Below are positions 1 to 64,000 of a DNA stretch of 64,000 nucleotides, one piece after another; position 1 is the first letter of the stretch; each line of letters begins with the position of its first letter. The stretch spans positions 1,054,001 through 1,118,000 of the forward strand of contig NZ_LT627734.1 of NCBI RefSeq assembly GCF_900100865.1, given 5' to 3'. The notes under the pieces are model-generated. The model saw only the letters and a program-made list of their open reading frames with translations. It was not told the DNA's origin and did no database searches. The translations under genes and the position numbers were made by a program. The stretch comes from Candidatus Aquiluna sp. UB-MaderosW2red (lineage in GTDB: Bacteria; Actinomycetota; Actinomycetes; Actinomycetales; Microbacteriaceae).

Positions 1-361
1 CATAGGCGAGGACTGGAACTCCGTCAAGTACTGCTATCTCAAGGGCCTGGTCCACCTGCTCGGCGGTTAGAAATTGTGCTTCGTCAAGCAACAGGCACGC
101 CACCCGCTGGCCATTCTCTAGCTCAAACTCGGCTGACTCTTGCGCGAACACCGTTCGCAGGTTTTGCTTCGGCGAAATAAGAAAATCTACGTTCCTGGAA
201 ACCCCCAGTCGACTCACAATTGCCACATCACCCTTTGAGTCGACACTCGGCTTGGCTAATAAGACATGTTGTGAACGCTCTTCGTAATTGAACGCGGCCT
301 GAAGTAAAGAGGTGGATTTACCGGAGTTCATTGCGCCGTAACGAAAATATAGTTTGCTCAT
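1..361 (-). CDS. tdk: Thymidine kinase, partial (C-terminus beyond window)
   Basis: Phosphorylates thymidine to dTMP in the pyrimidine salvage pathway, in the cytosol. Reading the minus strand from the ATG at 361 gives MSKLYFRYGAMNSGKSTSLL, with the type II thymidine kinase P-loop GAMNSGKST near residues 9-17. Further on, LLLDEAQFL near residues 90-100 is the Walker B-like DEAQ motif. About 120 residues are present; the lasso/zinc-binding C-terminal part runs off the left edge, so the gene is cut by the window and not visibly broken. It is divergent from the DUF3145 gene. The family call is firm; only completeness is unknown. Confidence 0.93.
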   Translation of the reverse strand, partial: MSKLYFRYGAMNSGKSTSLLQAAFNYEERSQHVLLAKPSVDSKGDVAIVSRLGVSRNVDFLISPKQNLRTVFAQESAEFELENGQRVACLLLDEAQFLTAEQVDQALEIAVLDGVPVLAY

Positions 362-397
362 ATGACGCAAGATTACCGCCATTCTGCCACCAATTCT

Positions 398-426
398 TTG
401 ACAACCAGGGTAGAAAAAGTTAGGTT
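398..426 (+). promoter_or_regulatory. Sigma-70-type promoter for the DUF3145 gene
   Basis: A perfect -35 box TTGACA at 398-403 is followed by a 17-bp spacer and a -10 box TAGGTT at 421-426. It sits about 55 nt upstream of the TTG start at 481, in the divergent gap between tdk and the DUF3145 gene. A ribosome binding site GGAGG at 469-473, 7 nt before TTG 481, supports that start. Confidence 0.6.
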
Positions 427-480
427 TTAGATACCGATTCAGGACGTTGGGGAAGACGCAACTGAATCGGAGGCTCAGCG

Positions 481-945
481 TTGAATGGCGAGTTGTGGGT
501 GCTAAGTGCCCAAGAGGCAAGCTGCAAGAATGTTCAAGAACTTCTTGGAGCTGATTTTTCGCGCGTCAATTGGCGAGTGCAGCCACTGGATGTCTTTTGC
601 TATCAATTTAAATTATCGCTAAAACTCTCCGAGCAGGGTTGGGCAGAGTTGGTGTCTGATTTAGCAAAAACTGGCGCAAACTTCGAGGTCGAAATTTTCT
701 CTAGACCTGGCTCGATCCGCTACCTCCATCATCGAGCGCTCGGCATTATTCGACTAGAGCTTGACGAAGCGGGGGAAATACTTCTGCGTGGCGGGGCTAT
801 GGAGCATCTTATGATGCAGTGCCGCGGCAGCGTAGTGGACTTCAATAGGGGTCTGAGAAGACTCCTGGGCACTTCTTGGAACGATCTTCTTGAGCCCTAT
901 CGCAGGGTTTCCGAGGAGCTAATTAATCTAACTAAGGCCGTCTAG
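481..945 (+). CDS. DUF3145 family protein
   Basis: 154-residue soluble protein that I recognise as the actinobacterial DUF3145 family by overall pattern: a short N-terminal strand, a central SIRYLHHRALGIIRL segment near residues 77-91, and a C-terminal LLGTSWNDLLEPYRRVSEEL segment. It has no membrane segment and no known catalytic motif; the function is unknown. Translation starts with TTG at 481, supported by GGAGG at 469-473. It converges on fabF with a 4-nt overlap (942-945). Next to the FASII cluster, a role linked to fatty acid metabolism is possible, but that is only a neighbourhood argument. Confidence 0.8.
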   Translation: MNGELWVLSAQEASCKNVQELLGADFSRVNWRVQPLDVFCYQFKLSLKLSEQGWAELVSDLAKTGANFEVEIFSRPGSIRYLHHRALGIIRLELDEAGEILLRGGAMEHLMMQCRGSVVDFNRGLRRLLGTSWNDLLEPYRRVSEELINLTKAV

Positions 946-2174
946 ATATTCCTGAATGCCAGCACGGCATTATGGCCGCCGAATCCAAAGCTGTTTGAGA
1001 TCGCGAGAGCATCTGGTCTTGATAGGTTTGTGATCTGAGTGGGCACGTTCAATGGGATGGCTGGGTCCTGAGAATCCAAGTTTATTGTTGGTGTGACCCG
1101 TTGTTGAGTGAGCGCCAAGATTGTGAAAATCGCCTCAATTGCGCCAGCACCTCCAAGCAGATGCCCGGTGGCGGACTTAGTCGCGGAAACCACCAGATTG
1201 TCAGTGTGGTCTTGGAAAGCGCGTTTTATTGCCGTGTATTCAGCGATGTCCCCGACTGGGGTGGAGGTTGCGTGGGCGTTTACGTGCTCAACATCGCTGG
1301 GTTTAGAATCTGCCTGCTCTAAGGCCATCAATATTGCGCGGGCTGCTCCCGAACCCTCCGGGTCTGGCGCCGTTATGTGGAAGGCGTCGCTTGTGACGGA
1401 GCCCCCTACAATCTCACAGTAAATCTTTGCGCCACGCGCCTGGGCGCTCTCGAGAGTCTCTAAAACTAGCGCTCCCGCACCCTCTCCCATCACAAAGCCA
1501 TCGCGATTTAGGTCGTAGGGGCGAGATGCTGATTGCGGGTCATCATTTCTTCGGCTCAAAGCGTGCATCGCGGCAAATGAGGCAATTGGCAAGGGGTGAA
1601 TGGCGGCCTCTGCCCCTCCGGCGACCACAACATCGGCCTCGCCGCGAGCAATCCTGTGAAAGGCGTTAGCAATTGCTTCATTACCTGATGCGCAGGCACT
1701 TACTGCCGTGTGTACTCCGGCCCGGGCATGAAGATCCATGCCAATCGCCGCCGCCGGCCCATTGGGCATCAGCATCGGCACCGTCATTGGCAGCACACGA
1801 CGGGGGCCTCTTTCTTTTAGCGTGTCGAAGGCGTCCAGTAGTGTCCAGACTCCACCAATTCCAGTGGCGAAATCAACCGCTAATCTTTCGGGTTCGACTT
1901 TTGGGCTGCCAGCATCTGCCCATGCCTCCCGAGCTGCAACCAAAGCAAATTGGCTGGAGGGGTCGAGTCTCTTGGCTTCTTGAGGGGTTAGTAACTCGGT
2001 TGCCTTTATTTTGGCTTGACCTGCGAACGTGACTGGAAGTTCGTATCTAGCCACCCAGTCTTGCTCCAGGGTGCTGACTCCGCTTTCGCCCGCCAATAGG
2101 GCAGCCCAGCTTGTCGCGACATCGCCTCCCAGGGGAGTTGATGCCCCTAAGCCTGTGACAACGACGCGACGCAT
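942..2174 (-). CDS. fabF: 3-oxoacyl-ACP synthase II (KAS II)
   Basis: Condenses malonyl-ACP with a growing acyl-ACP in type II fatty acid synthesis, in the cytosol. The 410-residue length is normal. The nucleophile is Cys161 in AVSACASGNE; the two catalytic histidines lie in HVNAHATSTPVGD and KSATGHLLGGAG; the C-terminal glycine-rich NSFGFGGHNA is intact. It is the last gene of the minus-strand fasR-fabD-fabH-acpP-fabF series, starting 4 nt after the acpP stop, so it is almost certainly co-transcribed. Nothing is missing. Confidence 0.97.
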   Translation of the reverse strand: MRRVVVTGLGASTPLGGDVATSWAALLAGESGVSTLEQDWVARYELPVTFAGQAKIKATELLTPQEAKRLDPSSQFALVAAREAWADAGSPKVEPERLAVDFATGIGGVWTLLDAFDTLKERGPRRVLPMTVPMLMPNGPAAAIGMDLHARAGVHTAVSACASGNEAIANAFHRIARGEADVVVAGGAEAAIHPLPIASFAAMHALSRRNDDPQSASRPYDLNRDGFVMGEGAGALVLETLESAQARGAKIYCEIVGGSVTSDAFHITAPDPEGSGAARAILMALEQADSKPSDVEHVNAHATSTPVGDIAEYTAIKRAFQDHTDNLVVSATKSATGHLLGGAGAIEAIFTILALTQQRVTPTINLDSQDPAIPLNVPTQITNLSRPDALAISNSFGFGGHNAVLAFRNI

Positions 2175-2178
2175 TTTA

Positions 2179-2427
2179 TTAGTCCTGCGCTGAGGTGATG
2201 AAGTTAACTGCGTCGGCCACTGTTATTAGATCTTTGACGTTCTCGTCTGGAATCTTGACTCCGAATTTATCCTCGGCGTTAACAACGATGGTCATCATCG
2301 AGATCGAGTCGATGTCTAGGTCATCCGTGAAGGATTTTTCCATCTGGACGGCGTCGGCGGCAATCCCAGTCTCGTCGTTTACTAGTTCTGCTAGTCCAGC
2401 TAATACTTCCTGCTGTGATAATGCCAT
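2179..2427 (-). CDS. acpP: Acyl carrier protein
   Basis: 82-residue acidic carrier protein that holds acyl chains on a 4'-phosphopantetheine arm during fatty acid synthesis. The arm attaches to the serine in DLDIDSISMMTIVV (near residue 41), the actinobacterial form of the usual DSL motif. The residue after Ser is Ile, as is common in actinobacterial ACPs. It lies between fabH (37-nt gap) and fabF (4-nt gap) in the FASII operon. Confidence 0.96.
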   Translation of the reverse strand: MALSQQEVLAGLAELVNDETGIAADAVQMEKSFTDDLDIDSISMMTIVVNAEDKFGVKIPDENVKDLITVADAVNFITSAQD

Positions 2428-2464
2428 GGTGTCTCCTATTTGGGGTTTTGAATGCTCGCTTATT

Positions 2465-3463
2465 TTAGGGTAGTTCTATGACTTGGGCGGCGAAGGCGAG
2501 CCCTGCGCCGAAACCAATTTGTAGTGCGTATCCGCCTTTGGCAACCAAGCCTTCGCTCAAAAGCCTGTGCATTGCCAAGGGGATACTCGCTGCAGAGGTG
2601 TTTCCAGTATCAATTATGTCCCTTGCGATTACCACAGAGTCGGGCAGTTCCAGCTGTTTCGCCAGCTCGTCGATGATTCTAATGTTCGCTTGATGAGTGA
2701 CTAGTGCAGCCAGGTCTTTCGGTTCTAGTCCGGCCTCTAAAAGTGCTTGCTTGGCGACTTTTGCCATTTCCCAGACTGCCCATCGAAATACCGATTGGCC
2801 CTCCTGAACAAGAGTCGGCCATGCTATTTTTCCGTCCCTATAATCAATCAACGATCCGGTCATGCCGACCTTATCCCAATTGCTACCATCGGCTCCCCAG
2901 ACGCTCTTCGATATTCCCGGGTGGTCCGAGGGGCCAACAATCGCGGCTCCAGCACCATCTCCTAGTAAAAAGCTGATTGATCGATCGGTTGGTTCTATAA
3001 AGTCCGAGAGCTTTTCGCCTCCGACTACCAAAACATACTTTGCCACTCCGGATCGAATGAGGGCATCTGCTTGAGCTATGCCGTAGCAGTACCCCGCGCA
3101 AGCGGCAGAGATGTCGTAAGCGGCGGCATTGACGGCGCCGACTTTGGCAGATAGCAGCGACGCCCCGGATGGTGTCTGGAAGGGGAAAGTTATGGTCGCA
3201 AGAATGACCGCCCCGATTTCAGCTGGGTCAATACCCGCCTTGGCGATGGCCTCCTCACTCGCCTCGGTAGCCATGTCCATGAGCGACTGCCCTGCACCGG
3301 CTCTTTTGCGTGTGACTATTCCAGTGCGCTGCCTAATCCACTCATCAGATGAATCTATCGGTCCAGCAATGTCTTGGTTTGTCACAGTGAGTGACCCTCT
3401 AGACGCCCCAAGAGAAAAGATTCTTGTGAATTCGCGCTGCTGAGTTTGGTTTAGCGTTTTCAT
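2465..3463 (-). CDS. fabH: 3-oxoacyl-ACP synthase III
   Basis: Starts fatty acid synthesis by condensing an acyl-CoA primer with malonyl-ACP. The 332-residue protein has the full Cys-His-Asn triad: Cys122 in DISAACAGYC, His in LVTHQANIRI and Asn in DTGNTSAASIPLAM. The N-terminus carries about ten extra residues before the conserved GASRG start. It overlaps fabD by 4 nt (3460-3463), indicating translational coupling. Substrate preference (acetyl-CoA versus branched primers) cannot be read from the sequence; branched-chain lipids are typical of the family. Confidence 0.96.
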   Translation of the reverse strand: MKTLNQTQQREFTRIFSLGASRGSLTVTNQDIAGPIDSSDEWIRQRTGIVTRKRAGAGQSLMDMATEASEEAIAKAGIDPAEIGAVILATITFPFQTPSGASLLSAKVGAVNAAAYDISAACAGYCYGIAQADALIRSGVAKYVLVVGGEKLSDFIEPTDRSISFLLGDGAGAAIVGPSDHPGISKSVWGADGSNWDKVGMTGSLIDYRDGKIAWPTLVQEGQSVFRWAVWEMAKVAKQALLEAGLEPKDLAALVTHQANIRIIDELAKQLELPDSVVIARDIIDTGNTSAASIPLAMHRLLSEGLVAKGGYALQIGFGAGLAFAAQVIELP

Positions 3464-4347
3464 CTGTTTCCAATCTTTAGAACATCGCTTGGGAGCTTGA
3501 GCGCCAATGTGCCCACGTTATCCGCCCCACGTTTTACCAATCCTGATAGCGCTCCGGCTGGGGGCAGTTCTAGAGTCTCGGCCCCCGAAAAGTTTTGCAT
3601 GCAAAGGTCCCAACGCACAGGCCTCGCAACTTGCTCAATGAGCGAATCTAAAAAAGCAATTCCCGAATCCAGCGCACGACCATCGAAGTTCGACCACAAG
3701 ATCTTGGTCGGATCCTTGGGAAGTATCTGCTGGCTCGCCACTTTGAGTTTCTCTATCGCCGGCTGCATGAAGCTTGTGTGAAATGCTCCGGCCACCTTAA
3801 GTTCAATGACCCGGGCTTTGGGGATGTCTGTCCCAACTAGATTCGATATTCGCTCTTTTGTGCCGGCAGCCACAACTTGGCCGGCACCGTTGTAGTTCGC
3901 GATACTCAGCCCAGCTCGAAGAATGACCCTTTCAACCTCTTCTGGGTCGCCACCAATCACCGCCGCCATCGAGGTTTCAATCTGGCGCGATTCATTAGCC
4001 ATCGCCTCGGCCCTTACTGCTACAAGTCGCATTGCTTCGGTATCAGACAGGACACCGGCAATCGCGGCAGCTGCAAATTCCCCGACTGAGTGCCCAGCAA
4101 CCGCGTCAAAATTGTCGGTGACGGCCGTTCGAAAAGCTGCGATTGAGAACGCCACAATTAGAGGCTGGGCATTGGCGGTATCGCGAATGGTCTCCTCATC
4201 GGCGAGGGTTCCCAAGTGGATGAGGTCTTTGCCGCTTGCGGCAGCCAGTTCCTTGATTTTTGCTTCGAAGCCAGGCACCTGTTCGATCCATGGCACAAAC
4301 ATCCCGACGGTTTGCGAACCCTGACCTGGACAAAGCACAATCTTCAT
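3460..4347 (-). CDS. fabD: Malonyl-CoA:ACP transacylase
   Basis: Transfers malonyl groups from CoA to ACP to supply fatty acid elongation. The N-terminal GQGSQ motif (residues 8-12) and the nucleophile Ser87 in AGHSVGEFAAA are present, with the catalytic His in VAGAFHTSFM. At 295 residues it is normal length. It is the first biosynthetic gene after the PucR-type regulator (10-nt gap) and overlaps fabH by 4 nt. Confidence 0.96.
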   Translation of the reverse strand: MKIVLCPGQGSQTVGMFVPWIEQVPGFEAKIKELAAASGKDLIHLGTLADEETIRDTANAQPLIVAFSIAAFRTAVTDNFDAVAGHSVGEFAAAAIAGVLSDTEAMRLVAVRAEAMANESRQIETSMAAVIGGDPEEVERVILRAGLSIANYNGAGQVVAAGTKERISNLVGTDIPKARVIELKVAGAFHTSFMQPAIEKLKVASQQILPKDPTKILWSNFDGRALDSGIAFLDSLIEQVARPVRWDLCMQNFSGAETLELPPAGALSGLVKRGADNVGTLALKLPSDVLKIGNR

Positions 4348-4357
4348 TCTTTATAAA

Positions 4358-5518
4358 CTACCGTCTCGTGCCAGATTCTTGATCACTTATGGCCCCCAGT
4401 GTGATGGCTACTTGAAGGACAAAAGCAGTTCTAGCATCTGTCGGGTCAGCGTTTACCTCTTCAAAAACGCGTTTGAGACGGTATCTGACGGTGTTGGCGT
4501 GGACAAAAAGTACTTTGGAGGTGGCCTCTAGGGACCTGCCACATTCTAAGTATTTGCGAAGTGTCTGCAACAGTTCCTGGGAGGAGTTTGCAAGGGGGGA
4601 GTAATAAGCCTGAATCAGGGTTGTCTTTGCCAGTGAGTCACCTGCCAATGCCCGTTCCGGCAGCAATTCATCCGCCAATATTGGTCTGGAATTGGAACTA
4701 CTTGCTTGCGCTACAGCGTTAGCCGACAGGGCCGCTTTGGCGCTTCGCTGTGCGTCTGCGACTGCCTGCACCGTTGGGCCCAATATCAGCGCTCCCGGCC
4801 CAAAATAGGGCTCTAGCGCCATGGCGGTTGCCAGTATCGCTGGATTCGGGTCGCTGGTTGGCTTGGCAAGCCCAATCACTGCCACCTGCCTGCGGCCCTG
4901 AATTCCGATCATCAGATCTGAGTTGGACTTTCTTGCCGCTTTTCTCATTGCATCGGGGTCGTTGTCGCTCAGGGCCACACCGAGCATCACAGCGACTTGG
5001 CCATCGGCCCGCCAGCCTAGAGCGGCCACCCGCGAGCTAATCTCCTGTGAAGTCTCGCCGCTGATTATCGAATCCACGACTAGCGCCTCCAACCTCGCGT
5101 CCCACAGACCCCTGGCTTCGGCCGCCTTGGCATAGATGTCGGCAGCACCAAAAGCCAAGTCCCTGGAATAACGAAGCACCGCGTCGGTTAGGTCGGGGTG
5201 TTCCTTTACAACAAGCTCCTCCACCATTTCGACTGCAACCCTAATCACTTGCAAAGTCTCTTGAAGCGAAATTGAGCGCAGTAATTCACTTGGAGCACTG
5301 CCAAAGACATCGGCTGCTGCCCAGGGTTGAGAATTCGGGTCTTGATACCAATCGATGAAGCTTGTGATGCCATTCTGCGCAACCGTGCCAACGGCTGCTC
5401 TTCGGGCCGGAGGCATCTTGGAATACCAATCCAGGGTGTGCTCGAGCTTGCTGACCGTCGCGGTCGCCAACTCGCCGGCTATGGATTGCAGCCAGGCAAG
5501 GTGCTTAGGAGTCGCCAC
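4358..5518 (-). CDS. fasR: PucR/CdaR-type transcriptional regulator, FasR-like
   Basis: 386-residue regulator with a C-terminal PucR-type helix-turn-helix: the segment [20 protein letters not shown] near residues 330-350 is the diagnostic motif. The N-terminal 300 residues form the GGDEF-like/regulatory region of this family with no recognisable enzyme motif. A regulator of this kind lies just upstream of fabD in many actinobacteria and in Streptomyces is known as FasR, an activator of the fab operon; I infer the same role here. It starts with GTG at 5518 and overlaps the 3' end of aceE by 14 nt (5505-5518), which ties its translation to that of pyruvate dehydrogenase E1. The gene symbol rests on position as much as on sequence. 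Confidence 0.8.
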
Positions 5519-8228
5519 CGGCCGTTCCAGATGTTCCAGCGTTCACGTCGTGCAAACGATACTTATCAATTGCCTGTTGGGGAATGCTCTGGTCAATTTT
5601 CCCCTGAGCCACTAACTGCTCGAGCACTCGAACCGCGATCGATGGCCCGTCAATCTTGAAGAACCTACGAGCCGCCGCCCTAGTGTCGGAGAATCCGAAG
5701 CCATCGGCTCCAAGTGTTGCGTAGTCTCCCGAAATAAAGGGGCGAATCATGTCGGGAACTGAGTGCATGAAGTCGCTGACCCCAATCACCGGACCCGAGG
5801 CGTCTGCGAGCTTCTGGGTAACATACGGCATCGCAGGGTCCTGATCTGGGTATAGGAATTTAGCTTCCTGAACCTTTAGGCCATCGCGACGCAGTTCCGT
5901 CCAGCTGGTGACTGACCAAACATCAGCCGAGACTCCCCATTCCATCAGGAGGTGCTGGGCTTCAAAAGCCCAAGGCACCGCCACTCCAGATGCGAGGATC
6001 TGGGCCTTGTGACCCTGAGTGCTGTTTTTACTCAGCTGGTGTATCCCTCGCACGATGCCATCCACATCAACATTCTCAGGCTCAGCGGGTTGCAGCATCG
6101 GCTCGTTGTAGACGGTGAGGTAATACATCACGTTAGGTTCCAGATGCTGACCGCCGTACATCCTTTCGATACCGGAGCGCACGATGTGAGCTATTTCATA
6201 ACCATATGCCGGGTCATAGGAGAGCACGGCGGGGTTGGTGCTGGCAATGACGTGCGAGTGACCGTCGGCGTGTTGCAGACCCTCGCCGGTTAGTGTCGTC
6301 CTACCTGCCGTGGCTCCAATCATGAAGCCTCGAACCATCTGATCGCCCGCCAGCCAAATCGCATCTGCGGTTCGCTGGAAGCCAAACATTGAGTAAAAAA
6401 CGTAGAACGGGATTATTGGCTGGCCATGGGTGGCATAGCTAGATCCCGAGGCAGTGAAGGCGGCTACGGAGCCAGCCTCGTTGATTCCGGTGTGAAGAAT
6501 CTGACCGTTGGTAGCTTCCTTATAGCTCAACAAAAGCTCACGGTCTACCGACATGTAGTTTTGACCGCTTGGGTTGTAGATTTTGGCCGTCGGGAAAAAG
6601 GCGTCCATACCAAAGGTGCGCGCCTCATCTGGAATGATCATCTGGATGCGTGGCCCAGTTCCTTCAGAGCGCAGCAGGTCCTTCAGCATTCTTACAAAAG
6701 CCATCGTTGTCGCTATTTGCTGGTTACCAGAACCCGCCTTCGGCGCCGCATAGGCCTTTTCTTCCGGTAGTGCGAACGATACGAAGTCGGTTCTCCGTTC
6801 TGGGAGGTAGCCTCCAAGTTCTCGTCTTTTTTCGTGCATGTATTGAATCTCTGGGGCGTCGGAGCCCGGGTTGTAATAGGGAGGCTGGTACGGGTCGGCC
6901 TCAAGCTGCGAGTCGGAAATGGGGATTCTCAGCTCATCCCTAAACATCTTTAGGTTATCCAGCGTCATCTTTTTCATCTGATGCGTCGCATTGCGCGCTT
7001 CAAAGCTTTTCCCGAGACCGTAACCTTTCACGGTTTTTGCGATGATCACGGTCGGTTGACCCTTGTGGTTCATTGCGGCCTTATAGGCCGCGTAGATCTT
7101 TCGATAGTCGTGCCCACCGCGCTTCAGGCCCCAAATTTGTTCATCTGACAGGTCCTTTACGAGCTTCGCAGTGCGCTCATCGCGACCAAAGAAGTTCTCC
7201 CTGATGAACCCGCCCGATTCTGCCTTATAGGTCTGGTAATCGCCATCCGGTGTGTGGTTCATCAGATCCACAAGTGCACCATCGTGGTCACTGCCTAGAA
7301 GGGCATCCCACTCGCGACCCCAAACCACCTTGATAACATTCCAGCCAGCGCCTCGGAAGAAAGATTCGAGCTCCTGAATGATCTTTCCGTTTCCGCGAAC
7401 TGGACCGTCCAAACGCTGAAGGTTGGCATTCACAACAAACGTCAAGTTGTCAAGATTGTCATTGGCAGCTAACTGCAATGCCCCGCGAGACTCGACCTCA
7501 TCCATTTCACCATCACCCAAAAAGGCCCAAACATGCTGTTCGCTGGTGTCCTTGAAGCCGCGGCCCGATAGGTAGCGGTTAAATTGAGCTTGATAGATGG
7601 CGTTGATTGGCCCCAGTCCCATTGAGACCGTGGGGAACTGCCAAAACTCTGGCAGCAACCTCGGGTGCGGGTAACTGGGCAAAGCGTGCCCGGCGTGTGA
7701 CTTTTCCTGTCGGAACCCATCGAGGTCCTCGGCCGAAAGTCGTCCCTCTAAGAACGCTCGGGCGTATGGCCCAGGGGAGGCGTGCCCTTGAATAAAGATT
7801 TGATCCGCTCCACCAGGGTGATCGTGGCCCTTGAAAAAGTGGTTGAAGCCGACTTCGTAAAGGGAGGCAGAAGAAGCGTATGAGGAAATGTGTCCACCAA
7901 CCGATACCCCTGGGCGTTGCGCTCGGTGAACCATAATTGCTGCGTTCCAACGCATCCAGGCACGATAAGTCCGCTCAGTGGCCTCATCTCCGGGAAACTC
8001 CGGCTCATCCTCGGGAGAAATGGTATTGATGTAATCGGTGGTCGGAACTAGGGGAACGTTTAGCTGCAGGTCATGAGATCTACGAAGAAGAGAAAGCATA
8101 ATTTCCCGAGCCCGACCGCGGCCATGCACTTTGGCTAGTGCATCTAGCGATTCAAGCCATTCTGCGGTTTCTTGTGGATCGCTGTCTTGGCGAGCGGGTG
8201 CAAATGCTTCTTGGTCGTTGAAGGACAC
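5505..8228 (-). CDS. aceE: Pyruvate dehydrogenase E1 component, homodimeric
   Basis: Thiamine diphosphate enzyme that decarboxylates pyruvate and passes the acetyl group to the lipoyl arm of E2. At 907 residues it is the single-chain AceE type. The thiamine diphosphate/Mg site is the [14 protein letters not shown] motif followed by [14 protein letters not shown]; the N-terminal [17 protein letters not shown] and [10 protein letters not shown] segments are also typical. Translation starts with GTG at 8228 with AAGAGG just upstream. Its E2 and E3 partners, sucB and lpdA, lie about 18-20 kb away in the window. It heads the minus-strand block that continues into the FASII genes. Confidence 0.97.
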
Positions 8229-8343
8229 TGAAAGCCTCTTTTCGTGGCTGCAAATAAAATTGCCCTGTTGGGGCTACTCAAGTCTATTGACATTGCCCAA
8301 AGAGTTTGTCACTTAGGCTCTAAACACTCTTGAAGGGAACAAT

Positions 8344-8802
8344 ATGAGCGCTTTTGTTGGGGACCAAGCTCCTGATTTCGGTCTCATTAATCAGCACGGT
8401 GAAGAAGTGGTTCTATCGAGCTTCAGGGGTCACAAGCCCGTGGTTCTAGTGTTTTTCCCCTTCGCATTTAGTGGCACCTGTAGCGGTGAGCTATGCGAGC
8501 TGCGCGACAACATCTCATTGTTCGAGCGCCCCAATGTCGAGTTGTTGGCGATTTCGATTGATTCGAAATTTGTCCAATCGAAGTTTGCAAAACAAGAGGG
8601 CTATCAATTCAGTGTTTTGGCCGATTTTTGGCCGCACGGTCAGGTGGCTCGTGAGTACGAAGTGTTTCTTGATAAATCTGGGCATGCGTCCCGCGCCACG
8701 TTTGTGATCGATATCAACGGGGCTGTCTTGGCCAAATTCGCTGTCCCCGTGGGTGAGGCGAGGAAACTTTCCGACTATGAAAAAGCACTCGAGCTGATTT
8801 AG
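8344..8802 (+). CDS. AhpE-like peroxiredoxin
   Basis: 152-residue thioredoxin-fold peroxidase that reduces hydroperoxides. The N-terminal VGDQAPDFGLINQHGE and the active-site FPFAFSGTCSGELCELRD are those of the AhpE family, with peroxidatic Cys46. The usual Thr of the PxxxTxxC motif is Ser here. A second cysteine, Cys51, sits five residues after Cys46, giving a C-x4-C pair as in BCP/PrxQ peroxiredoxins; in the AhpE sequences I know this position is not Cys. Start ATG 8344 follows a GAAGGGA ribosome site at 8332-8338. It is divergent from aceE and appears monocistronic. Confidence 0.9.
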   Translation: MSAFVGDQAPDFGLINQHGEEVVLSSFRGHKPVVLVFFPFAFSGTCSGELCELRDNISLFERPNVELLAISIDSKFVQSKFAKQEGYQFSVLADFWPHGQVAREYEVFLDKSGHASRATFVIDINGAVLAKFAVPVGEARKLSDYEKALELI

Positions 8803-8848
8803 CTAGTTTTTAACTGTATGATTTGAGCACCTCCCTAAGTAAAACTAG

Positions 8849-8921
8849 GGGCCTTTAGCTCAGTTGGTAGAGCGCCACGTTTACACCGTGGATGTCATCG
8901 GTTCGAGCCCGGTAGGGCCCA
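8849..8921 (+). tRNA. tRNA-Val (anticodon TAC)
   Basis: 73-nt cloverleaf. The acceptor stem pairs GGGCCTT (8849-8855) with AGGGCCC (8914-8920, one G-U pair), discriminator A at 8921. The anticodon stem CCACG/CGTGG encloses the loop TTTACAC, giving TAC. The T arm contains GGTTCGAGCC. The 3' CCA is not encoded. A possible -10 box TATGAT lies at 8817-8822. Confidence 0.97.
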
Positions 8922-8944
8922 CTCCAACACCTTGTGAGGAGACG

Positions 8945-10399
8945 TTGAAATTTCAGCCGCCTCAGCGCAAAGCGCTCAGTGAATCCGAACTAGATAAGGC
9001 CATCAAGGCACTCAGTTCTCGGATTGCAGCTTCCTCAGCTCTATTACTCGAACAACAAAAACTTCGATTGGAAGATGCAGATGCTCTAGAGGGCTGGATA
9101 GCAGACCTCAAGGCTGATGGGTCAGCTGAAGCAATTCGAGCAATCAGTATTTTCGTTGTTGATCTATTCCCAGCCGCTCCAAGTGATTCAAAGGGCGAAC
9201 CAGAAGCGTCGCTCGCCCCGGAGTTCAAGACCGTTGTAACCAAGCGCCAGAGGAAAAGGGGTCGTGGTTCGGTATTTTTCTATATCAGGACACTGATCAC
9301 AAGTCTTACCCTCGCTCTGATTAACCTCTCGATACTAAGTTGGCTAGAGCTCAGCGCCATCGACTCGATAATCGCAATTGCAGTTGGGGTAATCGCGGCA
9401 CACCTAATAGCCCTCATTACCAAAACCCATAAGTTGCATCCACTATTACGCTCAGCCTCTGTATTCGGGGGGCTTGGTGTCTATTGGTCCTCGGGGCTTA
9501 TTATTGGAATGATCTCTGTTCTTTACAGCACCGGGTACGTGTTCCAGTCAGACGCTCTGGATAGCCGTTTTCAGCTTCCCGAGTTCCGAGCCGACCTATT
9601 GATTCTTGGCTTAGCAATTTTCATCCTCACGCAATTCAGCTCCGCCGGTTTCAAAAAGGTCCTCCCCGGAATCGTGCTGTTTATCGGCATCGGCTGGGCT
9701 GCAACCAATGTGAGTTACCAGCTTCCCGCTTTGGATTCGGGATTGACGCCAAATTCTATTTGGGCTGCTGTCGCAATCGGGGTTACCAGTTCCTTAGTTA
9801 TCGTGTTCGGCGAACCTCATGAACAAGAAACCGCCTCAACCCTAAGCTTTTCAGCCCTGAGTTCAATCGTCTTTTCGGTTCTCGCACTCGGGTTTTTAGC
9901 GGGTGTCACACAACCTGCTTGGCAATTCCTCGAGTTGACCGCAATTTTGTCCTTGCTCTTGCTTTTAGCACTGAGTGGTTTCGATTTGGCAGGAAAGGGG
10001 CTCGGTCGCTGCGTGGGAGCAGCCTTTTTGCTAGGGCCGCTCCTTGCAAATCTCGGAGACTATTTATTAGCTCCGATAGTCGCCATGCTGAGTTGCGCTG
10101 CGGTGCTCATCATTTTTGACCAATTCTCTAGAAGGTCCTCGCTTCACGTGGATTCGCTAAATAATGGTCATGGCTTTTACTCGGGGTTCCAGGTTTGGTC
10201 TTGGTTAGCGCTGGCCGTTGCGGCCCTAGCCGGTGTTCCTGGACTCCAGCAGCTTTGGTCCTCGGGTCTAAGGTTTTCGCCCTTGGAGCTCGCATTTTTC
10301 TCAGGTTTGCTCTTCGGGATCGTGTTCGGGCTAATTCGAATACCAGTTGTCATTGGCCAAGATCGCGATATCAAAAACCTAGAATCACGCAACGGATAG
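8945..10399 (+). CDS. Polytopic membrane protein of unknown function
   Basis: I do not recognise this protein. From the TTG at 8945 it is 484 residues. The first about 105 residues are soluble, charged and probably helical, ending in a strongly basic stretch TKRQRKRGRG. The rest holds about ten to twelve hydrophobic segments typical of a polytopic inner-membrane protein, with a short hydrophilic C-terminal tail. The reading frame stays open backwards through tRNA-Val, but starts inside the tRNA are not credible; TTG 8945 is preceded by AGGAG at 8937-8941, although the spacing is short (3 nt), so the start is uncertain. It lies 27 nt upstream of the NIF3 gene in the same direction. A transporter or lipid-handling role is possible but unsupported. 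Confidence 0.75.
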   Translation: MKFQPPQRKALSESELDKAIKALSSRIAASSALLLEQQKLRLEDADALEGWIADLKADGSAEAIRAISIFVVDLFPAAPSDSKGEPEASLAPEFKTVVTKRQRKRGRGSVFFYIRTLITSLTLALINLSILSWLELSAIDSIIAIAVGVIAAHLIALITKTHKLHPLLRSASVFGGLGVYWSSGLIIGMISVLYSTGYVFQSDALDSRFQLPEFRADLLILGLAIFILTQFSSAGFKKVLPGIVLFIGIGWAATNVSYQLPALDSGLTPNSIWAAVAIGVTSSLVIVFGEPHEQETASTLSFSALSSIVFSVLALGFLAGVTQPAWQFLELTAILSLLLLLALSGFDLAGKGLGRCVGAAFLLGPLLANLGDYLLAPIVAMLSCAAVLIIFDQFSRRSSLHVDSLNNGHGFYSGFQVWSWLALAVAALAGVPGLQQLWSSGLRFSPLELAFFSGLLFGIVFGLIRIPVVIGQDRDIKNLESRNG

Positions 10400-10425
10400 C
10401 CAGATTATCTGCTTGGCTTATAGCC

Positions 10426-11229
10426 ATGACGATTCTTAAAGATTTAATCCTCCATTTTGATCAAATCTGGCCCCCAGCGCAGGCCGAAGATTGGGATCGT
10501 CCGGGACTGATGCTTGGTGATGTGCAGAGTGACGTTCTAAAAGTTCTAGTCAGTGTCGATTGCACCGAAAAGGTGATTTCAGAGGCAATAGAAATCGGTG
10601 CCGATTTACTTGTTAGCCATCACCCTCTTTATTTGCGAGGCTTCACCTCACTTACGGAGCAGAGCTTCAAGGGTCGCCTCAGCGCCAAGGCGATAAGAGC
10701 AAATCTAGCGATTTTTGCGGCGCACACAAACGCCGATTTTCAAACTGATGGGGTTGGGGAATCACTCGCTAAGGCAATCGGGCTAGAAAAACTAGAGCCA
10801 TTAGATCCACTCACCAAGCACGGCACAATCGGCACATTGCCTGAGCCATTGAGCTTGCTGCAGCTCTCTCGGTTATTAGCCAAACGCTTACCGGCGGTGG
10901 CCGCTGGAATTAAGGTATCTGGCGACCCGAATCGAGTCATCGGCAGAGTTGGACTCCTGGCCGGAGCCGGTGACTCTTACCTAAATACGGCACTAGAGGC
11001 AGGGATAGATGTCTTTATCACCAGCGATCTCAGGCATCACCCGGCTCAGGACTTTATTTCGCAATCGAATGTATCAAACGGCCCAGCACTAATAGACATT
11101 GCGCACTTCAGCGCCGAGTGGCTCTGGGTCGATGTTGCCGCAGCTAGTCTTCGGGCAAAGTTCCCGGCTGTAGAGTTCGTTGGTAGTGAACTAAATACTG
11201 ACCCTTGGGATTTCGCGGTGATGCAATGA
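10426..11229 (+). CDS. NIF3-like dinuclear metal-centre protein
   Basis: 267-residue NIF3/YbgI (GTP cyclohydrolase I type 2 homologue) protein. The metal ligands are visible in LLVSHHPLYLRG and FAAHTNADFQ, and in the C-terminal DIAHFSAEW block. The family binds two metal ions and is probably a hydrolase; the substrate is not known. The start ATG 10426 matches the conserved N-terminal ILHFDQIWPPAQAEDWDRPG. It overlaps the next gene (ATGA at 11226-11229). The same trio with a zinc-ribbon protein and an RNase H/phosphatase fusion exists in Mycobacterium (Rv2230c-Rv2229c-Rv2228c). Confidence 0.93.
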   Translation: MTILKDLILHFDQIWPPAQAEDWDRPGLMLGDVQSDVLKVLVSVDCTEKVISEAIEIGADLLVSHHPLYLRGFTSLTEQSFKGRLSAKAIRANLAIFAAHTNADFQTDGVGESLAKAIGLEKLEPLDPLTKHGTIGTLPEPLSLLQLSRLLAKRLPAVAAGIKVSGDPNRVIGRVGLLAGAGDSYLNTALEAGIDVFITSDLRHHPAQDFISQSNVSNGPALIDIAHFSAEWLWVDVAAASLRAKFPAVEFVGSELNTDPWDFAVMQ

Positions 11230-11942
11230 AAATGACTTCCGATCAAGCCGGCGAGCTGATTGAGCTCCAAAGACTAAAAGTAGAGAATCGAAATCTCGAG
11301 AGTAAGGCCAAGCAATTGTCTTCGGGGATTGAGATTGACTCGCGCCGAGAGGCCCTGCTAGCAAAAAGCGGTGAATTGAATCTCTTTCGCAGCGCCCATG
11401 AGGAGCTCCTGCGGGGTCGTGATCGGTTTGAGGTTGATCGGGATTTGGTCGATAAGCGAATCGCGAAGGATAAGCAGCTACTTACTCAGGCATTCACCCA
11501 AAAAGAGATTTCTGGGTTAACCCATGAGCTTGAGACTCTGGCTTCGAGACAATCAGCTCTGGAGGATTCCGAGTTGGAACTTCTCGAAAAAATAGAATCT
11601 TCCACTACCGAGCAGCAGCTGATCGAGGCGGATCGAGACCGTCTTGATCTGGAGCTTGAGGCACATAAGGTTCAGGCCCGTGAGGAATTAGGTGCGCTTA
11701 AAGCGATTCACACCCAGAACTTGAGCCAAATAAAAGATCTTGAGACCAACCTCCCCGAAGAGCTCTTGGGTCTTTTTAATCTTAGATTTGCTCGTGGGAT
11801 AGCCGTTGGCAAGCTCTTGAGAAATACTTGCGGGGCCTGCAACATGACAATCACTTCTACTGCTCTGAGCGCCCTTCATCTGGTGCCGGATGACGAGGTG
11901 GCAAGCTGCCCGGTCTGCGCGGCAATTTTGGTTCGCGCGTGA
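11226..11942 (+). CDS. Coiled-coil C4 zinc-ribbon protein (DUF164 family)
   Basis: 238-residue protein made of a long charged coiled coil (about residues 10-170, rich in Glu, Lys, Leu and Arg) followed by a C-terminal four-cysteine zinc ribbon: CGACNMT and, about 23 residues later, CPVCAAILVR. The architecture matches the CsgA/DUF164 zinc-ribbon family encoded between NIF3 and RNase H in actinobacteria. The role is unknown; a nucleic acid or protein scaffold is plausible. The ATG at 11226 overlaps the NIF3 stop (ATGA), and its own stop overlaps the next GTG start, so the three genes are translationally coupled. Confidence 0.9.
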   Translation: MKMTSDQAGELIELQRLKVENRNLESKAKQLSSGIEIDSRREALLAKSGELNLFRSAHEELLRGRDRFEVDRDLVDKRIAKDKQLLTQAFTQKEISGLTHELETLASRQSALEDSELELLEKIESSTTEQQLIEADRDRLDLELEAHKVQAREELGALKAIHTQNLSQIKDLETNLPEELLGLFNLRFARGIAVGKLLRNTCGACNMTITSTALSALHLVPDDEVASCPVCAAILVRA

Positions 11943-13054
11943 TTTTTGCCTACGCCGATGGAGCGTCAAGGGGCAACCCGGGACCTGCATCCTATGGAGT
12001 AGCAATTGTTGATGAATCAGGCTCCTTGCTGGCTAGTTTTGGAGAGTCCCTGGGGGAGCAGACCAATAACTACGCGGAGTACCAAGGTGTTATTGCAGCC
12101 TTGAGATACCTGATACAAAACCACCAGGGTGCCAATGTCACGATTCGGCTTGATTCCAAGCTAGTAATAGAGCAACTTTCGGGTCGTTGGAAAATCAAGC
12201 ATCCTCAGATGCGAGAGCTGGCAGCCGAGGCTGCAAAGCTATTGCGAAACTTCAAAGTTGCCCTGGAGTGGGTACCAAGAGAACAAAACACCCTTGCAGA
12301 CGCCGCCGCCAACCGGGCCTTGGATCTCGGGGATTTTAGTTCTGAACCGGCCGTCAAACTCAACCTTTCGGCAGTTCAACCAAAGAGCGTGAGGGCCCCA
12401 AGGCAAGTCACCGAACCGACCACAATTGTGGTTGTTCGTCATGGCCACACCCAGCACACCGAGTTGGGTCTGATTTCAGGATCAAACGGCGAAGACCCAA
12501 CCCTCAGCGAGCTTGGGTTTTCAGAGGCGAAGCTGACTGCTATTGCGATACAAAGGCTGCTAGCCAGCTTTGAGCTCCCCGAGCTTGCCAGCGTCCACCA
12601 CTCCACTCAGCTCAGAACCACCCAGACGGCAAACGCTATTGCCGAGGCTCTCAAGCTCCCAATTGCAGCGGATACTCGCCTGCGTGAGATCGGTTTTGGT
12701 AACTGGGAGGGGATTTCTATGGAAGAAGTTGATTCTAAGTATCCCGCCGAGGTTGCTAGCTGGAGGGGCTCCACCAGCTTGGCGCCTAGCGAAGGGGAGG
12801 CTGTTGTGGATCTTGAGGTAAGGGTTTTGAGCGCGCTGGATGAGTTAATAGAAAAGAACCGGGGGAGTTCTGTTGCCATTGTGAGCCACATGATGCCGGC
12901 TCGAGCGATAGCAAAAAGGGCACTGGGTGCCGCCACCAGTGTTCATTGGAGCCTTCAGTTCAATCCTGGTTCGGTGAGTATTTATAGATTCTTTGGGCAA
13001 GATTTAGCAGAAGTGTTTTGCCTAAACGCTTGTGAGCACCTGCTTGTTGGTTAG
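11939..13054 (+). CDS. Bifunctional RNase H / histidine phosphatase
   Basis: 371-residue fusion. Residues 1-135 are a type I RNase H that cuts RNA in RNA:DNA hybrids; its acidic residues are seen in AYADGASRGNPGP, NNYAEYQGV, RLDSKLVIEQL and NTLADAAANRA. After a linker, residues 165-371 are a phosphoglycerate mutase/CobC-type phosphatase with RHGHT, LREIGFGNWEG and the second catalytic His in VSHMMPARA. This is the same architecture as mycobacterial Rv2228c. The GTG start at 11939 overlaps the upstream stop by 4 nt. The natural phosphatase substrate is not evident from sequence. Confidence 0.95.
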   Translation: MIFAYADGASRGNPGPASYGVAIVDESGSLLASFGESLGEQTNNYAEYQGVIAALRYLIQNHQGANVTIRLDSKLVIEQLSGRWKIKHPQMRELAAEAAKLLRNFKVALEWVPREQNTLADAAANRALDLGDFSSEPAVKLNLSAVQPKSVRAPRQVTEPTTIVVVRHGHTQHTELGLISGSNGEDPTLSELGFSEAKLTAIAIQRLLASFELPELASVHHSTQLRTTQTANAIAEALKLPIAADTRLREIGFGNWEGISMEEVDSKYPAEVASWRGSTSLAPSEGEAVVDLEVRVLSALDELIEKNRGSSVAIVSHMMPARAIAKRALGAATSVHWSLQFNPGSVSIYRFFGQDLAEVFCLNACEHLLVG

Positions 13055-13061
13055 GCTCTAC

Positions 13062-13411
13062 GGGAGATGGGTCAACTAGACGGTCGCGGCATTGCCGAGG
13101 AACGTCCGGGCTCCAAAGGGCACGGAGGTGGGTAACGCCCACCCGGGGTAACTCGAGAGAAAAGTGCAACAGAAAGTAAACCGCCCGCAAGGGTAAGGGT
13201 GAAACGGTGGTGTAAGAGACCACCAGCAGTCTGGGTGACCAGATTGGCTATGTAAACCTCTCCGGGAGCAAGACCAAGCAGAAGGCGTTTGAGAACTGCC
13301 CGTTCGAGTCTTTGGGTAGGTTGCTAGAGCCTGTGAGCAATTGCAGGCCGAGATAGATGGCCGTCAGTGCTTAGGCGCTACAGAACCCGGCGTATCGGTT
13401 GACCCATCTCG
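13062..13411 (+). ncRNA. rnpB: RNase P RNA, bacterial type A
   Basis: Catalytic RNA that matures tRNA 5' ends. The 5' stem GAGATGGGTCAAC (about 13064-13076) pairs with GTTGACCCATCTC (about 13398-13410), setting the ends. Conserved core segments are visible: GAGGAACGTCCGGGCTCC (around 13098), ACAGAAAGTAAACCGCC, GGGTAAGGGTGAAACGGTGG, and near the 3' end CTACAGAACCCGGC (P4 partner). About 350 nt. It begins just after the RNase H/phosphatase gene and ends one base before the convergent ppgK stop, so two RNase functions are neighbours. Confidence 0.93.
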
Positions 13412-14170
13412 TCATCCTCTAAATATTTCAGCGGCGAGGGAAGCGGCTCCAATGATCCCCGCGGAGTTCCTGGTTTCGGCTGGAATTATCTTGGTCTTCA
13501 GATCCAACAGCGGTAGAAATAATTCGTGCTTTTTCGAAATGCCCCCACCAACTATAAAAAGGTCGGGGCTCAATAGCTTCTCGAGCTCTTGGTAGTACCG
13601 ATTGAGCCTTGTAGCCCATTCCTGAAAGCTCAAACCATCTTTCTCCATTGCGGCGAAGGATGCCATGGTTTCGTAGTCGACCCCATCAATCTCAATGTGC
13701 CCGAGCTCGGAGTTGGGAATCAATCTGGAATCATAAAAAAGAGCTGTTCCGATACCAGTACCTAGAGTCGTCATTATGGTCAGACCCTTGGAGCCTCTTC
13801 CGGCTCCAAATTTAATCTCTGCAAATCCGGCGGCATCCGCGTCGTTCAAAATGTGCACTCTTCGCTTTAGGGCATCCGCGAAGAGGCCCTCTGCATCCAA
13901 CCCAATCCAATCAGCAGAGACATTTGCAGCCGAACGCGTAAAGCCGTGCTGCACCACTGCCGGAAAACAGATTCCAACAGCCGATTGGTCTTTCAGGTCT
14001 TTGAAATTATCAATTAGCTCGGCAACAGCGAGAGATATGTCACCAGGCTCTGCACCCTCGGGCGTCTCAACTCGAATTCGTTCACTCAGTAGAACGCCGC
14101 TTCGAGTGTCCACCAGTGCGGCTTTTATTCCAGTGCCGCCAATGTCAATTCCAATCGAATGGTTTCTCAT
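13412..14170 (-). CDS. ppgK: Polyphosphate glucokinase (ROK family)
   Basis: Phosphorylates glucose to glucose 6-phosphate using polyphosphate and/or ATP. The 252-residue protein has the ROK phosphate-binding motif GIDIGGTGIKAALVD at residues 7-21, an ADP/polyphosphate loop TLGTGIGTALF and PNSELGHIEID. The catalytic Asp lies in HILNDADAAGFAE. Length and ELGHIE pattern fit actinobacterial PpgK better than a plain glucokinase, but phosphoryl donor choice cannot be proved by eye. It starts directly after the map stop codon (14171), so map-ppgK are likely co-transcribed. Confidence 0.9.
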   Translation of the reverse strand: MRNHSIGIDIGGTGIKAALVDTRSGVLLSERIRVETPEGAEPGDISLAVAELIDNFKDLKDQSAVGICFPAVVQHGFTRSAANVSADWIGLDAEGLFADALKRRVHILNDADAAGFAEIKFGAGRGSKGLTIMTTLGTGIGTALFYDSRLIPNSELGHIEIDGVDYETMASFAAMEKDGLSFQEWATRLNRYYQELEKLLSPDLFIVGGGISKKHELFLPLLDLKTKIIPAETRNSAGIIGAASLAAEIFRG

Positions 14171-15034
14171 CTAGGGAACCGTAAGAATTTCGGGGCCATC
14201 CTGAGTAATCAATATGGTGTGTTCGAATTGGGCGGTGTATTTTTTATCCTTAGTCGTCACTGTCCAATCGTCTTCCCACATGTCCCACTCTCTGGTGCCG
14301 AGAGTGAGCATTGGCTCAACAGTGAATACCATTCCCAGCTCAATTTTCGTCGAGAATTCAGGGGCATCGTAATGCGGAATTATTAGTCCGGTGTGGAAGC
14401 TAGAGCCGACGCCGTGACCGGTGAACTCCTGAACCACCCCGTATCCAAATCTCTTCGCGTAGGACTCAATTGCTCGACCAATAATGTTCACCTCGCGACC
14501 CGGAAGCGCCGCTTTTATGCCACGCATTGTGGCTTCCTCGGTCCGCTTAACAAGGTCAATCACTTCTTGGGAGCCGCTCCCAACTACAACTGTGCCGTTA
14601 GTGTCGCCATGCATTCCGTCAAAATAAGCAGAGATATCTATGTTCACTAAATCGCCGTCCTCTAAAACGGTGTCATCGGGGATTCCGTGGCAAATAACCT
14701 CATTCACGGAGGAGCAAAGAGATTTGGGGAAGCCACGATAGCCAAGGGTTGAAGGGTAGCCGCCCTGGCCCACTATAAAATCGTGCCCAATTCGATCGAG
14801 TTCATCGGTTGAAACCCCCGGCTTCACAAAGCCCAAAACCATCTCTAGAGCTTGCGCCGCGATCTTTGAAGATTTTCGAATTCGCAAAATCTCAGAATCT
14901 GAGTATCTATCTCCTCCGACGTGTGGGCTAGGCGCTAGATTCCCAACATACTCGGGCCTGGTGATACTCTTGGGAACGGCCCTTAATGGGGACAATTTGC
15001 CGGGGATTAGTACCCCGCTGGCTGTCTTTGGCAT
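14171..15034 (-). CDS. map: Methionine aminopeptidase, type I
   Basis: Removes the N-terminal methionine of new proteins in the cytosol. 287 residues: an about 35-residue N-terminal extension (with proline-rich LIPGKLSPLRAVPKSI), then the pita-bread fold. Metal ligands are visible: Asp in DLVNIDISAYFDGMHGDTNG (two), His in GHGVGSSFHTG, Glu in FTVEPML and Glu in AQFEHTI. The N-terminal extension is common in actinobacterial MAPs. It faces a small divergent gene at 15075. Confidence 0.96.
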   Translation of the reverse strand: MPKTASGVLIPGKLSPLRAVPKSITRPEYVGNLAPSPHVGGDRYSDSEILRIRKSSKIAAQALEMVLGFVKPGVSTDELDRIGHDFIVGQGGYPSTLGYRGFPKSLCSSVNEVICHGIPDDTVLEDGDLVNIDISAYFDGMHGDTNGTVVVGSGSQEVIDLVKRTEEATMRGIKAALPGREVNIIGRAIESYAKRFGYGVVQEFTGHGVGSSFHTGLIIPHYDAPEFSTKIELGMVFTVEPMLTLGTREWDMWEDDWTVTTKDKKYTAQFEHTILITQDGPEILTVP

Positions 15035-15074
15035 CTAATAAGTCTACGTATTCATCCGCTGGGGAAGGTTAGGC

Positions 15075-15269
15075 ATGAGCGATAAGCCCGAATTTTGGTT
15101 CAACACAAAGACTCAGACCGTGGAGTCAGGTCCGCAATCTCTTAGCCTCTACCGCGTTGGTCCCTTTGAGACATATGAATCCGCACTTTCAGCCCCCGCA
15201 ATAATTGAATCTCGGGCCAGGGCCATCCGGGATGAGGATGAAGAAAAAGATTTAGATTGGAAAAGCTAG
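15075..15269 (+). CDS. Small conserved actinobacterial protein (SPOR-like)
   Basis: 64-residue acidic protein beginning FWFNTKTQTVESGPQS, followed by YRVGPFETYESALSAP and a C-terminal DEDEEKDLDW. This pattern (aromatic-Asn-x-x-Thr...Val-Glu-x-Gly, then L/V-GPF/Y-x-T-x-x-x-A) matches a family of tiny actinobacterial proteins often labelled SPOR-like; the function is unknown. ATG 15075 is preceded by GGGGAAGG. The stop overlaps the end of convergent panB by 4 nt. Confidence 0.8.
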   Translation: MSDKPEFWFNTKTQTVESGPQSLSLYRVGPFETYESALSAPAIIESRARAIRDEDEEKDLDWKS

Positions 15270-16051
15270 CTGAAGCTCTGTTCTTGGCTAGGAAAACTGC
15301 CGTCTCTAACATCTTGCCGATAATCCTGAGCCGCCTTTTGAAGCATTCCCTGCAGGTCCAAATACGGCTTGGCAAATGAGGGGATCTTTTCGCTCAGTCC
15401 GGCAAAATCAGTCCAAACTAGTATTTGGCCATCAGTCCCGCCCCCTGCCCCGATTCCTATAGTTGGAACCTTCAATAGCTTTGATATTCTTGTTGCCAAC
15501 TCGGCCGGCACCATCTCTAGAACTATTGCAAATGCCCCCGCGGCTTCTATTTCGAGACACTGCTTAAGCAATTCATCGGCCCTCTCACCTCTGCCTTGAA
15601 CCTTGAAACCACTGAGTGCGTGGACCGATTGCGGAGTGAATCCGACATGCCCCATCACGGGTATTCCCGCATTGACTAGGACTCCGATTTGCTCAATCTT
15701 GTCTCCTTCTAGCTTTACTGCAGCGGCTCCGGTTTGCTTCATGGCCGCGGTGGCCGTCTTGAAAGCTTGTTCCGCGCTGAATTCATAGCTTCCAAAGGGC
15801 AGATCAAAGACCACCAGTGCGCTTTTTGAGGCGCTGGCTACAGCTCTGCCGAATGGGATCATCTCTTCGAGTGTGATTGGAACTGTGCCCTGGTAGCCCA
15901 GAATGGTATTACTCGCCGAGTCACCGACAAGAAGCACTTCAATACCCGCCGAGTCGAAGATTTTGGCCGTCAGCGCGTCGTAGCTAGTAAGACAAGAAAA
16001 GCGCTGGCCTTTTTCTTTTAGTCCACGAAGCGTTCCGGTTCTAATCTTCAT
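15266..16051 (-). CDS. panB: 3-methyl-2-oxobutanoate hydroxymethyltransferase
   Basis: Makes ketopantoate from 2-oxoisovalerate and methylenetetrahydrofolate, the first committed step of pantothenate and thus CoA synthesis. The 261-residue TIM-barrel protein shows LLVGDSASNTILGYQGT, VKLEGD, PVMGHVGFTPQSVH and the catalytic Glu region IVLEMVPAELA, with GIGAGGGTDGQILVW near the end. The start ATG overlaps the nadE stop (16048-16051), so nadE-panB form a cofactor-synthesis pair. Confidence 0.96.
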   Translation of the reverse strand: MKIRTGTLRGLKEKGQRFSCLTSYDALTAKIFDSAGIEVLLVGDSASNTILGYQGTVPITLEEMIPFGRAVASASKSALVVFDLPFGSYEFSAEQAFKTATAAMKQTGAAAVKLEGDKIEQIGVLVNAGIPVMGHVGFTPQSVHALSGFKVQGRGERADELLKQCLEIEAAGAFAIVLEMVPAELATRISKLLKVPTIGIGAGGGTDGQILVWTDFAGLSEKIPSFAKPYLDLQGMLQKAAQDYRQDVRDGSFPSQEQSFS

Positions 16052-17670
16052 AGATCCTCAAATCTAGTTGTAATTGGCACTTTGCGACCAAGACCAAACG
16101 CAACCTTCGTGGTCTTTGTCCCGATGGCCCCTTGGGAGCGTTTCCATTCGGCACTCCTGACCATCGCATCGATTTTATGCACGGTTTCCGATTTGAAACC
16201 CTGGGCGATTACTGCACCTGCACTATTTGCCTGCTCAATCAGCAGCTCGAGTATTTGGTCGAGTTCCTTGTAATCGGGAAGGGAGTCTGAATCAAATTGA
16301 TCGGGCTTGAGTTCAGCTGAAGGCGGCTTAGTGATGGAGTTTTGAGGAATCACTTCGTGATCTCTAGTCGAATTCAAATACTCTGCTAGCTGCCACACGT
16401 CAGTCTTATAAACATCCTTGATGGGCGCAAAGCCGCCGGCTGCATCTCCATACATGGTGGAATATCCAACGGCTATTTCTGACTTATTTCCCGTTGATAA
16501 AAGCAGCTGCCCTTGAGTGTTTGAGATTCCCATCAACAGGACCGCCCTGATTCTGGCCTGAATGTTTTCTGCGGCTAGATCGCTCAGCTCCAGCATGGCT
16601 TCAAATGCCGCATGGGCCGGTTCGATCGGTATTTCGCGATACTCAATTCCGAGATTTTGGCAGAGTTTTTTGGCATCAGCTATCGAGTGCTCCGAGCTGT
16701 AACGAGAGGGAAGGGCTACACCCACGACGTTTTCGCTTCCCACTGCGTCAACGGCTATCGCAGCGCATAGTGCGGAGTCGATGCCTCCGGAAACCCCGAG
16801 TACGCAGCTGACCTGGTTGGTTTTGGAGAGATAGTCTCTAAGTCCGGTAACGAGAATCTCGTAGAGTTTTGGCAAATCCTTGGGCTCTAGCGGGGCAGGC
16901 CGACTCTCAGAAACCAGATACAACCCGGGGCTACTATCTGCTCGGAAGATCTCACTGGAGTCTGAGATATAAAAGCTGTCGCCATCGAAAACCAGCTCAT
17001 CTTGCCCCCCGGCCAGGTTTGCATACGCGAGATCCATTCCCGAGGCGAATCGAATTGCGGCGTCTCGACGCTCGATCCTTTTGGTTCTCGAGTATGGAGA
17101 TCCGTTGGGCACCACCACTAGTTCAACTCCACTGGCTTTGAGCCCTTCGCTCCTATCGCTATCGCCCCAAATATCCTCGCAGATCATCACTGCCACTTTG
17201 TGACCCTTAAGGGTGAAGACCAGCTCCTGCTGCCCCGGAACAAAATTCCGCCAATCATCAAACACGTCATAGTTTGGTAGTAAGTGCTTATGGTAGGTGC
17301 CGATTAGTTTCCCTTGGCCAAATACGCTCGCTGTATTGTGAGCGGTGGCTAAGCTCCTCTGGATTTTTGGAGCCAAAATCGTGGCACGAGATACGTGACC
17401 AAGAACAACTACCGGGCCCATATATTCATCACCAGCAGTTATTGCGATTAGAGCCTGCAGAGCTAGTTCGGTTCGCGCTATCACGTCACGACGGTAGCTA
17501 AGGTCGCCAAGTGGGTAACCGCAAAGGGCTAACTCTCCAAAGATTAGTAAATCGACCTTGGCAAGATGGGCTTCAGCGATCATTTTTTTAATATGATCGA
17601 GGTTATGATTCAGGGCGCCAACCACAGGGTTGGTCTGCCCAAAAGCTACTTTTAAATTCAACACAAGCAC
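16048..17670 (-). CDS. nadE: Glutamine-dependent NAD+ synthase
   Basis: Amidates nicotinate adenine dinucleotide to NAD+ with ammonia released from glutamine. 540 residues with two domains: an N-terminal nitrilase-like glutaminase with Glu in FGELALCGYP, Lys in YHKHLLPNYDVFD and Cys in VMICEDIWGD, then an ATP-pyrophosphatase synthetase domain from about residue 285 with the P-loop LGVSGGIDSAL and STGNKSEIAVGY. Several clustered starts exist (GTG 17670, GTG 17664, TTG 17661); the first is used here but is not proven. Confidence 0.96.
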   Translation of the reverse strand: MLVLNLKVAFGQTNPVVGALNHNLDHIKKMIAEAHLAKVDLLIFGELALCGYPLGDLSYRRDVIARTELALQALIAITAGDEYMGPVVVLGHVSRATILAPKIQRSLATAHNTASVFGQGKLIGTYHKHLLPNYDVFDDWRNFVPGQQELVFTLKGHKVAVMICEDIWGDSDRSEGLKASGVELVVVPNGSPYSRTKRIERRDAAIRFASGMDLAYANLAGGQDELVFDGDSFYISDSSEIFRADSSPGLYLVSESRPAPLEPKDLPKLYEILVTGLRDYLSKTNQVSCVLGVSGGIDSALCAAIAVDAVGSENVVGVALPSRYSSEHSIADAKKLCQNLGIEYREIPIEPAHAAFEAMLELSDLAAENIQARIRAVLLMGISNTQGQLLLSTGNKSEIAVGYSTMYGDAAGGFAPIKDVYKTDVWQLAEYLNSTRDHEVIPQNSITKPPSAELKPDQFDSDSLPDYKELDQILELLIEQANSAGAVIAQGFKSETVHKIDAMVRSAEWKRSQGAIGTKTTKVAFGLGRKVPITTRFEDL

Positions 17671-17699
17671 TAGCCTATTCTTAGTGTCAGGAGGGCTTG

Positions 17700-19040
17700 A
17701 TGGACAAGCAACAAGAGTTTGTACTTCGCACCATCGAAGAGCGTGGAGTGAAGTTTATTCGGCTTTGGTTCACCGATGTTGCTGGAACTCTAAAATCTGT
17801 CGCCGTCGCCCCTGCGGAAATAGAAGGGGCCTTCAACGAGGGCATCGGTTTTGATGGAAGTGCTATTGAAGGCCTAGCTAGAACATCAGAAGCAGACATG
17901 TTGCTGATTCCGGATCCTGCAACCTTTCAGATATTGCCCTGGCGAGGGACAGTGGACCCTGCGGCCCGAATGTTTTGTGACATCGCTACGCCTGACTATA
18001 AGCCTGCTCTCGCGGACCCTAGAAATGTTCTGCGCCGCTCTTTGGACAAAGCCGCAAAGATGGGCTTCAGCTTTTATGTTCACCCCGAAATTGAGTTTTA
18101 CCTGCTGAGATCCTCAGAAGTGGGACAAGACGGACTGCCCGTTCCAGTTGATAATGCTGGCTATTTTGACAACGTCCCAGGAGGCACAGCCCACGACTTT
18201 AGGCGTCGAGCAGTCACTATGCTGGAGCAGCTTGGGATATCCGTGGAGTTTTCCCATCATGAGGGCGGTCCCGGTCAGAATGAAATTGATTTGCGCTACG
18301 CCGACGCATTATCGATGGCGGACAACATCATGACCTTCCGAACGGTAATCAAGGAGGTTGCTATCGAGCAGGGGGTTTACGCAACGTTTATGCCAAAACC
18401 CTTCACCGATCAACCAGGTAGTGGCATGCACACACACTTCTCGCTTTTTGAGGGTGATAAAAATGCTTTTTTTGACCCGAGTGCGAGCTACCATCTTTCA
18501 AATACCGCAAGACAATTTATGGCCGGCGTCCTCAGGCACGCACCCGAAATTACCCTCGTTACCAATCAGTTCGTAAATTCCTATAAACGTCTCTGGGGTG
18601 GAGGCGAGGCTCCGAGTTATGTGAGCTGGGGCCACAACAATCGAAGCGCCCTAGTTAGAGTTCCCCTTCACAAACCTGGGAAACCCCAAAGCACTCGAAT
18701 TGAGTATCGAGCAATGGACGCGGCAGCGAACCCCTATCTTGCATATGCACTGCTTCTAGGAGCCGGGCTGAAGGGGATAGAAGAGGGGTATGAACTTCCC
18801 TTGGAGAGCGAAGATGATGTCTGGCTACTAAGCGATATGGAACGCCGCGCGATGGGAATTGTCTCACTTCCCCAATCGCTGGCTCACGCAATTAGAAAGC
18901 TAGAGGAGTCCGAACTGGCCGCCGAGATCTTGGGGGAGTCGGTGTTTAATTACGTATTGGCAAATAAGCGCCAGGAGTGGGCCGCCTATGGCGCCCAAGT
19001 TACTCCCTTTGAAATAGCGCAAAACCTCCGCACTCTATAG
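17700..19040 (+). CDS. glnA2: Glutamine synthetase type I, GlnA2-like
   Basis: 446-residue glutamine synthetase family protein with the N-terminal beta-grasp domain and GFDGSAIEGLARTSEADM, the catalytic HPEIEFY block, GSGMHTHFS and the Arg-containing NRSALVRVPL. It resembles mycobacterial GlnA2 more than GlnA1: it is shorter, and where GlnA1 has the adenylylation Tyr this protein reads ELPLESEDDVWLLSDMERR, with no Tyr. It is therefore probably not controlled by GlnE. Biosynthetic glutamine synthetase activity versus another amine substrate cannot be decided by eye. ATG 17700 is preferred over TTG 17697 because AGGAGG (17689-17694) is 5 nt upstream. glnE follows without a gap. Confidence 0.9.
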   Translation: MDKQQEFVLRTIEERGVKFIRLWFTDVAGTLKSVAVAPAEIEGAFNEGIGFDGSAIEGLARTSEADMLLIPDPATFQILPWRGTVDPAARMFCDIATPDYKPALADPRNVLRRSLDKAAKMGFSFYVHPEIEFYLLRSSEVGQDGLPVPVDNAGYFDNVPGGTAHDFRRRAVTMLEQLGISVEFSHHEGGPGQNEIDLRYADALSMADNIMTFRTVIKEVAIEQGVYATFMPKPFTDQPGSGMHTHFSLFEGDKNAFFDPSASYHLSNTARQFMAGVLRHAPEITLVTNQFVNSYKRLWGGGEAPSYVSWGHNNRSALVRVPLHKPGKPQSTRIEYRAMDAAANPYLAYALLLGAGLKGIEEGYELPLESEDDVWLLSDMERRAMGIVSLPQSLAHAIRKLEESELAAEILGESVFNYVLANKRQEWAAYGAQVTPFEIAQNLRTL

Positions 19041-21932
19041 ATGGTCTCCGAGCGTAAATCCGGGCTTAGTGAGCTGGCTCGCTTGGGTTTTGTCTCGCTT
19101 TCTGAAAGTGCTGAAAAGCTACAAGAATTAAGTTTGTTGACTGGGCCAATAGCCGAGCAGACTCTTATCGCACTCTCCAAGTCCGCCTCACCCGATCAGG
19201 CATTGGACACTCTTATTCGAATAGCCAATCGTGATGCGGCTAGTTTGAAAAAGGTTTTGAACCAACCGGCTGCGGCCGAGCGATTGTGCAGGGTCGTGGG
19301 TCTTTCCATGGGGCTTGCTGATTACATCGAGAGGCATTCTGACTCTCTCGACATATTCCTTGAACCCTCAGCGCTTCCGCACTCTTTAGAGTCAATATGT
19401 CAATCTCTGAATCGCGTTGCACTAAGAGTTGAATACCGACGGGCAGTTCTTAGGGTGGTCGACTGGGACCTGTCTCAAACTGATTTTCGGCTCGCAATTG
19501 GTCCGGTGACTGCGAAGCTTTCTGACCTAGCTGGGGCGGCGCTCGAAGGAGCAATCCGGCTTGCCAAGCAGGAATTGGTTTCGGAATCTAAGCTCACCAA
19601 CATAGAAGCTAGTGATATTCGGTTCGCGGTTATTGGCATGGGTAAAAGTGGAGCGAGAGAGCTGAATTATGTGAGCGACGTGGATGTCGTCTACGTGGCG
19701 GAATCATCAGCCGGGGATCCGGTATTTATCGGGAGCAAGATTGCCGCAAGATTGGCACAAGTCATCAACGAACCCGGAATTGAGCCGGGGCTCTGGGAGG
19801 TGGACCCCAATCTAAGGCCCGAGGGCAAGTCCGGAGCTTTAGTCAGGACCCTACAATCTCACATCGCTTATTTTGAGAAATGGGCTGAGTCCTGGGAGTT
19901 TCAGGCCCTTCTCAAGGCTCGTTTTTTGGCGGGGGACAAGGAGTTAGGGCTGGCTTACGAGCAAGCCTTGAAGCCGTTGATTTGGTCAAAGGCAGACCGC
20001 GCATCGATAGTTGAAAACGCGCGTCATTTGCGCAAGCGGGTTTTAGATCTAATCCCCAGCTCTGAAAGGGATTCGCAAATAAAGCTCGGCCGTGGTGGCC
20101 TGCGCGATGTCGAATTTACGGCGCAGCTAATGCAGTTGGTTCACGGGGTTGCTGATGAGTCGCTCAGGGTGATGGATACTCTCAGCTCCTTGGACGCTTT
20201 AGCCAAAGCGGGCTTGCTGTCTCGTGAAGATCGCGATAACTTCTCGCTGCACTATAAAACCCTCAGAGCCATCGAGCATCGTGTGCAACTCGTAAAGCTC
20301 AGGCGGACACACCTAATGCCAACCGATGAAGTAGCGCTTTTGATCATCGCTCGTTCCTTGGGAGAGGGCATAAAAACCGAGGCACTAAAACTGCTTTGGC
20401 AACAGACCAAGTCCGAAGTCGCGACGCTTCATGAATCGGTGTTTTATCGACCGCTTCTTGGCGCGACCGCGGCGCTAAGCGCCGGAGAGGTTCGACTGAC
20501 CGATGACGAAGTCCTCCAGCGCCTAGTTGCACTGGGGTTCATGGATCCTGCTGGGGCCAAGCGGCACATAAACTCACTAATCTCTGGGGTGAGTAGAAGA
20601 GCCACTATTCAGCGCACGCTATTACCAGTTTTGTTGCGCTGGATGGCGGAGGGAATAGATCCGGATCGGGCTCTGATCAGCTTCAGAAGACTCAGTGAGG
20701 CGTTGGGGGAGACTCATTGGTTTCTCAGGATGCTGCGCGATTCCTCGGGGGCCGCTGAGCGCCTCATGACCGTTTTGTCATCATCGGCTTTTGTGGCAAG
20801 GATGCTTGAGCGAATTCCAGACACCTCCGCTTGGTTCGATGATGAGGCCTTGCTGTTCCCTCGCCCGCAATCGGATTATGAGAATGAAATGCTCGCAGTT
20901 CTCGGGCGATATGACGATAAAAAGCAGGCCTCCGAGGCTATTCGACAGGTTCGAAGACGCGAAACTCTCAGGCTTGCGATTGGAGCCGTGCTTGCCACTT
21001 TGAATTTAGAGCAAATTTCACTCGGGCTCTCGGAGATCAATGATGCCTATCTGCGCAGCATGCTTGCCGTGGCAAAAAGGTCCCAAAAAAGCGACCTTGA
21101 CATTTGTATCATTGCTATGGGTCGACTAGGGGCATCCGAAATAGGTTTTGGCTCAGACGCGGATGCCATGTTGGTCTATCAAGATCACGATCAATCTGCC
21201 CAGCAAATCGCTGAGAAAATCACCTCAGATTTGCTGGAATTGGTCCGGGATCCCCTGCTTCCATTCGAGCTCGATCTGGCCCTTAGGCCGGAAGGGAAAA
21301 ATGGCCCCCGAGTGAAATCCCTCAATGCATATACTGCTTATTACGAAAAATGGGCCGAGGTCTGGGAGCATCAGGCGCTTTTGAAGGCCCGCCCGATTAG
21401 CGGTTCAAATCAGCTCCAATCCGCCTTCATTGAGCTCATTTCAAAGTATCGATATCCAAGAGAGCTCAGCGCGAAGGCCGTAGTCGAAATTAGAAGGATT
21501 AAGGCGCGGATTGAGGCGGAGCGCCTGCCGCAAGGAGCGGATCCACTAAGGCACCTAAAGCTCGGCAAAGGCTCCTTGAGTGATGTTGAATGGTTTGCGC
21601 AGCTTTCTCAGCTGAAATTCGCCCATCAACACCCCGCACTTCAAACCACCTCTACAATCAGGGCGCTCGAGGAAATCGTGAGCCTCAAGCTGGCTGGCAG
21701 TGAAGAAGTCAGTTTGCTCAGAGAAGCCTGGGTTTTTGCGTCGCGCTGCAGAAATGCACTGGTGCTGGCGGTAGATAAGTCAGCCGACTTGCTTCCCCTA
21801 GACCTAAGGCAATTGGAGGCAATGGCTCGGATTTTGGAGTACACGCCGGGCAGCGCAGGAGAGCTTGAGCAGGACTACCTTGGCATTACTCGCAGGGCCA
21901 GGGGTAGTTACGAAGATTTGTTTTATAAATAA
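19041..21932 (+). CDS. glnE: Glutamine synthetase adenylyltransferase/adenylyl-removase
   Basis: Switches glutamine synthetase activity by adding or removing AMP on a tyrosine. The 963-residue protein has two nucleotidyltransferase domains. The first has GMGKSGARELNYVSDVD at about residues 199-215 and the second GRLGASEIGFGSDAD at about 693-707; each is followed by an all-helical domain (the first with GRGGLRDVEFTAQL, the second with GKGSLSDVEWFAQL). ATG 19041 directly abuts the glnA2 stop. The likely target is the convergent GlnA1, which has the acceptor Tyr. In actinobacteria, GlnE is central for avoiding glutamine synthetase over-activity. Confidence 0.96.
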   Translation: MVSERKSGLSELARLGFVSLSESAEKLQELSLLTGPIAEQTLIALSKSASPDQALDTLIRIANRDAASLKKVLNQPAAAERLCRVVGLSMGLADYIERHSDSLDIFLEPSALPHSLESICQSLNRVALRVEYRRAVLRVVDWDLSQTDFRLAIGPVTAKLSDLAGAALEGAIRLAKQELVSESKLTNIEASDIRFAVIGMGKSGARELNYVSDVDVVYVAESSAGDPVFIGSKIAARLAQVINEPGIEPGLWEVDPNLRPEGKSGALVRTLQSHIAYFEKWAESWEFQALLKARFLAGDKELGLAYEQALKPLIWSKADRASIVENARHLRKRVLDLIPSSERDSQIKLGRGGLRDVEFTAQLMQLVHGVADESLRVMDTLSSLDALAKAGLLSREDRDNFSLHYKTLRAIEHRVQLVKLRRTHLMPTDEVALLIIARSLGEGIKTEALKLLWQQTKSEVATLHESVFYRPLLGATAALSAGEVRLTDDEVLQRLVALGFMDPAGAKRHINSLISGVSRRATIQRTLLPVLLRWMAEGIDPDRALISFRRLSEALGETHWFLRMLRDSSGAAERLMTVLSSSAFVARMLERIPDTSAWFDDEALLFPRPQSDYENEMLAVLGRYDDKKQASEAIRQVRRRETLRLAIGAVLATLNLEQISLGLSEINDAYLRSMLAVAKRSQKSDLDICIIAMGRLGASEIGFGSDADAMLVYQDHDQSAQQIAEKITSDLLELVRDPLLPFELDLALRPEGKNGPRVKSLNAYTAYYEKWAEVWEHQALLKARPISGSNQLQSAFIELISKYRYPRELSAKAVVEIRRIKARIEAERLPQGADPLRHLKLGKGSLSDVEWFAQLSQLKFAHQHPALQTTSTIRALEEIVSLKLAGSEEVSLLREAWVFASRCRNALVLAVDKSADLLPLDLRQLEAMARILEYTPGSAGELEQDYLGITRRARGSYEDLFYK

Positions 21933-21964
21933 AAAAGGGCCGAGAAAGACTCGGCCCTTTTTTG
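21931..21964. terminator. Bidirectional intrinsic terminator between glnE and glnA1
   Basis: A run of A's, a perfect stem GGGCCGAG / CTCGGCCC with the loop AAAGA, then a run of T's. It has U-tracts on both strands and sits between two convergent genes, so it can stop transcription from either side. The glnE stop codon overlaps its left edge. Confidence 0.92.
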
Positions 21965-21974
21965 AATTTCTTTT

Positions 21975-23399
21975 TTAGACCCCGTAGTAAAGCTCGAACT
22001 CATACGGGTGTGGGCGCTGTGCTAGCGGTTTGATTTCCTTCTCACGCTTATAGTCAATCCAAGTCTCGATTAGATCCTTGGTGAAAACGTTGCCCTCCAT
22101 CAAGTACTCGTGATCATTTTCCAGTGCGACCAATACTGCTTCCAGAGTGCCTGGTAGCTGAGGGATGTTTTTAGCCTCCTCCGGTGGAAGCTCATAGAGA
22201 TCCTTATCAACTGGCGCGTGAGGCTCTATGCGGTTCTTGATTCCATCGATACCCGCCATTAGCATTGCTGCAAAACCGAGGTACGGGTTACCCGATGCAT
22301 CCGGGGCACGGAATTCGATTCGCTTTGCCTTGGGGTTTGAACCGGTTAGCGGGATTCTAATGGCTGCGGACCTGTTTCCGGCCGAGTAAACCAGGTTAAC
22401 AGGAGCCTCGAAGCCCGGGACTAGTCGGCGGTAGGAATTGACCGTTGGATTTGTGAAGGCCAGCACGCTGGGGGCGTGCTTGAGAAGACCTCCGATGTAC
22501 CAGCGAGCCAGATCGCTAAGACCCGCGTAACCAGACTCATCGTAGAATAAAGGCTTTCCGTCCTTCCAGAGTGACTGGTGAACGTGCATCCCGGAACCGT
22601 TATCACCAAATAGCGGCTTTGGCATAAAGGTCGCGGTCTTGCCGTATTGGTGCGCAACGTTCTTGACAATATATTTAAATTTCAAGACATCATCGGCGGA
22701 CTTTACCAAGCTGTCAAAGCGGTAGTTGATCTCACATTGACCCGCGGTTCCTACTTCGTGGTGGCTGCGCTCAACATCTAGACCGGCGTCCTCGAGCTCC
22801 AAAACGATTGCATCACGAATATCGGCCAGGTGATCAACAGGCGAAACTGGGAAATATCCGCCCTTGAAGGCGGTTTTGTTGCCCAAGTTGCCACCTTCTT
22901 CTTGGCGGGCGGTGTTCCAGGCACCCTCAACCGAATCAACTATGTGGAATGAGGTGTGCGATTTCGTCTCGTAACGAACCTCGTCAAAGATAAAGAACTC
23001 TGCCTCCGGCGCAAAAAACGCCGTATCCGCGATTCCGGTGGATTTTAGGTAAGCCTCGGCCTTGTGCGCCACTTGACGTGGGTCACGGTGGTAAAGCTCA
23101 CCGTTGCGAGGGTTATAAATGTCAAAAGAAACAATCAGAGTCTTCTCTACTCTGAATGGGTCCATGTAGGCGGTTGTCACATCTGGAATCAGCTGCATGT
23201 CACTCTCGTGAATGGATGCAAAACCTCTTATTGACGACCCGTCAAAGAGCTGACCGTTCTCGAAAAACTCCTCGTTTATCTGAGAGACGGGAAGGTTGAA
23301 GTGCTGTTGAATTCCAGGTAGGTCTGTGAAACGTACGTCTAGAAATTTAACGTCATTGTCTTTTATGAAGGCCAGAACTTCGGCAACATTCTTAAACAT
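21975..23399 (-). CDS. glnA: Glutamine synthetase type I, adenylylatable (GlnA1)
   Basis: Main ammonium-assimilating enzyme, joining glutamate and ammonia. 474 residues, normal length. Seen: [52 protein letters not shown], and the adenylylation site Tyr402 in [14 protein letters not shown], which makes it the expected GlnE target. Start ATG 23399 has GGAGAGG just upstream. About 70-85 nt upstream of the start lies a GlnR-like motif also found before amt (see 23467). It converges on glnE with a shared terminator. Confidence 0.97.
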
Positions 23400-23466
23400 G
23401 GTGATACCTCTCCTAGAGGGTAAGAGCTAGATTCCGGATGGAACCACTCAGAAACTACAGGTCAAA

Positions 23467-23483
23467 TGTTTCGAAAATGTTAA
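23467..23483 (-). promoter_or_regulatory. Candidate GlnR-type nitrogen regulator site upstream of glnA1
   Basis: On the minus strand this reads TTAACATTTTCGAAACA, i.e. TTAAC, six bases, GAAAC, the half-site form of the actinobacterial GlnR consensus (GTnAC-n6-GAAAC). It starts 68 nt upstream of the glnA1 ATG. A 17-mer with 14 identical positions lies upstream of amt at 54078. It overlaps the last codons of the DUF4191 gene. No second canonical half-site follows. Confidence 0.5.
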
Positions 23484-24178
23484 CCCTTGCGCTTGGGTGC
23501 GCGCACTCGCATCGGATCAATTCCTTTAGGAATTGGCAATCCGCCAGCTCCCGCGAGGGCATCCAGTCGGTTAACGACCATGGTTACCTCTCTGCGGTTC
23601 AAGGATTTAGGCAATTTATATACGGTCTTCAAAAGGGCATAGAGCCGAACGCCGTGGTCGATCGAGACATTCACCTTGTGAATCTTGACCCCCGGCACGG
23701 CGCGCTCCACCTTTCGACCTTCGTCGGTGAGCATTTGCTGAGTGCGAGAGCTCCCACCCTCTGCTATTAGGACAACTCCAGCCGGCCCAATCATCCGATA
23801 AATGGCCTCACGAGACTTTGCATTGACAGCAATCGGTGTGGACTTGGCTCGCCACTTGCGCTTGATTTGAGAATCAAGCACTGCCCCGACAGCTCCAGCC
23901 TGACCCTCGATAGAAATGTAAGCCGAACGCTCTGCGCGCTTTGAAAGAATCAGCATGGCTACCAAAACACCAGTTAGTGAACCGGAGATGATCCACATTG
24001 TAGCTATGAAGGCGCTTCCCCCAGAGGTTAGAAGGCCTAGGCCGATACCACCACCAACCGACAGAAGTAAACCCAATAAAGCGAACCACAGCGCGCTCGG
24101 GTCGCCTTTAATAGTTTGGCGGTAGACCCGCATCAACTGCTTGAAGCGCCCTTGTTTCTTATTCTTGTTTTTAGCCAC
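23480..24178 (-). CDS. DUF4191 family membrane protein
   Basis: 232-residue integral membrane protein of the actinobacterial DUF4191 family (Rv2219-like). It has a basic N-terminus (AKNKNKKQGRFKQL), two adjacent membrane segments at about residues 30-50 and 55-78, then a soluble domain with GQAGAVGAVLDSQIKRKWRAK, IGPAGVVLIAEGG and a C-terminal GIDPMRVRAPKRKG. The function is unknown. Across actinobacteria it sits between lipA and glnA, as here. GTG start at 24178, 14 nt after the lipA stop. Confidence 0.9.
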   Translation of the reverse strand: MAKNKNKKQGRFKQLMRVYRQTIKGDPSALWFALLGLLLSVGGGIGLGLLTSGGSAFIATMWIISGSLTGVLVAMLILSKRAERSAYISIEGQAGAVGAVLDSQIKRKWRAKSTPIAVNAKSREAIYRMIGPAGVVLIAEGGSSRTQQMLTDEGRKVERAVPGVKIHKVNVSIDHGVRLYALLKTVYKLPKSLNRREVTMVVNRLDALAGAGGLPIPKGIDPMRVRAPKRKG

Positions 24179-24192
24179 GGTTGATAGTTTAG

Positions 24193-25185
24193 TTAGGCAA
24201 TCGCCGATGCCTGCGAGAACTCGAGCTTATCCGCGAGATGTTGCAGGTGTTCAGGAATATCCCTGCCCTTGGAGAGCATGCTCTGGGCCCATAGTCGACC
24301 GGCTCGGTAGCTTGAGCGAACCAGTGGTCCAGAAAGGACACCCAGGAAACCAATCTGCTCAGCTTCTTGAGCAATCTCGATGAACTCCTCTGGCCTTACC
24401 CATCGCTCCACCGGGTGGTGTCGAGGTGAGGGCCTGAGGTATTGAGTGACGGTGATTATGTCGGTTCCGGCATCGTGAAGGTCTCTTAGCGCCTGGCTAA
24501 TCTCGGAGCGCTCCTCGCCCATCCCCAATATCAAGTTCGATTTGGTAACCATGTTCGCAGCTCTACCCTGAGTTATGACATCTAAGGATCGATCGTAAGT
24601 AAAGGCCGGTCTGATTCTTTTGAAAATGCGTGGAACCGTCTCTACGTTGTGCGCATAGACCTGAGGCTTAGCTTCAAAGATTTTCTGAAGCAGCTCAGGT
24701 CGACCAGAGAAATCTGGAATGAGTATTTCCACACCCGTACCCGGGGATTGCTTTTTGATCTGCCTGATGGTCTCGGCATAGAGCCAAACTCCCTCGTCGG
24801 GTAAGTCATCTCTTGCTACTCCGGTCACGGTCGCGTAGCGAAGATCCATTGACTTCACAGACTCCCCAACTCTTCTTGGCTCATCGACATCAAGAGCGGC
24901 TGGCTTCCCAGTATCAATCTGGCAGAAGTCGCAGCGCCTGGTGCATTGTGAACCACCGATTAGAAATGTTGCCTCGCGGTCTTCCCAGCATTCGAATATG
25001 TTCGGGCAACCGGCCTCTTGGCAAACGGTATGAAGCCCCTGGTCTTTTACCAGCGAGTGAAGTTTTTGGTACTCCGGGCCCATTTTCGCTGTGGTTTTAA
25101 TCCAAGCGGGTTTGCGTTCAATCGGGGTTTCACTATTGCGAACTTCGAGTCTAAGAAGCTTGCGTTCAGGCTTTGATTCTGGCAT
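24193..25185 (-). CDS. lipA: Lipoyl synthase
   Basis: Radical SAM enzyme that inserts two sulfurs into octanoyl groups on E2 and related proteins. 330 residues. The auxiliary 4Fe-4S cluster ligands are in [12 protein letters not shown] and the radical SAM ligands in CTRRCDFCQ. The C-terminal part ends with [17 protein letters not shown], the conserved serine region. It overlaps lipB by 20 nt (25166-25185). Its protein substrates, SucB-type E2, are encoded nearby. Confidence 0.97.
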
Positions 25186-25807
25186 TTGGTATTTCTCCCA
25201 TTCGCTGCTCTATAAGCCTAACTGCATCCATCACGCTTATTGTTCTGCCGCAGATTTGTGACAGTGTGGTCGTCTTGGCATCCTGGATTCCACAGGCAAT
25301 TATGTGATCGTAAGGCTCAAGGCTGTTATCGCAGTTCAAGGCAAATCCGTGCATGGTGACTTTTTGCGCTACACGGATTCCAATCGCGGCAAGCTTCTGA
25401 ACGCCATGTTGCGTATCAACCCAAACCCCACTGCGGCCTTCGACCCGAATTCCAGCCACGCCGAAACCGGAAATCGCATCGATTATGGTCTGCTCTAAAA
25501 ATCTTACGTATCCAACTACGTCAATGGGTTGTGGCAGGTGCATTATTGGGTAGCCGATAAGTTGGCCTGGGCCGTGCCAAGTTATTTTTCCACCGCGGTC
25601 CGTTTCAAAAAAAGCCGATTCGTCATCCGGTAATTCGGATACATCTGTTCTTTTGCCTGCGGTGTAAACGGAGGAGTGTTCCAGAAGCAAAACAGTGTTG
25701 GGTCGCTGCCCCCCTGCTACTTCCGCGTGAATTTCGCGCTGCAGGTCCAAACCCGTTTGGTAGTCAACAAAATTGGGAGCAAACCCCACGCGGATAAATT
25801 CAGGCAT
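25166..25807 (-). CDS. lipB: Octanoyl-ACP:protein octanoyltransferase
   Basis: Transfers octanoate from ACP onto lipoyl domains, the step before LipA. 213 residues. The active-site Lys is in [20 protein letters not shown] and the Cys in [29 protein letters not shown] is also diagnostic. ATG start at 25807. It is the first gene of lipB-lipA, with DUF4191 close behind. Confidence 0.96.
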
Positions 25808-25833
25808 TCACATGCCTCGACTTTGCCAAGTTC

Positions 25834-25863
25834 TTGACAGATAGCTTTTTTGTGCCTTATCGA
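25834..25863 (+). promoter_or_regulatory. Possible promoter for the small ORF at 25890
   Basis: A perfect TTGACA at 25834-25839 with an 18-bp spacer to TATCGA at 25858-25863 (a weak -10). This would start transcription around 25870. An alternative -10-like TAGTTT at 25880-25885, four bases before the ATG, would give a near-leaderless transcript. Confidence 0.35.
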
Positions 25864-25889
25864 CCCTCGGATGCCGCGATAGTTTGACC

Positions 25890-26015
25890 ATGAAAACTAC
25901 CTCCATCAAGCTACCCAATCGAGTATTACTCCTCACAGGTTCTCCCAAGCAACTCAAGGGAGTAATGGCTCAAAAGACTCCAAATGGAAATCTTAAGCTG
26001 AAGCTAAATCCCTAG
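25890..26015 (+). CDS. Candidate 41-residue basic small protein
   Basis: An ORF too short for routine calling: ATG 25890 to TAG 26013-26015, 41 residues, with internal segments KLPNRVLLLTGSPKQLKGVM and NGNLKLKLNP. It has seven Lys and one Arg and not a single Asp or Glu, so it is strongly basic. Supporting points are a TTGACA 51 nt upstream, its location in a gap between two minus-strand genes, and a protein-like mix of residues. Against it, no clear ribosome binding site is seen. It overlaps the convergent sucB end by 12 nt. Function unknown; nucleic acid binding would fit the charge. Confidence 0.45.
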   Translation: MKTTSIKLPNRVLLLTGSPKQLKGVMAQKTPNGNLKLKLNP

Positions 26016-27566
26016 GTTGGCTTCGAAGTTAGCCTCTTCTAGCCTTGCCTTTAAGTCGGTTAGGAATCGGGAGGCGTCGGCGCCATCGATGATTCTGTGG
26101 TCGTAGCTCAAAGCTAAGTAGACCAAGGATCGAATCGCTATCGCCTCGTTCCCATGAGCGTCTGTCACGACCGCAGGACGCTTGGTAACGACTCCCGTCC
26201 CTAGAATCGCACTTTGCGGCAAAAACACAACTGGTGTGTCAAAAAGCGCGCCTCTAGAACCCGTGTTCGTCAGTGTAAATGTTCCACCTGAGAGCTCGTC
26301 TGGCTTGAGTTGGTTATTGCGGGTGCGTAAGGCCAGATCGGAAATCTGTTGAGCGATTTGAGCCAAGCTCAAACTCGCTGCGTCTCTTATAACCGGAGTC
26401 AATAGGCCACGCTCTGTGTCCACAGCGAAGGAGATATTCTCACTCGGGTGATAAACCATGGTCTCGCCATCAACAGAACTATTAATCTTTGGGTGAGACT
26501 GCAAGGCCTCTGCCGTTGCTAAGGTGAAAAACGGCATGAAGTTCAGCTTGACGCCAGCTTGCTTGGTGAATTCAGCCTGCACCTTCTTGCGGAGGTTGGC
26601 AATATTTGTCACATCAACTTCCACCACGGTGGTTAGCTGGGCGCTTTGTTGCATGGATGCAACCGCTCGTTCCGCAATAACTTTTCGCAACCTTGACATC
26701 GACTCCGAGGTTCCGCGCAGCGGAGAAATCTGGACAACATGCTGTGAGCCCGCAGTCGCAACTGGCGAGCTAGGGGCCGCCGTCACGTCTTCCTTGCGAA
26801 TTCTTCCGCCCACGCCCGTACCTTTGATTCGACTTAGGTCAATGCCATTGTCGTTAGCGAGCTTTCTCACGATCGGAGTGATGTAGCCAGGGTCTGTTTC
26901 GAAAGTCGATTCTGTCGGAGCGGGACTCGATGGTGCGACTACTGGCACCGAGGCCGGGGGAGCAGGTGGTGGTGCAACTACTGGTGCTGCAACTACTGGT
27001 GCTGCAACTACTGGTGCTGCAACTACTGGTGCTGCAACTACTGGTGCTGCAACTACTGGTGCTGCAACTACTGGTGCTGCAACTACTGGTGCTGCAACTA
27101 CTGGTGCTGCAACTACTGGTGCTGCAACTACTGGTGCTGGAGTTGGCGCAGCTACAGGCGCAGCTACAGGCGCAGCTACAGGCGCAGCTACAGGCGCAGC
27201 TACAGGCGCAGCTACAGGCGCAGCTACAGGCGCAGCTACAGGCGCAGCCTCTTGGGCAGGAGCCGCCACTGGCGCAGCCTCTTGTGCAGGAGGAGCCGCC
27301 TCCGGTTCTGGGGTGGCGGGAGTCGCCGCTGCCTCTTCGCCAATCACGGCGAGGATGGCTCCGACCTCGACCGTCTCATCCTCTTGAACCAATATCTTCT
27401 GAATCACTCCGGCCACAGGAGAAGGGATCTCAGTATCAACCTTGTCCGTGGAAACTTCTACCAAAGGTTCATCTACTGCGATCGTGTCGCCGACTTTTTT
27501 CAGCCAGCGGGTAATTGTTCCCTCGGTTACGGATTCCCCTAGTGCTGGAAGAACTACATCAGTCAT
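26004..27566 (-). CDS. sucB: Dihydrolipoamide acyltransferase E2 (SucB/DlaT type)
   Basis: E2 core of the pyruvate and/or 2-oxoglutarate dehydrogenase complex. From ATG 27566 it has 520 residues: one lipoyl domain (about 1-80; lipoylated Lys in VEVSTDKVDTEIPSP), a very long Ala/Pro/Val linker (about 85-235), a peripheral subunit-binding domain (TPIVRKLANDNGIDLSRIKG), and the acyltransferase catalytic domain with the motif SYDHRIIDGADASRFL. A start 28 codons upstream is open but lacks homology. The linker is encoded by two tandem repeats (see separate entries). lpdA is 31 nt upstream, so pepA-lpdA-sucB read as one unit. In actinobacteria this E2 often serves both complexes. Confidence 0.95.
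   Translation of the reverse strand: MTDVVLPALGESVTEGTITRWLKKVGDTIAVDEPLVEVSTDKVDTEIPSPVAGVIQKILVQEDETVEVGAILAVIGEEAAATPATPEPEAAPPAQEAAPVAAPAQEAAPVAAPVAAPVAAPVAAPVAAPVAAPVAAPVAAPTPAPVVAAPVVAAPVVAAPVVAAPVVAAPVVAAPVVAAPVVAAPVVAAPVVAAPVVAPPPAPPASVPVVAPSSPAPTESTFETDPGYITPIVRKLANDNGIDLSRIKGTGVGGRIRKEDVTAAPSSPVATAGSQHVVQISPLRGTSESMSRLRKVIAERAVASMQQSAQLTTVVEVDVTNIANLRKKVQAEFTKQAGVKLNFMPFFTLATAEALQSHPKINSSVDGETMVYHPSENISFAVDTERGLLTPVIRDAASLSLAQIAQQISDLALRTRNNQLKPDELSGGTFTLTNTGSRGALFDTPVVFLPQSAILGTGVVTKRPAVVTDAHGNEAIAIRSLVYLALSYDHRIIDGADASRFLTDLKARLEEANFEANLGI
26974..27138. repeat. 11 perfect copies of a 15-bp tandem repeat in sucB
   Basis: The unit GCAACTACTGGTGCT repeats 11 times without interruption, 165 bp. 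On the coding (minus) strand each unit encodes the five residues Val-Val-Ala-Ala-Pro. Identity at the DNA level, including third codon positions, points to recent expansion by slippage or unequal crossing over. Confidence 0.98.
27145..27240. repeat. 8 perfect copies of a 12-bp tandem repeat in sucB
   Basis: The unit GGCGCAGCTACA repeats eight times, 96 bp, only 6 bp from the 15-bp array. On the coding strand it encodes Val-Ala-Ala-Pro repeats of the E2 linker. The unit lengths (12 and 15) are both multiples of three, so copy-number change keeps the frame. Confidence 0.98.
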
Positions 27567-27597
27567 TGTCTTACCTGTTTCTCTTCTTTTCGGGTTC

Positions 27598-28971
27598 TTA
27601 GGCGTGTGCGTGAAGTGGTTTGCCAGCAAGGGCCAGATGAGCCTCGCCAATCGCTTCGTTCATTGTCGGGTGAGCGTGAAGCAATGGTGCAACATCCTCT
27701 GGGTATGCCTCCCAGTTGACTATTAGCTGGGCTTCACCAATCTGCTCTCCAGCTCGAGAGCCGATCATGTGGAAACCGATAACTGGGCCATTAATCTGCC
27801 GAATCAACTTGATGACACCGGCAGTTCCAAGAATGTTGCTCTTACCGTTGCCGGCGAGGTTGTATTCATAGGTCGAGATGTTCTCTGCGCCATATTTCTC
27901 GGCGGCTTGGGCTTCGGTTATCCCAACCGATGCAATCTCAGGTTCGCAGTAAGTTACGCGCGGAATTCCATTTTCGTCCACCTTGATGGGCTTCAGGCCG
28001 GCGATTTCCTCGGCTACGAAGATTCCATGCATAAAGCCGCGATGGGCCAACTGATAACCCGGGACTATGTCGCCAACTGCAAAAACGCCATCCAAGTTGG
28101 TTTGCAGCCTCTCATTGGTCAGCACGAAGCCTCGATCCATTTTTACGCCCTGCTCTTCGAAACCAAATCCCGTGGCGTTTGCGCCTCGGCCCACAGCCAC
28201 TAGAAGGAGATCCGCTGAGATTTGGTCTCCGTTCTCAAGCTCCACTAAAACGCCAGCATCCGATTGAGTAACGGTTTTAAACTTATTGCCGAGCTTTAAC
28301 TCGATGCCGCGCTTTTTAAAAGCCCTCTCCAGTCCCTTGGAAATCACTGGCTCCTCATTTGGAACCAGTCGGTCAAAGCCCTCGATAATGACGACCTCTG
28401 CTCCGAATGACTTCCACACCGAAGCAAACTCGACTCCGATTACTCCGCCCCCAAGAACCGCAACTCTATTCGGGACATAATCCATTTGAAGGGCTTGGTC
28501 GCTGGTGATAACCCTGCCGGTGATCTCAATTCCCAAGGTCTTGCTATTCGAGCCCGTTGCCAATAGCAGGTTTTTGCCGGTATAAATCTCGCCGTTCACG
28601 GTGACCGATTTCGGTCCAGTCATTCGACCGTCGCCATGAACAAAAGTAATGTTCTTGGCGCTGACCAAGCCGGTCAAGCCTTTGTAAAGTTTTTCTACAA
28701 CAGAATCTCGGTATTTATTCACTTGATTCATATCAATGTTCTGGAACGTTGCGTTCACGCCGTAGTGACTGGCTTCCCTGGTGGTGTCGGCAACTTCAGC
28801 GGAGTGCAATAGCGCCTTGGTTGGGATACAGCCTCGGTGCAAACAGGTTCCCCCAAGTTTATCTCTCTCGATGAGAGCGATGCTCAGACCCAATTGAGCC
28901 CCTCTGAGGGCTGCGGCGTAACCGCCTGAGCCAGCTCCAAGAATTACTAGGTCAAAGGTATTTTCTGCCAT
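27598..28971 (-). CDS. lpdA: Dihydrolipoyl dehydrogenase (E3)
   Basis: Flavoprotein that reoxidises the lipoyl arm of E2 with NAD+. 457 residues: FAD-binding VILGAGSGGYAAALRGAQLG, redox-active disulfide in GGTCLHRGCIPTKALL (Cys-x4-Cys), NAD-binding VAVLGGGVIGVEFASVW, and the C-terminal catalytic HAHPTMNEAIGEAHLAL with the His-Glu pair. It lies between pepA (39-nt gap) and sucB (31-nt gap). Confidence 0.97.
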   Translation of the reverse strand: MAENTFDLVILGAGSGGYAAALRGAQLGLSIALIERDKLGGTCLHRGCIPTKALLHSAEVADTTREASHYGVNATFQNIDMNQVNKYRDSVVEKLYKGLTGLVSAKNITFVHGDGRMTGPKSVTVNGEIYTGKNLLLATGSNSKTLGIEITGRVITSDQALQMDYVPNRVAVLGGGVIGVEFASVWKSFGAEVVIIEGFDRLVPNEEPVISKGLERAFKKRGIELKLGNKFKTVTQSDAGVLVELENGDQISADLLLVAVGRGANATGFGFEEQGVKMDRGFVLTNERLQTNLDGVFAVGDIVPGYQLAHRGFMHGIFVAEEIAGLKPIKVDENGIPRVTYCEPEIASVGITEAQAAEKYGAENISTYEYNLAGNGKSNILGTAGVIKLIRQINGPVIGFHMIGSRAGEQIGEAQLIVNWEAYPEDVAPLLHAHPTMNEAIGEAHLALAGKPLHAHA

Positions 28972-29010
28972 TTACGCTCCCAAATCTGCCAAACATTCAA
29001 AGTCTAACGC

Positions 29011-30429
29011 TTATCTGGCCACACCCAGTTGGCGGGCGAAATCAATCAGGGTGCGAATCATCACACCGGAAGCGCCATTGGGAATCACGGAGTAGGGTGC
29101 GCCGTCGTTATTGGCAGGACCCGCAATGTCCAAGTGGCCCCAGCTGGACTCGGGGGATACGAATTCGGATAGGAAGTGTCCGCCAATCAGCATTCCACCA
29201 GCCCTGCTGCCTATCTTCACGTTTGTGATATCTGCCAATTCGGAATCCAACAGAGCCCGAAGCTCTTCAGGCAGTGGCATTGCCCACAGCTTCTCATCCG
29301 CCCTGCTAGCCGATTCAACAAGTAATTCGATGGCGGCTCCATGTCCCATTAGGCCGGCATACCTATTACCCAGGGCAACCGTTGCTGCACCGGTAAGAGT
29401 CGCTACATCAATTATGTGGTCCGGGTTTTCCTCTTGCGCCAGGCAGAGGCCATCCGCGAGCACTAGCCTTCCCTCCGCGTCGGTGTTCAGCACCTCGACG
29501 GTTTTGCCATTTCGCATAACAAGGACATCGCCTGGCCTTGTGGCTTCTCCCGAGGGCATGTTTTCGGCAATACACATCCAGGCCGTTACGTTTACTTCAA
29601 GTTTTAGTATGGCGATGGCATTTATGGCACCAAGAATTGTTGCGGCACCAGCCATGTCGTACTTCATACCCACCATGGCATCAGCCGGCTTAATCGATAG
29701 CCCTCCGGTGTCAAAGGTTATGCCCTTACCCACCAAGGCCAGGTGCTTGCCACCACCCCGATACTGTAATTTGACTAGCCTGGGCCCTCTCGCGGAGCCT
29801 TTTCCAACACCTAGTATTCCGCCGCAGCGTTCCAGCTCGAGTCTCTTTTCATCCCAGATTTCCACTTCGATGGACTGGTTTTGAACGAGCTTTTTTGCCG
29901 CTTGGGCGAAAGACTCCGGGTATAGATCATTAGCTGGTTGGTTGACAATTTCACGAATGTCCAAAATAGTCTGAGCTACTTTTAGGGTTGCCGCAATGTC
30001 CAATTGGGACTGATTTTCTGCCACCAGAATTTGAAACTCTATTTCTGTTTTGGCCGAGTCATTGGTTTTTGATTTGTAGGCAGTGGGGGTTTTCTGCCCG
30101 AGAACCAGACCCTCAACGATTTCCAAAATCTCAGCGTCCGAGGGATCAACTGCAATAACAATGGGCACTCCAGCCTTCGCGGTCCTGGATACCGAGGCCG
30201 CGAAATCCCGACTCGACTGCTTCGATGGCGAGCCAATCAACAAGGCATATCCAAAGGCTTGCGGGACTCTAATGATGGCTCCGGATTTGGACTCGGCACC
30301 AAGTAACCCGAGCTGCTCACTTGAGATTTCCAGCTGGGAGTATCTTGCTAGCGACTCGTTATCGGAATAAGGGACGGCCAGTTGGTAGTTGCCATTAGGG
30401 ATGATTGAGACCAATGAGATACGTTGCAT
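29011..30429 (-). CDS. pepA: Leucyl aminopeptidase (M17)
   Basis: Dinuclear metal cytosolic aminopeptidase that cleaves N-terminal residues from peptides. 472 residues from ATG 30429; a TTG six bases upstream (30435) is the alternative. The metal-binding core GKGITFDTGGLSIKPADAM and the signature NTDAEGRLVLADGL are intact, as is the LIGGHFLSEF region. It is divergent from the PAC2 gene with only 33 nt between starts. First gene of the apparent pepA-lpdA-sucB unit. Confidence 0.95.
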   Translation of the reverse strand: MQRISLVSIIPNGNYQLAVPYSDNESLARYSQLEISSEQLGLLGAESKSGAIIRVPQAFGYALLIGSPSKQSSRDFAASVSRTAKAGVPIVIAVDPSDAEILEIVEGLVLGQKTPTAYKSKTNDSAKTEIEFQILVAENQSQLDIAATLKVAQTILDIREIVNQPANDLYPESFAQAAKKLVQNQSIEVEIWDEKRLELERCGGILGVGKGSARGPRLVKLQYRGGGKHLALVGKGITFDTGGLSIKPADAMVGMKYDMAGAATILGAINAIAILKLEVNVTAWMCIAENMPSGEATRPGDVLVMRNGKTVEVLNTDAEGRLVLADGLCLAQEENPDHIIDVATLTGAATVALGNRYAGLMGHGAAIELLVESASRADEKLWAMPLPEELRALLDSELADITNVKIGSRAGGMLIGGHFLSEFVSPESSWGHLDIAGPANNDGAPYSVIPNGASGVMIRTLIDFARQLGVAR

Positions 30430-30450
30430 ATTCAATAAGTTTAGGTGGGT

Positions 30451-30462
30451 TAGTATCGCCTG
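30451..30462 (+). promoter_or_regulatory. Leaderless-type -10 box for the PAC2 gene
   Basis: TAGTAT at 30451-30456 lies exactly 6 nt before ATG 30463, the spacing at which transcription would start on the A of the start codon. No Shine-Dalgarno sequence is present. A -35 box is not clear. Leaderless transcripts are common in actinobacteria. Confidence 0.5.
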
Positions 30463-31368
30463 ATGAGCGAGTTATACCGTTTCTACAAACCGACCAACGA
30501 GTTACGTGGCTTGCCAATGATTGCGATGCTTTCCGGCTTTAGCGATGCTGGCAGCACGATCTCGCAGGTATCGGAACACCTGTTTGCCAATTTAGACAAT
30601 GAATTGGTGGTTCGCTTTGATAATGACCAGCTGTTGGACTATCGCTCTAGAAGGCCCATCCTCTATTTTGAGAAGGACCACATTGAGTCCTACGAACCTG
30701 CAACTTTAGGAATTTTCCTAATGAAGGACGAGGCCGAACAGCCCTTTTTGTTCCTAGAGGGCTATGAGCCAGATTTTGCATGGGAGGCTTTCTCTCAGGC
30801 AATTACAGATATTGCGACAGACCTCGAAGTTTCGAGCTTCACCTGGGTTCACTCAATTCCCTTCCCAGTGCCACACACTCGCCCAACCGGAGTCACCGTC
30901 TCGGGCAACCGAAAAGATTTAATTGAGCGTTTTACAGAGTGGAAACCGCAAACCCAGGTCCCGGGTAACGTGATTCACCTGCTGGAGTACAGGCTTTCTA
31001 AACTCGAGTTCCCCAGCGCGGGATTTGTCATGCTGGTCCCTCATTACTTGGCAGACAATGAAGTACCACAATCCGCCATAACTGGAATCGAAATGATTGC
31101 GGCCGCAACCCAACTGGTCTTTCCCACCGATGACCTTAGAGAAAAAGCTCGCAAATTTCTTGAAAAAGTTGATCAGCAAGTGGCCGACAATCCAGATTTG
31201 GCGAAGCTGGTGTCGTCCCTGGAGCAAGGTTACGCATCGGGTGAAGCCGGTCCATCAAAGGCGCCAATTGGAAGACCGCACGCCCAGTCACCCAGTGCGG
31301 ATCAGATTGCCGAAGAGCTCGAGTCATACCTAGCCACGGTTAGAAGAAATCAAGAGCCAGAGGAATAA
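30463..31368 (+). CDS. PAC2 family protein
   Basis: 301-residue protein of the PAC2 (proteasome assembly chaperone 2-like) family, widespread in actinobacteria. Seen: LPMIAMLSGFSDAGSTISQ near residue 18, the acidic FLFLEGYEPDFAWEAF, HSIPFPVPHTRPTGVT in the middle, and an Ala/Pro-rich C-terminal tail. In proteasome-bearing organisms the family assists assembly; in bacteria its role is not established. It lies 68 nt upstream of sigA in the same direction. Confidence 0.88.
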   Translation: MSELYRFYKPTNELRGLPMIAMLSGFSDAGSTISQVSEHLFANLDNELVVRFDNDQLLDYRSRRPILYFEKDHIESYEPATLGIFLMKDEAEQPFLFLEGYEPDFAWEAFSQAITDIATDLEVSSFTWVHSIPFPVPHTRPTGVTVSGNRKDLIERFTEWKPQTQVPGNVIHLLEYRLSKLEFPSAGFVMLVPHYLADNEVPQSAITGIEMIAAATQLVFPTDDLREKARKFLEKVDQQVADNPDLAKLVSSLEQGYASGEAGPSKAPIGRPHAQSPSADQIAEELESYLATVRRNQEPEE

Positions 31369-31436
31369 ATCCGCTCTTTATTTGGTTTTCTAACAACGAA
31401 AGAGAAGTATCTGTGGCACAATGAAGTACCTAACCC

Positions 31437-32687
31437 ATGTTTTGTCGTTTTCGACTTGACAAGGGTTTAAGTTCTGCCCTGAAGAAGAAGGTAATCATCG
31501 CAACTATTTCGAAAGCAAAAGCCAAGTCAACCAAGGCTGCTCCGAAGAAGAGAGCGACCTCAGCCGATAACGATGAGTCCATAGGCTCTGATGACGATCT
31601 CGACTCTGTGGAATCAATCGTTGCTGAAGCGGCGGATGCTGTGGACTTGAGCGAGTCTGGCAAGCTCCAAGACTCCTCAGACCCGGAAACTGAGAGCATT
31701 CAACTACCAAGCAATGTCCTGGTGCTAAGCGATGACGAAGACGACATCCCAGTTCAAAACCTGACAATCAGTGGGGCTACCGCGGATCCAGTTAAGGATT
31801 ACCTAAAGCAAATCGGCAAGGTGGCGCTCCTAAATGCCGAGCTCGAGGTAGAGCTCGCGAAGCGCATTGAAGCTGGTCTCTTCGCGGAGGAGAAGCTAGC
31901 TATCTCCGAAAATCTTGCCCCGAGCGAGCGTCGCGATCTGAACTGGGTGGTGAAAGATGGACAGCGGGCAAAGAGTCACCTTTTAGAAGCGAACCTCAGG
32001 CTGGTAGTTTCATTGGCCAAGCGTTACACCGGGCGCGGCATGCAATTTTTAGATTTGATTCAAGAGGGAAACCTGGGCCTAATCCGTGCTGTTGAGAAAT
32101 TTGATTACACCAAGGGTTATAAGTTTTCCACCTACGCCACCTGGTGGATCCGCCAGGCAATCACCAGGGCTATGGCCGACCAGGCCAGGACCATTCGTAT
32201 TCCGGTTCACATGGTCGAGGTCATAAATAAACTCGCCCGGGTTCAGCGCCAGCTGTTGCAGGACCTTGGGCGCGAACCAACTCCCGAGGAGCTCGCTGCA
32301 GAGCTGGATATGACACCCGAAAAAGTCGTTGAGGTCCAAAAATACGGCAGGGAGCCAATTTCCTTATCAACACCTCTTGGCGAAGACGGTGACAGCGAAT
32401 TCGGTGACCTAATTGAGGACACCGAGGCCGTGGTTCCGGCTGACGCTGTGGGATTCACGATGCTGCAACAAGAGCTTGACCGTGTCCTTGAAAGTCTCCA
32501 CCCGCGAGAAGCAGGCGTAATACGCTCCAGATTCGGCCTCGGCGATGGGGTCCAAATGACCTTGGATCAAATCGGAGAAAAGTTTGGCGTTACTCGCGAA
32601 CGAATTCGTCAGATTGAATCAAAAACCATGTCTAAGTTGCGCCACCCCTCGCGCTCTCAACTTCTGCGCGATTACCTAGACGGCTAA
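31437..32687 (+). CDS. sigA: Primary RNA polymerase sigma factor
   Basis: Housekeeping sigma-70 that directs RNA polymerase to most promoters. 416 residues. The first about 30 residues are basic ([14 protein letters not shown]), followed by an acidic region. Region 1.2 starts at [13 protein letters not shown]; region 2 contains [17 protein letters not shown] and [20 protein letters not shown]; region 4 ends with [20 protein letters not shown]. An in-frame TAA lies two codons before ATG 31437, so translation cannot begin earlier. There is no good ribosome site for ATG 31437. murT follows without a gap. Confidence 0.97.
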
Positions 32688-33905
32688 ATGCGCACGATTC
32701 TGGCGATGGCAGTCGGAAAGCTGCTTCGCTTTCTAATTAGAATCGTCAGGCCCGGGGGAGGATCCGCTCTTCCCGGAACCGTAGCAAGACTGCTAGACCC
32801 CAAGCTCTTAGAGCGTGTCATCAAAACCGCTCCCATGGGTTTGGTAGTAGTTTCTGGATCTGCTGGAAAATCCACGACCACCAGCGCCTTGGTTCTTCTT
32901 TTAGAAGCTCATGGGCTGAGAGTGTTCACGAACCCTTCAACCGCTAACATTTTGCAGGGTTACTTTGCTGCGGTGCTGCAATTTGCAAACCTTCGCGGCC
33001 GCATTGCCGCCGATGTGGTCGTTCTGGAATGGGACGAGGGTCACGGAGCGGCTTTATCAAAGACCCTAAAACCTCGGCTCGCCGTGCTGACCAATCTACT
33101 CTCGGATCAATTGGATAGGTTTGTCGATCCGAGTCTTGTGCTGGATAAGTTGCGAACCATCGCCGAATCTTCTGAAGTTTTGGTAGCAAACTCAGATGAC
33201 CCGAATCTGAGAGAGCTAATTAAAAACCATCGGGCGAGCTCAAGTTTTGGGTTGTCTAGCGAGCTTTCAATTCGTGCTGACCGGCCAATTTATGCAGTTA
33301 ACTTCAATGAAGAAGCTGAAATCCCGGCTAGCGCGCTGGTTGTCGCATGCGATGCCAACATAAAGGTCAAAATGGTGAATGAGGTTTTCGAGTTCAAGGC
33401 CAAGACCTCGGGTCTGCATCAGGGGCTCAATCTGGCTGGAGCGCTCCTGGCCGCTTCCAAGTTGATTACTTTGGACCCAAGTCTTTGTGGCGAAGCCTTT
33501 AATCAAATGCCCGTGGTCTTTGCACGCGATGAATTGGCGATAATCAGAGGTCGTGAAGTCAGGCTGATGCTCGTGCAGAACTCCACAAGTTTTCAACTGA
33601 ATGTAGATTCTCTTCCGCTAGACCCTAGGCCCCTGATGCTTATGGCTGGGAGCGACATACACGACCCGAGTTGGCTCTGGGCGGTTGATTTTTCGACCCT
33701 CAAATACGTCGATGTGGTTGGGGGTTTCAATGCCCACGAGCTAGCCCTAAGACTTAAATTTGCAGGAGTAAATTTCGGTGAAGTCGTTGTTGAAGCAGAC
33801 AAAGCTGCCGAAAGCTTTTTGGCGCTTCCAGGGGAGTCCCCAGTAATCATGTTCTCCGCAGATGCTATGCGGCGCACTCGAAGACACCTCGGACTGGCAA
33901 AATGA
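32688..33905 (+). CDS. murT: MurT-like Mur ligase lacking the zinc ribbon
   Basis: 405-residue protein homologous to MurT, the ligase half of the MurT/GatD complex that amidates the alpha-carboxyl of D-Glu in lipid II. Seen: P-loop GSAGKST at 57-63 (MurT usually GTNGKT), the acidic LEWDEGHG near 113-120, TNLLSDQLDRF at 135-145, and the C-terminal (DUF1727) domain with the conserved Asp326 in HDPSW. Missing: the four-cysteine zinc ribbon inserted in the central domain of known MurT proteins; the only cysteines are Cys221 and Cys267. The motif equivalent to NPAG reads QNSTSF. ATG 32688 abuts the sigA stop and the stop overlaps the next start (ATGA), so the three genes are coupled. I infer an ATP-dependent ligase on lipid II, but its amine donor is open. 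Confidence 0.85.
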   Translation: MRTILAMAVGKLLRFLIRIVRPGGGSALPGTVARLLDPKLLERVIKTAPMGLVVVSGSAGKSTTTSALVLLLEAHGLRVFTNPSTANILQGYFAAVLQFANLRGRIAADVVVLEWDEGHGAALSKTLKPRLAVLTNLLSDQLDRFVDPSLVLDKLRTIAESSEVLVANSDDPNLRELIKNHRASSSFGLSSELSIRADRPIYAVNFNEEAEIPASALVVACDANIKVKMVNEVFEFKAKTSGLHQGLNLAGALLAASKLITLDPSLCGEAFNQMPVVFARDELAIIRGREVRLMLVQNSTSFQLNVDSLPLDPRPLMLMAGSDIHDPSWLWAVDFSTLKYVDVVGGFNAHELALRLKFAGVNFGEVVVEADKAAESFLALPGESPVIMFSADAMRRTRRHLGLAK

Positions 33906-34468
33906 TTTCGCTAGCCACTTTTCACCCGGAGCACTTCAATAACAATGCGGATCAGGGAAACATCGAGGTGTTGGCTATGTTGATGGCCAAGGCTGGAGTG
34001 GGCTATGAAATTTCAACAAGCATTTCCCCCGATTCGGATTTCGTACTCATTGGCGACGCGTCATTTGCGGCAATCGCGCACTATCAAGCTGAACTTGAAA
34101 ATCTTGTTCCGATTCTGACGGAGCGCTTAGAAAGTGGAAATCCGACCTTGATAGTTGGTTCGAGCTACGAGTTTTATCTAAAAAGAATTCCCGATTTTCC
34201 AAAGTATCGCATGGCCCAGCGAGTGTCTGGATTCGTCTCGGTGGTTACGAATTTGATGGAACCAGTTATCGGTTATCGAAACTCTGAATTATTCGACGCT
34301 GAAGTTTTTATTGCGGGAGCTTTTGTTGGGACTCAGCTATACGGTCCCGTTTTAGCCAAGAACCCAGAATTGCTGCAAATGATTTCGCTAAAAATGGGAT
34401 TCCAGCCTGCGCTGGACAGGTCCGACAGTGACCTTATTGCCGAAATTAGAAGGCGAACTATCTTTTAG
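33902..34468 (+). CDS. GatD-like protein without glutaminase catalytic residues
   Basis: 188-residue homologue of GatD, the glutamine amidotransferase half of MurT/GatD (about 240 residues in Staphylococcus). Homology is clear from FNNNADQGNIEVL near 12-24 and GTQLYGPVLAKNPELL at 143-158, which match the GatD N-terminus and its GTYLHGP..PKN motif. The nucleophile motif ICGGYQF is replaced by VGSSYEF (85-91): Cys becomes Gly86. The catalytic His is replaced by Tyr147. The whole protein contains no cysteine, and the oxyanion GGGSD segment is also not kept (IGDAS, 50-54). It cannot work as a Cys-dependent glutaminase. The frame is intact and coupled to murT, so I read it as a retained structural or regulatory subunit, not as a decaying gene. 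Confidence 0.82.
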   Translation: MISLATFHPEHFNNNADQGNIEVLAMLMAKAGVGYEISTSISPDSDFVLIGDASFAAIAHYQAELENLVPILTERLESGNPTLIVGSSYEFYLKRIPDFPKYRMAQRVSGFVSVVTNLMEPVIGYRNSELFDAEVFIAGAFVGTQLYGPVLAKNPELLQMISLKMGFQPALDRSDSDLIAEIRRRTIF

Positions 34469-34655
34469 TTAGTTCTTCGGACTGGTCATACCAATTGATT
34501 ACTAGGGGCTCGAGCTTCGATTTGTTTGCATTACCGTGGTGATTGCAGAACAGTAAATCTCCCCCTTCGAGTTCAACTCGAATATAGGCCTGAGCTCCGC
34601 AAACATCGCATCGATCATTTGCAACTAGCTTCTGTGTTTCCTTGATTTCTTCCAT
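34458..34655 (-). CDS. DUF7455 small zinc-binding protein
   Basis: 65-residue protein of the actinobacterial DUF7455 family. It contains the metal-binding pattern DRCDVCGAQAYIRVELEGG followed by LLFCNHHGNA, i.e. C-x2-C...C-x-H-H. The function is unknown. The family sits near sigA and parE in many actinobacteria. It converges on the gatD-like gene with an 11-nt overlap and is divergent from parE. Confidence 0.85.
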   Translation of the reverse strand: MEEIKETQKLVANDRCDVCGAQAYIRVELEGGDLLFCNHHGNANKSKLEPLVINWYDQSEELTKR

Positions 34656-34753
34656 TGCTGATATCTAAGCAGTAACGTTGCGGTTTTAGTCCCAATTGAC
34701 CCCCTATTTCGCTATCTGCGAAGTGGCAAACCCTCTCCGACTCTTCTTGGGGC

Positions 34754-34766
34754 TAACTTTGGCAAA
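34754..34766 (+). promoter_or_regulatory. Leaderless-type -10 box for parE
   Basis: TAACTT at 34754-34759 lies 7 nt before the GTG start at 34767 and there is no Shine-Dalgarno sequence in between. This spacing fits a transcript that begins at the start codon. No strong -35 box is visible. Confidence 0.4.
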
Positions 34767-36824
34767 GTGGAAACATACTCAGCAAGACACCTATCGGTAC
34801 TCGAGGGCCTAGAAGCCGTTCGCAAACGCCCAGGCATGTATATTGGCTCAACCGATGGTCGGGGCCTAATGCATTGCCTTTGGGAAGTTATAGACAATTC
34901 AGTGGATGAAGCGCTTGCTGGATACGGTAACTCAATAGAGGTGGACATTCACGAGGATGGCTCGATCTCCGTTTCTGACAACGGTCGAGGAATTCCAGTT
35001 GACATCGAACCCCGCACCGGCTTGACCGGAGTCGAGGTTGTGTTCACTAAGCTCCACGCCGGAGGAAAGTTTGGTGGCGGCTCTTACGGAGCCTCTGGGG
35101 GACTGCACGGCGTCGGAGCTTCGGTCGTGAACGCCCTGAGTGAGCGCTTAGATGTTCAAGTCGATAGGGGTGGCACCACCTGGGGCATGTCCTTTCATAG
35201 AGGAGAACCCGGGGTCTTCAATGGACCTGGACCAAAAGCACCCTTTTTGGCGTTTGAAGAAAATAGCGAACTAAAGAAACTCGGGAAGGTCACCAAGGGC
35301 TTAACGGGGACCAGAGTGAGATATTGGCCGGATGGTCAGATTTTTGAGTCTGCAGCGGAGTTTTCAATTCAGGATCTCACCAACCGACTGAGGCAGACCG
35401 CATTTTTAGTCCCCGGGCTAAAGCTCAGCGCCATGGAGCGGGCAACAGGTCAAAGCCTCGAGTTTCAATACCAGGGCGGGATTGTTGAATACGTTGAGTA
35501 CCTGAGCAAAGATGGCGCGGTTGTCCCCACCCGCAAAATCCAACACATCGGTAAATTCAATGAGACCATCCCGGTCTTGGACGAAAAATCCGGTTCGATG
35601 ATTTCCCAAGAGGTGGCGCGCGAATGCAAAGTGGACATAGCAATCCGCTGGGGTGAGGGGTTCGAGACTGACATTAGAAGCTTTGTAAACATAATCTCAA
35701 CGCCCAAAGGCGGATCGCACCTCAGCGGATTCGAGCAAGGGCTCCTGAAATCCGTCAGGGCCGCCATTGAAGCTAATGCTCGAAAGCTGAAAGCCACGGG
35801 TCTCAAAATAGAGCGGGACGATATTTTTGCAGGTCTCACCGCTGTGATTGCAGTGAGCTTTCCCGAGCCGCAGTTCGAAGGTCAAACCAAAGAGACCCTC
35901 GGCACTCCAGCAATCAGGCAGATAGTTGCAAACAGCGTCTCTTCTTACCTGGATGAATATCTTTCCGGGACATTGCGCGGCACAAAGCTCGAGGTTGAGA
36001 AGCTGCTCGACAAAATTGTAAGTGAGGCCAAAGCTCGCATCAGTGCTCGATCGCTGAAAGATACTCAAAGGCGGAAAAACGCCTTGGAGTCCTCTTCGCT
36101 TCCAACCAAACTCGTGGATTGCCGTGCGGACGCAACTTCGGGTTCCGAACTGTTTATCGTTGAGGGTGATTCGGCGCTCGGAACCGCAAAACTTGCAAGA
36201 GACAGCAAGTTTCAAGCACTTTTACCCATTCGGGGGAAGATCCTCAATGTTCAAAAGGCGTCTTTGTCGGACATGCTCTCAAACACGGAGTGTGCCTCTA
36301 TCTTGCAGGTTATTGGCGCGGGTTCTGGCCGAAGTTTCGACCTAGATTCAGTGCGATATGAAAAAATAATTCTTATGAGCGATGCCGATGTAGACGGCGC
36401 CCACATTCGAACCTTACTGCTCACGCTTTTTTTCAGATACATGAGGCCACTGGTGGAGGCGGGGAGAGTATATGCAGCAGTTCCGCCCCTGCACAGAGTA
36501 ATAATTCCGCAGGGCAAGACTAAGCAAACCATCTATACCTATAGCCAGCAGGAACTCAACGAGTTACTTGCGGGCTTAGAAAAAACCGGGAAAAGCTATC
36601 TTCAACCTATTCAGCGCTATAAGGGTCTGGGGGAGATGGATGCTGACCAGCTGGCCGACACCACAATGAACCCGAGTAATCGAATGCTGCGAAGAATAAC
36701 CGCCAAAGATGCACAAGCTTCCGATGAAGTCTTCGAACTTTTGATGGGAAACGACGTATCCCCAAGAAGAGATTTCATCATCGAATCAGCGGACACCTTC
36801 GATAGAGAAAAAATCGATACCTAA
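34767..36824 (+). CDS. parE: DNA topoisomerase IV subunit B
   Basis: ATPase subunit of type IIA topoisomerase that decatenates daughter chromosomes. 685 residues: GHKL ATPase with ARHLSVLEGLEAVRKRPGMY at the N-terminus, DNSVDEALAG, DNGRGIPVDI and GLHGVGASVVNALS; the TOPRIM domain with FIVEGDSALGTAK and MSDADVDGAHIRTLL; and the C-terminal YKGLGEMDADQL. GTG start at 34767. I call ParE and not GyrB from its pairing with a ParC gene convergent at 36821 (4-nt overlap) and its distance from dnaA-type genes. Confidence 0.94.
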   Translation: METYSARHLSVLEGLEAVRKRPGMYIGSTDGRGLMHCLWEVIDNSVDEALAGYGNSIEVDIHEDGSISVSDNGRGIPVDIEPRTGLTGVEVVFTKLHAGGKFGGGSYGASGGLHGVGASVVNALSERLDVQVDRGGTTWGMSFHRGEPGVFNGPGPKAPFLAFEENSELKKLGKVTKGLTGTRVRYWPDGQIFESAAEFSIQDLTNRLRQTAFLVPGLKLSAMERATGQSLEFQYQGGIVEYVEYLSKDGAVVPTRKIQHIGKFNETIPVLDEKSGSMISQEVARECKVDIAIRWGEGFETDIRSFVNIISTPKGGSHLSGFEQGLLKSVRAAIEANARKLKATGLKIERDDIFAGLTAVIAVSFPEPQFEGQTKETLGTPAIRQIVANSVSSYLDEYLSGTLRGTKLEVEKLLDKIVSEAKARISARSLKDTQRRKNALESSSLPTKLVDCRADATSGSELFIVEGDSALGTAKLARDSKFQALLPIRGKILNVQKASLSDMLSNTECASILQVIGAGSGRSFDLDSVRYEKIILMSDADVDGAHIRTLLLTLFFRYMRPLVEAGRVYAAVPPLHRVIIPQGKTKQTIYTYSQQELNELLAGLEKTGKSYLQPIQRYKGLGEMDADQLADTTMNPSNRMLRRITAKDAQASDEVFELLMGNDVSPRRDFIIESADTFDREKIDT

Positions 36825-39163
36825 ATAGCTGAGCCCAAGTACTCTGCGATGGGAGCTCCGCTGCCATCCCGGCGCTCATCAACCGCTGGCAAATCGATGG
36901 TGTTATCGCCTAGGTCATAGGCCTGAAAGCTTGGTTCCACGACCGCAGCGAAATACAGCTGATCTTCGCCCTTGAGAAACTTTTGGCATCGAACGCCCAT
37001 TGCACCTCGACCTTTTCGAGGATAGGCACTTAGCGCTGTGACCTTTGCTGAACCCGGATCAGTGTCACCCAACGCCTGGGAGCTATTGCTTGCGGTGATC
37101 AGAACGCTTTGCGAGGTAGCAGCACCAAAATAAATTGCCCTACCGCTCACAAGATTGATACCCGCCATCCCTGAAGCCGCCAGACCTTGCGGTCTAACGG
37201 TGTCAGCCGAAAAGATCAAAAGATTAGCTGTCGAACTAACAAATGCTAGCTCTGAGCCTTGATCGGATTTGACTGCACCGATCAGACGATCGCCATCTTT
37301 AAGGCCAATCAGGCTTATTTCAGGCCGTTCCGGAAGTGGCCCCTGAATCCGCTTTACAACGCCTTGGCTGGTCCCAATTGCATATGTCTGGTCGCCACGC
37401 CATGGCAAAATCGCAACTACCGCCTCTTTGTTTAGTCCTAAAAACTCTGTTGCGCTCGGGATGTTACCTGAAATACCGGGGGTAACGGTCGGCAGGTCCG
37501 ACACGTGAACTGCGATCGCGCGACCAGTCTCGGTAACAAAAGCAATATCAGAACGCAAAGAGGTCTCGATGCCAACCAATCCGGGAGTGGTTGCTTCAGA
37601 CCTGAAGACTCGGCCAGCTGCGTCCATAAACACCAAAATCGGACTATCAGCTATCTCGCTTACCACTATCGGCTTGCGACTTAGTGAAACTCCACTGGCA
37701 TCAATTAGTGCGCTTCTGCGATTGTCTCCGTGGGTCAAAGCGACCTGATCAAGCTCTCTGGCCACGGTGTTTTTTAGTAGCTGTTCGGATTGGAGCAACT
37801 TTTGCAGCCCTTCAATTTCCTTACGAAGAAGATCGGCCTCTCCCTCGAGTTCCATCAAACTAAACCGAGTCAGCCTTCTAAGCCGAAGCTCCAAGATGAA
37901 GTCGGCTTGCAAATCGCTCAGATCAAAGATTTCTCTGAGCCGCTGTCTTGCAGCCTCCGCGGTATCGCTCGAGCGAATTACCTCAATGACTTCATCGATG
38001 TTTAGAACGGCTATTTGCAGGCCCTCGAGAAGGTGGACTCTTGCGAGCCTCTTGTCTAGACGGTTTTGGCTCCGTCGCTTAGTGACTTCGAATCGGTGAG
38101 CTAGGTAGACCTCGAGGAGCGCCTTGAGTGGAAGTTGCTGGGGCCTGCCTAAAACCAGGGCAACATTATTGATTCCAAAGCTGTCCTCAAGTGGGGTGAA
38201 CCGATAAAGCGCCTCGATAACCGAGTTGGGATCAAATCCAGACTTAAGCTCGATAATCAGGCGCAGGCCATTTTCCCGATCGGTTAGATCCACTATGTTG
38301 TGGATTCCCTCAATCTTTTTCGCGTTTACCGCATCACGTATTTTGTCAGTGACTCTTTCGGGGCCCACTAGATATGGCAGCTCGGTAACCACCAGCCCGG
38401 TTCGCCTTGGACCCACCGACTCAACCGATATCTTGGCTCTTGTTCTAAAGGTGCCACGGCCAGTCTCGTAGGCCTCCCTGAGAGCCTCCGTGACCAAAAT
38501 TACCCCACCGGTTGGCAAATCGGGTCCCGGTATGCATTCCATGATCTCGTCGAGGGTGGCCAGCGGGTTTTTTATCAGTAGCTGTAGGGCAGCCACAACC
38601 TCGCGCAGGTTGTGTGGTGGCATGTTGGTGGCCATCCCAACCGCGATGCCACTGGCTCCATTTACTAAAAGATTCGGGAAGGCGGCGGGCAGGACTTCCG
38701 GCTCAGTAAGTTGAGCATCGTAATTTTGCGCAAAATTAACCGTGTTTTCGTCTAACGACTCGTTCAGTAAAAGAGCCGCGGGAGCCAGCCGTGCCTCTGT
38801 GTAGCGAGCAGCAGCTGGGCCATCATCTAGGCTGCCAAAGTTGCCATGGCCGTCGATCAGGGGGAGTCGCAAAGAAAAAGACTGAGACATTCTCACCAGG
38901 GCGTCGTATATTGCTCCATCACCATGGGGGTGCAATTTGCCCATCACCTCACCGGTGACTCTCGCGCTTTTCACATGCCCCTTGTCGGGCCGAAGGCCCA
39001 TCTGGCCCATCTGATAGACAATCCGCCGCTGCACTGGCTTTAGGCCGTCCCTGGCATCCGGCAGGGCTCGGGAATAGATCACCGAGTACGAGTACTCCAG
39101 GAAGGATTCGCGCATCTCTTTGGATACGTCTACATCTACGATTCGTTCTTGATTAGTTTGCAT
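36821..39163 (-). CDS. parC: DNA topoisomerase IV subunit A
   Basis: DNA-cleaving subunit partnering ParE. 780 residues. The active-site Tyr121 lies in [14 protein letters not shown]. The winged-helix region shows [20 protein letters not shown] and [20 protein letters not shown], with Gly at the position that is Ser in Escherichia coli GyrA/ParC. The C-terminal third is the beta-propeller DNA-wrapping domain, which lacks a clear GyrA box. It converges with parE (36821-36824) and diverges from the phosphodiesterase gene. Confidence 0.94.
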
Positions 39164-39190
39164 TTGTCCCGGTGTGTAAAACTTGGCCTT

Positions 39191-40312
39191 GTGAAAATGA
39201 CTCTACCTTCAGTTCCTAAAGCTCTTGGGAGCTTGCGTTACGTGTTCGATTCGGCCTACCACCTTGCGCTGGGCGAGCCAAACAAGCTTGGGCTAAGGAA
39301 CGCGAACAAAATAGTAGTCGTGTTAGTTGACGGTCTTGGGGCCGAACAGATTACTGCGCGCGCCGGCCACGCCCCTTGGCTGAGCAAGCACATCTCGGCC
39401 GGTCAGGTTTCGCATTGCGGCTTCCCATCCACCACCAGCGCAAACATTGGTTCATTCGCTACTGGAATGACCCCTGGTGAGCATGGCCTGATTGGTCACA
39501 TGGTTCAGGATGCTAATTTCGGGCAACGCCTTAATCTTCTAACTGGCTGGCACGAAGGGACTGATCCGCATCTTTGGCAACCCCACCAGACCATCTCTGA
39601 AAAGGCTTTTACGCGAGGACTTAGCTGCAATGTGATCGCAGCCAAAGAGTATCAAGACACTGGATACACCCAGGCCACCATGCGTAAGGCGAATTTCATC
39701 GCAGCGGATTCACTGGCCGAGAAGTTCGAAAAGGCGAATTCGATTTTGAGGGACAGGCAAGATTCAATTACTTATCTATACATCCCGGAGCTCGATAAAT
39801 ACGCTCACAGGCACGGCTGGCAGTCGGTGGGTTGGGCATCTCTTTTAGAGGAACTCGATCGTCAACTCAGCTCCTTCACCGAAAAGCTTCCAAGGGATGC
39901 CGGGGTAATAGTCACGGCGGATCACGGAATGATTGATACGGCAGACGAGCTCAGATTTTACCTTGATGACTATTTAGACCTTGATCTAGTGGATTGGGTT
40001 GGGGGCGACACAAGATCGCGCTACATCTATCTCAAAAGTTCTCAGCACGAGAACCAAGTTCTCGAAGCACTCGGCCTGCTCCAAAACATAGCCACGCCGG
40101 TCAAAACTAGCCACGCAATCGACGCGGGTTGGTTTGGGGATGTTGGCGAATTGGCGAGGGGGAGACTCCCCGAGATCATGCTTCTGGCAAAGTCCTCATT
40201 CACGCTCTACCACTCTGAATTCTCTAAAAAGCGGAGCTTCGACATGATTGGGCACCACGGTGGCCTGAGTTCTGCAGAGCTAAGAATCCCGCTCATCAGG
40301 GTTGGGCTCTAG
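39191..40312 (+). CDS. Alkaline phosphatase superfamily phosphodiesterase
   Basis: 373-residue protein of the nucleotide pyrophosphatase/phosphodiesterase group. Metal and nucleophile motifs: VLVDGLGAEQI (Asp), HCGFPSTTSANIGSFATG (Thr nucleophile), YIPELDKYAHRHGW (Asp/His), VIVTADHGMIDTA (Asp-His) and DMIGHHGGLSS (His). No signal peptide is evident, so it is probably cytosolic. The substrate is unknown. GTG 39191 or ATG 39197 are the likely starts; the open frame from 39149 overlaps parC's start region. It converges on sepH with a 33-nt overlap. Confidence 0.88.
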   Translation: MKMTLPSVPKALGSLRYVFDSAYHLALGEPNKLGLRNANKIVVVLVDGLGAEQITARAGHAPWLSKHISAGQVSHCGFPSTTSANIGSFATGMTPGEHGLIGHMVQDANFGQRLNLLTGWHEGTDPHLWQPHQTISEKAFTRGLSCNVIAAKEYQDTGYTQATMRKANFIAADSLAEKFEKANSILRDRQDSITYLYIPELDKYAHRHGWQSVGWASLLEELDRQLSSFTEKLPRDAGVIVTADHGMIDTADELRFYLDDYLDLDLVDWVGGDTRSRYIYLKSSQHENQVLEALGLLQNIATPVKTSHAIDAGWFGDVGELARGRLPEIMLLAKSSFTLYHSEFSKKRSFDMIGHHGGLSSAELRIPLIRVGL

Positions 40313-41035
40313 CATCCCAGTCCCGAGTACTATTTCGTCCCAGCTCGGAAGTGCCGCCCTGCCTTTTGCGCTAGCTGGTTTGGTTTGTTCGGGAGCTTTG
40401 CGCTCTCGAAGTTGCTGGACCAAGTCGTGAATTGAGGCTCCCGGGCCTTCTTCGGGCGCTGAAACGTCGACGGGCTTATGAACATTTTGCTCGCTGGAGA
40501 CGGACCTCAGCGCCGAAGCCGGAATGTTGGTCTCCGGATTCCTGGAGGCCCTAAGTAGAGTCTTAGCGGCATCACCCAAAGGTTCAATATGGCGAGTTTT
40601 GGGGTCGAAGAACCAGCTCAAGCTTGGGTTTTCTAAGTCTTCGACAATCCAGCGATCCAAGTTTTTATAGACTTTCAGTTGGGCCGTTGGGAAGGATTGT
40701 GCAACTAGTTCTCCAAAGCTCACCATCTGATTTCCACTCGGGAGGGTAGTTTTGAGAGCCGCGTCCAGGATGTATCTAAGCTCGTCGAGAATAGGGGCCG
40801 CAAAGGGCTCGATTGCGCGCTCTGGAACACCAAGATCTGCCGCAATTTCTTCGAGGCTCTTGCCAGAACGCAATGCGCTTTGAACCTCCCTGGGGCTTAC
40901 CCCCGAAGAGAAGTTGGCCTGCTCTTTTCTGATGGCCTCTCTGAGTCCATCGTCAATCAGCGCTCTTAGTCGATCCCCCTGTTGGGTTTCGAAAACTAGA
41001 TAGTCACTCTCGCGTGTTACAAATTTAAGTTCCAT
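40280..41035 (-). CDS. sepH: Septation protein SepH
   Basis: 251-residue actinobacterial division protein that in Streptomyces stimulates FtsZ assembly. The N-terminal DUF3071 domain covers residues 1-165 with a helix-turn-helix: SPREVQSALRSGKSLEEIAA and GVPERAIEPFA. A variable linker follows, and the C-terminus has KGRAALPSWDEIVLGT, the conserved SepH tail. ATG start at 41035. It overlaps the upstream convergent gene by 33 nt. Confidence 0.93.
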   Translation of the reverse strand: MELKFVTRESDYLVFETQQGDRLRALIDDGLREAIRKEQANFSSGVSPREVQSALRSGKSLEEIAADLGVPERAIEPFAAPILDELRYILDAALKTTLPSGNQMVSFGELVAQSFPTAQLKVYKNLDRWIVEDLENPSLSWFFDPKTRHIEPLGDAAKTLLRASRNPETNIPASALRSVSSEQNVHKPVDVSAPEEGPGASIHDLVQQLRERKAPEQTKPASAKGRAALPSWDEIVLGTGMLEPNPDERDS

Positions 41036-41136
41036 GGCTTGGGCTCCTCATGGACAAAAGTGTGCCAGTTGAGCCGAGTTCGGCAATTATTTAGCTCGGT
41101 GGTTCTAGAAGTATTTTTCAACACGGGGTTCAGAAC

Positions 41137-41165
41137 TTGCAAAATCTGCTCAGCTAAGGCATAGT
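41137..41165 (+). promoter_or_regulatory. Promoter candidate for the DUF4193 gene
   Basis: TTGCAA at 41137-41142, a 17-bp spacer, then CATAGT at 41160-41165, 32 nt upstream of GTG 41198. AGAGGGG before the start is a fitting ribosome site. The whole 162-nt gap between sepH and this gene holds only divergent promoter sequence. Confidence 0.42.
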
Positions 41166-41197
41166 TCACGCCGAGAACCAACCGAGAGGGGTTTGCC

Positions 41198-41479
41198 GTG
41201 GCAACTGACTACGATGCTCAGAGAAAGACGGATGACGACACCGAATCCATTGATGCAATCAAGGAACGGATCCCATCCAAACCCTCGCTAAATGACGACG
41301 ATGTAGACAACGCGGACTCCTTCTCGATTCCCGATGTTGTGAACGAAGAGCTGGATGTGGTGATTTTGCCACTGCAGGAGAATGAGTTCACCTGCATGAG
41401 TTGCTTCTTGGTGAAACCACTCAGTCAGCTGGGTTCAAAATCAAGAGCTGGAAAGATTTGCACGGAGTGCGCTAGCTAA
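41198..41479 (+). CDS. DUF4193 family protein
   Basis: 93-residue acidic protein of the actinobacterial DUF4193 family. The first 65 residues are rich in Asp and Glu (e.g. DDDTESIDAIKER, NDDDVDNADSF). The C-terminus has a C-x2-C...C-x2-C zinc pattern: FTCMSCFLVKPLSQL and KICTECAS. It starts with GTG 41198. The 3' end overlaps convergent DUF3093 by 39 nt. Function unknown; in mycobacteria related small acidic proteins are transcription-associated, but no such role is shown here. Confidence 0.9.
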   Translation: MATDYDAQRKTDDDTESIDAIKERIPSKPSLNDDDVDNADSFSIPDVVNEELDVVILPLQENEFTCMSCFLVKPLSQLGSKSRAGKICTECAS

Positions 41480-41899
41480 CTGCTCCGGCTGACGAGTGCT
41501 TATTAGGACATATGGTGTGGGGTCCAATGGGTCGATAATTTCGATCTTTACCAATTTAGGGATGTCGCCCCTTATCGCAAGCTTGGCGTTTGCGTTGAGA
41601 CTTGGGCCCAATTGCATGCGCACCTCATCGGCGTCCTCATACACGGTCACAGAACCCAGAATTTCAAGGGGCAACGATAATCGTCTTGCGGTTAGCCGCC
41701 GATCCAGTGTGACCACCGGGGAAAAATAAAAACTACCGTAAATGATGAGGCTGGTGACGCACAGCGCCAAGAAGATTGAGGGTCCTAATCCAAGGGGCAG
41801 TGCTGCTAAGAGCACCATCGGAGCAGATAATGACAATCCGAGAAGCATGGATATTGATGGGTAGAGTCTTTCCCGATACGCCTGAGTTTTCACCTCCAT
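41441..41899 (-). CDS. DUF3093 family membrane protein
   Basis: 152-residue protein with two adjacent membrane segments at about residues 14-35 and 40-58, followed by a soluble domain ending in IIDPLDPTPYVLISTRQPEQLA, the DUF3093 signature. Function unknown; it is a conserved neighbour of dut and DUF4193 in actinobacteria. Its ATG (41899) is only 16 nt from the divergent dut start, so the two promoters must overlap each other's coding sequence. Confidence 0.9.
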   Translation of the reverse strand: MEVKTQAYRERLYPSISMLLGLSLSAPMVLLAALPLGLGPSIFLALCVTSLIIYGSFYFSPVVTLDRRLTARRLSLPLEILGSVTVYEDADEVRMQLGPSLNANAKLAIRGDIPKLVKIEIIDPLDPTPYVLISTRQPEQLASALRANLSSS

Positions 41900-41915
41900 A
41901 GATTACGCTCAAGGA

Positions 41916-42347
41916 GTGAGTTTCGAAGTGCTAATAATTGCCGAGTCCGGTTTTGAGCCGACATACGCCAAGCCCGGAGACGCTGGGGCTGACTTGCGCT
42001 CCACCGAATCGCTAGTGCTTGGACCAAGTCAAAGAGCGTTGATTCCAACCGGAGTAAGAATTGCAATGCCCAACGGGTTAGTCGGGTTGGTCCACCCAAG
42101 ATCCGGGCTAGCCGCTAAGCACGGCATCACTGTTCTGAACGCTCCTGGAACTGTGGATGCGGGGTACCGTGGCGAAATCATGGTTACCTTATTGAATACC
42201 TCAGATCAGGATTTTGAAATTCAAGCTGGAGACAGAATTGCCCAAATTATTTTTCAAGAGGTAATAACACCCAAATTTATTGCAGTATCCGAGCTTCCGG
42301 AATCCGCACGCGGTGCTGATGGCTTTGGCTCAACCGGGAGGAAATAA
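41916..42347 (+). CDS. dut: dUTP diphosphatase
   Basis: Hydrolyses dUTP to dUMP, keeping uracil out of DNA. 143 residues with the trimeric dUTPase motifs in order: PGDAGADLRST (I), VHPRSGLAAKHG (II), NAPGTVDAGYRGEI (III), GDRIAQIIFQ (IV) and the C-terminal GADGFGSTG (V). GTG start at 41916. The stop is followed at once by the ATG of the DUF3710 gene. Confidence 0.96.
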   Translation: MSFEVLIIAESGFEPTYAKPGDAGADLRSTESLVLGPSQRALIPTGVRIAMPNGLVGLVHPRSGLAAKHGITVLNAPGTVDAGYRGEIMVTLLNTSDQDFEIQAGDRIAQIIFQEVITPKFIAVSELPESARGADGFGSTGRK

Positions 42348-42908
42348 ATGGAAAAGATCGCACCTGATAATCGAGCGGAGCTTGGTCCTTACGACATTTC
42401 TGAGGTTGGTGTCCTGGTTCCGTATCTTGATTTTGGTTCCATCAGAATTGCACCTAAGCAGGATTTGCAAATACGCGCAGATATTGAAGAGTCAACCAAA
42501 CGCATGATCGCGCTAACCATTGAAAAGTCCGGCCATCGGATTCAACTCCAAGCGTTTGCTGCAAGCAAGGCCGCTGGCATTTGGGGGGACACGATGGCTG
42601 CCATCGAGTCGGGAATTTCGGCCCAGGGTGGCAGTTGCGAAAGACTCGAAGGCCTAATCGGCCCAGAGCTACTGGCTAGAGTCGCTGTTGAAGAGAACGG
42701 GAAAAAAATCTTGCGAGAGTCGCGGTTTATCGGGGTAGATGGACCCAGATGGTTTTTACGTGGAGTGCTCAGCGGCCCAGAGCTATACCTGCAGTCCAAT
42801 TACGAGGCGTTGATTGAGATCTTTCGCGCTACAGCGGTGAACCGGGGCAATATTGCAATGCCGCCCGGGGAGCTACTGCCACTTACCCTGCCTTCGGTCG
42901 ATGCCTAA
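42348..42908 (+). CDS. DUF3710 family protein
   Basis: 186-residue soluble actinobacterial protein. The family pattern is seen in GPYDISEV near residue 13, YLDFGSIRIAP, LQAFAASKAAGIWGD and DGPRWFLRGVLSG. No catalytic motif is recognised. It lies between dut and DUF3159, an order common in actinobacteria, with its last 8 nt overlapping the DUF3159 start. Confidence 0.9.
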   Translation: MEKIAPDNRAELGPYDISEVGVLVPYLDFGSIRIAPKQDLQIRADIEESTKRMIALTIEKSGHRIQLQAFAASKAAGIWGDTMAAIESGISAQGGSCERLEGLIGPELLARVAVEENGKKILRESRFIGVDGPRWFLRGVLSGPELYLQSNYEALIEIFRATAVNRGNIAMPPGELLPLTLPSVDA

Positions 42909-43569
42909 CCCCGAAAACATAGCCAAAAAACTCGGGATTGAGCAGTCCGAGCAGGGCTACAACTTGAGCAAACAATCCCTTTTGGCGGCCATTGGCGGCC
43001 CGCTGGGGGTGGCAGAGGCAGTGCTGCCCTCGATGCTTTTCTCCATCGTCTTTGCAATCACAAAGGACGCATTGCCATCAGTTTCAGGTGCCGCCGGGCT
43101 GGCGCTGATTTTTATCGTGATCAGGCTGTTTCAGCGCAAACCTCTTACCCAGGCACTGGTTGGAGCGCTCGCAATTGCTCTGGCGGCCTGGCTGGCCCTA
43201 AGAGATGGCGGTCAGGCAGCAGATTACTTTGTACCCGGCTTCATCACAAACGCAAGTTACGGTTTTGTTTTTCTTGTTTCGGTTTTAGTTCGCTACCCGA
43301 TTATGGGATACGTAGGCCAGTTTCTTTTCGGTTTGGCTAATTGGCGAAAGACCGATCATTTGTATCGTCGGTTCCGTTTCGTAACGCTTGTCTGGGTATC
43401 TTTTTTCTCGCTTCGACTATTGATTCAACTTCCGCTTTATTTTTCAAACCAAGTAGAACTTTTAGCAACTAGCCGCATCATCATGGGCGCACCGGCCTAC
43501 GCGGGCCTTTTGGCACTGACATGGGTGATGATTCGCAAGATTGCGCAGCCGGAGCGGTATATTAGGTAG
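42901..43569 (+). CDS. DUF3159 family membrane protein
   Basis: 222-residue protein with five to six membrane segments, matching DUF3159. The start of the domain is LLAAIGGPLGVAEAVLPSML, and LVRYPIMGYVGQFLFG and WVSFFSLRLLIQLPLYF are typical later segments. The ATG at 42901 overlaps the DUF3710 stop; an upstream open frame from 42853 is not needed. Function unknown. Aconitase follows 21 nt later in the same direction. Confidence 0.88.
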   Translation: MPNPENIAKKLGIEQSEQGYNLSKQSLLAAIGGPLGVAEAVLPSMLFSIVFAITKDALPSVSGAAGLALIFIVIRLFQRKPLTQALVGALAIALAAWLALRDGGQAADYFVPGFITNASYGFVFLVSVLVRYPIMGYVGQFLFGLANWRKTDHLYRRFRFVTLVWVSFFSLRLLIQLPLYFSNQVELLATSRIIMGAPAYAGLLALTWVMIRKIAQPERYIR

Positions 43570-43590
43570 GTAAGTCTTTGGAGGAAATGA

Positions 43591-46266
43591 ATGATGGCAT
43601 CGGATTCAGCAAACACAAAAGAACTCAAGGTCGGAGACAAGACCTACCAAATCTTCTCAATGTCAGAGTTGGGGGCGCAAAAGCTGCCATACAGCCTCAA
43701 GATTTTGCTCGAGAACATGCTGCGAACCCAGGATGGTGCCAACGTCACACAGTCGCACGTAGATGCACTTGTGAATTGGGATCCGCAATCCGAGCCTGAC
43801 ACCGAGATTCAGTTCTCGCCAGCCCGCGTGATTATGCAGGACTTCACAGGAGTACCCTGCATCGTGGATTTGGCTACTATGAGAGAGGCGGTAGTTGCCC
43901 TGGGTGGCGACCCACAAAGGATTAATCCACTAGCCCCTGCCGAAATGGTTATTGACCACTCGGTAGTAATCGATGTAGCTGGGACAGCGGATGCTGCCCA
44001 AAGAAACGTTGAATACGAGTACCTGAGAAATGCCGAGCGCTATCAATTCTTGCGCTGGGGCCAGACCGCTTTTGATAACTTCAAGGTTGTTCCACCTGGC
44101 ACTGGAATCGTGCACCAGGTAAACATCGAGTACTTGGCCCGCACGGTTATGACCAAAGAGCAAGATGGGGTGACCATCGCCTACCCAGATAGCTGCGTTG
44201 GTACCGATAGCCACACCACCATGGTCAACGGTCTTGGCGTATTGGGTTGGGGAGTCGGTGGCATTGAAGCCGAAGCCGCAATGCTCGGTCAGCCAGTCTC
44301 GATGCTGATACCAAAGGTCGTCGGCTTTAAGCTCAAGGGGCAAATTCCGACCGGCGCAACTGCGACAGACGTGGTGCTAACCATCACCGAGATGCTTCGC
44401 AAACACGGCGTAGTTGGCAAGTTTGTTGAGTTCTATGGAAATTCTGTGGCCAATGTTCCGCTTGCCAACAGGGCCACTATCGGAAATATGTCCCCCGAGT
44501 TTGGTTCCACGGTGGCCATTTTTCCGATTGACGACGTGACTTTGGACTACCTCAGAATTACCGGTCGTGATGAAGATCAAATTGCCCTGGTGGAGGCATA
44601 CGCAAAGGCTCAGGGCCTATGGCACGACCCCTCAAATGAGCCGATTTTTAGCGAATATTTGGAACTTGATTTGGCAACTGTCGTTCCCTCAATCGCTGGA
44701 CCCAAAAGGCCGCAAGATCGAGTTTCTCTCACTGCGAGCAAGGCCACATTTGCAGATGACTTAGAAAACTACACCCAGACTTCCTCGCACCCAACAAAGG
44801 TGCACGGCAGTGATTTTTCGATAGATCACGGTGCAGTTACGATTGCGTCAATCACCTCTTGCACAAACACTTCAAACCCTTCCGTCATGTTGGCGGCTGG
44901 GCTCTTGGCCAAAAATGCGGTGGCAAAGGGTCTGCAATCCAAGCCCTGGGTTAAAACCTCGCTGGCCCCGGGATCTAAAGTGGTGACCGATTACTACGAG
45001 AAGTCGGGGTTAAACATTTCGCTGGATGCGCTTGGTTTTCAGACCGTGGGCTACGGCTGCACGACTTGCATCGGTAACTCCGGCCCATTGGACGAAAATA
45101 TTTCGGCCGCAGTAAATGAAAATGATCTTGCGGTAACAGCGGTGCTCTCTGGAAACCGGAACTTTGAGGGTCGTATCAATCCAGACGTGAAGATGAATTA
45201 CTTGGCATCGCCGCCCTTGGTTATTGCCTACGCTCTTGCAGGAACCATGGACTTCGATTTCGAATCCGATTCTTTGGGTCAGGACCAGTCCGGGGCGGAT
45301 GTCTACTTGAAGGACATCTGGCCCACTCCGCAAGAAGTTCAGAGCACTATCGATTCTTCAATCAACTCTGAGATGTTCACTACTCAATACGCTTCAGTTT
45401 TTGATGGCGACGAGCGCTGGAAAGCCATCCCAACTCCTGAGGGCGCGATCTTCGATTGGGATCCAAATTCGACCTATGTGAAAAAGCCCCCGTACTTCGA
45501 CAACATGTCGCTTCTTCCGGAACCGGTTCAAGAGGTCTCGGGCGCACGTGTGTTGGTTAAGCTCGGTGACAGTGTGACCACGGATCACATCTCACCAGCA
45601 GGTTCAATCAAAGCGGATTCGCCAGCCGGAAAGTACCTTTCCGACCGAGGAGTATCAAGGGTTGATTTCAACTCTTATGGCTCAAGGCGCGGCAACCACG
45701 AGGTTATGATTCGTGGCACCTTCGCGAACATCAGGCTTCGGAATCAGCTCCTAAATGAGGTTGAAGGTAGCTATACCCGAGACTTCACAACCACTGGTGG
45801 CGACCAAGCCTTTATCTACGATGCGAGTGAAAACTACCTGAGCCACGGCGTGCCCCTTGTTGCTTTGGCTGGCAAGGAATACGGATCCGGCTCCTCTCGC
45901 GACTGGGCAGCGAAGGGAACTTCGCTTCTTGGTATCAAGGTGGTAATTGCCGAAAGCTTCGAGAGAATTCACCGAAGCAATTTGATTGGTATGGGAGTGC
46001 TGCCGCTGCAGTACCCAAAGAGTGAAACAGCCGCCACTTTGGGATTGGATGGTACCGAGGAGTTTGACTTCACTGGAATTGCCGCACTCAATGATGGGTC
46101 AACGCCGAAAACGGTTCGTGTTGTCGCGAAGCCGACAGCACATTCTCCGGCAGGCAAATCGGTCATTGAGTTTGACGCTATCGTGCGGATTGATACCCCG
46201 GGCGAGGCCGATTATTTCCGAAACGGTGGGATACTCCAATATGTACTTAGAAGCATGGTCGCTTAG
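43591..46266 (+). CDS. acnA: Aconitate hydratase
   Basis: 4Fe-4S enzyme interconverting citrate and isocitrate. 891 residues, normal for AcnA. The cluster ligands are in [10 protein letters not shown] and [33 protein letters not shown] and the C-terminal swivel domain [16 protein letters not shown] are intact. ATG 43591 has GGAGG at 43580-43584; ATG 43594 is possible too. dxs follows 34 nt later in the same direction. Confidence 0.97.
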
Positions 46267-46300
46267 GAATCTCGGCTAGATGGGTTTGGTTGGCTAAATC

Positions 46301-48244
46301 ATGAGCATCTTAGAACGCATTTTAGGCCCCAGAGACCTTGACTCACTGAGCGACTCTGAGCTTGCTATCTTGTGCAAAGAGTTGCGCGACTACCTGATCG
46401 AATCCGTGGCTAAGACCGGAGGGCATCTTGGCCCTAACCTTGGAGTCGTTGAGACAACAGTCGCAATCCATCGAGTTTTTAATTCACCAAAAGATGCCAT
46501 CGTCTTCGATACTGGGCACCAGTCCTATGTCCATAAATTATTGACCGGTAGGCAGGATTTTTCAAGGCTAAGACAAAAGGGCGGTTTAGCCGGATACCCA
46601 CAGCGTTCAGAGTCTGAGCACGACATCGTGGAATCTTCGCACGCTTCTTCATCATTGTCATGGGCAGACGGCATTTCTCGAGCTTTTACCGCAACTGGGC
46701 AGACTGACCGTCATGTTGTTGCGGTGATAGGCGACGGCGCTCTTACTGGTGGGATGGCCTGGGAAGCACTAAATAACATCACCGATGACAACGATCGCAA
46801 TTTGGTGATCATCGTGAACGACAACGGGCGATCCTACGCCCCGACGATTGGTGGGCTTGCGAAGACCCTGAATGCCATTCGCATTGAGCCTTGGTACCGC
46901 AAGGGCTACCGAGTGTCCAAAAGATTCTTTGGGGCATTTGGACCACTGGGTAGATCTATTTTTACCGGGATTCACGCGGCCGGGCAGGCCGTAACACAAG
47001 ACCTCAGCTCAAAGGGAATCTTCCCCAACCTCAACATTCAATACATTGGGCCAATTGACGGGCACAATCTAAAAGAGATGGAAGAAGCACTGTCTAAGGC
47101 TAAGAAATATGGTGCGCCCGTCATTGTGCACGCCATCACTCAAAAAGGTAAGGGTTACGACCCGGCACTTAGCGATGAGGCCGATCAGTTCCACGCTGTC
47201 GGGCAGATCGACATTATTAGTGGGCAACCGCTCAAGGCTTCGAACTCACTTTCTTGGACTAAGGTCTTCGCTCAGGAAATGGTTCGCTTAGCGGACCACA
47301 ATGACAAGTTGGTAGCTATCACCGGTGCCATGCTGATACCGGTTGGTTTAAATGAGATGGCCAAAAAGTACCCGGCTAGGGTTTTCGATGTTGGTATAGC
47401 AGAGCAACATGCCGTTACCGCAGCAGCTGGCATGGCCTACGGTGGACTCCATCCAGTGGTGGCAATCTATTCAACTTTTCTAAACAGGGCCTTTGATCAA
47501 CTCTTGATGGATGTTGCCCTTCACAAGGCCGGTGTGACTTTTGTATTGGATCGCGCTGGGATTACCGGGCCCGATGGCGCCTCACACCACGGAGTCTGGG
47601 ACCTATCGATACTGCAAGTTGTGCCGGGCATAAGAATCTCGGCACCGCGAGACGAATCATCGCTGCGAGAACAGCTCGGTGAGGCGATTCAAATTAATGA
47701 CGCACCAACTGTTGTGCGCTTTCCTAAGGGGTCAGTGACCAAAGACATAGCCGCTCTTAGACGCACCAGTGACGGTGTGGACGTTCTGCACGAGTCAGCA
47801 GCTAAAGATGTTTTGATTGTGGCGGTTGGTTCTTTTGTGCCGGCTGCTCTAAAAGTCGCTGAACTTTTGGCAAATCAGGGGATTGGCGCGAGCGTAGTGG
47901 ATCCACGCTGGATTCTCCCGGTCTCCAAGGATTTGGTTGAGCTATCAAGAGACCACAGGCTCGTGGTGACCATGGAGGATGGCGTCAGGGTTGGCGGCTT
48001 TGGAACCAGATTGCGTCAGGAGCTTCGCGCTAATGAAGTGGACACCGGTTTGAATGAGGTCGGGGTTCCAGCTGAGTTTTTGGAACATGCCGAGCGAGAA
48101 GAAATCTTGGAGCGGCTTGGTCTTACACCACAAGCTATTGCGAGAGACATCGTGGCTCAGGTATTAGGCGCTAAAGTTCCACACGCTAAGCCGCTTCCGG
48201 ATTCTCGGGCGTTTGATGAGCTTTCTCAAGACCTTCCGAAATAA
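46301..48244 (+). CDS. dxs: 1-deoxy-D-xylulose-5-phosphate synthase
   Basis: Thiamine diphosphate enzyme that joins pyruvate and glyceraldehyde 3-phosphate in the MEP pathway to isoprenoids. 647 residues. Seen: GGHLGPNLGVVE near residue 42, the cofactor motif GDGALTGGMAWEALN, DRAGITGPDGASHHGVWD and VRFPKG. The 3' end overlaps convergent rnd by 59 nt, so both C-termini are encoded on opposite strands of the same DNA. Confidence 0.96.
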   Translation: MSILERILGPRDLDSLSDSELAILCKELRDYLIESVAKTGGHLGPNLGVVETTVAIHRVFNSPKDAIVFDTGHQSYVHKLLTGRQDFSRLRQKGGLAGYPQRSESEHDIVESSHASSSLSWADGISRAFTATGQTDRHVVAVIGDGALTGGMAWEALNNITDDNDRNLVIIVNDNGRSYAPTIGGLAKTLNAIRIEPWYRKGYRVSKRFFGAFGPLGRSIFTGIHAAGQAVTQDLSSKGIFPNLNIQYIGPIDGHNLKEMEEALSKAKKYGAPVIVHAITQKGKGYDPALSDEADQFHAVGQIDIISGQPLKASNSLSWTKVFAQEMVRLADHNDKLVAITGAMLIPVGLNEMAKKYPARVFDVGIAEQHAVTAAAGMAYGGLHPVVAIYSTFLNRAFDQLLMDVALHKAGVTFVLDRAGITGPDGASHHGVWDLSILQVVPGIRISAPRDESSLREQLGEAIQINDAPTVVRFPKGSVTKDIAALRRTSDGVDVLHESAAKDVLIVAVGSFVPAALKVAELLANQGIGASVVDPRWILPVSKDLVELSRDHRLVVTMEDGVRVGGFGTRLRQELRANEVDTGLNEVGVPAEFLEHAEREEILERLGLTPQAIARDIVAQVLGAKVPHAKPLPDSRAFDELSQDLPK

Positions 48245-49394
48245 TCTTCGCAACGAGTTCAATTTGCCATTTCCTGGCGCCGAGATCTTTGAGCTGACTC
48301 TCGATGTTCTCTTGAGGTTCAAAGCACACTCTTCGCAAGTAGTCAGGGGTCAAAAGGTTTTCAATCGGAAGTTTCAGCTCGGTGGCCTGTTCCAACATCA
48401 TTGGGCGGATGATTTCTAGCCGCGCATGAGCCTCTGGAAAGCGCTTCTCCCAGCTGCGGTGACTGGGAATACCATTCCCTTTTTCTCTGGCTAAAAGTTC
48501 AACTTCTAATTTTGGCGCCTTTTCAATTGCCTCCCACCAGGTGGCAAGAAGTGATCTGGAGGCGCGGCCCTGGAATTCCTTATTATTCGCCAGCTCGGAT
48601 TTGCTTTTGGGAACGGCTGTCACCGCGGCCATCACTGAACGATCTGGAATCAGGCGACCGGGCGCAACGTCTCTTTCGATGGCAATAGCATTGCGAGCTT
48701 GCCAAATGCTCGCGGCCACCTTGAGCTTTGATAAGTCCTTGATCTTGGATAAACCAGGCAATCCACGCCAGGGCTCTTCTAGTGGGGCCTTTGGCTGGAA
48801 GCTCAGCAGGTTCTTAAAGTCTTGTATTGCCCATTCGAGTTTCCCCTGCTCGATGAGGCTGGCTTTGATTTTCTCCCAAAGCTCATGAAGCACGTCGACA
48901 TCTAGGGCCGCGTAGTCCAACATCGCTGGGCTCAGGGGCCTCAGTGACCAATCGGAAGCACTGTGTTCCTTAGCAAGTTCAAGTTCTAATAGCTCTGCGC
49001 ATAAGGAGCCGAGACCGACCTTTTCCATACCCGCGATGCGAGCCGCGAGCTCAGTATCAATCAAACTGCTCGGCCTAATCCCTAACTCCTGGAGACACGG
49101 CAAGTCTTGAGTGGCAGCGTGCAGCAACCAGGTCTTTTGCTGAATAGCCTTGGCAAGCAAAGTGTTCCAATCGGGCACGTGTTGATCTAGCTCGATTGGG
49201 TCAAGAAGATAAATGCTGCCTTGGTAGATTGAAATTTGAAGCAAATAAGCTCGATTGGAAAACTTGAACCCCGAAGCGCGTTCGGCGTCGAGTCCAATCG
49301 CATCATTGCTATTCTCCAGCTCGGCCAGAAATGCGTCGAAAATAATGTGGCTGTCAACTACAACAACGGGGGAGCGCGGTTTATCTAACTTCAA
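48186..49394 (-). CDS. rnd: RNase D-like exonuclease with HRDC domain
   Basis: 402-residue protein: DEDD-type 3'-5' exonuclease domain (residues 15-200) with AIGLDAERASGF (Asp-x-Glu), TQDLPCLQELG and MLDYAALDVDVLHELW (Tyr-x3-Asp), followed by an HRDC domain near residues 220-290 (ASIWQARNAIAIERDVAPGR). It probably trims structured RNA 3' ends such as tRNA precursors. TTG start at 49394, overlapping the DUF3000 stop by 4 nt. Antisense overlap with dxs is 59 nt. Confidence 0.92.
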   Translation of the reverse strand: MKLDKPRSPVVVVDSHIIFDAFLAELENSNDAIGLDAERASGFKFSNRAYLLQISIYQGSIYLLDPIELDQHVPDWNTLLAKAIQQKTWLLHAATQDLPCLQELGIRPSSLIDTELAARIAGMEKVGLGSLCAELLELELAKEHSASDWSLRPLSPAMLDYAALDVDVLHELWEKIKASLIEQGKLEWAIQDFKNLLSFQPKAPLEEPWRGLPGLSKIKDLSKLKVAASIWQARNAIAIERDVAPGRLIPDRSVMAAVTAVPKSKSELANNKEFQGRASRSLLATWWEAIEKAPKLEVELLAREKGNGIPSHRSWEKRFPEAHARLEIIRPMMLEQATELKLPIENLLTPDYLRRVCFEPQENIESQLKDLGARKWQIELVAKIISEGLEKAHQTPENPEAA

Positions 49395-49951
49395 CTAATT
49401 CTCGTTACTTTAGATTCGATCGGTGGCAAGCCCGAAATCAATGCCAATAGTTCTATCCAGCCCAGCAGGTGCGGTCGAAAATCAAGGTCACCAGGAGCCC
49501 AGGACGCACGAATTTCCAATTCGGCATGCTGCGGCTGGGAGATTAGGGTCCCATGGCCTGTTGAGAGGACCGTGGTGGTGGTGCCAGCTTCGTGGCTGAA
49601 ACTGGCATTTTGCCCAGCTAGCGAATCCCTGAGCCACTCCCACGGCAGTTGTGAAAGATACTCGTCTCGAGCCATGTCAAGTTCTATCGGGCTCTTGGCA
49701 TAGCCAATCATTCGAAAAGGCCCGTTCCAGCCCTCTGGCTCTGCAGGATCATGACAGAAAACCAATCTGGACACGCCATGATCGCTCGCAATTTGGTGGT
49801 CGATTTCGGCGGCAATCGCAAAGGCCTCCGGGGATATTCCCTGTGGTGAGGGGATTTGAGTCAGAGTTATTTCTGGTCTAGTCGTTACGGCTGCCAGCGG
49901 TGCGAGCACGCTTAAGAAACGTTCACTGAGATCGCTTAGGTCTAACTCCAC
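49391..49951 (-). CDS. DUF3000 family protein
   Basis: 186-residue soluble protein of the actinobacterial DUF3000 family. The pattern TTRPEITLTQIPSPQGISPE near residues 21-40 and RLVFCHDPAEPEGWNGPFRM followed by PWEWLRDSLAG fits. The function is unknown. GTG start at 49951. It precedes rnd with a 4-nt overlap, a gene order seen widely in actinobacteria. Confidence 0.9.
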   Translation of the reverse strand: MELDLSDLSERFLSVLAPLAAVTTRPEITLTQIPSPQGISPEAFAIAAEIDHQIASDHGVSRLVFCHDPAEPEGWNGPFRMIGYAKSPIELDMARDEYLSQLPWEWLRDSLAGQNASFSHEAGTTTTVLSTGHGTLISQPQHAELEIRASWAPGDLDFRPHLLGWIELLALISGLPPIESKVTRIS

Positions 49952-49986
49952 TTTAGAAATTTACTCGCAGTCATCCTGATCAAGGC

Positions 49987-50580
49987 TTAGCCACGCCCAG
50001 TGCTCATTAGGATGGTCAGCTCAGCTACTCTTAGCTTCGCTGCAATTTCAAGGTTATTTTCTCTTGCGAATAAATTTGCGCCATCACCTTGCTCGCAACT
50101 AATGACTAGAACATCCAGGGCATTTGCTTCCAATAGTTCAAAAGTTCCTGCTGCTCCAAACTCGCATTGAATCCTTTGATACTCCATGCCCTTGAGAATC
50201 CTGAGACCTTGGTAGACCGAATTCGCTTCCAGGCCGGACCCCGAAAGCGGACTCAGGTTCAGAACTTTTCCGAGCCCAGCACCATAGGTCTCGGATGAAA
50301 GCTTGCGAGACAACACCGCAAGATCTTTTTTCTTTGGCCTAATGGTTCCCTCCGCGCGGGCGGTCTTGCCCGATGTGTAAATGATTTGTGATTGCCCGCG
50401 AAGGCACTTTAGAAGCTTGAGGTCAAGTTCCCCTCCGATACCGCGAGAATTCCCGAGAGCATTTACCGTGCTACCAAAGGAGTCGACAACCAAAGATCCC
50501 GTGATTTTGAAGCCTGAGATGAGAGCGGTCAAGTAGCTCAACTCGCTTTGCTCATAGGTCCCAAGCGAGTCAGTTATCAA
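49987..50580 (-). CDS. RibD C-terminal-like (dihydrofolate reductase-fold) reductase
   Basis: 197-residue stand-alone protein resembling the reductase domain of RibD. Seen: GSLVVDSFGSTVNALGNSRG near residues 32-51 and LDLKLLKCLRGQSQIIYTSGKTARAEG, which matches the NADPH-binding start of the fold; the C-terminal part is less conserved. Family members reduce pyrimidine intermediates of riboflavin synthesis or related substrates; the substrate here is unknown. TTG start at 50580, overlapping sufE by 11 nt, so it is part of the sulfurtransferase-sufE unit. Confidence 0.8.
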   Translation of the reverse strand: MITDSLGTYEQSELSYLTALISGFKITGSLVVDSFGSTVNALGNSRGIGGELDLKLLKCLRGQSQIIYTSGKTARAEGTIRPKKKDLAVLSRKLSSETYGAGLGKVLNLSPLSGSGLEANSVYQGLRILKGMEYQRIQCEFGAAGTFELLEANALDVLVISCEQGDGANLFARENNLEIAAKLRVAELTILMSTGRG

Positions 50581-50998
50581 GCTGAATTAACTCTCGCGTT
50601 TTTCGCTTGATTCGATAAAGCATCCCCCGCATACCCCTGACCCGAAGCGGTGAGATGAGTTTGTCTAGCCCCAGCTCTGATGGGAAATCATCGCTCAGGG
50701 CTAAAATATCGGCGGCGCTCTGCCCGTTAAGTGCAGAACTAAGAACTGATGCGAATCCCCTTGTGGTTGGTGATTCCCTAGGCGCCGAAAAGTGAAGGTT
50801 TACCTTGCTCGAGTCGCCATCCACGGCGATGAACACTGGTGACTGACACTCCTCAACTCTCTCCATGAGCTCCGGGTGTTGACCGAAACGATCGGCAAGC
50901 TCAGGAAGCGCCTCGCTAAATTCGAGCAGGAGCTGAAGTCGCTCTCGTTCTGGAGTTAGGTTGAAGTCTTCGGTGACTAGCCGAGCAGACTCAATCAT
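50570..50998 (-). CDS. sufE: SufE family sulfur acceptor protein
   Basis: 142-residue protein. SufE accepts sulfur from a cysteine desulfurase for Fe-S cluster assembly. The acceptor Cys is in [15 protein letters not shown] near residue 51, and the C-terminal [19 protein letters not shown] is typical of actinobacterial SufE. The ATG overlaps the sulfurtransferase stop (50995-50998). No cysteine desulfurase is in the window, so the donor is elsewhere or is the adjacent sulfurtransferase. Confidence 0.92.
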
Positions 50999-51870
50999 CT
51001 AGCGACTCCTGGCTCCTCGCCCACAGCAATTGGGACACCGACAAGGTTTCCCCACTCGGTCCAGCTGCCATCGTAATTTTTTACATTTTTCACTCCCAGA
51101 AGGTACTTCAAAACGAACCAGGAGTGACTTGAGCGCTCACCAATTCTGCAGTAGGCGATGAAGTCTGAGTCTCGATCAAAGCCGGTGTTCTTGAAATAAA
51201 TCTCTTCGAGCTCCGCTAGCGTCCTGAAAGTTTCATCCTCCTGGATAGCTTTTGACCAGGGAATGGATGCGGCTGTTGGGATGTGTCCGCCACGAGAAGC
51301 GCCCTCGTTGGGGTAATCCGGCATGTGCAGTCTTTCTCCGGTGTACTCCGGGAAGGAACGAACATCAATGAGCGGCGCACCGAGTTTCTCCAGTACTTCT
51401 TCCCTAAAAGCCCTGATAGTTGAATCATCACGCTCGACAATCGGGTATTGCCCGGATGAGGCAGCCGGAGCATCTTTGGTTAGCTCGCGTCCGGCCGAAA
51501 TCCACTTTGCCCTGCCGCCATCGAGCATGCGAACGTCCTGGTGACCAAAGAGCTTGAAGACCCAAAAGGCATAGGTTGCCCACCAGTTGCTCTTGTCTCC
51601 GTAAAGCACGACAGTGTCGTCTCGGGAAATGCCTTTTTCGTTCATGAGCTTCGCAAAAGCTTCGCCATCTAGGTAGTCACGAGAAGCTGGGTGATTCAAT
51701 TCGGTGTGCCAATCGAGCTTCACAGCGGTCGGGATGTGGCCAGTTTCATAGAGCAAAATGTCCTCATCACACTCCACAACCTTCACGCTGGCAAGGTTCT
51801 CAAATAGCCAGCTATCAGTGACAACAACCTCTGGGTGGGCGTACTGGGCGATTCGCTCGTTCTGGCTCAT
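50995..51870 (-). CDS. sseA: Rhodanese-type sulfurtransferase
   Basis: 291-residue two-domain rhodanese. The active-site Cys is in [18 protein letters not shown] in the C-terminal domain; the N-terminal domain is catalytically silent. The loop CRIGERS is the form seen in actinobacterial thiosulfate/3-mercaptopyruvate sulfurtransferases; the substrate cannot be told apart by eye. It is co-transcribed with sufE (4-nt overlap) and is divergent from zapE, 50 nt away. Confidence 0.92.
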
Positions 51871-51920
51871 GGTGCTCCATTCGTTGAATTAGAATTGTCC
51901 GATTAGAAAAAGGGTGGCAA

Positions 51921-52916
51921 GTGTCTGAACCAAGTTCGCTTCGAGGCGATTCCCTCACCTCCATTCTCCCAGAAATTTCGACCATAGAGCTCATGCGCGG
52001 ACTAATGCCTCCCAGAGAGTTTGAAACCTCAAGGTTTGATAACTACATTCCGGACCAAAATTTCCCGAGCCAGGCTACAGCCCTTGAACTCGCGATTCAG
52101 TTTGTGGCTCCTTCAAGACCTAAGCGCAAAGCACCAGAGACTAATCCGGGAATTTATCTAGACGGCGGCTTTGGAGTCGGCAAGACCCACCTCCTGGCTT
52201 CAATATGGCATGGCTTCAGCGGTAGGAGGGCCTTCGGTTCATTTTTGGATTACACCTCGCTGGTTGGGTATCTGGGGTTCCAGCAAGCACTAAGTCAACT
52301 GGGCGAGTACAAACTAATCTGCATCGACGAGTTCGAGCTAGATGATCCGGGCGACACGATGATCATGTCGCGATTGCTAAAAGAACTCAGTCAAAAAGGG
52401 GTTCGGTTTGCCGCAACCTCAAACACTCCGCCCAACGCCCTGGGCGAGGGGCGCTTTGCGGCTTCAGATTTCAAACGAGAGATTCAAGGCCTTGGGGAGC
52501 GCTTTCAAATGGTCTCAATTGATGGCGATGACTATCGCCATCGAGATTCGGATACTCATGTCGAATCAATGAGCGAAGCGGGCCTTCAGGGCTGGGTGTT
52601 GCAGCAAGATAATGGTTACTCAGACTCTTTTGAAGATTTGCTCAAGCATCTCGCGGCACTTCACCCGACAAAGTATCGGGCTTTGGTCTCTAGGGCCACC
52701 GGAGTAGGAATAACAGATTTTCATCAACTCGAGGACCAAGCTCAAGCACTGAGGTTTGTTGGCTTTATTGATCGACTTTACGAGGCAAAGGTGCCCTTGC
52801 GAACCTCGGGGAAGGTTCCGGTCACCATGGTCTTCTCGGAAACAATGAAGCTTGGTGGTTACCGGAAAAAATATCTAAGAGCAATTTCTCGAATTGGGGC
52901 GCTGAGCGAACTCTAA
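51921..52916 (+). CDS. zapE: Cell division protein ZapE (AFG1-like ATPase)
   Basis: 331-residue AFG1-family P-loop ATPase. Walker A is GGFGVGKTHLLAS near residue 78, Walker B is LICIDEFELDDPGD, and AATSNTPPNALGEGRF is the sensor-like region; GYRKKYLRAISRI ends the protein. In Escherichia coli ZapE binds the division ring; in actinobacteria the role is less studied. GTG start at 51921. The stop overlaps the convergent nhaA stop. Confidence 0.92.
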   Translation: MSEPSSLRGDSLTSILPEISTIELMRGLMPPREFETSRFDNYIPDQNFPSQATALELAIQFVAPSRPKRKAPETNPGIYLDGGFGVGKTHLLASIWHGFSGRRAFGSFLDYTSLVGYLGFQQALSQLGEYKLICIDEFELDDPGDTMIMSRLLKELSQKGVRFAATSNTPPNALGEGRFAASDFKREIQGLGERFQMVSIDGDDYRHRDSDTHVESMSEAGLQGWVLQQDNGYSDSFEDLLKHLAALHPTKYRALVSRATGVGITDFHQLEDQAQALRFVGFIDRLYEAKVPLRTSGKVPVTMVFSETMKLGGYRKKYLRAISRIGALSEL

Positions 52917-54064
52917 GACTTGTCTTGCTGAGCTTGTTTCTCAAGCCTGCGCTTGCGCATGTGATATCGGCCGCGGTATTGCGAAAGTGCCGCACCGAGA
53001 GTCATGGCAATTAAAGACCCAAGCACAACGCCCAGGGTGCCTTCCGAAATCAGCTCTTCGTTTCCCTTGAAAGCGAGTTTTGTCATCAAAAGCGAAACCG
53101 TGAAACCGACTCCAGCCAATAGGGAGATGGCCATGAAATCAAGAGGTTCCAAATCGAGCTTGGCTTCCTTTCTAGCTATCGCATTTCCCAGAACGCCAAA
53201 GGCCGTGATGCCCACCATCTTGCCAAGTGGCAAGGCAATCATTATGCCCAGGAATACCGAAGAGGTGTCGCCTTCGAATTTTGGAAGCAAGATGCCCACC
53301 GAGAAGAAGGCAAATAATGGAAGTACAACGGTGCTTGTCCACGGCTGAAGCTTCTTCGTCAGCGCATGGGTCTTCTTGCTCGGAATTATTAGACCAAGAA
53401 TCACTCCGGCAACCGTGGCGTGAATACCGGATTGGAAAACCGTGTACCAGAGCAATATGAAGGTTACGGTTCTGAGCAGGTTAATAGGCAGTTTATTTTT
53501 GCGCTCTGCATAAATGTGCGCGGCTGCGATAGCCGCGGTGGCCAAGAGCCAAAACGGCTGAGCATCTTCAGTGAAAAATATTGCGATGATTGAGATCGCA
53601 ACCAGGTCATCAAAGATTGCGAGAGCTAGCAGGAATATCCTTGCGGACCGTGGTAGCCCGCGACCAAATATGGCCAGGACCCCGAGTGCGAATGCGATGT
53701 CGGTCGCAGTGGGAATTGGCCAGCCATTTACGTAGTCCCCACTGGAATTAAAGACCAAGTAAACCGAGGCCGGCACAGCTATGCCGCCAATCCCAGCTAG
53801 AACTGGAACGAAAGCGGTGGATGCTTTGGAAAGCATGCCGGATGTGAGCTCGTATTTGAGTTCTAGACCTGCCACCAAAAAGAAAACGGCGAGAAATAAA
53901 TCACTTACTAACATCTCCAGACTCAGGTTGAGGTTCAAAAAATCTATGCTCAAGTCAAAGTCTTTGGCAGCGAATAAGCCTGGCCCCAAGGGGCTGTTTG
54001 CAACTATTAAGCCAATTATGGCGGCCGCCATAAGGGCAATTGCGGCAGATCTTTCGCTTTTCAT
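52913..54064 (-). CDS. nhaA: Na+/H+ antiporter NhaA
   Basis: 383-residue antiporter with about 11-12 membrane segments that exchanges Na+ for H+ and supports pH and salt tolerance. The paired aspartates are in ALAIFDDLVAISIIAIF and the conserved TATDIAFALGVLAIFG is intact, as are VAGLELKYEL and LAGVGFTVSLLMTKLAF. The C-terminal tail is basic (HMRKRRLEKQAQQ). It is divergent from amt, whose upstream GlnR-like site lies in the shared gap. Confidence 0.95.
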   Translation of the reverse strand: MKSERSAAIALMAAAIIGLIVANSPLGPGLFAAKDFDLSIDFLNLNLSLEMLVSDLFLAVFFLVAGLELKYELTSGMLSKASTAFVPVLAGIGGIAVPASVYLVFNSSGDYVNGWPIPTATDIAFALGVLAIFGRGLPRSARIFLLALAIFDDLVAISIIAIFFTEDAQPFWLLATAAIAAAHIYAERKNKLPINLLRTVTFILLWYTVFQSGIHATVAGVILGLIIPSKKTHALTKKLQPWTSTVVLPLFAFFSVGILLPKFEGDTSSVFLGIMIALPLGKMVGITAFGVLGNAIARKEAKLDLEPLDFMAISLLAGVGFTVSLLMTKLAFKGNEELISEGTLGVVLGSLIAMTLGAALSQYRGRYHMRKRRLEKQAQQDKS

Positions 54065-54077
54065 GGATTCTTATCTT

Positions 54078-54094
54078 TTTACATTCTGGAAACA
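54078..54094 (+). promoter_or_regulatory. Candidate GlnR-type nitrogen regulator site upstream of amt
   Basis: TTTACATTCTGGAAACA, i.e. TTTAC, six bases, GAAAC, fits the GlnR half-site form GTnAC-n6-GAAAC. It starts 106 nt upstream of the amt ATG. A second GAAAC follows at 54112-54116, 23 nt after the first (22 is canonical). The 17-mer matches the glnA1 upstream motif at 14 of 17 positions. Confidence 0.5.
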
Positions 54095-54139
54095 AATCTA
54101 GGCAGTCAATCGAAACATCAATCAAGTTAACTGACGGCA

Positions 54140-54157
54140 TCAACCCATCAAGGGTTG
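54140..54157 (+). promoter_or_regulatory. Small hairpin in the amt leader
   Basis: CAACCC and GGGTTG form a 6-bp stem around a short loop, about 30 nt before the amt start. It lacks a T-run, so it is not a terminator. Its role is unknown; it may only be a chance inverted repeat. Confidence 0.25.
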
Positions 54158-54183
54158 CTTCAACTCTATGAGAGGAATCCTCG

Positions 54184-55440
54184 ATGGATCAAGGAAACAC
54201 GGCATTCGTGCTCTTTTCAGCGGCATTTGTGCTGCTGATGACACCCGGACTCGCCTTTTTTTATGGCGGCCTGGTGAAGTCAAAAAGCGTTGTGAGCATG
54301 ATGATGCTGAGTTTTGGCTCCCTGGCATTAGTGGCGGTGCTCTGGGTGCTTTACGGCTACGCAATTACCTTCGCAGACATCGACGATGCGGGCTGGATTG
54401 GCATTCCTCACCTCATCGGCATTGACACCAACGCGATTGGACTAGCGGCCCAAGTTGCTGACGCAGCAAATCCTTCTGGCGCTTTCCCAGAGATGGCCTT
54501 CGTGGCATTTCAAGCGACCTTCGCTATTTTGACTGTGGCTCTGATTTCCGGTGCGATCGCGGACAGGGCCAAGTTTGGCGCTTGGATGCTTTTCGCTGGT
54601 TTTTGGGCAACCCTGGTTTACTTTCCAGTTGCGGGCTGGGTTTTCAACTTCATTGACTCCGGCGAGGGAGGCTGGATAGTCGATAAGCTCGGCGCAATCG
54701 ACTTTGCAGGTGGAACAGCCGTACACATTAATGCCGGGGCTGCAGGTCTTGCTCTGGCGATAGTCCTGGGCAAGCGTTTCGGGTTCTCAAAGGGAATCAT
54801 GCAGCCCCACAACGTCCCACTGACCCTTATTGGTGCGTCGCTATTGTGGTTCGGCTGGTTCGGTTTCAACGCCGGGAGTCAGCTAGCAGCAGATGGGGTT
54901 GCTGCTCTTGCATTCATCAACACCATCGCAGCACCGGCAGCCGCGATGCTCGGTTGGATCGCAGTTGAGACAATGCGACACGGAAAAGGCACAAGCATTG
55001 GAGCCGCTTCGGGGGTGGTTGCGGGCTTAGTTGCCATCACACCTGCCTGCGCATCGATTGATCCAATCTGGGCAATTGTCCTAGGTCTAGTGACCGGCGC
55101 CGTGTGTGCCCTGGCAATCGATCTCAAATTTCGACTCGGTTTTGATGACTCGCTCGACGTAGTCGGCATACACCTGGTTGGAGGCATGATCGGAACCCTG
55201 TCAATTGGAGTCTTTGGAAATGGAGTCGGTTTCCTATTTGGATTCGGATTCGAACAGCTTTGGTTCCAGTTGGTTGGTTCGGTTGCCGTTCTGATTTACA
55301 GCTTCGTAATGGCTCTAGCGATTGGCTTTGCTATCGAAAAGACTATTGGCTTCAGAGTCAAGCACGAGGATGAGTTGGCGGGCATCGATACCGCGGTTCA
55401 CGGCGAGCTGGCATACAGCTTTGGCAGCGATAAGGCCTAA
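54184..55440 (+). CDS. amt: Ammonium transporter (Amt/MEP/Rh)
   Basis: 418-residue, 11-segment membrane channel for ammonium uptake. Typical motifs: FVLLMTPGLAFFYGGLVKSK near residue 16, ISGAIADRAKFGAW, FAGGTAVHINAGAAGLALA with one pore His, and VVGIHLVGGMIGTLSIG with the second pore His. ATG 54184 has GAGAGGA just upstream. It is followed at once by a strong terminator; the usual partner glnK is absent, although many actinobacteria have amt-glnK-glnD. It probably responds to nitrogen status through the upstream motif. Confidence 0.96.
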   Translation: MDQGNTAFVLFSAAFVLLMTPGLAFFYGGLVKSKSVVSMMMLSFGSLALVAVLWVLYGYAITFADIDDAGWIGIPHLIGIDTNAIGLAAQVADAANPSGAFPEMAFVAFQATFAILTVALISGAIADRAKFGAWMLFAGFWATLVYFPVAGWVFNFIDSGEGGWIVDKLGAIDFAGGTAVHINAGAAGLALAIVLGKRFGFSKGIMQPHNVPLTLIGASLLWFGWFGFNAGSQLAADGVAALAFINTIAAPAAAMLGWIAVETMRHGKGTSIGAASGVVAGLVAITPACASIDPIWAIVLGLVTGAVCALAIDLKFRLGFDDSLDVVGIHLVGGMIGTLSIGVFGNGVGFLFGFGFEQLWFQLVGSVAVLIYSFVMALAIGFAIEKTIGFRVKHEDELAGIDTAVHGELAYSFGSDKA

Positions 55441-55451
55441 ATACCAAAAAC

Positions 55452-55495
55452 AGACCACCCACTGGAAGAATCCTTCCGGAGGGTGGTCTTTTTTT
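55452..55495 (+). terminator. Intrinsic terminator after amt
   Basis: Perfect stem AGACCACCC / GGGTGGTCT around a loop that itself can pair (GGAAG/CTTCC), followed by a run of seven T's. It begins about 12 nt after the amt stop codon and isolates amt from the tRNA cluster. Confidence 0.93.
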
Positions 55496-55541
55496 GAACA
55501 CCGGGTTGGAAATAAACGCTTTTCTCCAAGTGTTTCGCTCT

Positions 55542-55573
55542 TTGACACAATGTTTGTATTTGTATGCCATAAT
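55542..55573 (+). promoter_or_regulatory. Possible promoter of the tRNA cluster
   Basis: A perfect TTGACA at 55542-55547 lies upstream of the tRNA genes. The best -10 candidate, CATAAT at 55568-55573, leaves a 20-bp spacer, longer than usual, so the -10 assignment is weak. Confidence 0.42.
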
Positions 55574-55598
55574 TCTCTAGTTCTCTTATAAAGAGCAT

Positions 55599-55670
55599 GC
55601 GGATGTGGCGCAGTGGTAGCGCACAACCTTGCCAAGGTTGGGGTCGCGAGTTCGAATCTCGTCATCCGCT
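55599..55670 (+). tRNA. tRNA-Gly (anticodon GCC)
   Basis: 72 nt. The acceptor stem pairs GCGGATG with CATCCGC (55663-55669), discriminator T. The anticodon stem CAACC/GGTTG encloses TTGCCAA, giving GCC. The T arm contains GTTCGAATC. No encoded CCA. Confidence 0.97.
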
Positions 55671-55685
55671 CTGAGGACAAAAAGT

Positions 55686-55756
55686 GGTGGAGTGGCCGAG
55701 AGGCGAGGCAGCGGCCTGCAAAGCCGCGTACACGGGTTCGAATCCCGTCTCTACCT
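55686..55756 (+). tRNA. tRNA-Cys (anticodon GCA)
   Basis: 71 nt. The acceptor stem pairs GGTGGAG with CTCTACC (one G-U), discriminator T. The anticodon stem GCGGC/GCCGC encloses CTGCAAA, giving GCA. The T arm GGGTTCGAATCCC is perfect. 15 nt after tRNA-Gly. Confidence 0.97.
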
Positions 55757-55771
55757 CTAGTACCACAGATT

Positions 55772-55843
55772 GGGCGATTGGCGCAGTGGTAGCGCGCTTC
55801 CCTGACACGGAAGAGGTCGCTGGTTCGAACCCAGTATCGCCCA
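55772..55843 (+). tRNA. tRNA-Val (anticodon GAC)
   Basis: 72 nt. The acceptor stem pairs GGGCGAT with ATCGCCC, discriminator A. The anticodon stem CTTCC/GGAAG encloses CTGACAC, giving GAC. Together with the tRNA-Val (TAC) at 8849 the window supplies two valine isoacceptors. Confidence 0.97.
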
Positions 55844-56053
55844 CCGATTTATCCGCCCAAAGCGAGGCGTGATTCACCTGAGTCAGCTTTCGTACCTGGC
55901 CAACCCCAGTTAGTTCATCCGTGAGTTAGCTCAAACTGCCAGCAGGAAATGTCTGAGTAATTTAAGCTTTTCTAATTATTCATTCAGCCTGCAGCCCCAA
56001 TTTCTCTTGAGCTTTCTGGGTTGCGAATACAACCCGGCTGCACGGGGAACGTT

Positions 56054-56082
56054 TTGTGAACCAGTGACCCCGTGGTTAGGAT
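56054..56082 (+). promoter_or_regulatory. Promoter giving a leaderless ABC transporter mRNA
   Basis: TTGTGA at 56054-56059, a 17-bp spacer and TAGGAT at 56077-56082. The ATG at 56090 is 7 nt after the -10 box, where transcription would start, so the mRNA should be leaderless. There is no Shine-Dalgarno sequence. The rest of the gap 55844-56053 shows nothing recognisable. Confidence 0.55.
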
Positions 56083-56089
56083 TCACACA

Positions 56090-57013
56090 ATGACATCACC
56101 ACAAGACCCTCTGGTTCACATCGATCATTTCAAGATGAGATTCTCAGGGGTGACCGTCATTGAAGACCTCTCCTTCGACGTGCAGCGGGGCGAGACCTTC
56201 GGGTTTCTTGGTTCAAACGGTTCGGGCAAAACGACAACTCTTCGGGCCCTTCTTGGAATATTAACAGCCGACAGCGGAACCCTGCACATTGATGGTCGGC
56301 CTTTCACTCCCAAGGACGGTAGTCGTTTGGGATACCTTCCTGAGGAGCGGGGCCTGTACAAAAAGGAATCGGTTTTGACTGTCATGACCTATTTTGGAGA
56401 ATTGAAAGGTCTAAGCAGAAAAGCCGCCGCCAACTGGTCGATGAATTACCTAGAACGCGTGGGCCTAGCAGACAAGGGTAAAGCGCGAGTCGATAAGCTT
56501 TCCGGCGGCCAGCAGCAGAAGGTGCAGCTTGGGGTCACCATAATGAACGACCCAGAATTACTAATTTTGGACGAGCCAACCAAAGGATTTGACCCGGTGA
56601 ATCGCCGTCTTTTAATGGACATCATTGACGAACGGAAACTGGCCGGTTCGACAGTTTTGATGGTTACCCACCAGATGGAAGAAGTCGAGCGCCTGTGCGA
56701 CAGAATTATCCTTCTGAAAGATGGTCGGGCAAAAGCCTACGGAACCGTTCCCGAGGTTCAAAGCCAATATGGCGAGACAATGATCAGAATCCACTATTCG
56801 GGTGACATACCAACTTCGCCGCATTACAAAATTACGACCATGGACCGCAATTACGCAGAGCTCACCCTCACCGGTGCAACTGGCGAAGGAGAGATACTTC
56901 GAGAACTAGTGAACGCTGGGGTTCTTGTTCGCAGTTTTACCCCCAGCAAGCTTTCTCTGGATGAAATCTTCGTCAAAATCTACGGAGCTCAAAACGATTC
57001 GGAAGATGCCTGA
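56090..57013 (+). CDS. ABC transporter ATP-binding protein (NatA-like)
   Basis: 307-residue ATPase: Walker A FLGSNGSGKTTTLRAL near residue 43, Q-loop GYLPEERGLYKKE, signature LSGGQQQKVQLG, Walker B LLILDEPTKGFDPVN and the H-loop MVTHQMEEVERL. The C-terminal about 80 residues (from YSGDIPTSPHYKITT) are the DUF4162 extension of NatA-like exporters. ATG 56090 is chosen over GTG 56072 because of the leaderless promoter geometry. It overlaps the permease gene by 8 nt. The exported substrate is unknown. Confidence 0.93.
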   Translation: MTSPQDPLVHIDHFKMRFSGVTVIEDLSFDVQRGETFGFLGSNGSGKTTTLRALLGILTADSGTLHIDGRPFTPKDGSRLGYLPEERGLYKKESVLTVMTYFGELKGLSRKAAANWSMNYLERVGLADKGKARVDKLSGGQQQKVQLGVTIMNDPELLILDEPTKGFDPVNRRLLMDIIDERKLAGSTVLMVTHQMEEVERLCDRIILLKDGRAKAYGTVPEVQSQYGETMIRIHYSGDIPTSPHYKITTMDRNYAELTLTGATGEGEILRELVNAGVLVRSFTPSKLSLDEIFVKIYGAQNDSEDA

Positions 57014-58256
57014 GATGAGTCAGCACAACCTGCGCAAGGTCATTGGTTTTGAAGTTCGTCGAGCACTGAGTAAGAAACGCTTTTGGTTCATTACGCTTTT
57101 GCTGCCAATTGCCATCGGCATAGTTTTGGCATTGGTGATACTGGGCAATAGTGTGGCATCCAACAACTTCGGTAATCAATCCGACGCTGAGTTGCCCTAT
57201 ACCTATACCGACGCTTCTGGATTTATTGATCCTGCCATCGCAGCGGCATTTGACGGGGTAGTCACTCAGGACGATGCCAAAGCAATCGCAGCGGTGAGAG
57301 CAGGACAGCAAGCCGCTCATTTTATTTACCCGGCAGATCCGACAACAACACCCATTGAGGTGTATGGATTGGATAGGGGGCTCTTCGAGAACGCGCAATA
57401 CGGTGAGATCGCTACCCAGGTTCTGATTCAGAGCGTTCGTAATCAGATTGGGAACCCGACGCTTACAAGTCTGGCGCAGGGAAACTTGCCCGTGTCATCG
57501 ACCACTTATAGCGAAGGGGAAGAGACGACAGGTCTCTTTGGCGTCCTACCGCCGCTGATATTCTTGGTCATGTTCTTTTTGATCTTCACTTTGCTCGCAA
57601 ATCAAATGCTCACTAGCACGCTAGAGGAGAAGGAAAACCGGGTCACTGAGATGATTCTCACGACACTGAATCCCAACGCGTTGATCAGCGGAAAAATAAT
57701 TTCACTTTTCATTGTCGCTTTTGTTCAAGCGCTGGTCTTCCTGTTGCCCGTTTTGGTTGGATTCCTGCTCTTTGGGTCCGCAATCAATCTCCCAAACATC
57801 GACCTGTCAAATTTTGTCTTCGACCCTGCTCAGATGGTCGTGGGCGCGCTTTTGGCTATCGGTGGCTTCGCGTTATTTACCGGTACCACGGTGGCCATCG
57901 GAGCGGTGATGCCCACCGCCAAGGATGCTGGAAATATCTTTGGTGCTCTTATCGCGCTGATGGTAGTGCCGCTGTACACAGTCAATTTGGTTATTTCAGA
58001 CCCACAAAACCCAGTCGTGCAAATCTTCACGTACTTTCCCTACTCCGCGCCAATCACCTCCATAATCCGCAATGCGTTTGGATCTCTGGCTGGCTGGCAG
58101 GCAGCCATCATTATCACCGGACTCTTCCTGCTGAGTGCAATCGTTTTACAGATAGCCGCACGCTTATTCAGGACCGGTTCCATCCAATACAACAGCAGGG
58201 TCTCCCTGAAGACCGTTTTCTCAAGTCCTAAGGTCATTAGGGCGGCTCGACGCTAG
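57006..58256 (+). CDS. ABC-2 type permease (NatB-like)
   Basis: 416-residue permease: one membrane segment near residues 24-46, an external domain of about 150 residues, then five to six segments from residue 180 onward, including VLPPLIFLVMFFLIFTLLA and the conserved TSTLEEKENRVTEMILTTLN coupling region. ATG 57006 overlaps the ATPase stop; ATG 57015 is an alternative. It pairs with the upstream ATPase as an exporter, possibly for Na+ or small molecules by analogy to NatAB, but without evidence for the substrate. Its stop lies inside an 11-bp tandem duplication. Confidence 0.92.
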   Translation: MPEMSQHNLRKVIGFEVRRALSKKRFWFITLLLPIAIGIVLALVILGNSVASNNFGNQSDAELPYTYTDASGFIDPAIAAAFDGVVTQDDAKAIAAVRAGQQAAHFIYPADPTTTPIEVYGLDRGLFENAQYGEIATQVLIQSVRNQIGNPTLTSLAQGNLPVSSTTYSEGEETTGLFGVLPPLIFLVMFFLIFTLLANQMLTSTLEEKENRVTEMILTTLNPNALISGKIISLFIVAFVQALVFLLPVLVGFLLFGSAINLPNIDLSNFVFDPAQMVVGALLAIGGFALFTGTTVAIGAVMPTAKDAGNIFGALIALMVVPLYTVNLVISDPQNPVVQIFTYFPYSAPITSIIRNAFGSLAGWQAAIIITGLFLLSAIVLQIAARLFRTGSIQYNSRVSLKTVFSSPKVIRAARR

Positions 58257-58266
58257 CTCGACGCTA
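58245..58266. repeat. 11-bp tandem duplication over the permease stop codon
   Basis: GCTCGACGCTA occurs twice back to back. The first copy carries the last codons and TAG stop (58254-58256) of the permease gene; the second is just beyond. A small recent slippage duplication with no coding effect. Confidence 0.9.
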
Positions 58267-58694
58267 GTGTGTATCTGGGCCCGGTCAGCACCTCAGGCCA
58301 GCAAGCTCGGCCGAATTAAGGTATACCCATTCCTATTTGTGCAAGAGCTTCTAGCGGAATTATTCAATACTTTGGGAAAAGCGGACACTTCCGTCAACTA
58401 AAGATTGAACCATGCAAATGCCGAAAGATTATTGCTGCCTTTTAACTAGGTAAAAATTCTTTGGGAGGCTGGGGATTCATTGCTGCGGGGCTATTGAGAA
58501 TTCGTAGACTCAATTCCGAGGATTTCTTCTTGCGATTCTCTGAAGCAGGCCCTGTTTAGTCACAATCCTGATCTGACCCATAGGGAGTTGACGTCAGAAG
58601 CCACTGCCTAGATCGGTTTTTTATACGATGTAAAACATCTCTAAATGCCTGGGGGTCTGACAACGCACCGGACCGGAAATTCATAGTATTTGCT
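58257..58694. other. 438-bp gap with no recognisable gene
   Basis: The largest non-coding stretch in the window, between the ABC permease (plus) and the end of mqo (minus). I see no ORF with protein-like features, no tRNA and no clear terminator. It holds a weak inverted repeat (ATTGAG / CTCAAT around 58494-58515) and an AT-rich patch near 58615-58645. It may be a relic of a lost gene or a small RNA locus; neither is supported. Confidence 0.5.
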
Positions 58695-60164
58695 CTAAGC
58701 AACCAGCCCAAGGGTTTTAGCGCTTGCGGCAAGCGTCTTTTTGGCCAACGCGGCATCATCATTTAACTTCACACCGTAGCTCGGGATCATCTTTTTGATT
58801 TCCTGATTCCAGTCGTCAAATTCCGACGGGTAGAACTTTTCCAAAACCTCAAGCATTACGCTCACCGCGACTGACGCCCCAGGGGAAGCCCCCAGTAGCC
58901 CTGCAATAGTTCCATCCTCACTGGCTATCAGTTCCGTGCCAAACTGCAGCGAGCCGCCGCCCACTCCGGGCTTTATTACCTGAGCCCTTTGACCAGCTTC
59001 GTAGAGGAACCAATCTTGGTCCTTTGCCTCTGGAACAAATTCTCTGAGGCTCTCAAGTTTTTGCTTTCGAGACTTCAAGATTTCCTTCACGAGGTAGGTG
59101 ACCAGTGGGAAATTCTTCAATGCAACGCTCAAATAGGGAACAATGTTGGCAATCCTGATCGATAGCGGCAAATCCAAAATAGAGCCCCGTTTGAGAAATT
59201 TGGGATTTATCCCTGCGAACGGGCCAAACAAAAGCGAAGCCTTACCATCCACTACTCGTGTGTCAAGGTGCGGAACCGACATTGGGGGAGCGCCAACTGC
59301 TGCCTGTGAATAGACCTTGGCCTGATGTTTTGCAACCAGTTCTGGATTATTTGTCCTGAGAAAGTGACCGGAAACCGGAAAGGTTCCATAACCCTTGATT
59401 TGCGGAATTTTAGAGGACTGCAACAGTTTGAGCGCGTAACCACCGGCCCCTACAAAAACTTTTTTAGCCCTCACCATCCGGGTCCAATCCGAACCCCCCA
59501 GGGTGAGCTGCCAGTCGCCATCGACGAACTGGTAGAGACCTTTTACTTCAGTCTTGACCTCAACACGCACCTCGTTTTTTTCCAACCACGAAATTAGTTG
59601 CTGCGTTATGGCTCCAAAGTCAACATCGGTACCCTGGTCAATCTTCGTAATAGCGAACACCTCGTTTGAACGGCCATCGGCCATCAAGGGAACCCATTTA
59701 GCCAAATCCTTGGCGCTCTGACTGAATTCCATGCCTTGAAACAGAGGCTGGTCCTTGAGGGCGAGGTGTCTGCGCCTGAGGTAATCGGCATCCTTTTCAC
59801 CCTTTACAAAGGTCAGGTGTGGCACGGAGCGAATAAAAGTGTCCGGCTTGCCCAGAATTTTCTCTTGAACCAGGGAAGCCCAGAATTGTCTGGAGACCTG
59901 AAATTGTTCGTTAATTGCGATGGCTTTTGAAGGATCGGGCAGTGAGCCATCGGCGCTATCGGGCATGTAGTTCAGTTCGCACAGCGCCGCATGGCCGGTG
60001 CCCGCGTTGTTCCAAGGGTTAGAGCTTTCCAGAGCGACATCTTCGAGGCGTTCAAAAATAATCACTGAAGTTTTGGGGCTTAGTTTTCTAATCAAGGTAG
60101 CCAAAGTGGCGCTCATGATTCCGCCACCAATTAGCGCAACATCGTAGTTTTCTAGCTCAGACAC
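58695..60164 (-). CDS. mqo: Malate:quinone oxidoreductase
   Basis: Membrane-associated FAD enzyme that oxidises malate to oxaloacetate and reduces quinone, an alternative to malate dehydrogenase. 489 residues. FAD-binding VALIGGGIMSATLATLIRKL near residue 9; LESSNPWNNAGTGHAALCEL, VFVGAGGYALKLLQ and LLGASPGASVAVSVML are family motifs. GTG start at 60164. VIT family gene 20 nt upstream in the same direction. Confidence 0.96.
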   Translation of the reverse strand: MSELENYDVALIGGGIMSATLATLIRKLSPKTSVIIFERLEDVALESSNPWNNAGTGHAALCELNYMPDSADGSLPDPSKAIAINEQFQVSRQFWASLVQEKILGKPDTFIRSVPHLTFVKGEKDADYLRRRHLALKDQPLFQGMEFSQSAKDLAKWVPLMADGRSNEVFAITKIDQGTDVDFGAITQQLISWLEKNEVRVEVKTEVKGLYQFVDGDWQLTLGGSDWTRMVRAKKVFVGAGGYALKLLQSSKIPQIKGYGTFPVSGHFLRTNNPELVAKHQAKVYSQAAVGAPPMSVPHLDTRVVDGKASLLFGPFAGINPKFLKRGSILDLPLSIRIANIVPYLSVALKNFPLVTYLVKEILKSRKQKLESLREFVPEAKDQDWFLYEAGQRAQVIKPGVGGGSLQFGTELIASEDGTIAGLLGASPGASVAVSVMLEVLEKFYPSEFDDWNQEIKKMIPSYGVKLNDDAALAKKTLAASAKTLGLVA

Positions 60165-60183
60165 TTGATAAGGGTAACAAGGT

Positions 60184-60720
60184 TTAGAGAACTGTCACTC
60201 CAAGAAGTGCACCGATTCCATAGGCGATGGACATCGTCAGAATGCTTACCGTAACGTTTCTCATCACAGATGCCCGTTTCGATGCCTGGCCAACCTTGGC
60301 AGCCCAAAAACCAGTTATTGCTAGGGCCACAAATACCGACAAAACCGTGGCGAGAATCCTGAATTCCCCCCACGGGCCGGTGATGGCAATCAGAGGGATA
60401 AGACCGCTCAGAAAAAAAGCAATCAGTGAGGCAATTGCGGCAGACCAGGGAGCGGCCGTTACTTCACTTCGAGGGCGACCATGACCAATTTCAGTGTCGC
60501 GCTGCGCGCTTACGGATACGTATTCGCCTCCACCCATGGAAATAGCACCCGCTACTAGAGCTGCGACTCCCGCTACCAAAATAGCCAGGTTGTCGGCTCC
60601 TGCGCCAGCGACTCCCATTACGACACCGGCCACCGAGACCACGCCGTCGTTAGCACCCAGCACTGCCGCTCTCAACCAGTTGAGCTTTAGCTCAAGGGTT
60701 TGTTCTGATGTTTTGGTCAT
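60184..60720 (-). CDS. VIT1/CCC1 family transporter lacking the metal-binding domain
   Basis: 178-residue membrane protein of the VIT1/CCC1 iron/manganese transporter family. The N-terminal half is clear: RAAVLGANDGVVSVAGVVMG (segment 1) and AISMGGGEYVSVSAQRDTE (segment 2 end). In usual bacterial members of 230-240 residues, a cytosolic helical metal-binding domain of roughly 60-80 residues follows; here only a short linker (IGHGRPRSEVTAA) leads to PWSAAIASLIAFFLSGLIPL (segment 3). Segments 4 and 5 follow and the frame is intact. It is probably a metal exporter or storage transporter, possibly with changed gating. A palindromic site lies upstream. Confidence 0.88.
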   Translation of the reverse strand: MTKTSEQTLELKLNWLRAAVLGANDGVVSVAGVVMGVAGAGADNLAILVAGVAALVAGAISMGGGEYVSVSAQRDTEIGHGRPRSEVTAAPWSAAIASLIAFFLSGLIPLIAITGPWGEFRILATVLSVFVALAITGFWAAKVGQASKRASVMRNVTVSILTMSIAYGIGALLGVTVL

Positions 60721-60759
60721 AATTCAAGAAAATTAGAGCAGATACTTTGCTATTGCTAG

Positions 60760-60801
60760 CAAGGCATGCCTAACCGAATTACTAGACTTATGAGGGTTAG
60801 G
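60760..60801. promoter_or_regulatory. Palindromic operator-like site between VIT gene and thrS
   Basis: A perfect 10-bp palindrome AGGCATGCCT (60762-60771) runs into CTAACCGAA; the 19-mer from 60760 matches the DtxR/IdeR iron-box consensus at about 12 of 19 positions, mostly in the right half. CCTAACC (60769-60775) is also the exact inverse of GGTTAGG (60795-60801), which touches the thrS ribosome site. A metal-responsive operator for the VIT gene is possible but weakly supported. Confidence 0.3.
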
Positions 60802-60808
60802 AGCCCAA

Positions 60809-62794
60809 TTGCAAATCTTTCTAGAAGGCCAGCTAATTATCGTGGCCGAAGCTGCAACCGGTTTTGATCTATTTGAAGATCGCCAAATTATTGCTATGCG
60901 AGTCAATGATGAACTCAGGGATTTGGCTCACGTACTGATTGAATCGGATTCGATTTCAGGGGTTCTCATCACTAGCCAGGATGGTCTGGCAATTCTTCGT
61001 CATTCAGCCGCCCACGTCATGGCCCAGGCTGTTCAAGAACTCTTTCCAGATTCCAAATTGGGAATCGGGCCGCCCATCAAAGATGGCTTCTACTTTGACT
61101 TCGATGTGGCCGAGTCATTCAAGCCTGAGGATCTAAAGAAGATTCAAAAGCGCATGAAGGAACTCGTAGGCAAGTCTCAGCGATTCGTGCGCCGAGAAGT
61201 CTCCGATCAAGAAGCTCGCGAGCTAATGAAGAGTGAGCCTTATAAACTCGAACTTATTGGCCTAAAGTCCACCGATGTTGGCGAGGCCGCGGCCGAGGTT
61301 GGGGCCGGAGGTCTTTCAGTTTACGAAAATCTCAACCCGGACGGCACTGTTGCGTGGCTGGACTTGTGTCGCGGGCCACATCTTTCAAACACCAGGCAAA
61401 TTGGCAAAGGATTTTCCATATTGCGCTCGGCGGCAGCTTACTGGCGGGGAAATGAAAATAACAAGCAACTTCAGCGCATCTACGGCACAGCCTGGGCCAC
61501 GCAGGAGGATCATGATGAATATCTTTCAAGGATCGAAGAGGCTCAAAAGCGCGACCATAGGAAGCTAGGCGTTGAACTAGACCTATTTTCTTTTCCCGAA
61601 GAGATTGGTTCGGGCCTTGCGGTGTTCCACCCCAAGGGTGGAGTCATTCGCAAGGTAATGGAGGATTACAGCCGGAAGCGCCACGAAGAGGCTGGCTACG
61701 AGTTTGTTTACACGCCACACATCACAAAGTCCAACCTGTTTGAAATATCAGGTCATCTGCAGTGGTATGCCGATGGCATGTTCCCACCAATGAAGCTTGA
61801 CGCAGAATTCGACGAAGAGGGAAAGCTAAAAAAGCAGGGGCAGGACTACTACCTAAAGCCAATGAACTGCCCGTTCCACATTCTGATCTTTCGCTCACGG
61901 TCTCGGAGTTATCGCGAGCTTCCCCTGAGGATGTTTGAATTTGGGGCCGTTTATCGATACGAGAAATCAGGCGTGCTGCACGGCCTAACAAGGGTTCGAG
62001 GCATGTCTCAGGATGATGCTCACTTATTCGTCACCCCCGATCAATTAGAACAAGAACTCACCAGCGTTTTGAAGTTCGTGCTTGAGCTGCTTGGTGACTA
62101 TGGGTTGAATGACTTTTACTTAGAGCTTTCGACCAGGGACCCTGAGAACCCAAAGTTTGTTGGTAGCGATGAGGTTTGGGATTCGGCCACGAACACCTTG
62201 GCAAAAGTTGCGAAAGATTCTGGACTCGAGTTGGTCTCCGACCCCGGAGGAGCTGCTTTCTATGGCCCTAAAATCTCAATCCAAGCCAAAGACGCCATTG
62301 GTCGAACTTGGCAAATGAGTACGATTCAACTGGACTTTAATCTTCCCGAGCGATTCGATCTTGATTACATCGGATCCGATGGCGAGAAGCATCGCCCGAT
62401 CATGATTCATCGAGCATTGTTTGGCTCAATCGAAAGATTCTTTGGTGTGCTAACTGAGCACTACGCGGGGCACTTCCCACCATGGCTTGCGCCGGTTCAA
62501 GTGGTTGGTGTTCCGATTGCCGATGAATTCGGGGACTATCTTCAGGGCTTTGCCGATGAACTTAAGTCTTTAGGAGTTCGAGTTGAAGTTGATCACTCTG
62601 ATAACCGGATGCAAAAAAAGATCCGAGACCACACCCTTTCAAGGGTTCCTTTTATCCTGATTGCCGGAGCAAGGGATGTTGAAGCCGGAACCGTCAGCTT
62701 CCGCTACCGCGATGGTCGACAGGAAAATGACATTTCAATTGAAGATGCTAAAACACTGATTCTTGAGGCCATTGAGCAAAAGACGCAGGTCTAG
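60809..62794 (+). CDS. thrS: Threonyl-tRNA synthetase
   Basis: Charges tRNA-Thr with threonine. 661 residues: N-terminal TGS domain (about 1-65), editing domain with [11 protein letters not shown] (HxxxH) and [11 protein letters not shown] (Cys, His), class II catalytic core with [13 protein letters not shown] (zinc Cys) and [20 protein letters not shown], and the C-terminal anticodon-binding domain ([15 protein letters not shown]). TTG start at 60809 with AGGAG at 60799-60803. No T-box is visible in the short leader. Confidence 0.97.
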
Positions 62795-63328
62795 GTGAGC
62801 GAATTTCTAGAGTCCATGTCGGGCATGCAGGACAATTTTTCCAGACTTTGGACCCCGCATCGAATGGTGTATTTGCAAAACGGTCAGCAACCCAAAGATG
62901 AAGATTGTCCTTTTTGCTTGGCGCCTCAAAAAGCTCCTGAAGATGGCCTGGTGGTCCGCAAGGGGAAAACCAGCTACGTGCTTCTAAACATGTTTCCATA
63001 CAATGCCGGCCACCTGCTGGTATGCCCTTATCGGCACGTTGACACTTTTGACAAGGCCACTCAGGAAGAAGTAGCTGAAATTGGGCTACTTACGCAGCAG
63101 GGGATGCGCACACTACAAGAAGTTTCAGGGGTTCACGGCTTCAACATAGGCATGAATCAAGGCGAGGTGGCGGGAGCTGGCATAGCGTCACACCTGCACC
63201 AACACATAGTGCCGCGCTGGCGAAACGATTCCAACTTTTTTCCAATCATTGCTCAGACCAAAGCGATGCCAAAATTACTTGGTGAAGTTAGGGAAACAAT
63301 TGAGCAAAATTGGGTTACACACCTTTAG
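62795..63328 (+). CDS. HIT family hydrolase (AP4A phosphorylase-like)
   Basis: 177-residue histidine triad protein. The active-site triad is in SHLHQHIVPRW; the zinc-like CPFC near residue 38 and FPYNAGHLLVCPYRHV are typical of the actinobacterial Rv2613c group, which cleaves diadenosine tetraphosphate. GTG start immediately after the thrS stop. The thrS-HIT pair is conserved in actinobacteria; AP4A is a side product of aminoacyl-tRNA synthetases, which fits the pairing. Confidence 0.92.
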   Translation: MSEFLESMSGMQDNFSRLWTPHRMVYLQNGQQPKDEDCPFCLAPQKAPEDGLVVRKGKTSYVLLNMFPYNAGHLLVCPYRHVDTFDKATQEEVAEIGLLTQQGMRTLQEVSGVHGFNIGMNQGEVAGAGIASHLHQHIVPRWRNDSNFFPIIAQTKAMPKLLGEVRETIEQNWVTHL

Positions 63329-63358
63329 GCTATAAATCCAACATTTAGGACGATCAAG

Positions 63359-64000
63359 ATGTCACAGCAAGAGAATGCAACTCCTTTAGTCAAGCGCGGT
63401 CTAGCAGAGATGCTAAAGGGCGGTGTAATTATGGACGTGGTGAACGCAGCACAGGCCAGAATTGCAGAGGATGCCGGCGCTGTAGCGGTAATGGCTCTCG
63501 AGAGAGTCCCCGCGGACATTCGATCCCAAGGCGGGGTAGCTCGCATGAGCGATCCGGACTTGATCGAGCAGATCATGGCAGAAGTCTCTATCCCAGTAAT
63601 GGCTAAGACTCGAATCGGCCACTTTGTTGAAGCGCAGATACTGCAGTCCTTAGAGGTTGATTACATCGACGAATCCGAAGTGCTTTCTCCTGCCGACTAT
63701 GTCAACCACATTGATAAGTGGGATTTCAACATTCCATTCGTTTGCGGCGCTAGCAACCTCGGGGAGGCCCTTCGCAGAATCACCGAAGGCGCAGCGATGA
63801 TTCGCTCTAAGGGTGAGGCTGGCACGGGAGATGTTTCGGAAGCCACAAAGCACATCCGCACCATCTTCGGCGAGATCCGCTCTTTGGCGTCCAAGTCACC
63901 CGAGGAGCTTTACGTGGCTGCAAAGGAATTGCAGGCCCCGTATTCACTAGTCAAAGAAGTTGCTCAGACTGGAAAACTTCCGGTTGTGATGTTTGTGGCA
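63359..64000 (+). CDS. pdxS: Pyridoxal 5'-phosphate synthase lyase subunit, partial
   Basis: First 214 codons of PdxS, which makes the vitamin B6 cofactor from ribose 5-phosphate, glyceraldehyde 3-phosphate and ammonia supplied by PdxT. Seen: [55 protein letters not shown], and the catalytic [30 protein letters not shown] 63359 has AGGA about 8 nt upstream. The right window edge cuts it; pdxT is expected further right. Confidence 0.95.

Follow-up and report, generated by a model that had tools for sequence, protein, structure and literature searches.

A probable conversion of MurT/GatD from glutamine-dependent amidation to amino-acid ligation at an exchangeable rpoD–parE locus of Microbacteriaceae

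In group B peptidoglycan the cross-bridge sits on the alpha-carboxyl of D-Glu, the same carboxyl on which MurT/GatD carries out its glutamine-dependent amidation. What, then, does a MurT/GatD-like pair do when its glutaminase subunit has no glutaminase site, in a family, the Microbacteriaceae, that is described as B-type in the relevant passage of PMC10978784? In the open-access literature searched, a scope outside which subscription papers mostly fall, no enzyme was named for the attachment of the bridge residue to D-Glu in group B walls, and neither a paper linking MurT/GatD to Microbacteriaceae peptidoglycan nor one on group B peptidoglycan biosynthesis in this family was found there. The open-access papers using the group B term were, by title, mostly taxonomy or genome reports.

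Such a pair is encoded in the window analyzed here, a stretch of 64,000 nucleotides from Candidatus Aquiluna sp. UB-MaderosW2red. All four genes of the locus lie on the forward strand: rpoD, for the primary sigma factor (31437..32687), stands directly upstream of the gene for a MurT-like Mur ligase of 405 residues (32688..33905), which is followed by that for a GatD-like pseudo-glutaminase subunit of 188 residues (33902..34468) and by parE, for subunit B of topoisomerase IV (34767..36824). The ATG of the GatD-like gene overlaps the MurT-like stop by 4 bases. The genes rpoD and parE, which form the left and right borders of a variable locus, were taken from the open reading frame list, named from their own sequence and then used as queries in the flank searches. 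The MurT-like protein matched the NCBIfam MurT model NF045635 (E 1.6e-30), the S. pneumoniae MurT structure 6fqb in the PDB (E 1.6e-28) and the Pfam domains Mur_ligase_M (PF08245; E 5.8e-12, 46.4 bits for a cut-off of 24) and MurT_C (PF08353; E 1.5e-7, 31.8 bits for a cut-off of 25). The GatD-like protein had no match in a Pfam search; its relationship to GatD is weak yet genuine, with matches to the NCBIfam GatD model NF052463 at E 2.3e-4, covering the C-terminal signature, and to the GatD chains of PDB entries 5n9m and 6gs2 at E 0.004. The NCBIfam equivalog cut-offs were missed by both proteins (106.4 of 800 bits for the MurT-like and 21.1 of 450 bits for the GatD-like protein).

The initial annotation had described a GatD homologue stripped of its glutaminase site, and an alignment of 181 MurT–partner pairs bears this out: the Cys and His columns hold Gly86 (codon 34157..34159) and Tyr147 (34340..34342) of the window protein, in whose 188 residues there is no cysteine at all (the one cysteine counted in the stop-to-stop open reading frame, which begins upstream of the ATG, is not part of the ATG-start protein). 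With the nucleophile gone, the subunit no longer hydrolyzes glutamine by the known mechanism. Asn15 (33944..33946) occupies the position of Tyr30 of S. pneumoniae GatD, which plugs the ammonia channel according to the pertinent section of PMC6085368. Arg107 (34220..34222) falls in a conserved Arg column, taken to be that of the glutamine-capturing Arg described for GatD in another passage of that paper. In the MurT-like protein the ligase residues K61 (P-loop), N87, E114, D116, E117, N136, R280, N298 and D326 (within 32688..33905) are intact; Asp326 (33663..33665) corresponds to Asp355 of S. pneumoniae MurT, while Asp392 (33861..33863) is a new acidic residue at a position where canonical proteins have Thr.

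The proposal of the initial annotation also presumed that the genome holds no second, intact MurT/GatD, and this agrees with a single MurT_C match in an assembly of 1.66 Mb on one contig, 99.97% complete. A missed second MurT was rejected on the same match and on the total of six Mur-ligase domains; four of these are grouped in the manner of a division-cell-wall cluster, and they and a fifth were read, from their positions only, as MurC–F and FolC. Among the relatives of the pair, the closest rows with a fitting genus label were Aquiluna MAGs (59%); a MAG labelled Auritidibacter (61%) and Microbacteriaceae MAGs without a genus label scored about the same.

The extent of the cysteine loss was surveyed in 199 genomes drawn from the Microbacteriaceae and 248 drawn from its order, of which 137 and 87, respectively, contained MurT_C. 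The fetched loci yielded the 181 pairs, all rows being kept. The glutaminase Cys was retained in 58 of them, comprising all 36 from other families of the order and 22 from Microbacteriaceae; it was absent in 123 of the 145 Microbacteriaceae pairs, and every one of the 123 Cys-less pairs came from this family. To judge from these alignments, a Cys-less GatD is a family-wide condition in Microbacteriaceae and, as the proposal of the initial annotation required, one that is not shared equally with relatives, since none of the 36 pairs from outside the family has lost the residue. The initial annotation was correct in its observation and had understated it. In the MurT tree, 108 of the 123 Cys-less pairs, the window's included, formed one clade (FastTree support 100), and in a 69-row IQ-TREE run the 39 clade rows again fell on one side of a branch (SH-aLRT 100). 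The remaining 15 comprised three odd rows and 12 rows of a second Cys-less group, in which His replaces the Cys in an HNALEV-like motif, the D355 column mostly holds Asn and the CXXC pairs are kept. Loss of the zinc ribbon was rejected as a special trait, since most canonical pairs surveyed also lack CXXC in MurT.

A scan of named genome records, in which the best 80 of 464 relatives were kept, returned Cryobacterium (16), Rhodoluna (8), Aquiluna (5), Agromyces (4) and Plantibacter (3), one each of Microterricola, Rathayibacter, Glaciibacter, Compostimonas, Amnibacterium and Ruicaihuangia, three MAGs labelled Auritidibacter and 35 entries without genus; this set and the other sets may overlap in genomes. 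No Cys stood at the glutaminase column in any of the 79 partners found among these best 80 loci, nor in 21 further clade loci (one row has a gap at that column). Three same-genus genomes carried G/Y or G/F at the Cys and His columns, so that, together with the named-record partners, they show the loss to be no sequencing oddity.

When the 199 Microbacteriaceae genomes were searched with a clade profile, 129 were found to carry the clade pair, four of them together with a canonical pair; the figure of 129 was obtained by subtraction, 124 genomes having been checked by sequence and five counted by profile score only (G038, G149, G162, G172 and G182, in our numbering). The others had a canonical pair only (18), the second Cys-less lineage (12), an odd pair (4) or no MurT (36), MurT-less meaning that there was neither a clade-profile match better than about 1e-13 nor a PF08353 match. 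In the order draw of 248 genomes, every clade-profile match better than 1.2e-125 fell within Microbacteriaceae; clade members of that draw scored 4e-173 or better and the window 8.5e-148. In the family draw, some divergent members of the clade reached only 1e-89 to 1e-126. Beyond the order, the search covered the best 80 named-record loci.

What the clade kept and what it changed was analyzed by comparing its 108 rows with the 58 canonical ones, in the residue numbering of S. pneumoniae MurT and GatD. The clade resembles the MurT/GatD of S. aureus and S. pneumoniae in its murT–gatD gene order, in its Mur ligase central and MurT_C domains, and in the invariance of the P-loop Lys, the acceptor Asn, the Mg-binding Asp-Glu and Asp355. 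MurT residues K59, N85, E110, D112, E113, N132, Q137, R140, R304 and D355 are identical in 108 of 108 clade rows, and K59, N85 and D355 also in 80 of 80 named-record and 21 of 21 further rows, so the ATP-binding, acceptor-carboxylate and Mg sites look intact. On the GatD side, the Asn/Pro signatures are mostly kept, as is the Arg aligned with the glutamine-capturing one (101 of 108). Unlike the isoglutaminyl synthase, the clade lacks the glutaminase Cys throughout (Gly in 76, Ala in 19, Ser in 6, Asn in 4 and Thr in 3 of 108 rows) and the His in 46 of 108. The plug residue Tyr30 is Tyr in 58 of 58 canonical but 0 of 108 clade rows (Asn in 74), and MurT R135, which a passage of PMC6085368 places beside the gate towards GatD, is shared by all 58 canonical rows but by none of the 108 clade rows, where Val or Ile mostly stands instead. 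The Thr of the last conserved MurT motif, near the C-terminus, present in 58 of 58 canonical rows, has given way to an invariant acidic residue in the clade (Glu in 62, Asp in 46; Asp or Glu also in 21 of 21 further loci), and the clade stands far below the NCBIfam equivalog cut-offs. A point against conversion is that the pseudo-site has not decayed uniformly: the His persists in 62 of 108 clade GatD proteins, and 107 of 108 have Asp or Glu as the third residue of the triad. The overall pattern fits an active ligase without an ammonia supply, which may take a charged amino acid.

The reading that we consider probable is that the pair descends from MurT/GatD and was converted from glutamine-dependent amidation to the ATP-dependent ligation of an amino acid to the alpha-carboxyl of D-Glu. 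The MurT-like protein, to judge from its intact residues and from Mur-ligase chemistry, would activate a carboxylate of a peptidoglycan precursor as an acyl phosphate; by descent from MurT, this would be the alpha-carboxyl of D-Glu in lipid II. The nucleophile would be a free amino acid rather than ammonia and would become the residue with which the group B bridge starts. The GatD-like protein would stay as a structural partner, keeping the C-terminal domain of MurT closed; the Arg that it retains and the unplugged passage may assist in holding or guiding the amino acid. Acyl phosphate plus amino acid is also the chemistry of MurC–MurF, members of the same ligase superfamily; unlike the clade pair, these enzymes use UDP-linked precursors and carry an N-terminal uridine-binding domain, the window protein having the MurT layout. 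A ligase with another nucleophile and a non-catalytic GatD was what the initial annotation had envisaged, and as a reading of sequences the idea is well supported by comparison.

Within the clade two subtypes were distinguished. MurT columns 83, 321 and the last motif read T/Q/Asp in 39 rows and G/K/Glu-or-Asp in 67, with two odd rows among the 108. The Q subtype, to which the window belongs, was found in 79 of the 80 named-record loci, the remaining one (L188) having Leu at column 321. An alanine-racemase-like gene (PF01168 plus PF00842) lay near 21 of 37 K321 loci and 0 of 20 Q321 loci (L062–L121, with fetched stretches of about 3 to 6.5 kb), and near none of the 80 named-record loci (up to 9 kb).

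These features bear on the question whether the MurT-like protein still amidates D-Glu, with free ammonia from solution, the GatD-like protein being a stabilizing relic. The ligase site is intact, and amidotransferases commonly fall back on free ammonia; in group B walls, however, the carboxyl concerned bears the bridge, and such an amidation would not account for why the channel plug disappeared, why a new acidic residue is invariant, why the rows fall so sharply into two subtypes, why one of these is linked to a racemase, or why four genomes have an intact pair alongside. We regard it as unlikely. The coexistence of canonical and converted pairs in these four of 199 genomes points to a separate job for the latter, and was at the same time listed among the points against the conversion model. 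Decay of the GatD-like pseudo-enzyme in the course of genome reduction, with the pair losing its function, would suit the small genome and the short protein of the window, but the Cys is lost equally in Microbacteriaceae genomes of 3 to 4.6 Mb, K59, N85 and D355 are kept in every row of all three sets, and the locus is kept as well, 104 of 107 clade loci and 79 of 80 named-record clade loci having an rpoD match in their fetched flanks. Decay is extremely improbable, and it was rejected on this conservation across the clade, large genomes included.

The position beside rpoD proved informative beyond the clade. An rpoD match was found in the flanks of 13 of the 15 other Cys-less loci and of 0 of 58 canonical loci, the latter being a weak count because mostly only 1.5 kb of flank was fetched; among the five canonical-pair genomes whose rpoD region was read, an empty gap of 0.5 kb was seen in four (G014, G024, G003 and G059) and one of 0.9 kb in the fifth (G070). 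Downstream of rpoD in 22 MurT-less genomes lay a CofE-like gene (19 genomes, in the interval bounded by rpoD and parE), an ATP-grasp gene (17) and a racemase-like gene (11), the exceptions being an empty 0.5 kb gap in G019 and G051 and other open reading frames in G049. Three of the CofE-like frames escaped the gene picker and were found by search. The CofE-like proteins are 230–238 residues long, with 73% mean column identity among 16 aligned, and belong to the F420-ligase family (PF01996, E 1.6e-12 for the one tested); the ATP-grasp protein matches PF14397 (E 1.4e-44 for the one tested).

In the 199 genomes as a whole, a CofE-like protein (E below 1e-100) was detected in 27, all of them among the 36 MurT-less genomes and none among the 129 clade genomes (Fisher 1e-14, kinship ignored). 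The count of 27 omits weaker matches: those at about 1e-45 in G053 and G123, which lie beside the odd MurT of these genomes, those between 2e-6 and 9e-4 in 30 genomes, and a remote stand-alone relative (7.3e-38) elsewhere in the clade genome G147, a point against the conversion model. Nine genera hold both clade-pair genomes and CofE-like genomes, which is better evidence for exchange than the Fisher values. Genus g85 of the order draw likewise contained six MurT-less genomes with the CofE-like protein and three with the clade pair and without it. The ATP-grasp protein was present in 34 genomes, namely 25 of the 27 with the CofE-like protein, 7 of the 12 with the second Cys-less lineage, G099 and one of the 129 clade genomes (G018), the last a point against the conversion model; weak matches in G014 and G051 were not counted. 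A CofE-like search of the window genome gave no match at E 0.001, and neither Pfam nor NCBIfam searches gave a PF01996 domain in the window pair. Judging from this exchange, the rpoD–parE interval appears to house either a CofE-like ligase or the clade MurT/GatD, and in other Microbacteriaceae the equivalent step would be performed by the CofE-like ligase at the same locus. An extra Mur ligase as the replacement was rejected: Mur_ligase_M matches numbered five in 10 and six in 3 of 13 MurT-less genomes, versus six to eight in 15 pair-bearing genomes, and in the three with six (G139, G194 and G408) the best match to the pair profile was 5.9e-7 or weaker.

CofE itself (F420-0:gamma-glutamyl ligase, PF01996) provides the working analogy: it is a nucleotide-dependent carboxylate-amine ligase that needs no glutaminase to join an amino acid, and its relative fills the same locus in MurT-less genomes. 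It differs from the clade pair in representing an unrelated protein family, absent at E below 1e-100 from 129 of 129 clade genomes. As 27 of the 199 genomes have the CofE-like protein and 12 the second Cys-less lineage, against 129 with the clade, the clade pair would be the first bridge enzyme for only part of the Microbacteriaceae, and the initial annotation was too broad in suggesting that it could be the enzyme missing for the first step of B-type cross-bridge formation. At this one locus the family seems to draw on three or more interchangeable solutions; if this is true, candidate bridge enzymes are available for 168 of the 199 genomes (129 + 27 + 12). Nine of the 36 MurT-less genomes have neither ligase; were all genomes B-type, the conversion model would miss enzymes for these and for the 18 with a canonical pair only. 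For genomes with neither ligase or with an empty locus, either the walls differ or more enzymes exist.

The composition of the MurT-less loci is also relevant to the acceptor. D-Glu is suggested by descent from MurT only, and many of these loci encode two ligases, CofE-like and ATP-grasp, perhaps forming more than one bond per locus; the clade pair could in that case ligate an amino acid to another carboxylate or precursor, for instance as the second bridge residue. MurT Asn85 and Asp112-Glu113, however, which face the acceptor carboxylate according to the structural section of PMC6085368, are invariant in 108 of 108 clade rows, and we hold a change of acceptor to be quite unlikely.

The strongest indication of a changed nucleophile came from CofE-like domains outside Microbacteriaceae. 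They were found in 19 of the 230 order-draw genomes from other families, all 19 belonging to f6, f12 or f18, in open frames of 809–1016 residues, with the CofE-like domain at the C-terminal end of a long frame in 8 of the 9 loci read. Pfam searches of six such frames detected a glutamine amidotransferase domain in all six and an Asn_synthase domain in five; the N-terminal cysteine motif CGI(A/V)G was present in the five f6 and f18 proteins read and absent in three of f12. The domain is thus fused to an amidotransferase outside the family and stands alone inside it. Glutamine-dependent amidation of a lipid-linked wall precursor is ascribed to LtsA/AsnB-type amidotransferases in part of PMC7920481; their fold is unlike that of the clade pair, and here they were met only as the N-terminal part of these fusions. 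The 54 order-draw genomes of f6, f12 and f18 comprised 19 with the long protein and no MurT, 31 with MurT and no long protein, and four with neither (Fisher 5e-11, kinship ignored). MurT/GatD and the CofE fusion seem, from this distribution, to be alternative amidating systems outside Microbacteriaceae, while inside the family both are found without a working glutaminase. That both ligases lack it there is the best single argument for a switch of nucleophile from ammonia to an amino acid. If the switch is real, the same evolutionary step, loss of the glutaminase and change of nucleophile, was taken in two unrelated ligases, and the AsnB–CofE fusions are predicted to be another D-Glu amidation system outside Microbacteriaceae.

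A more far-reaching version, possible but doubtful, is that the rpoD–parE cassette sets the bridge type: the converted MurT–GatD would add one residue straight onto D-Glu, the CofE-like ligase or second Cys-less MurT–GatD together with the ATP-grasp protein would add two, the racemase would supply a D-diamino acid where one is required, and both ligases would be former amidotransferases that gave up their glutaminase on the switch from ammonia to an amino acid.

Published walls could be set beside the Q321 subtype, the K321 subtype and the CofE-like set having no named genomes to match with wall types. Walls with Dab are reported, in the parts of the sources concerned and with links at genus level only, for four named genera of the Q321 subtype: Rhodoluna lacicola has B2beta (B10) with D-Ala-D-Dab (PMC4156110), Cryobacterium B2gamma with DAB and Compostimonas B1 with L-DAB (both PMC7033078), and Agromyces aureus B2gamma (PMC5217419). 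The listing of Compostimonas as B1, not B2, in that part of PMC7033078 counts against the conversion model. With these relatives as a guide, the first bridge residue in the window subtype would probably be D-2,4-diaminobutyrate. As a marker of Dab walls, the diaminobutyrate aminotransferase model TIGR00709 gave no help: 35 of the 199 genomes scored over its cut-off, the window genus not among them, and its presence had no visible relation to the clade, which also counts against the model.

As the wall types come from genus-level reports on four genera and the clade lies inside a single family, the link to B-type walls might be a phylogenetic coincidence, the pair being a family-specific variant with an unrelated role in the cell envelope. 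Family history alone does not produce nine separate genera with both alternatives, and the exchange partner and the racemase belong to enzyme families that make amide bonds and D-amino acids; the chance of such a coincidence is slim. If the conversion is true, species of the same genus that differ in cassette should differ in bridge. Microbacterium species are reported to vary between Lys, Orn and DAB (PMC10757982), and one Cryobacterium is also reported with ornithine (PMC12113805).

A second MurT/GatD lineage without the glutaminase cysteine was observed at twelve fetched loci (L024-L031, L070 and L122-L124), most of which share the rpoD locus with the window's converted type. These pairs are characterized by a HNALEV-like motif and by the replacement of Asp355 (S. 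pneumoniae MurT numbering) with Asn or Met. Within each of four genera (g37, g42, g48 and g67), some genomes carry this lineage and others the window's type. Another cysteine-less MurT/GatD lineage, from genus g53 (L093, L126 and L367), is adjoined by a gene whose CofE-like match is weaker (E about 1e-46).

Canonical pairs of a different, CobQ-like look were detected in Microbacteriaceae genera g59 and g83 (L018-L021; genomes of 1.6 to 2.2 Mb), with an AICAGYQ-like motif and a retained CXXC. Intact and converted pairs coexist in four genomes (G054, G066, G124 and G163), which should help to distinguish their respective functions.

Outside the Microbacteriaceae, AsnB-type amidotransferase domains are followed by a CofE-like domain in a single protein (L356 and L358-L364; families f6, f12 and f18). 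The fusion is a candidate alternative system for D-Glu amidation. Among the 54 genomes that the order draw lists for these families, none was found to combine it with MurT. The glutaminase CGxxG motif is absent from three f12 copies.

Three genomes (G020, G057 and G177) encode an EctB/Dat-like diaminobutyrate aminotransferase within or adjoining the rpoD-parE interval (loci L337, positions 1345-2664, L320 and L347).
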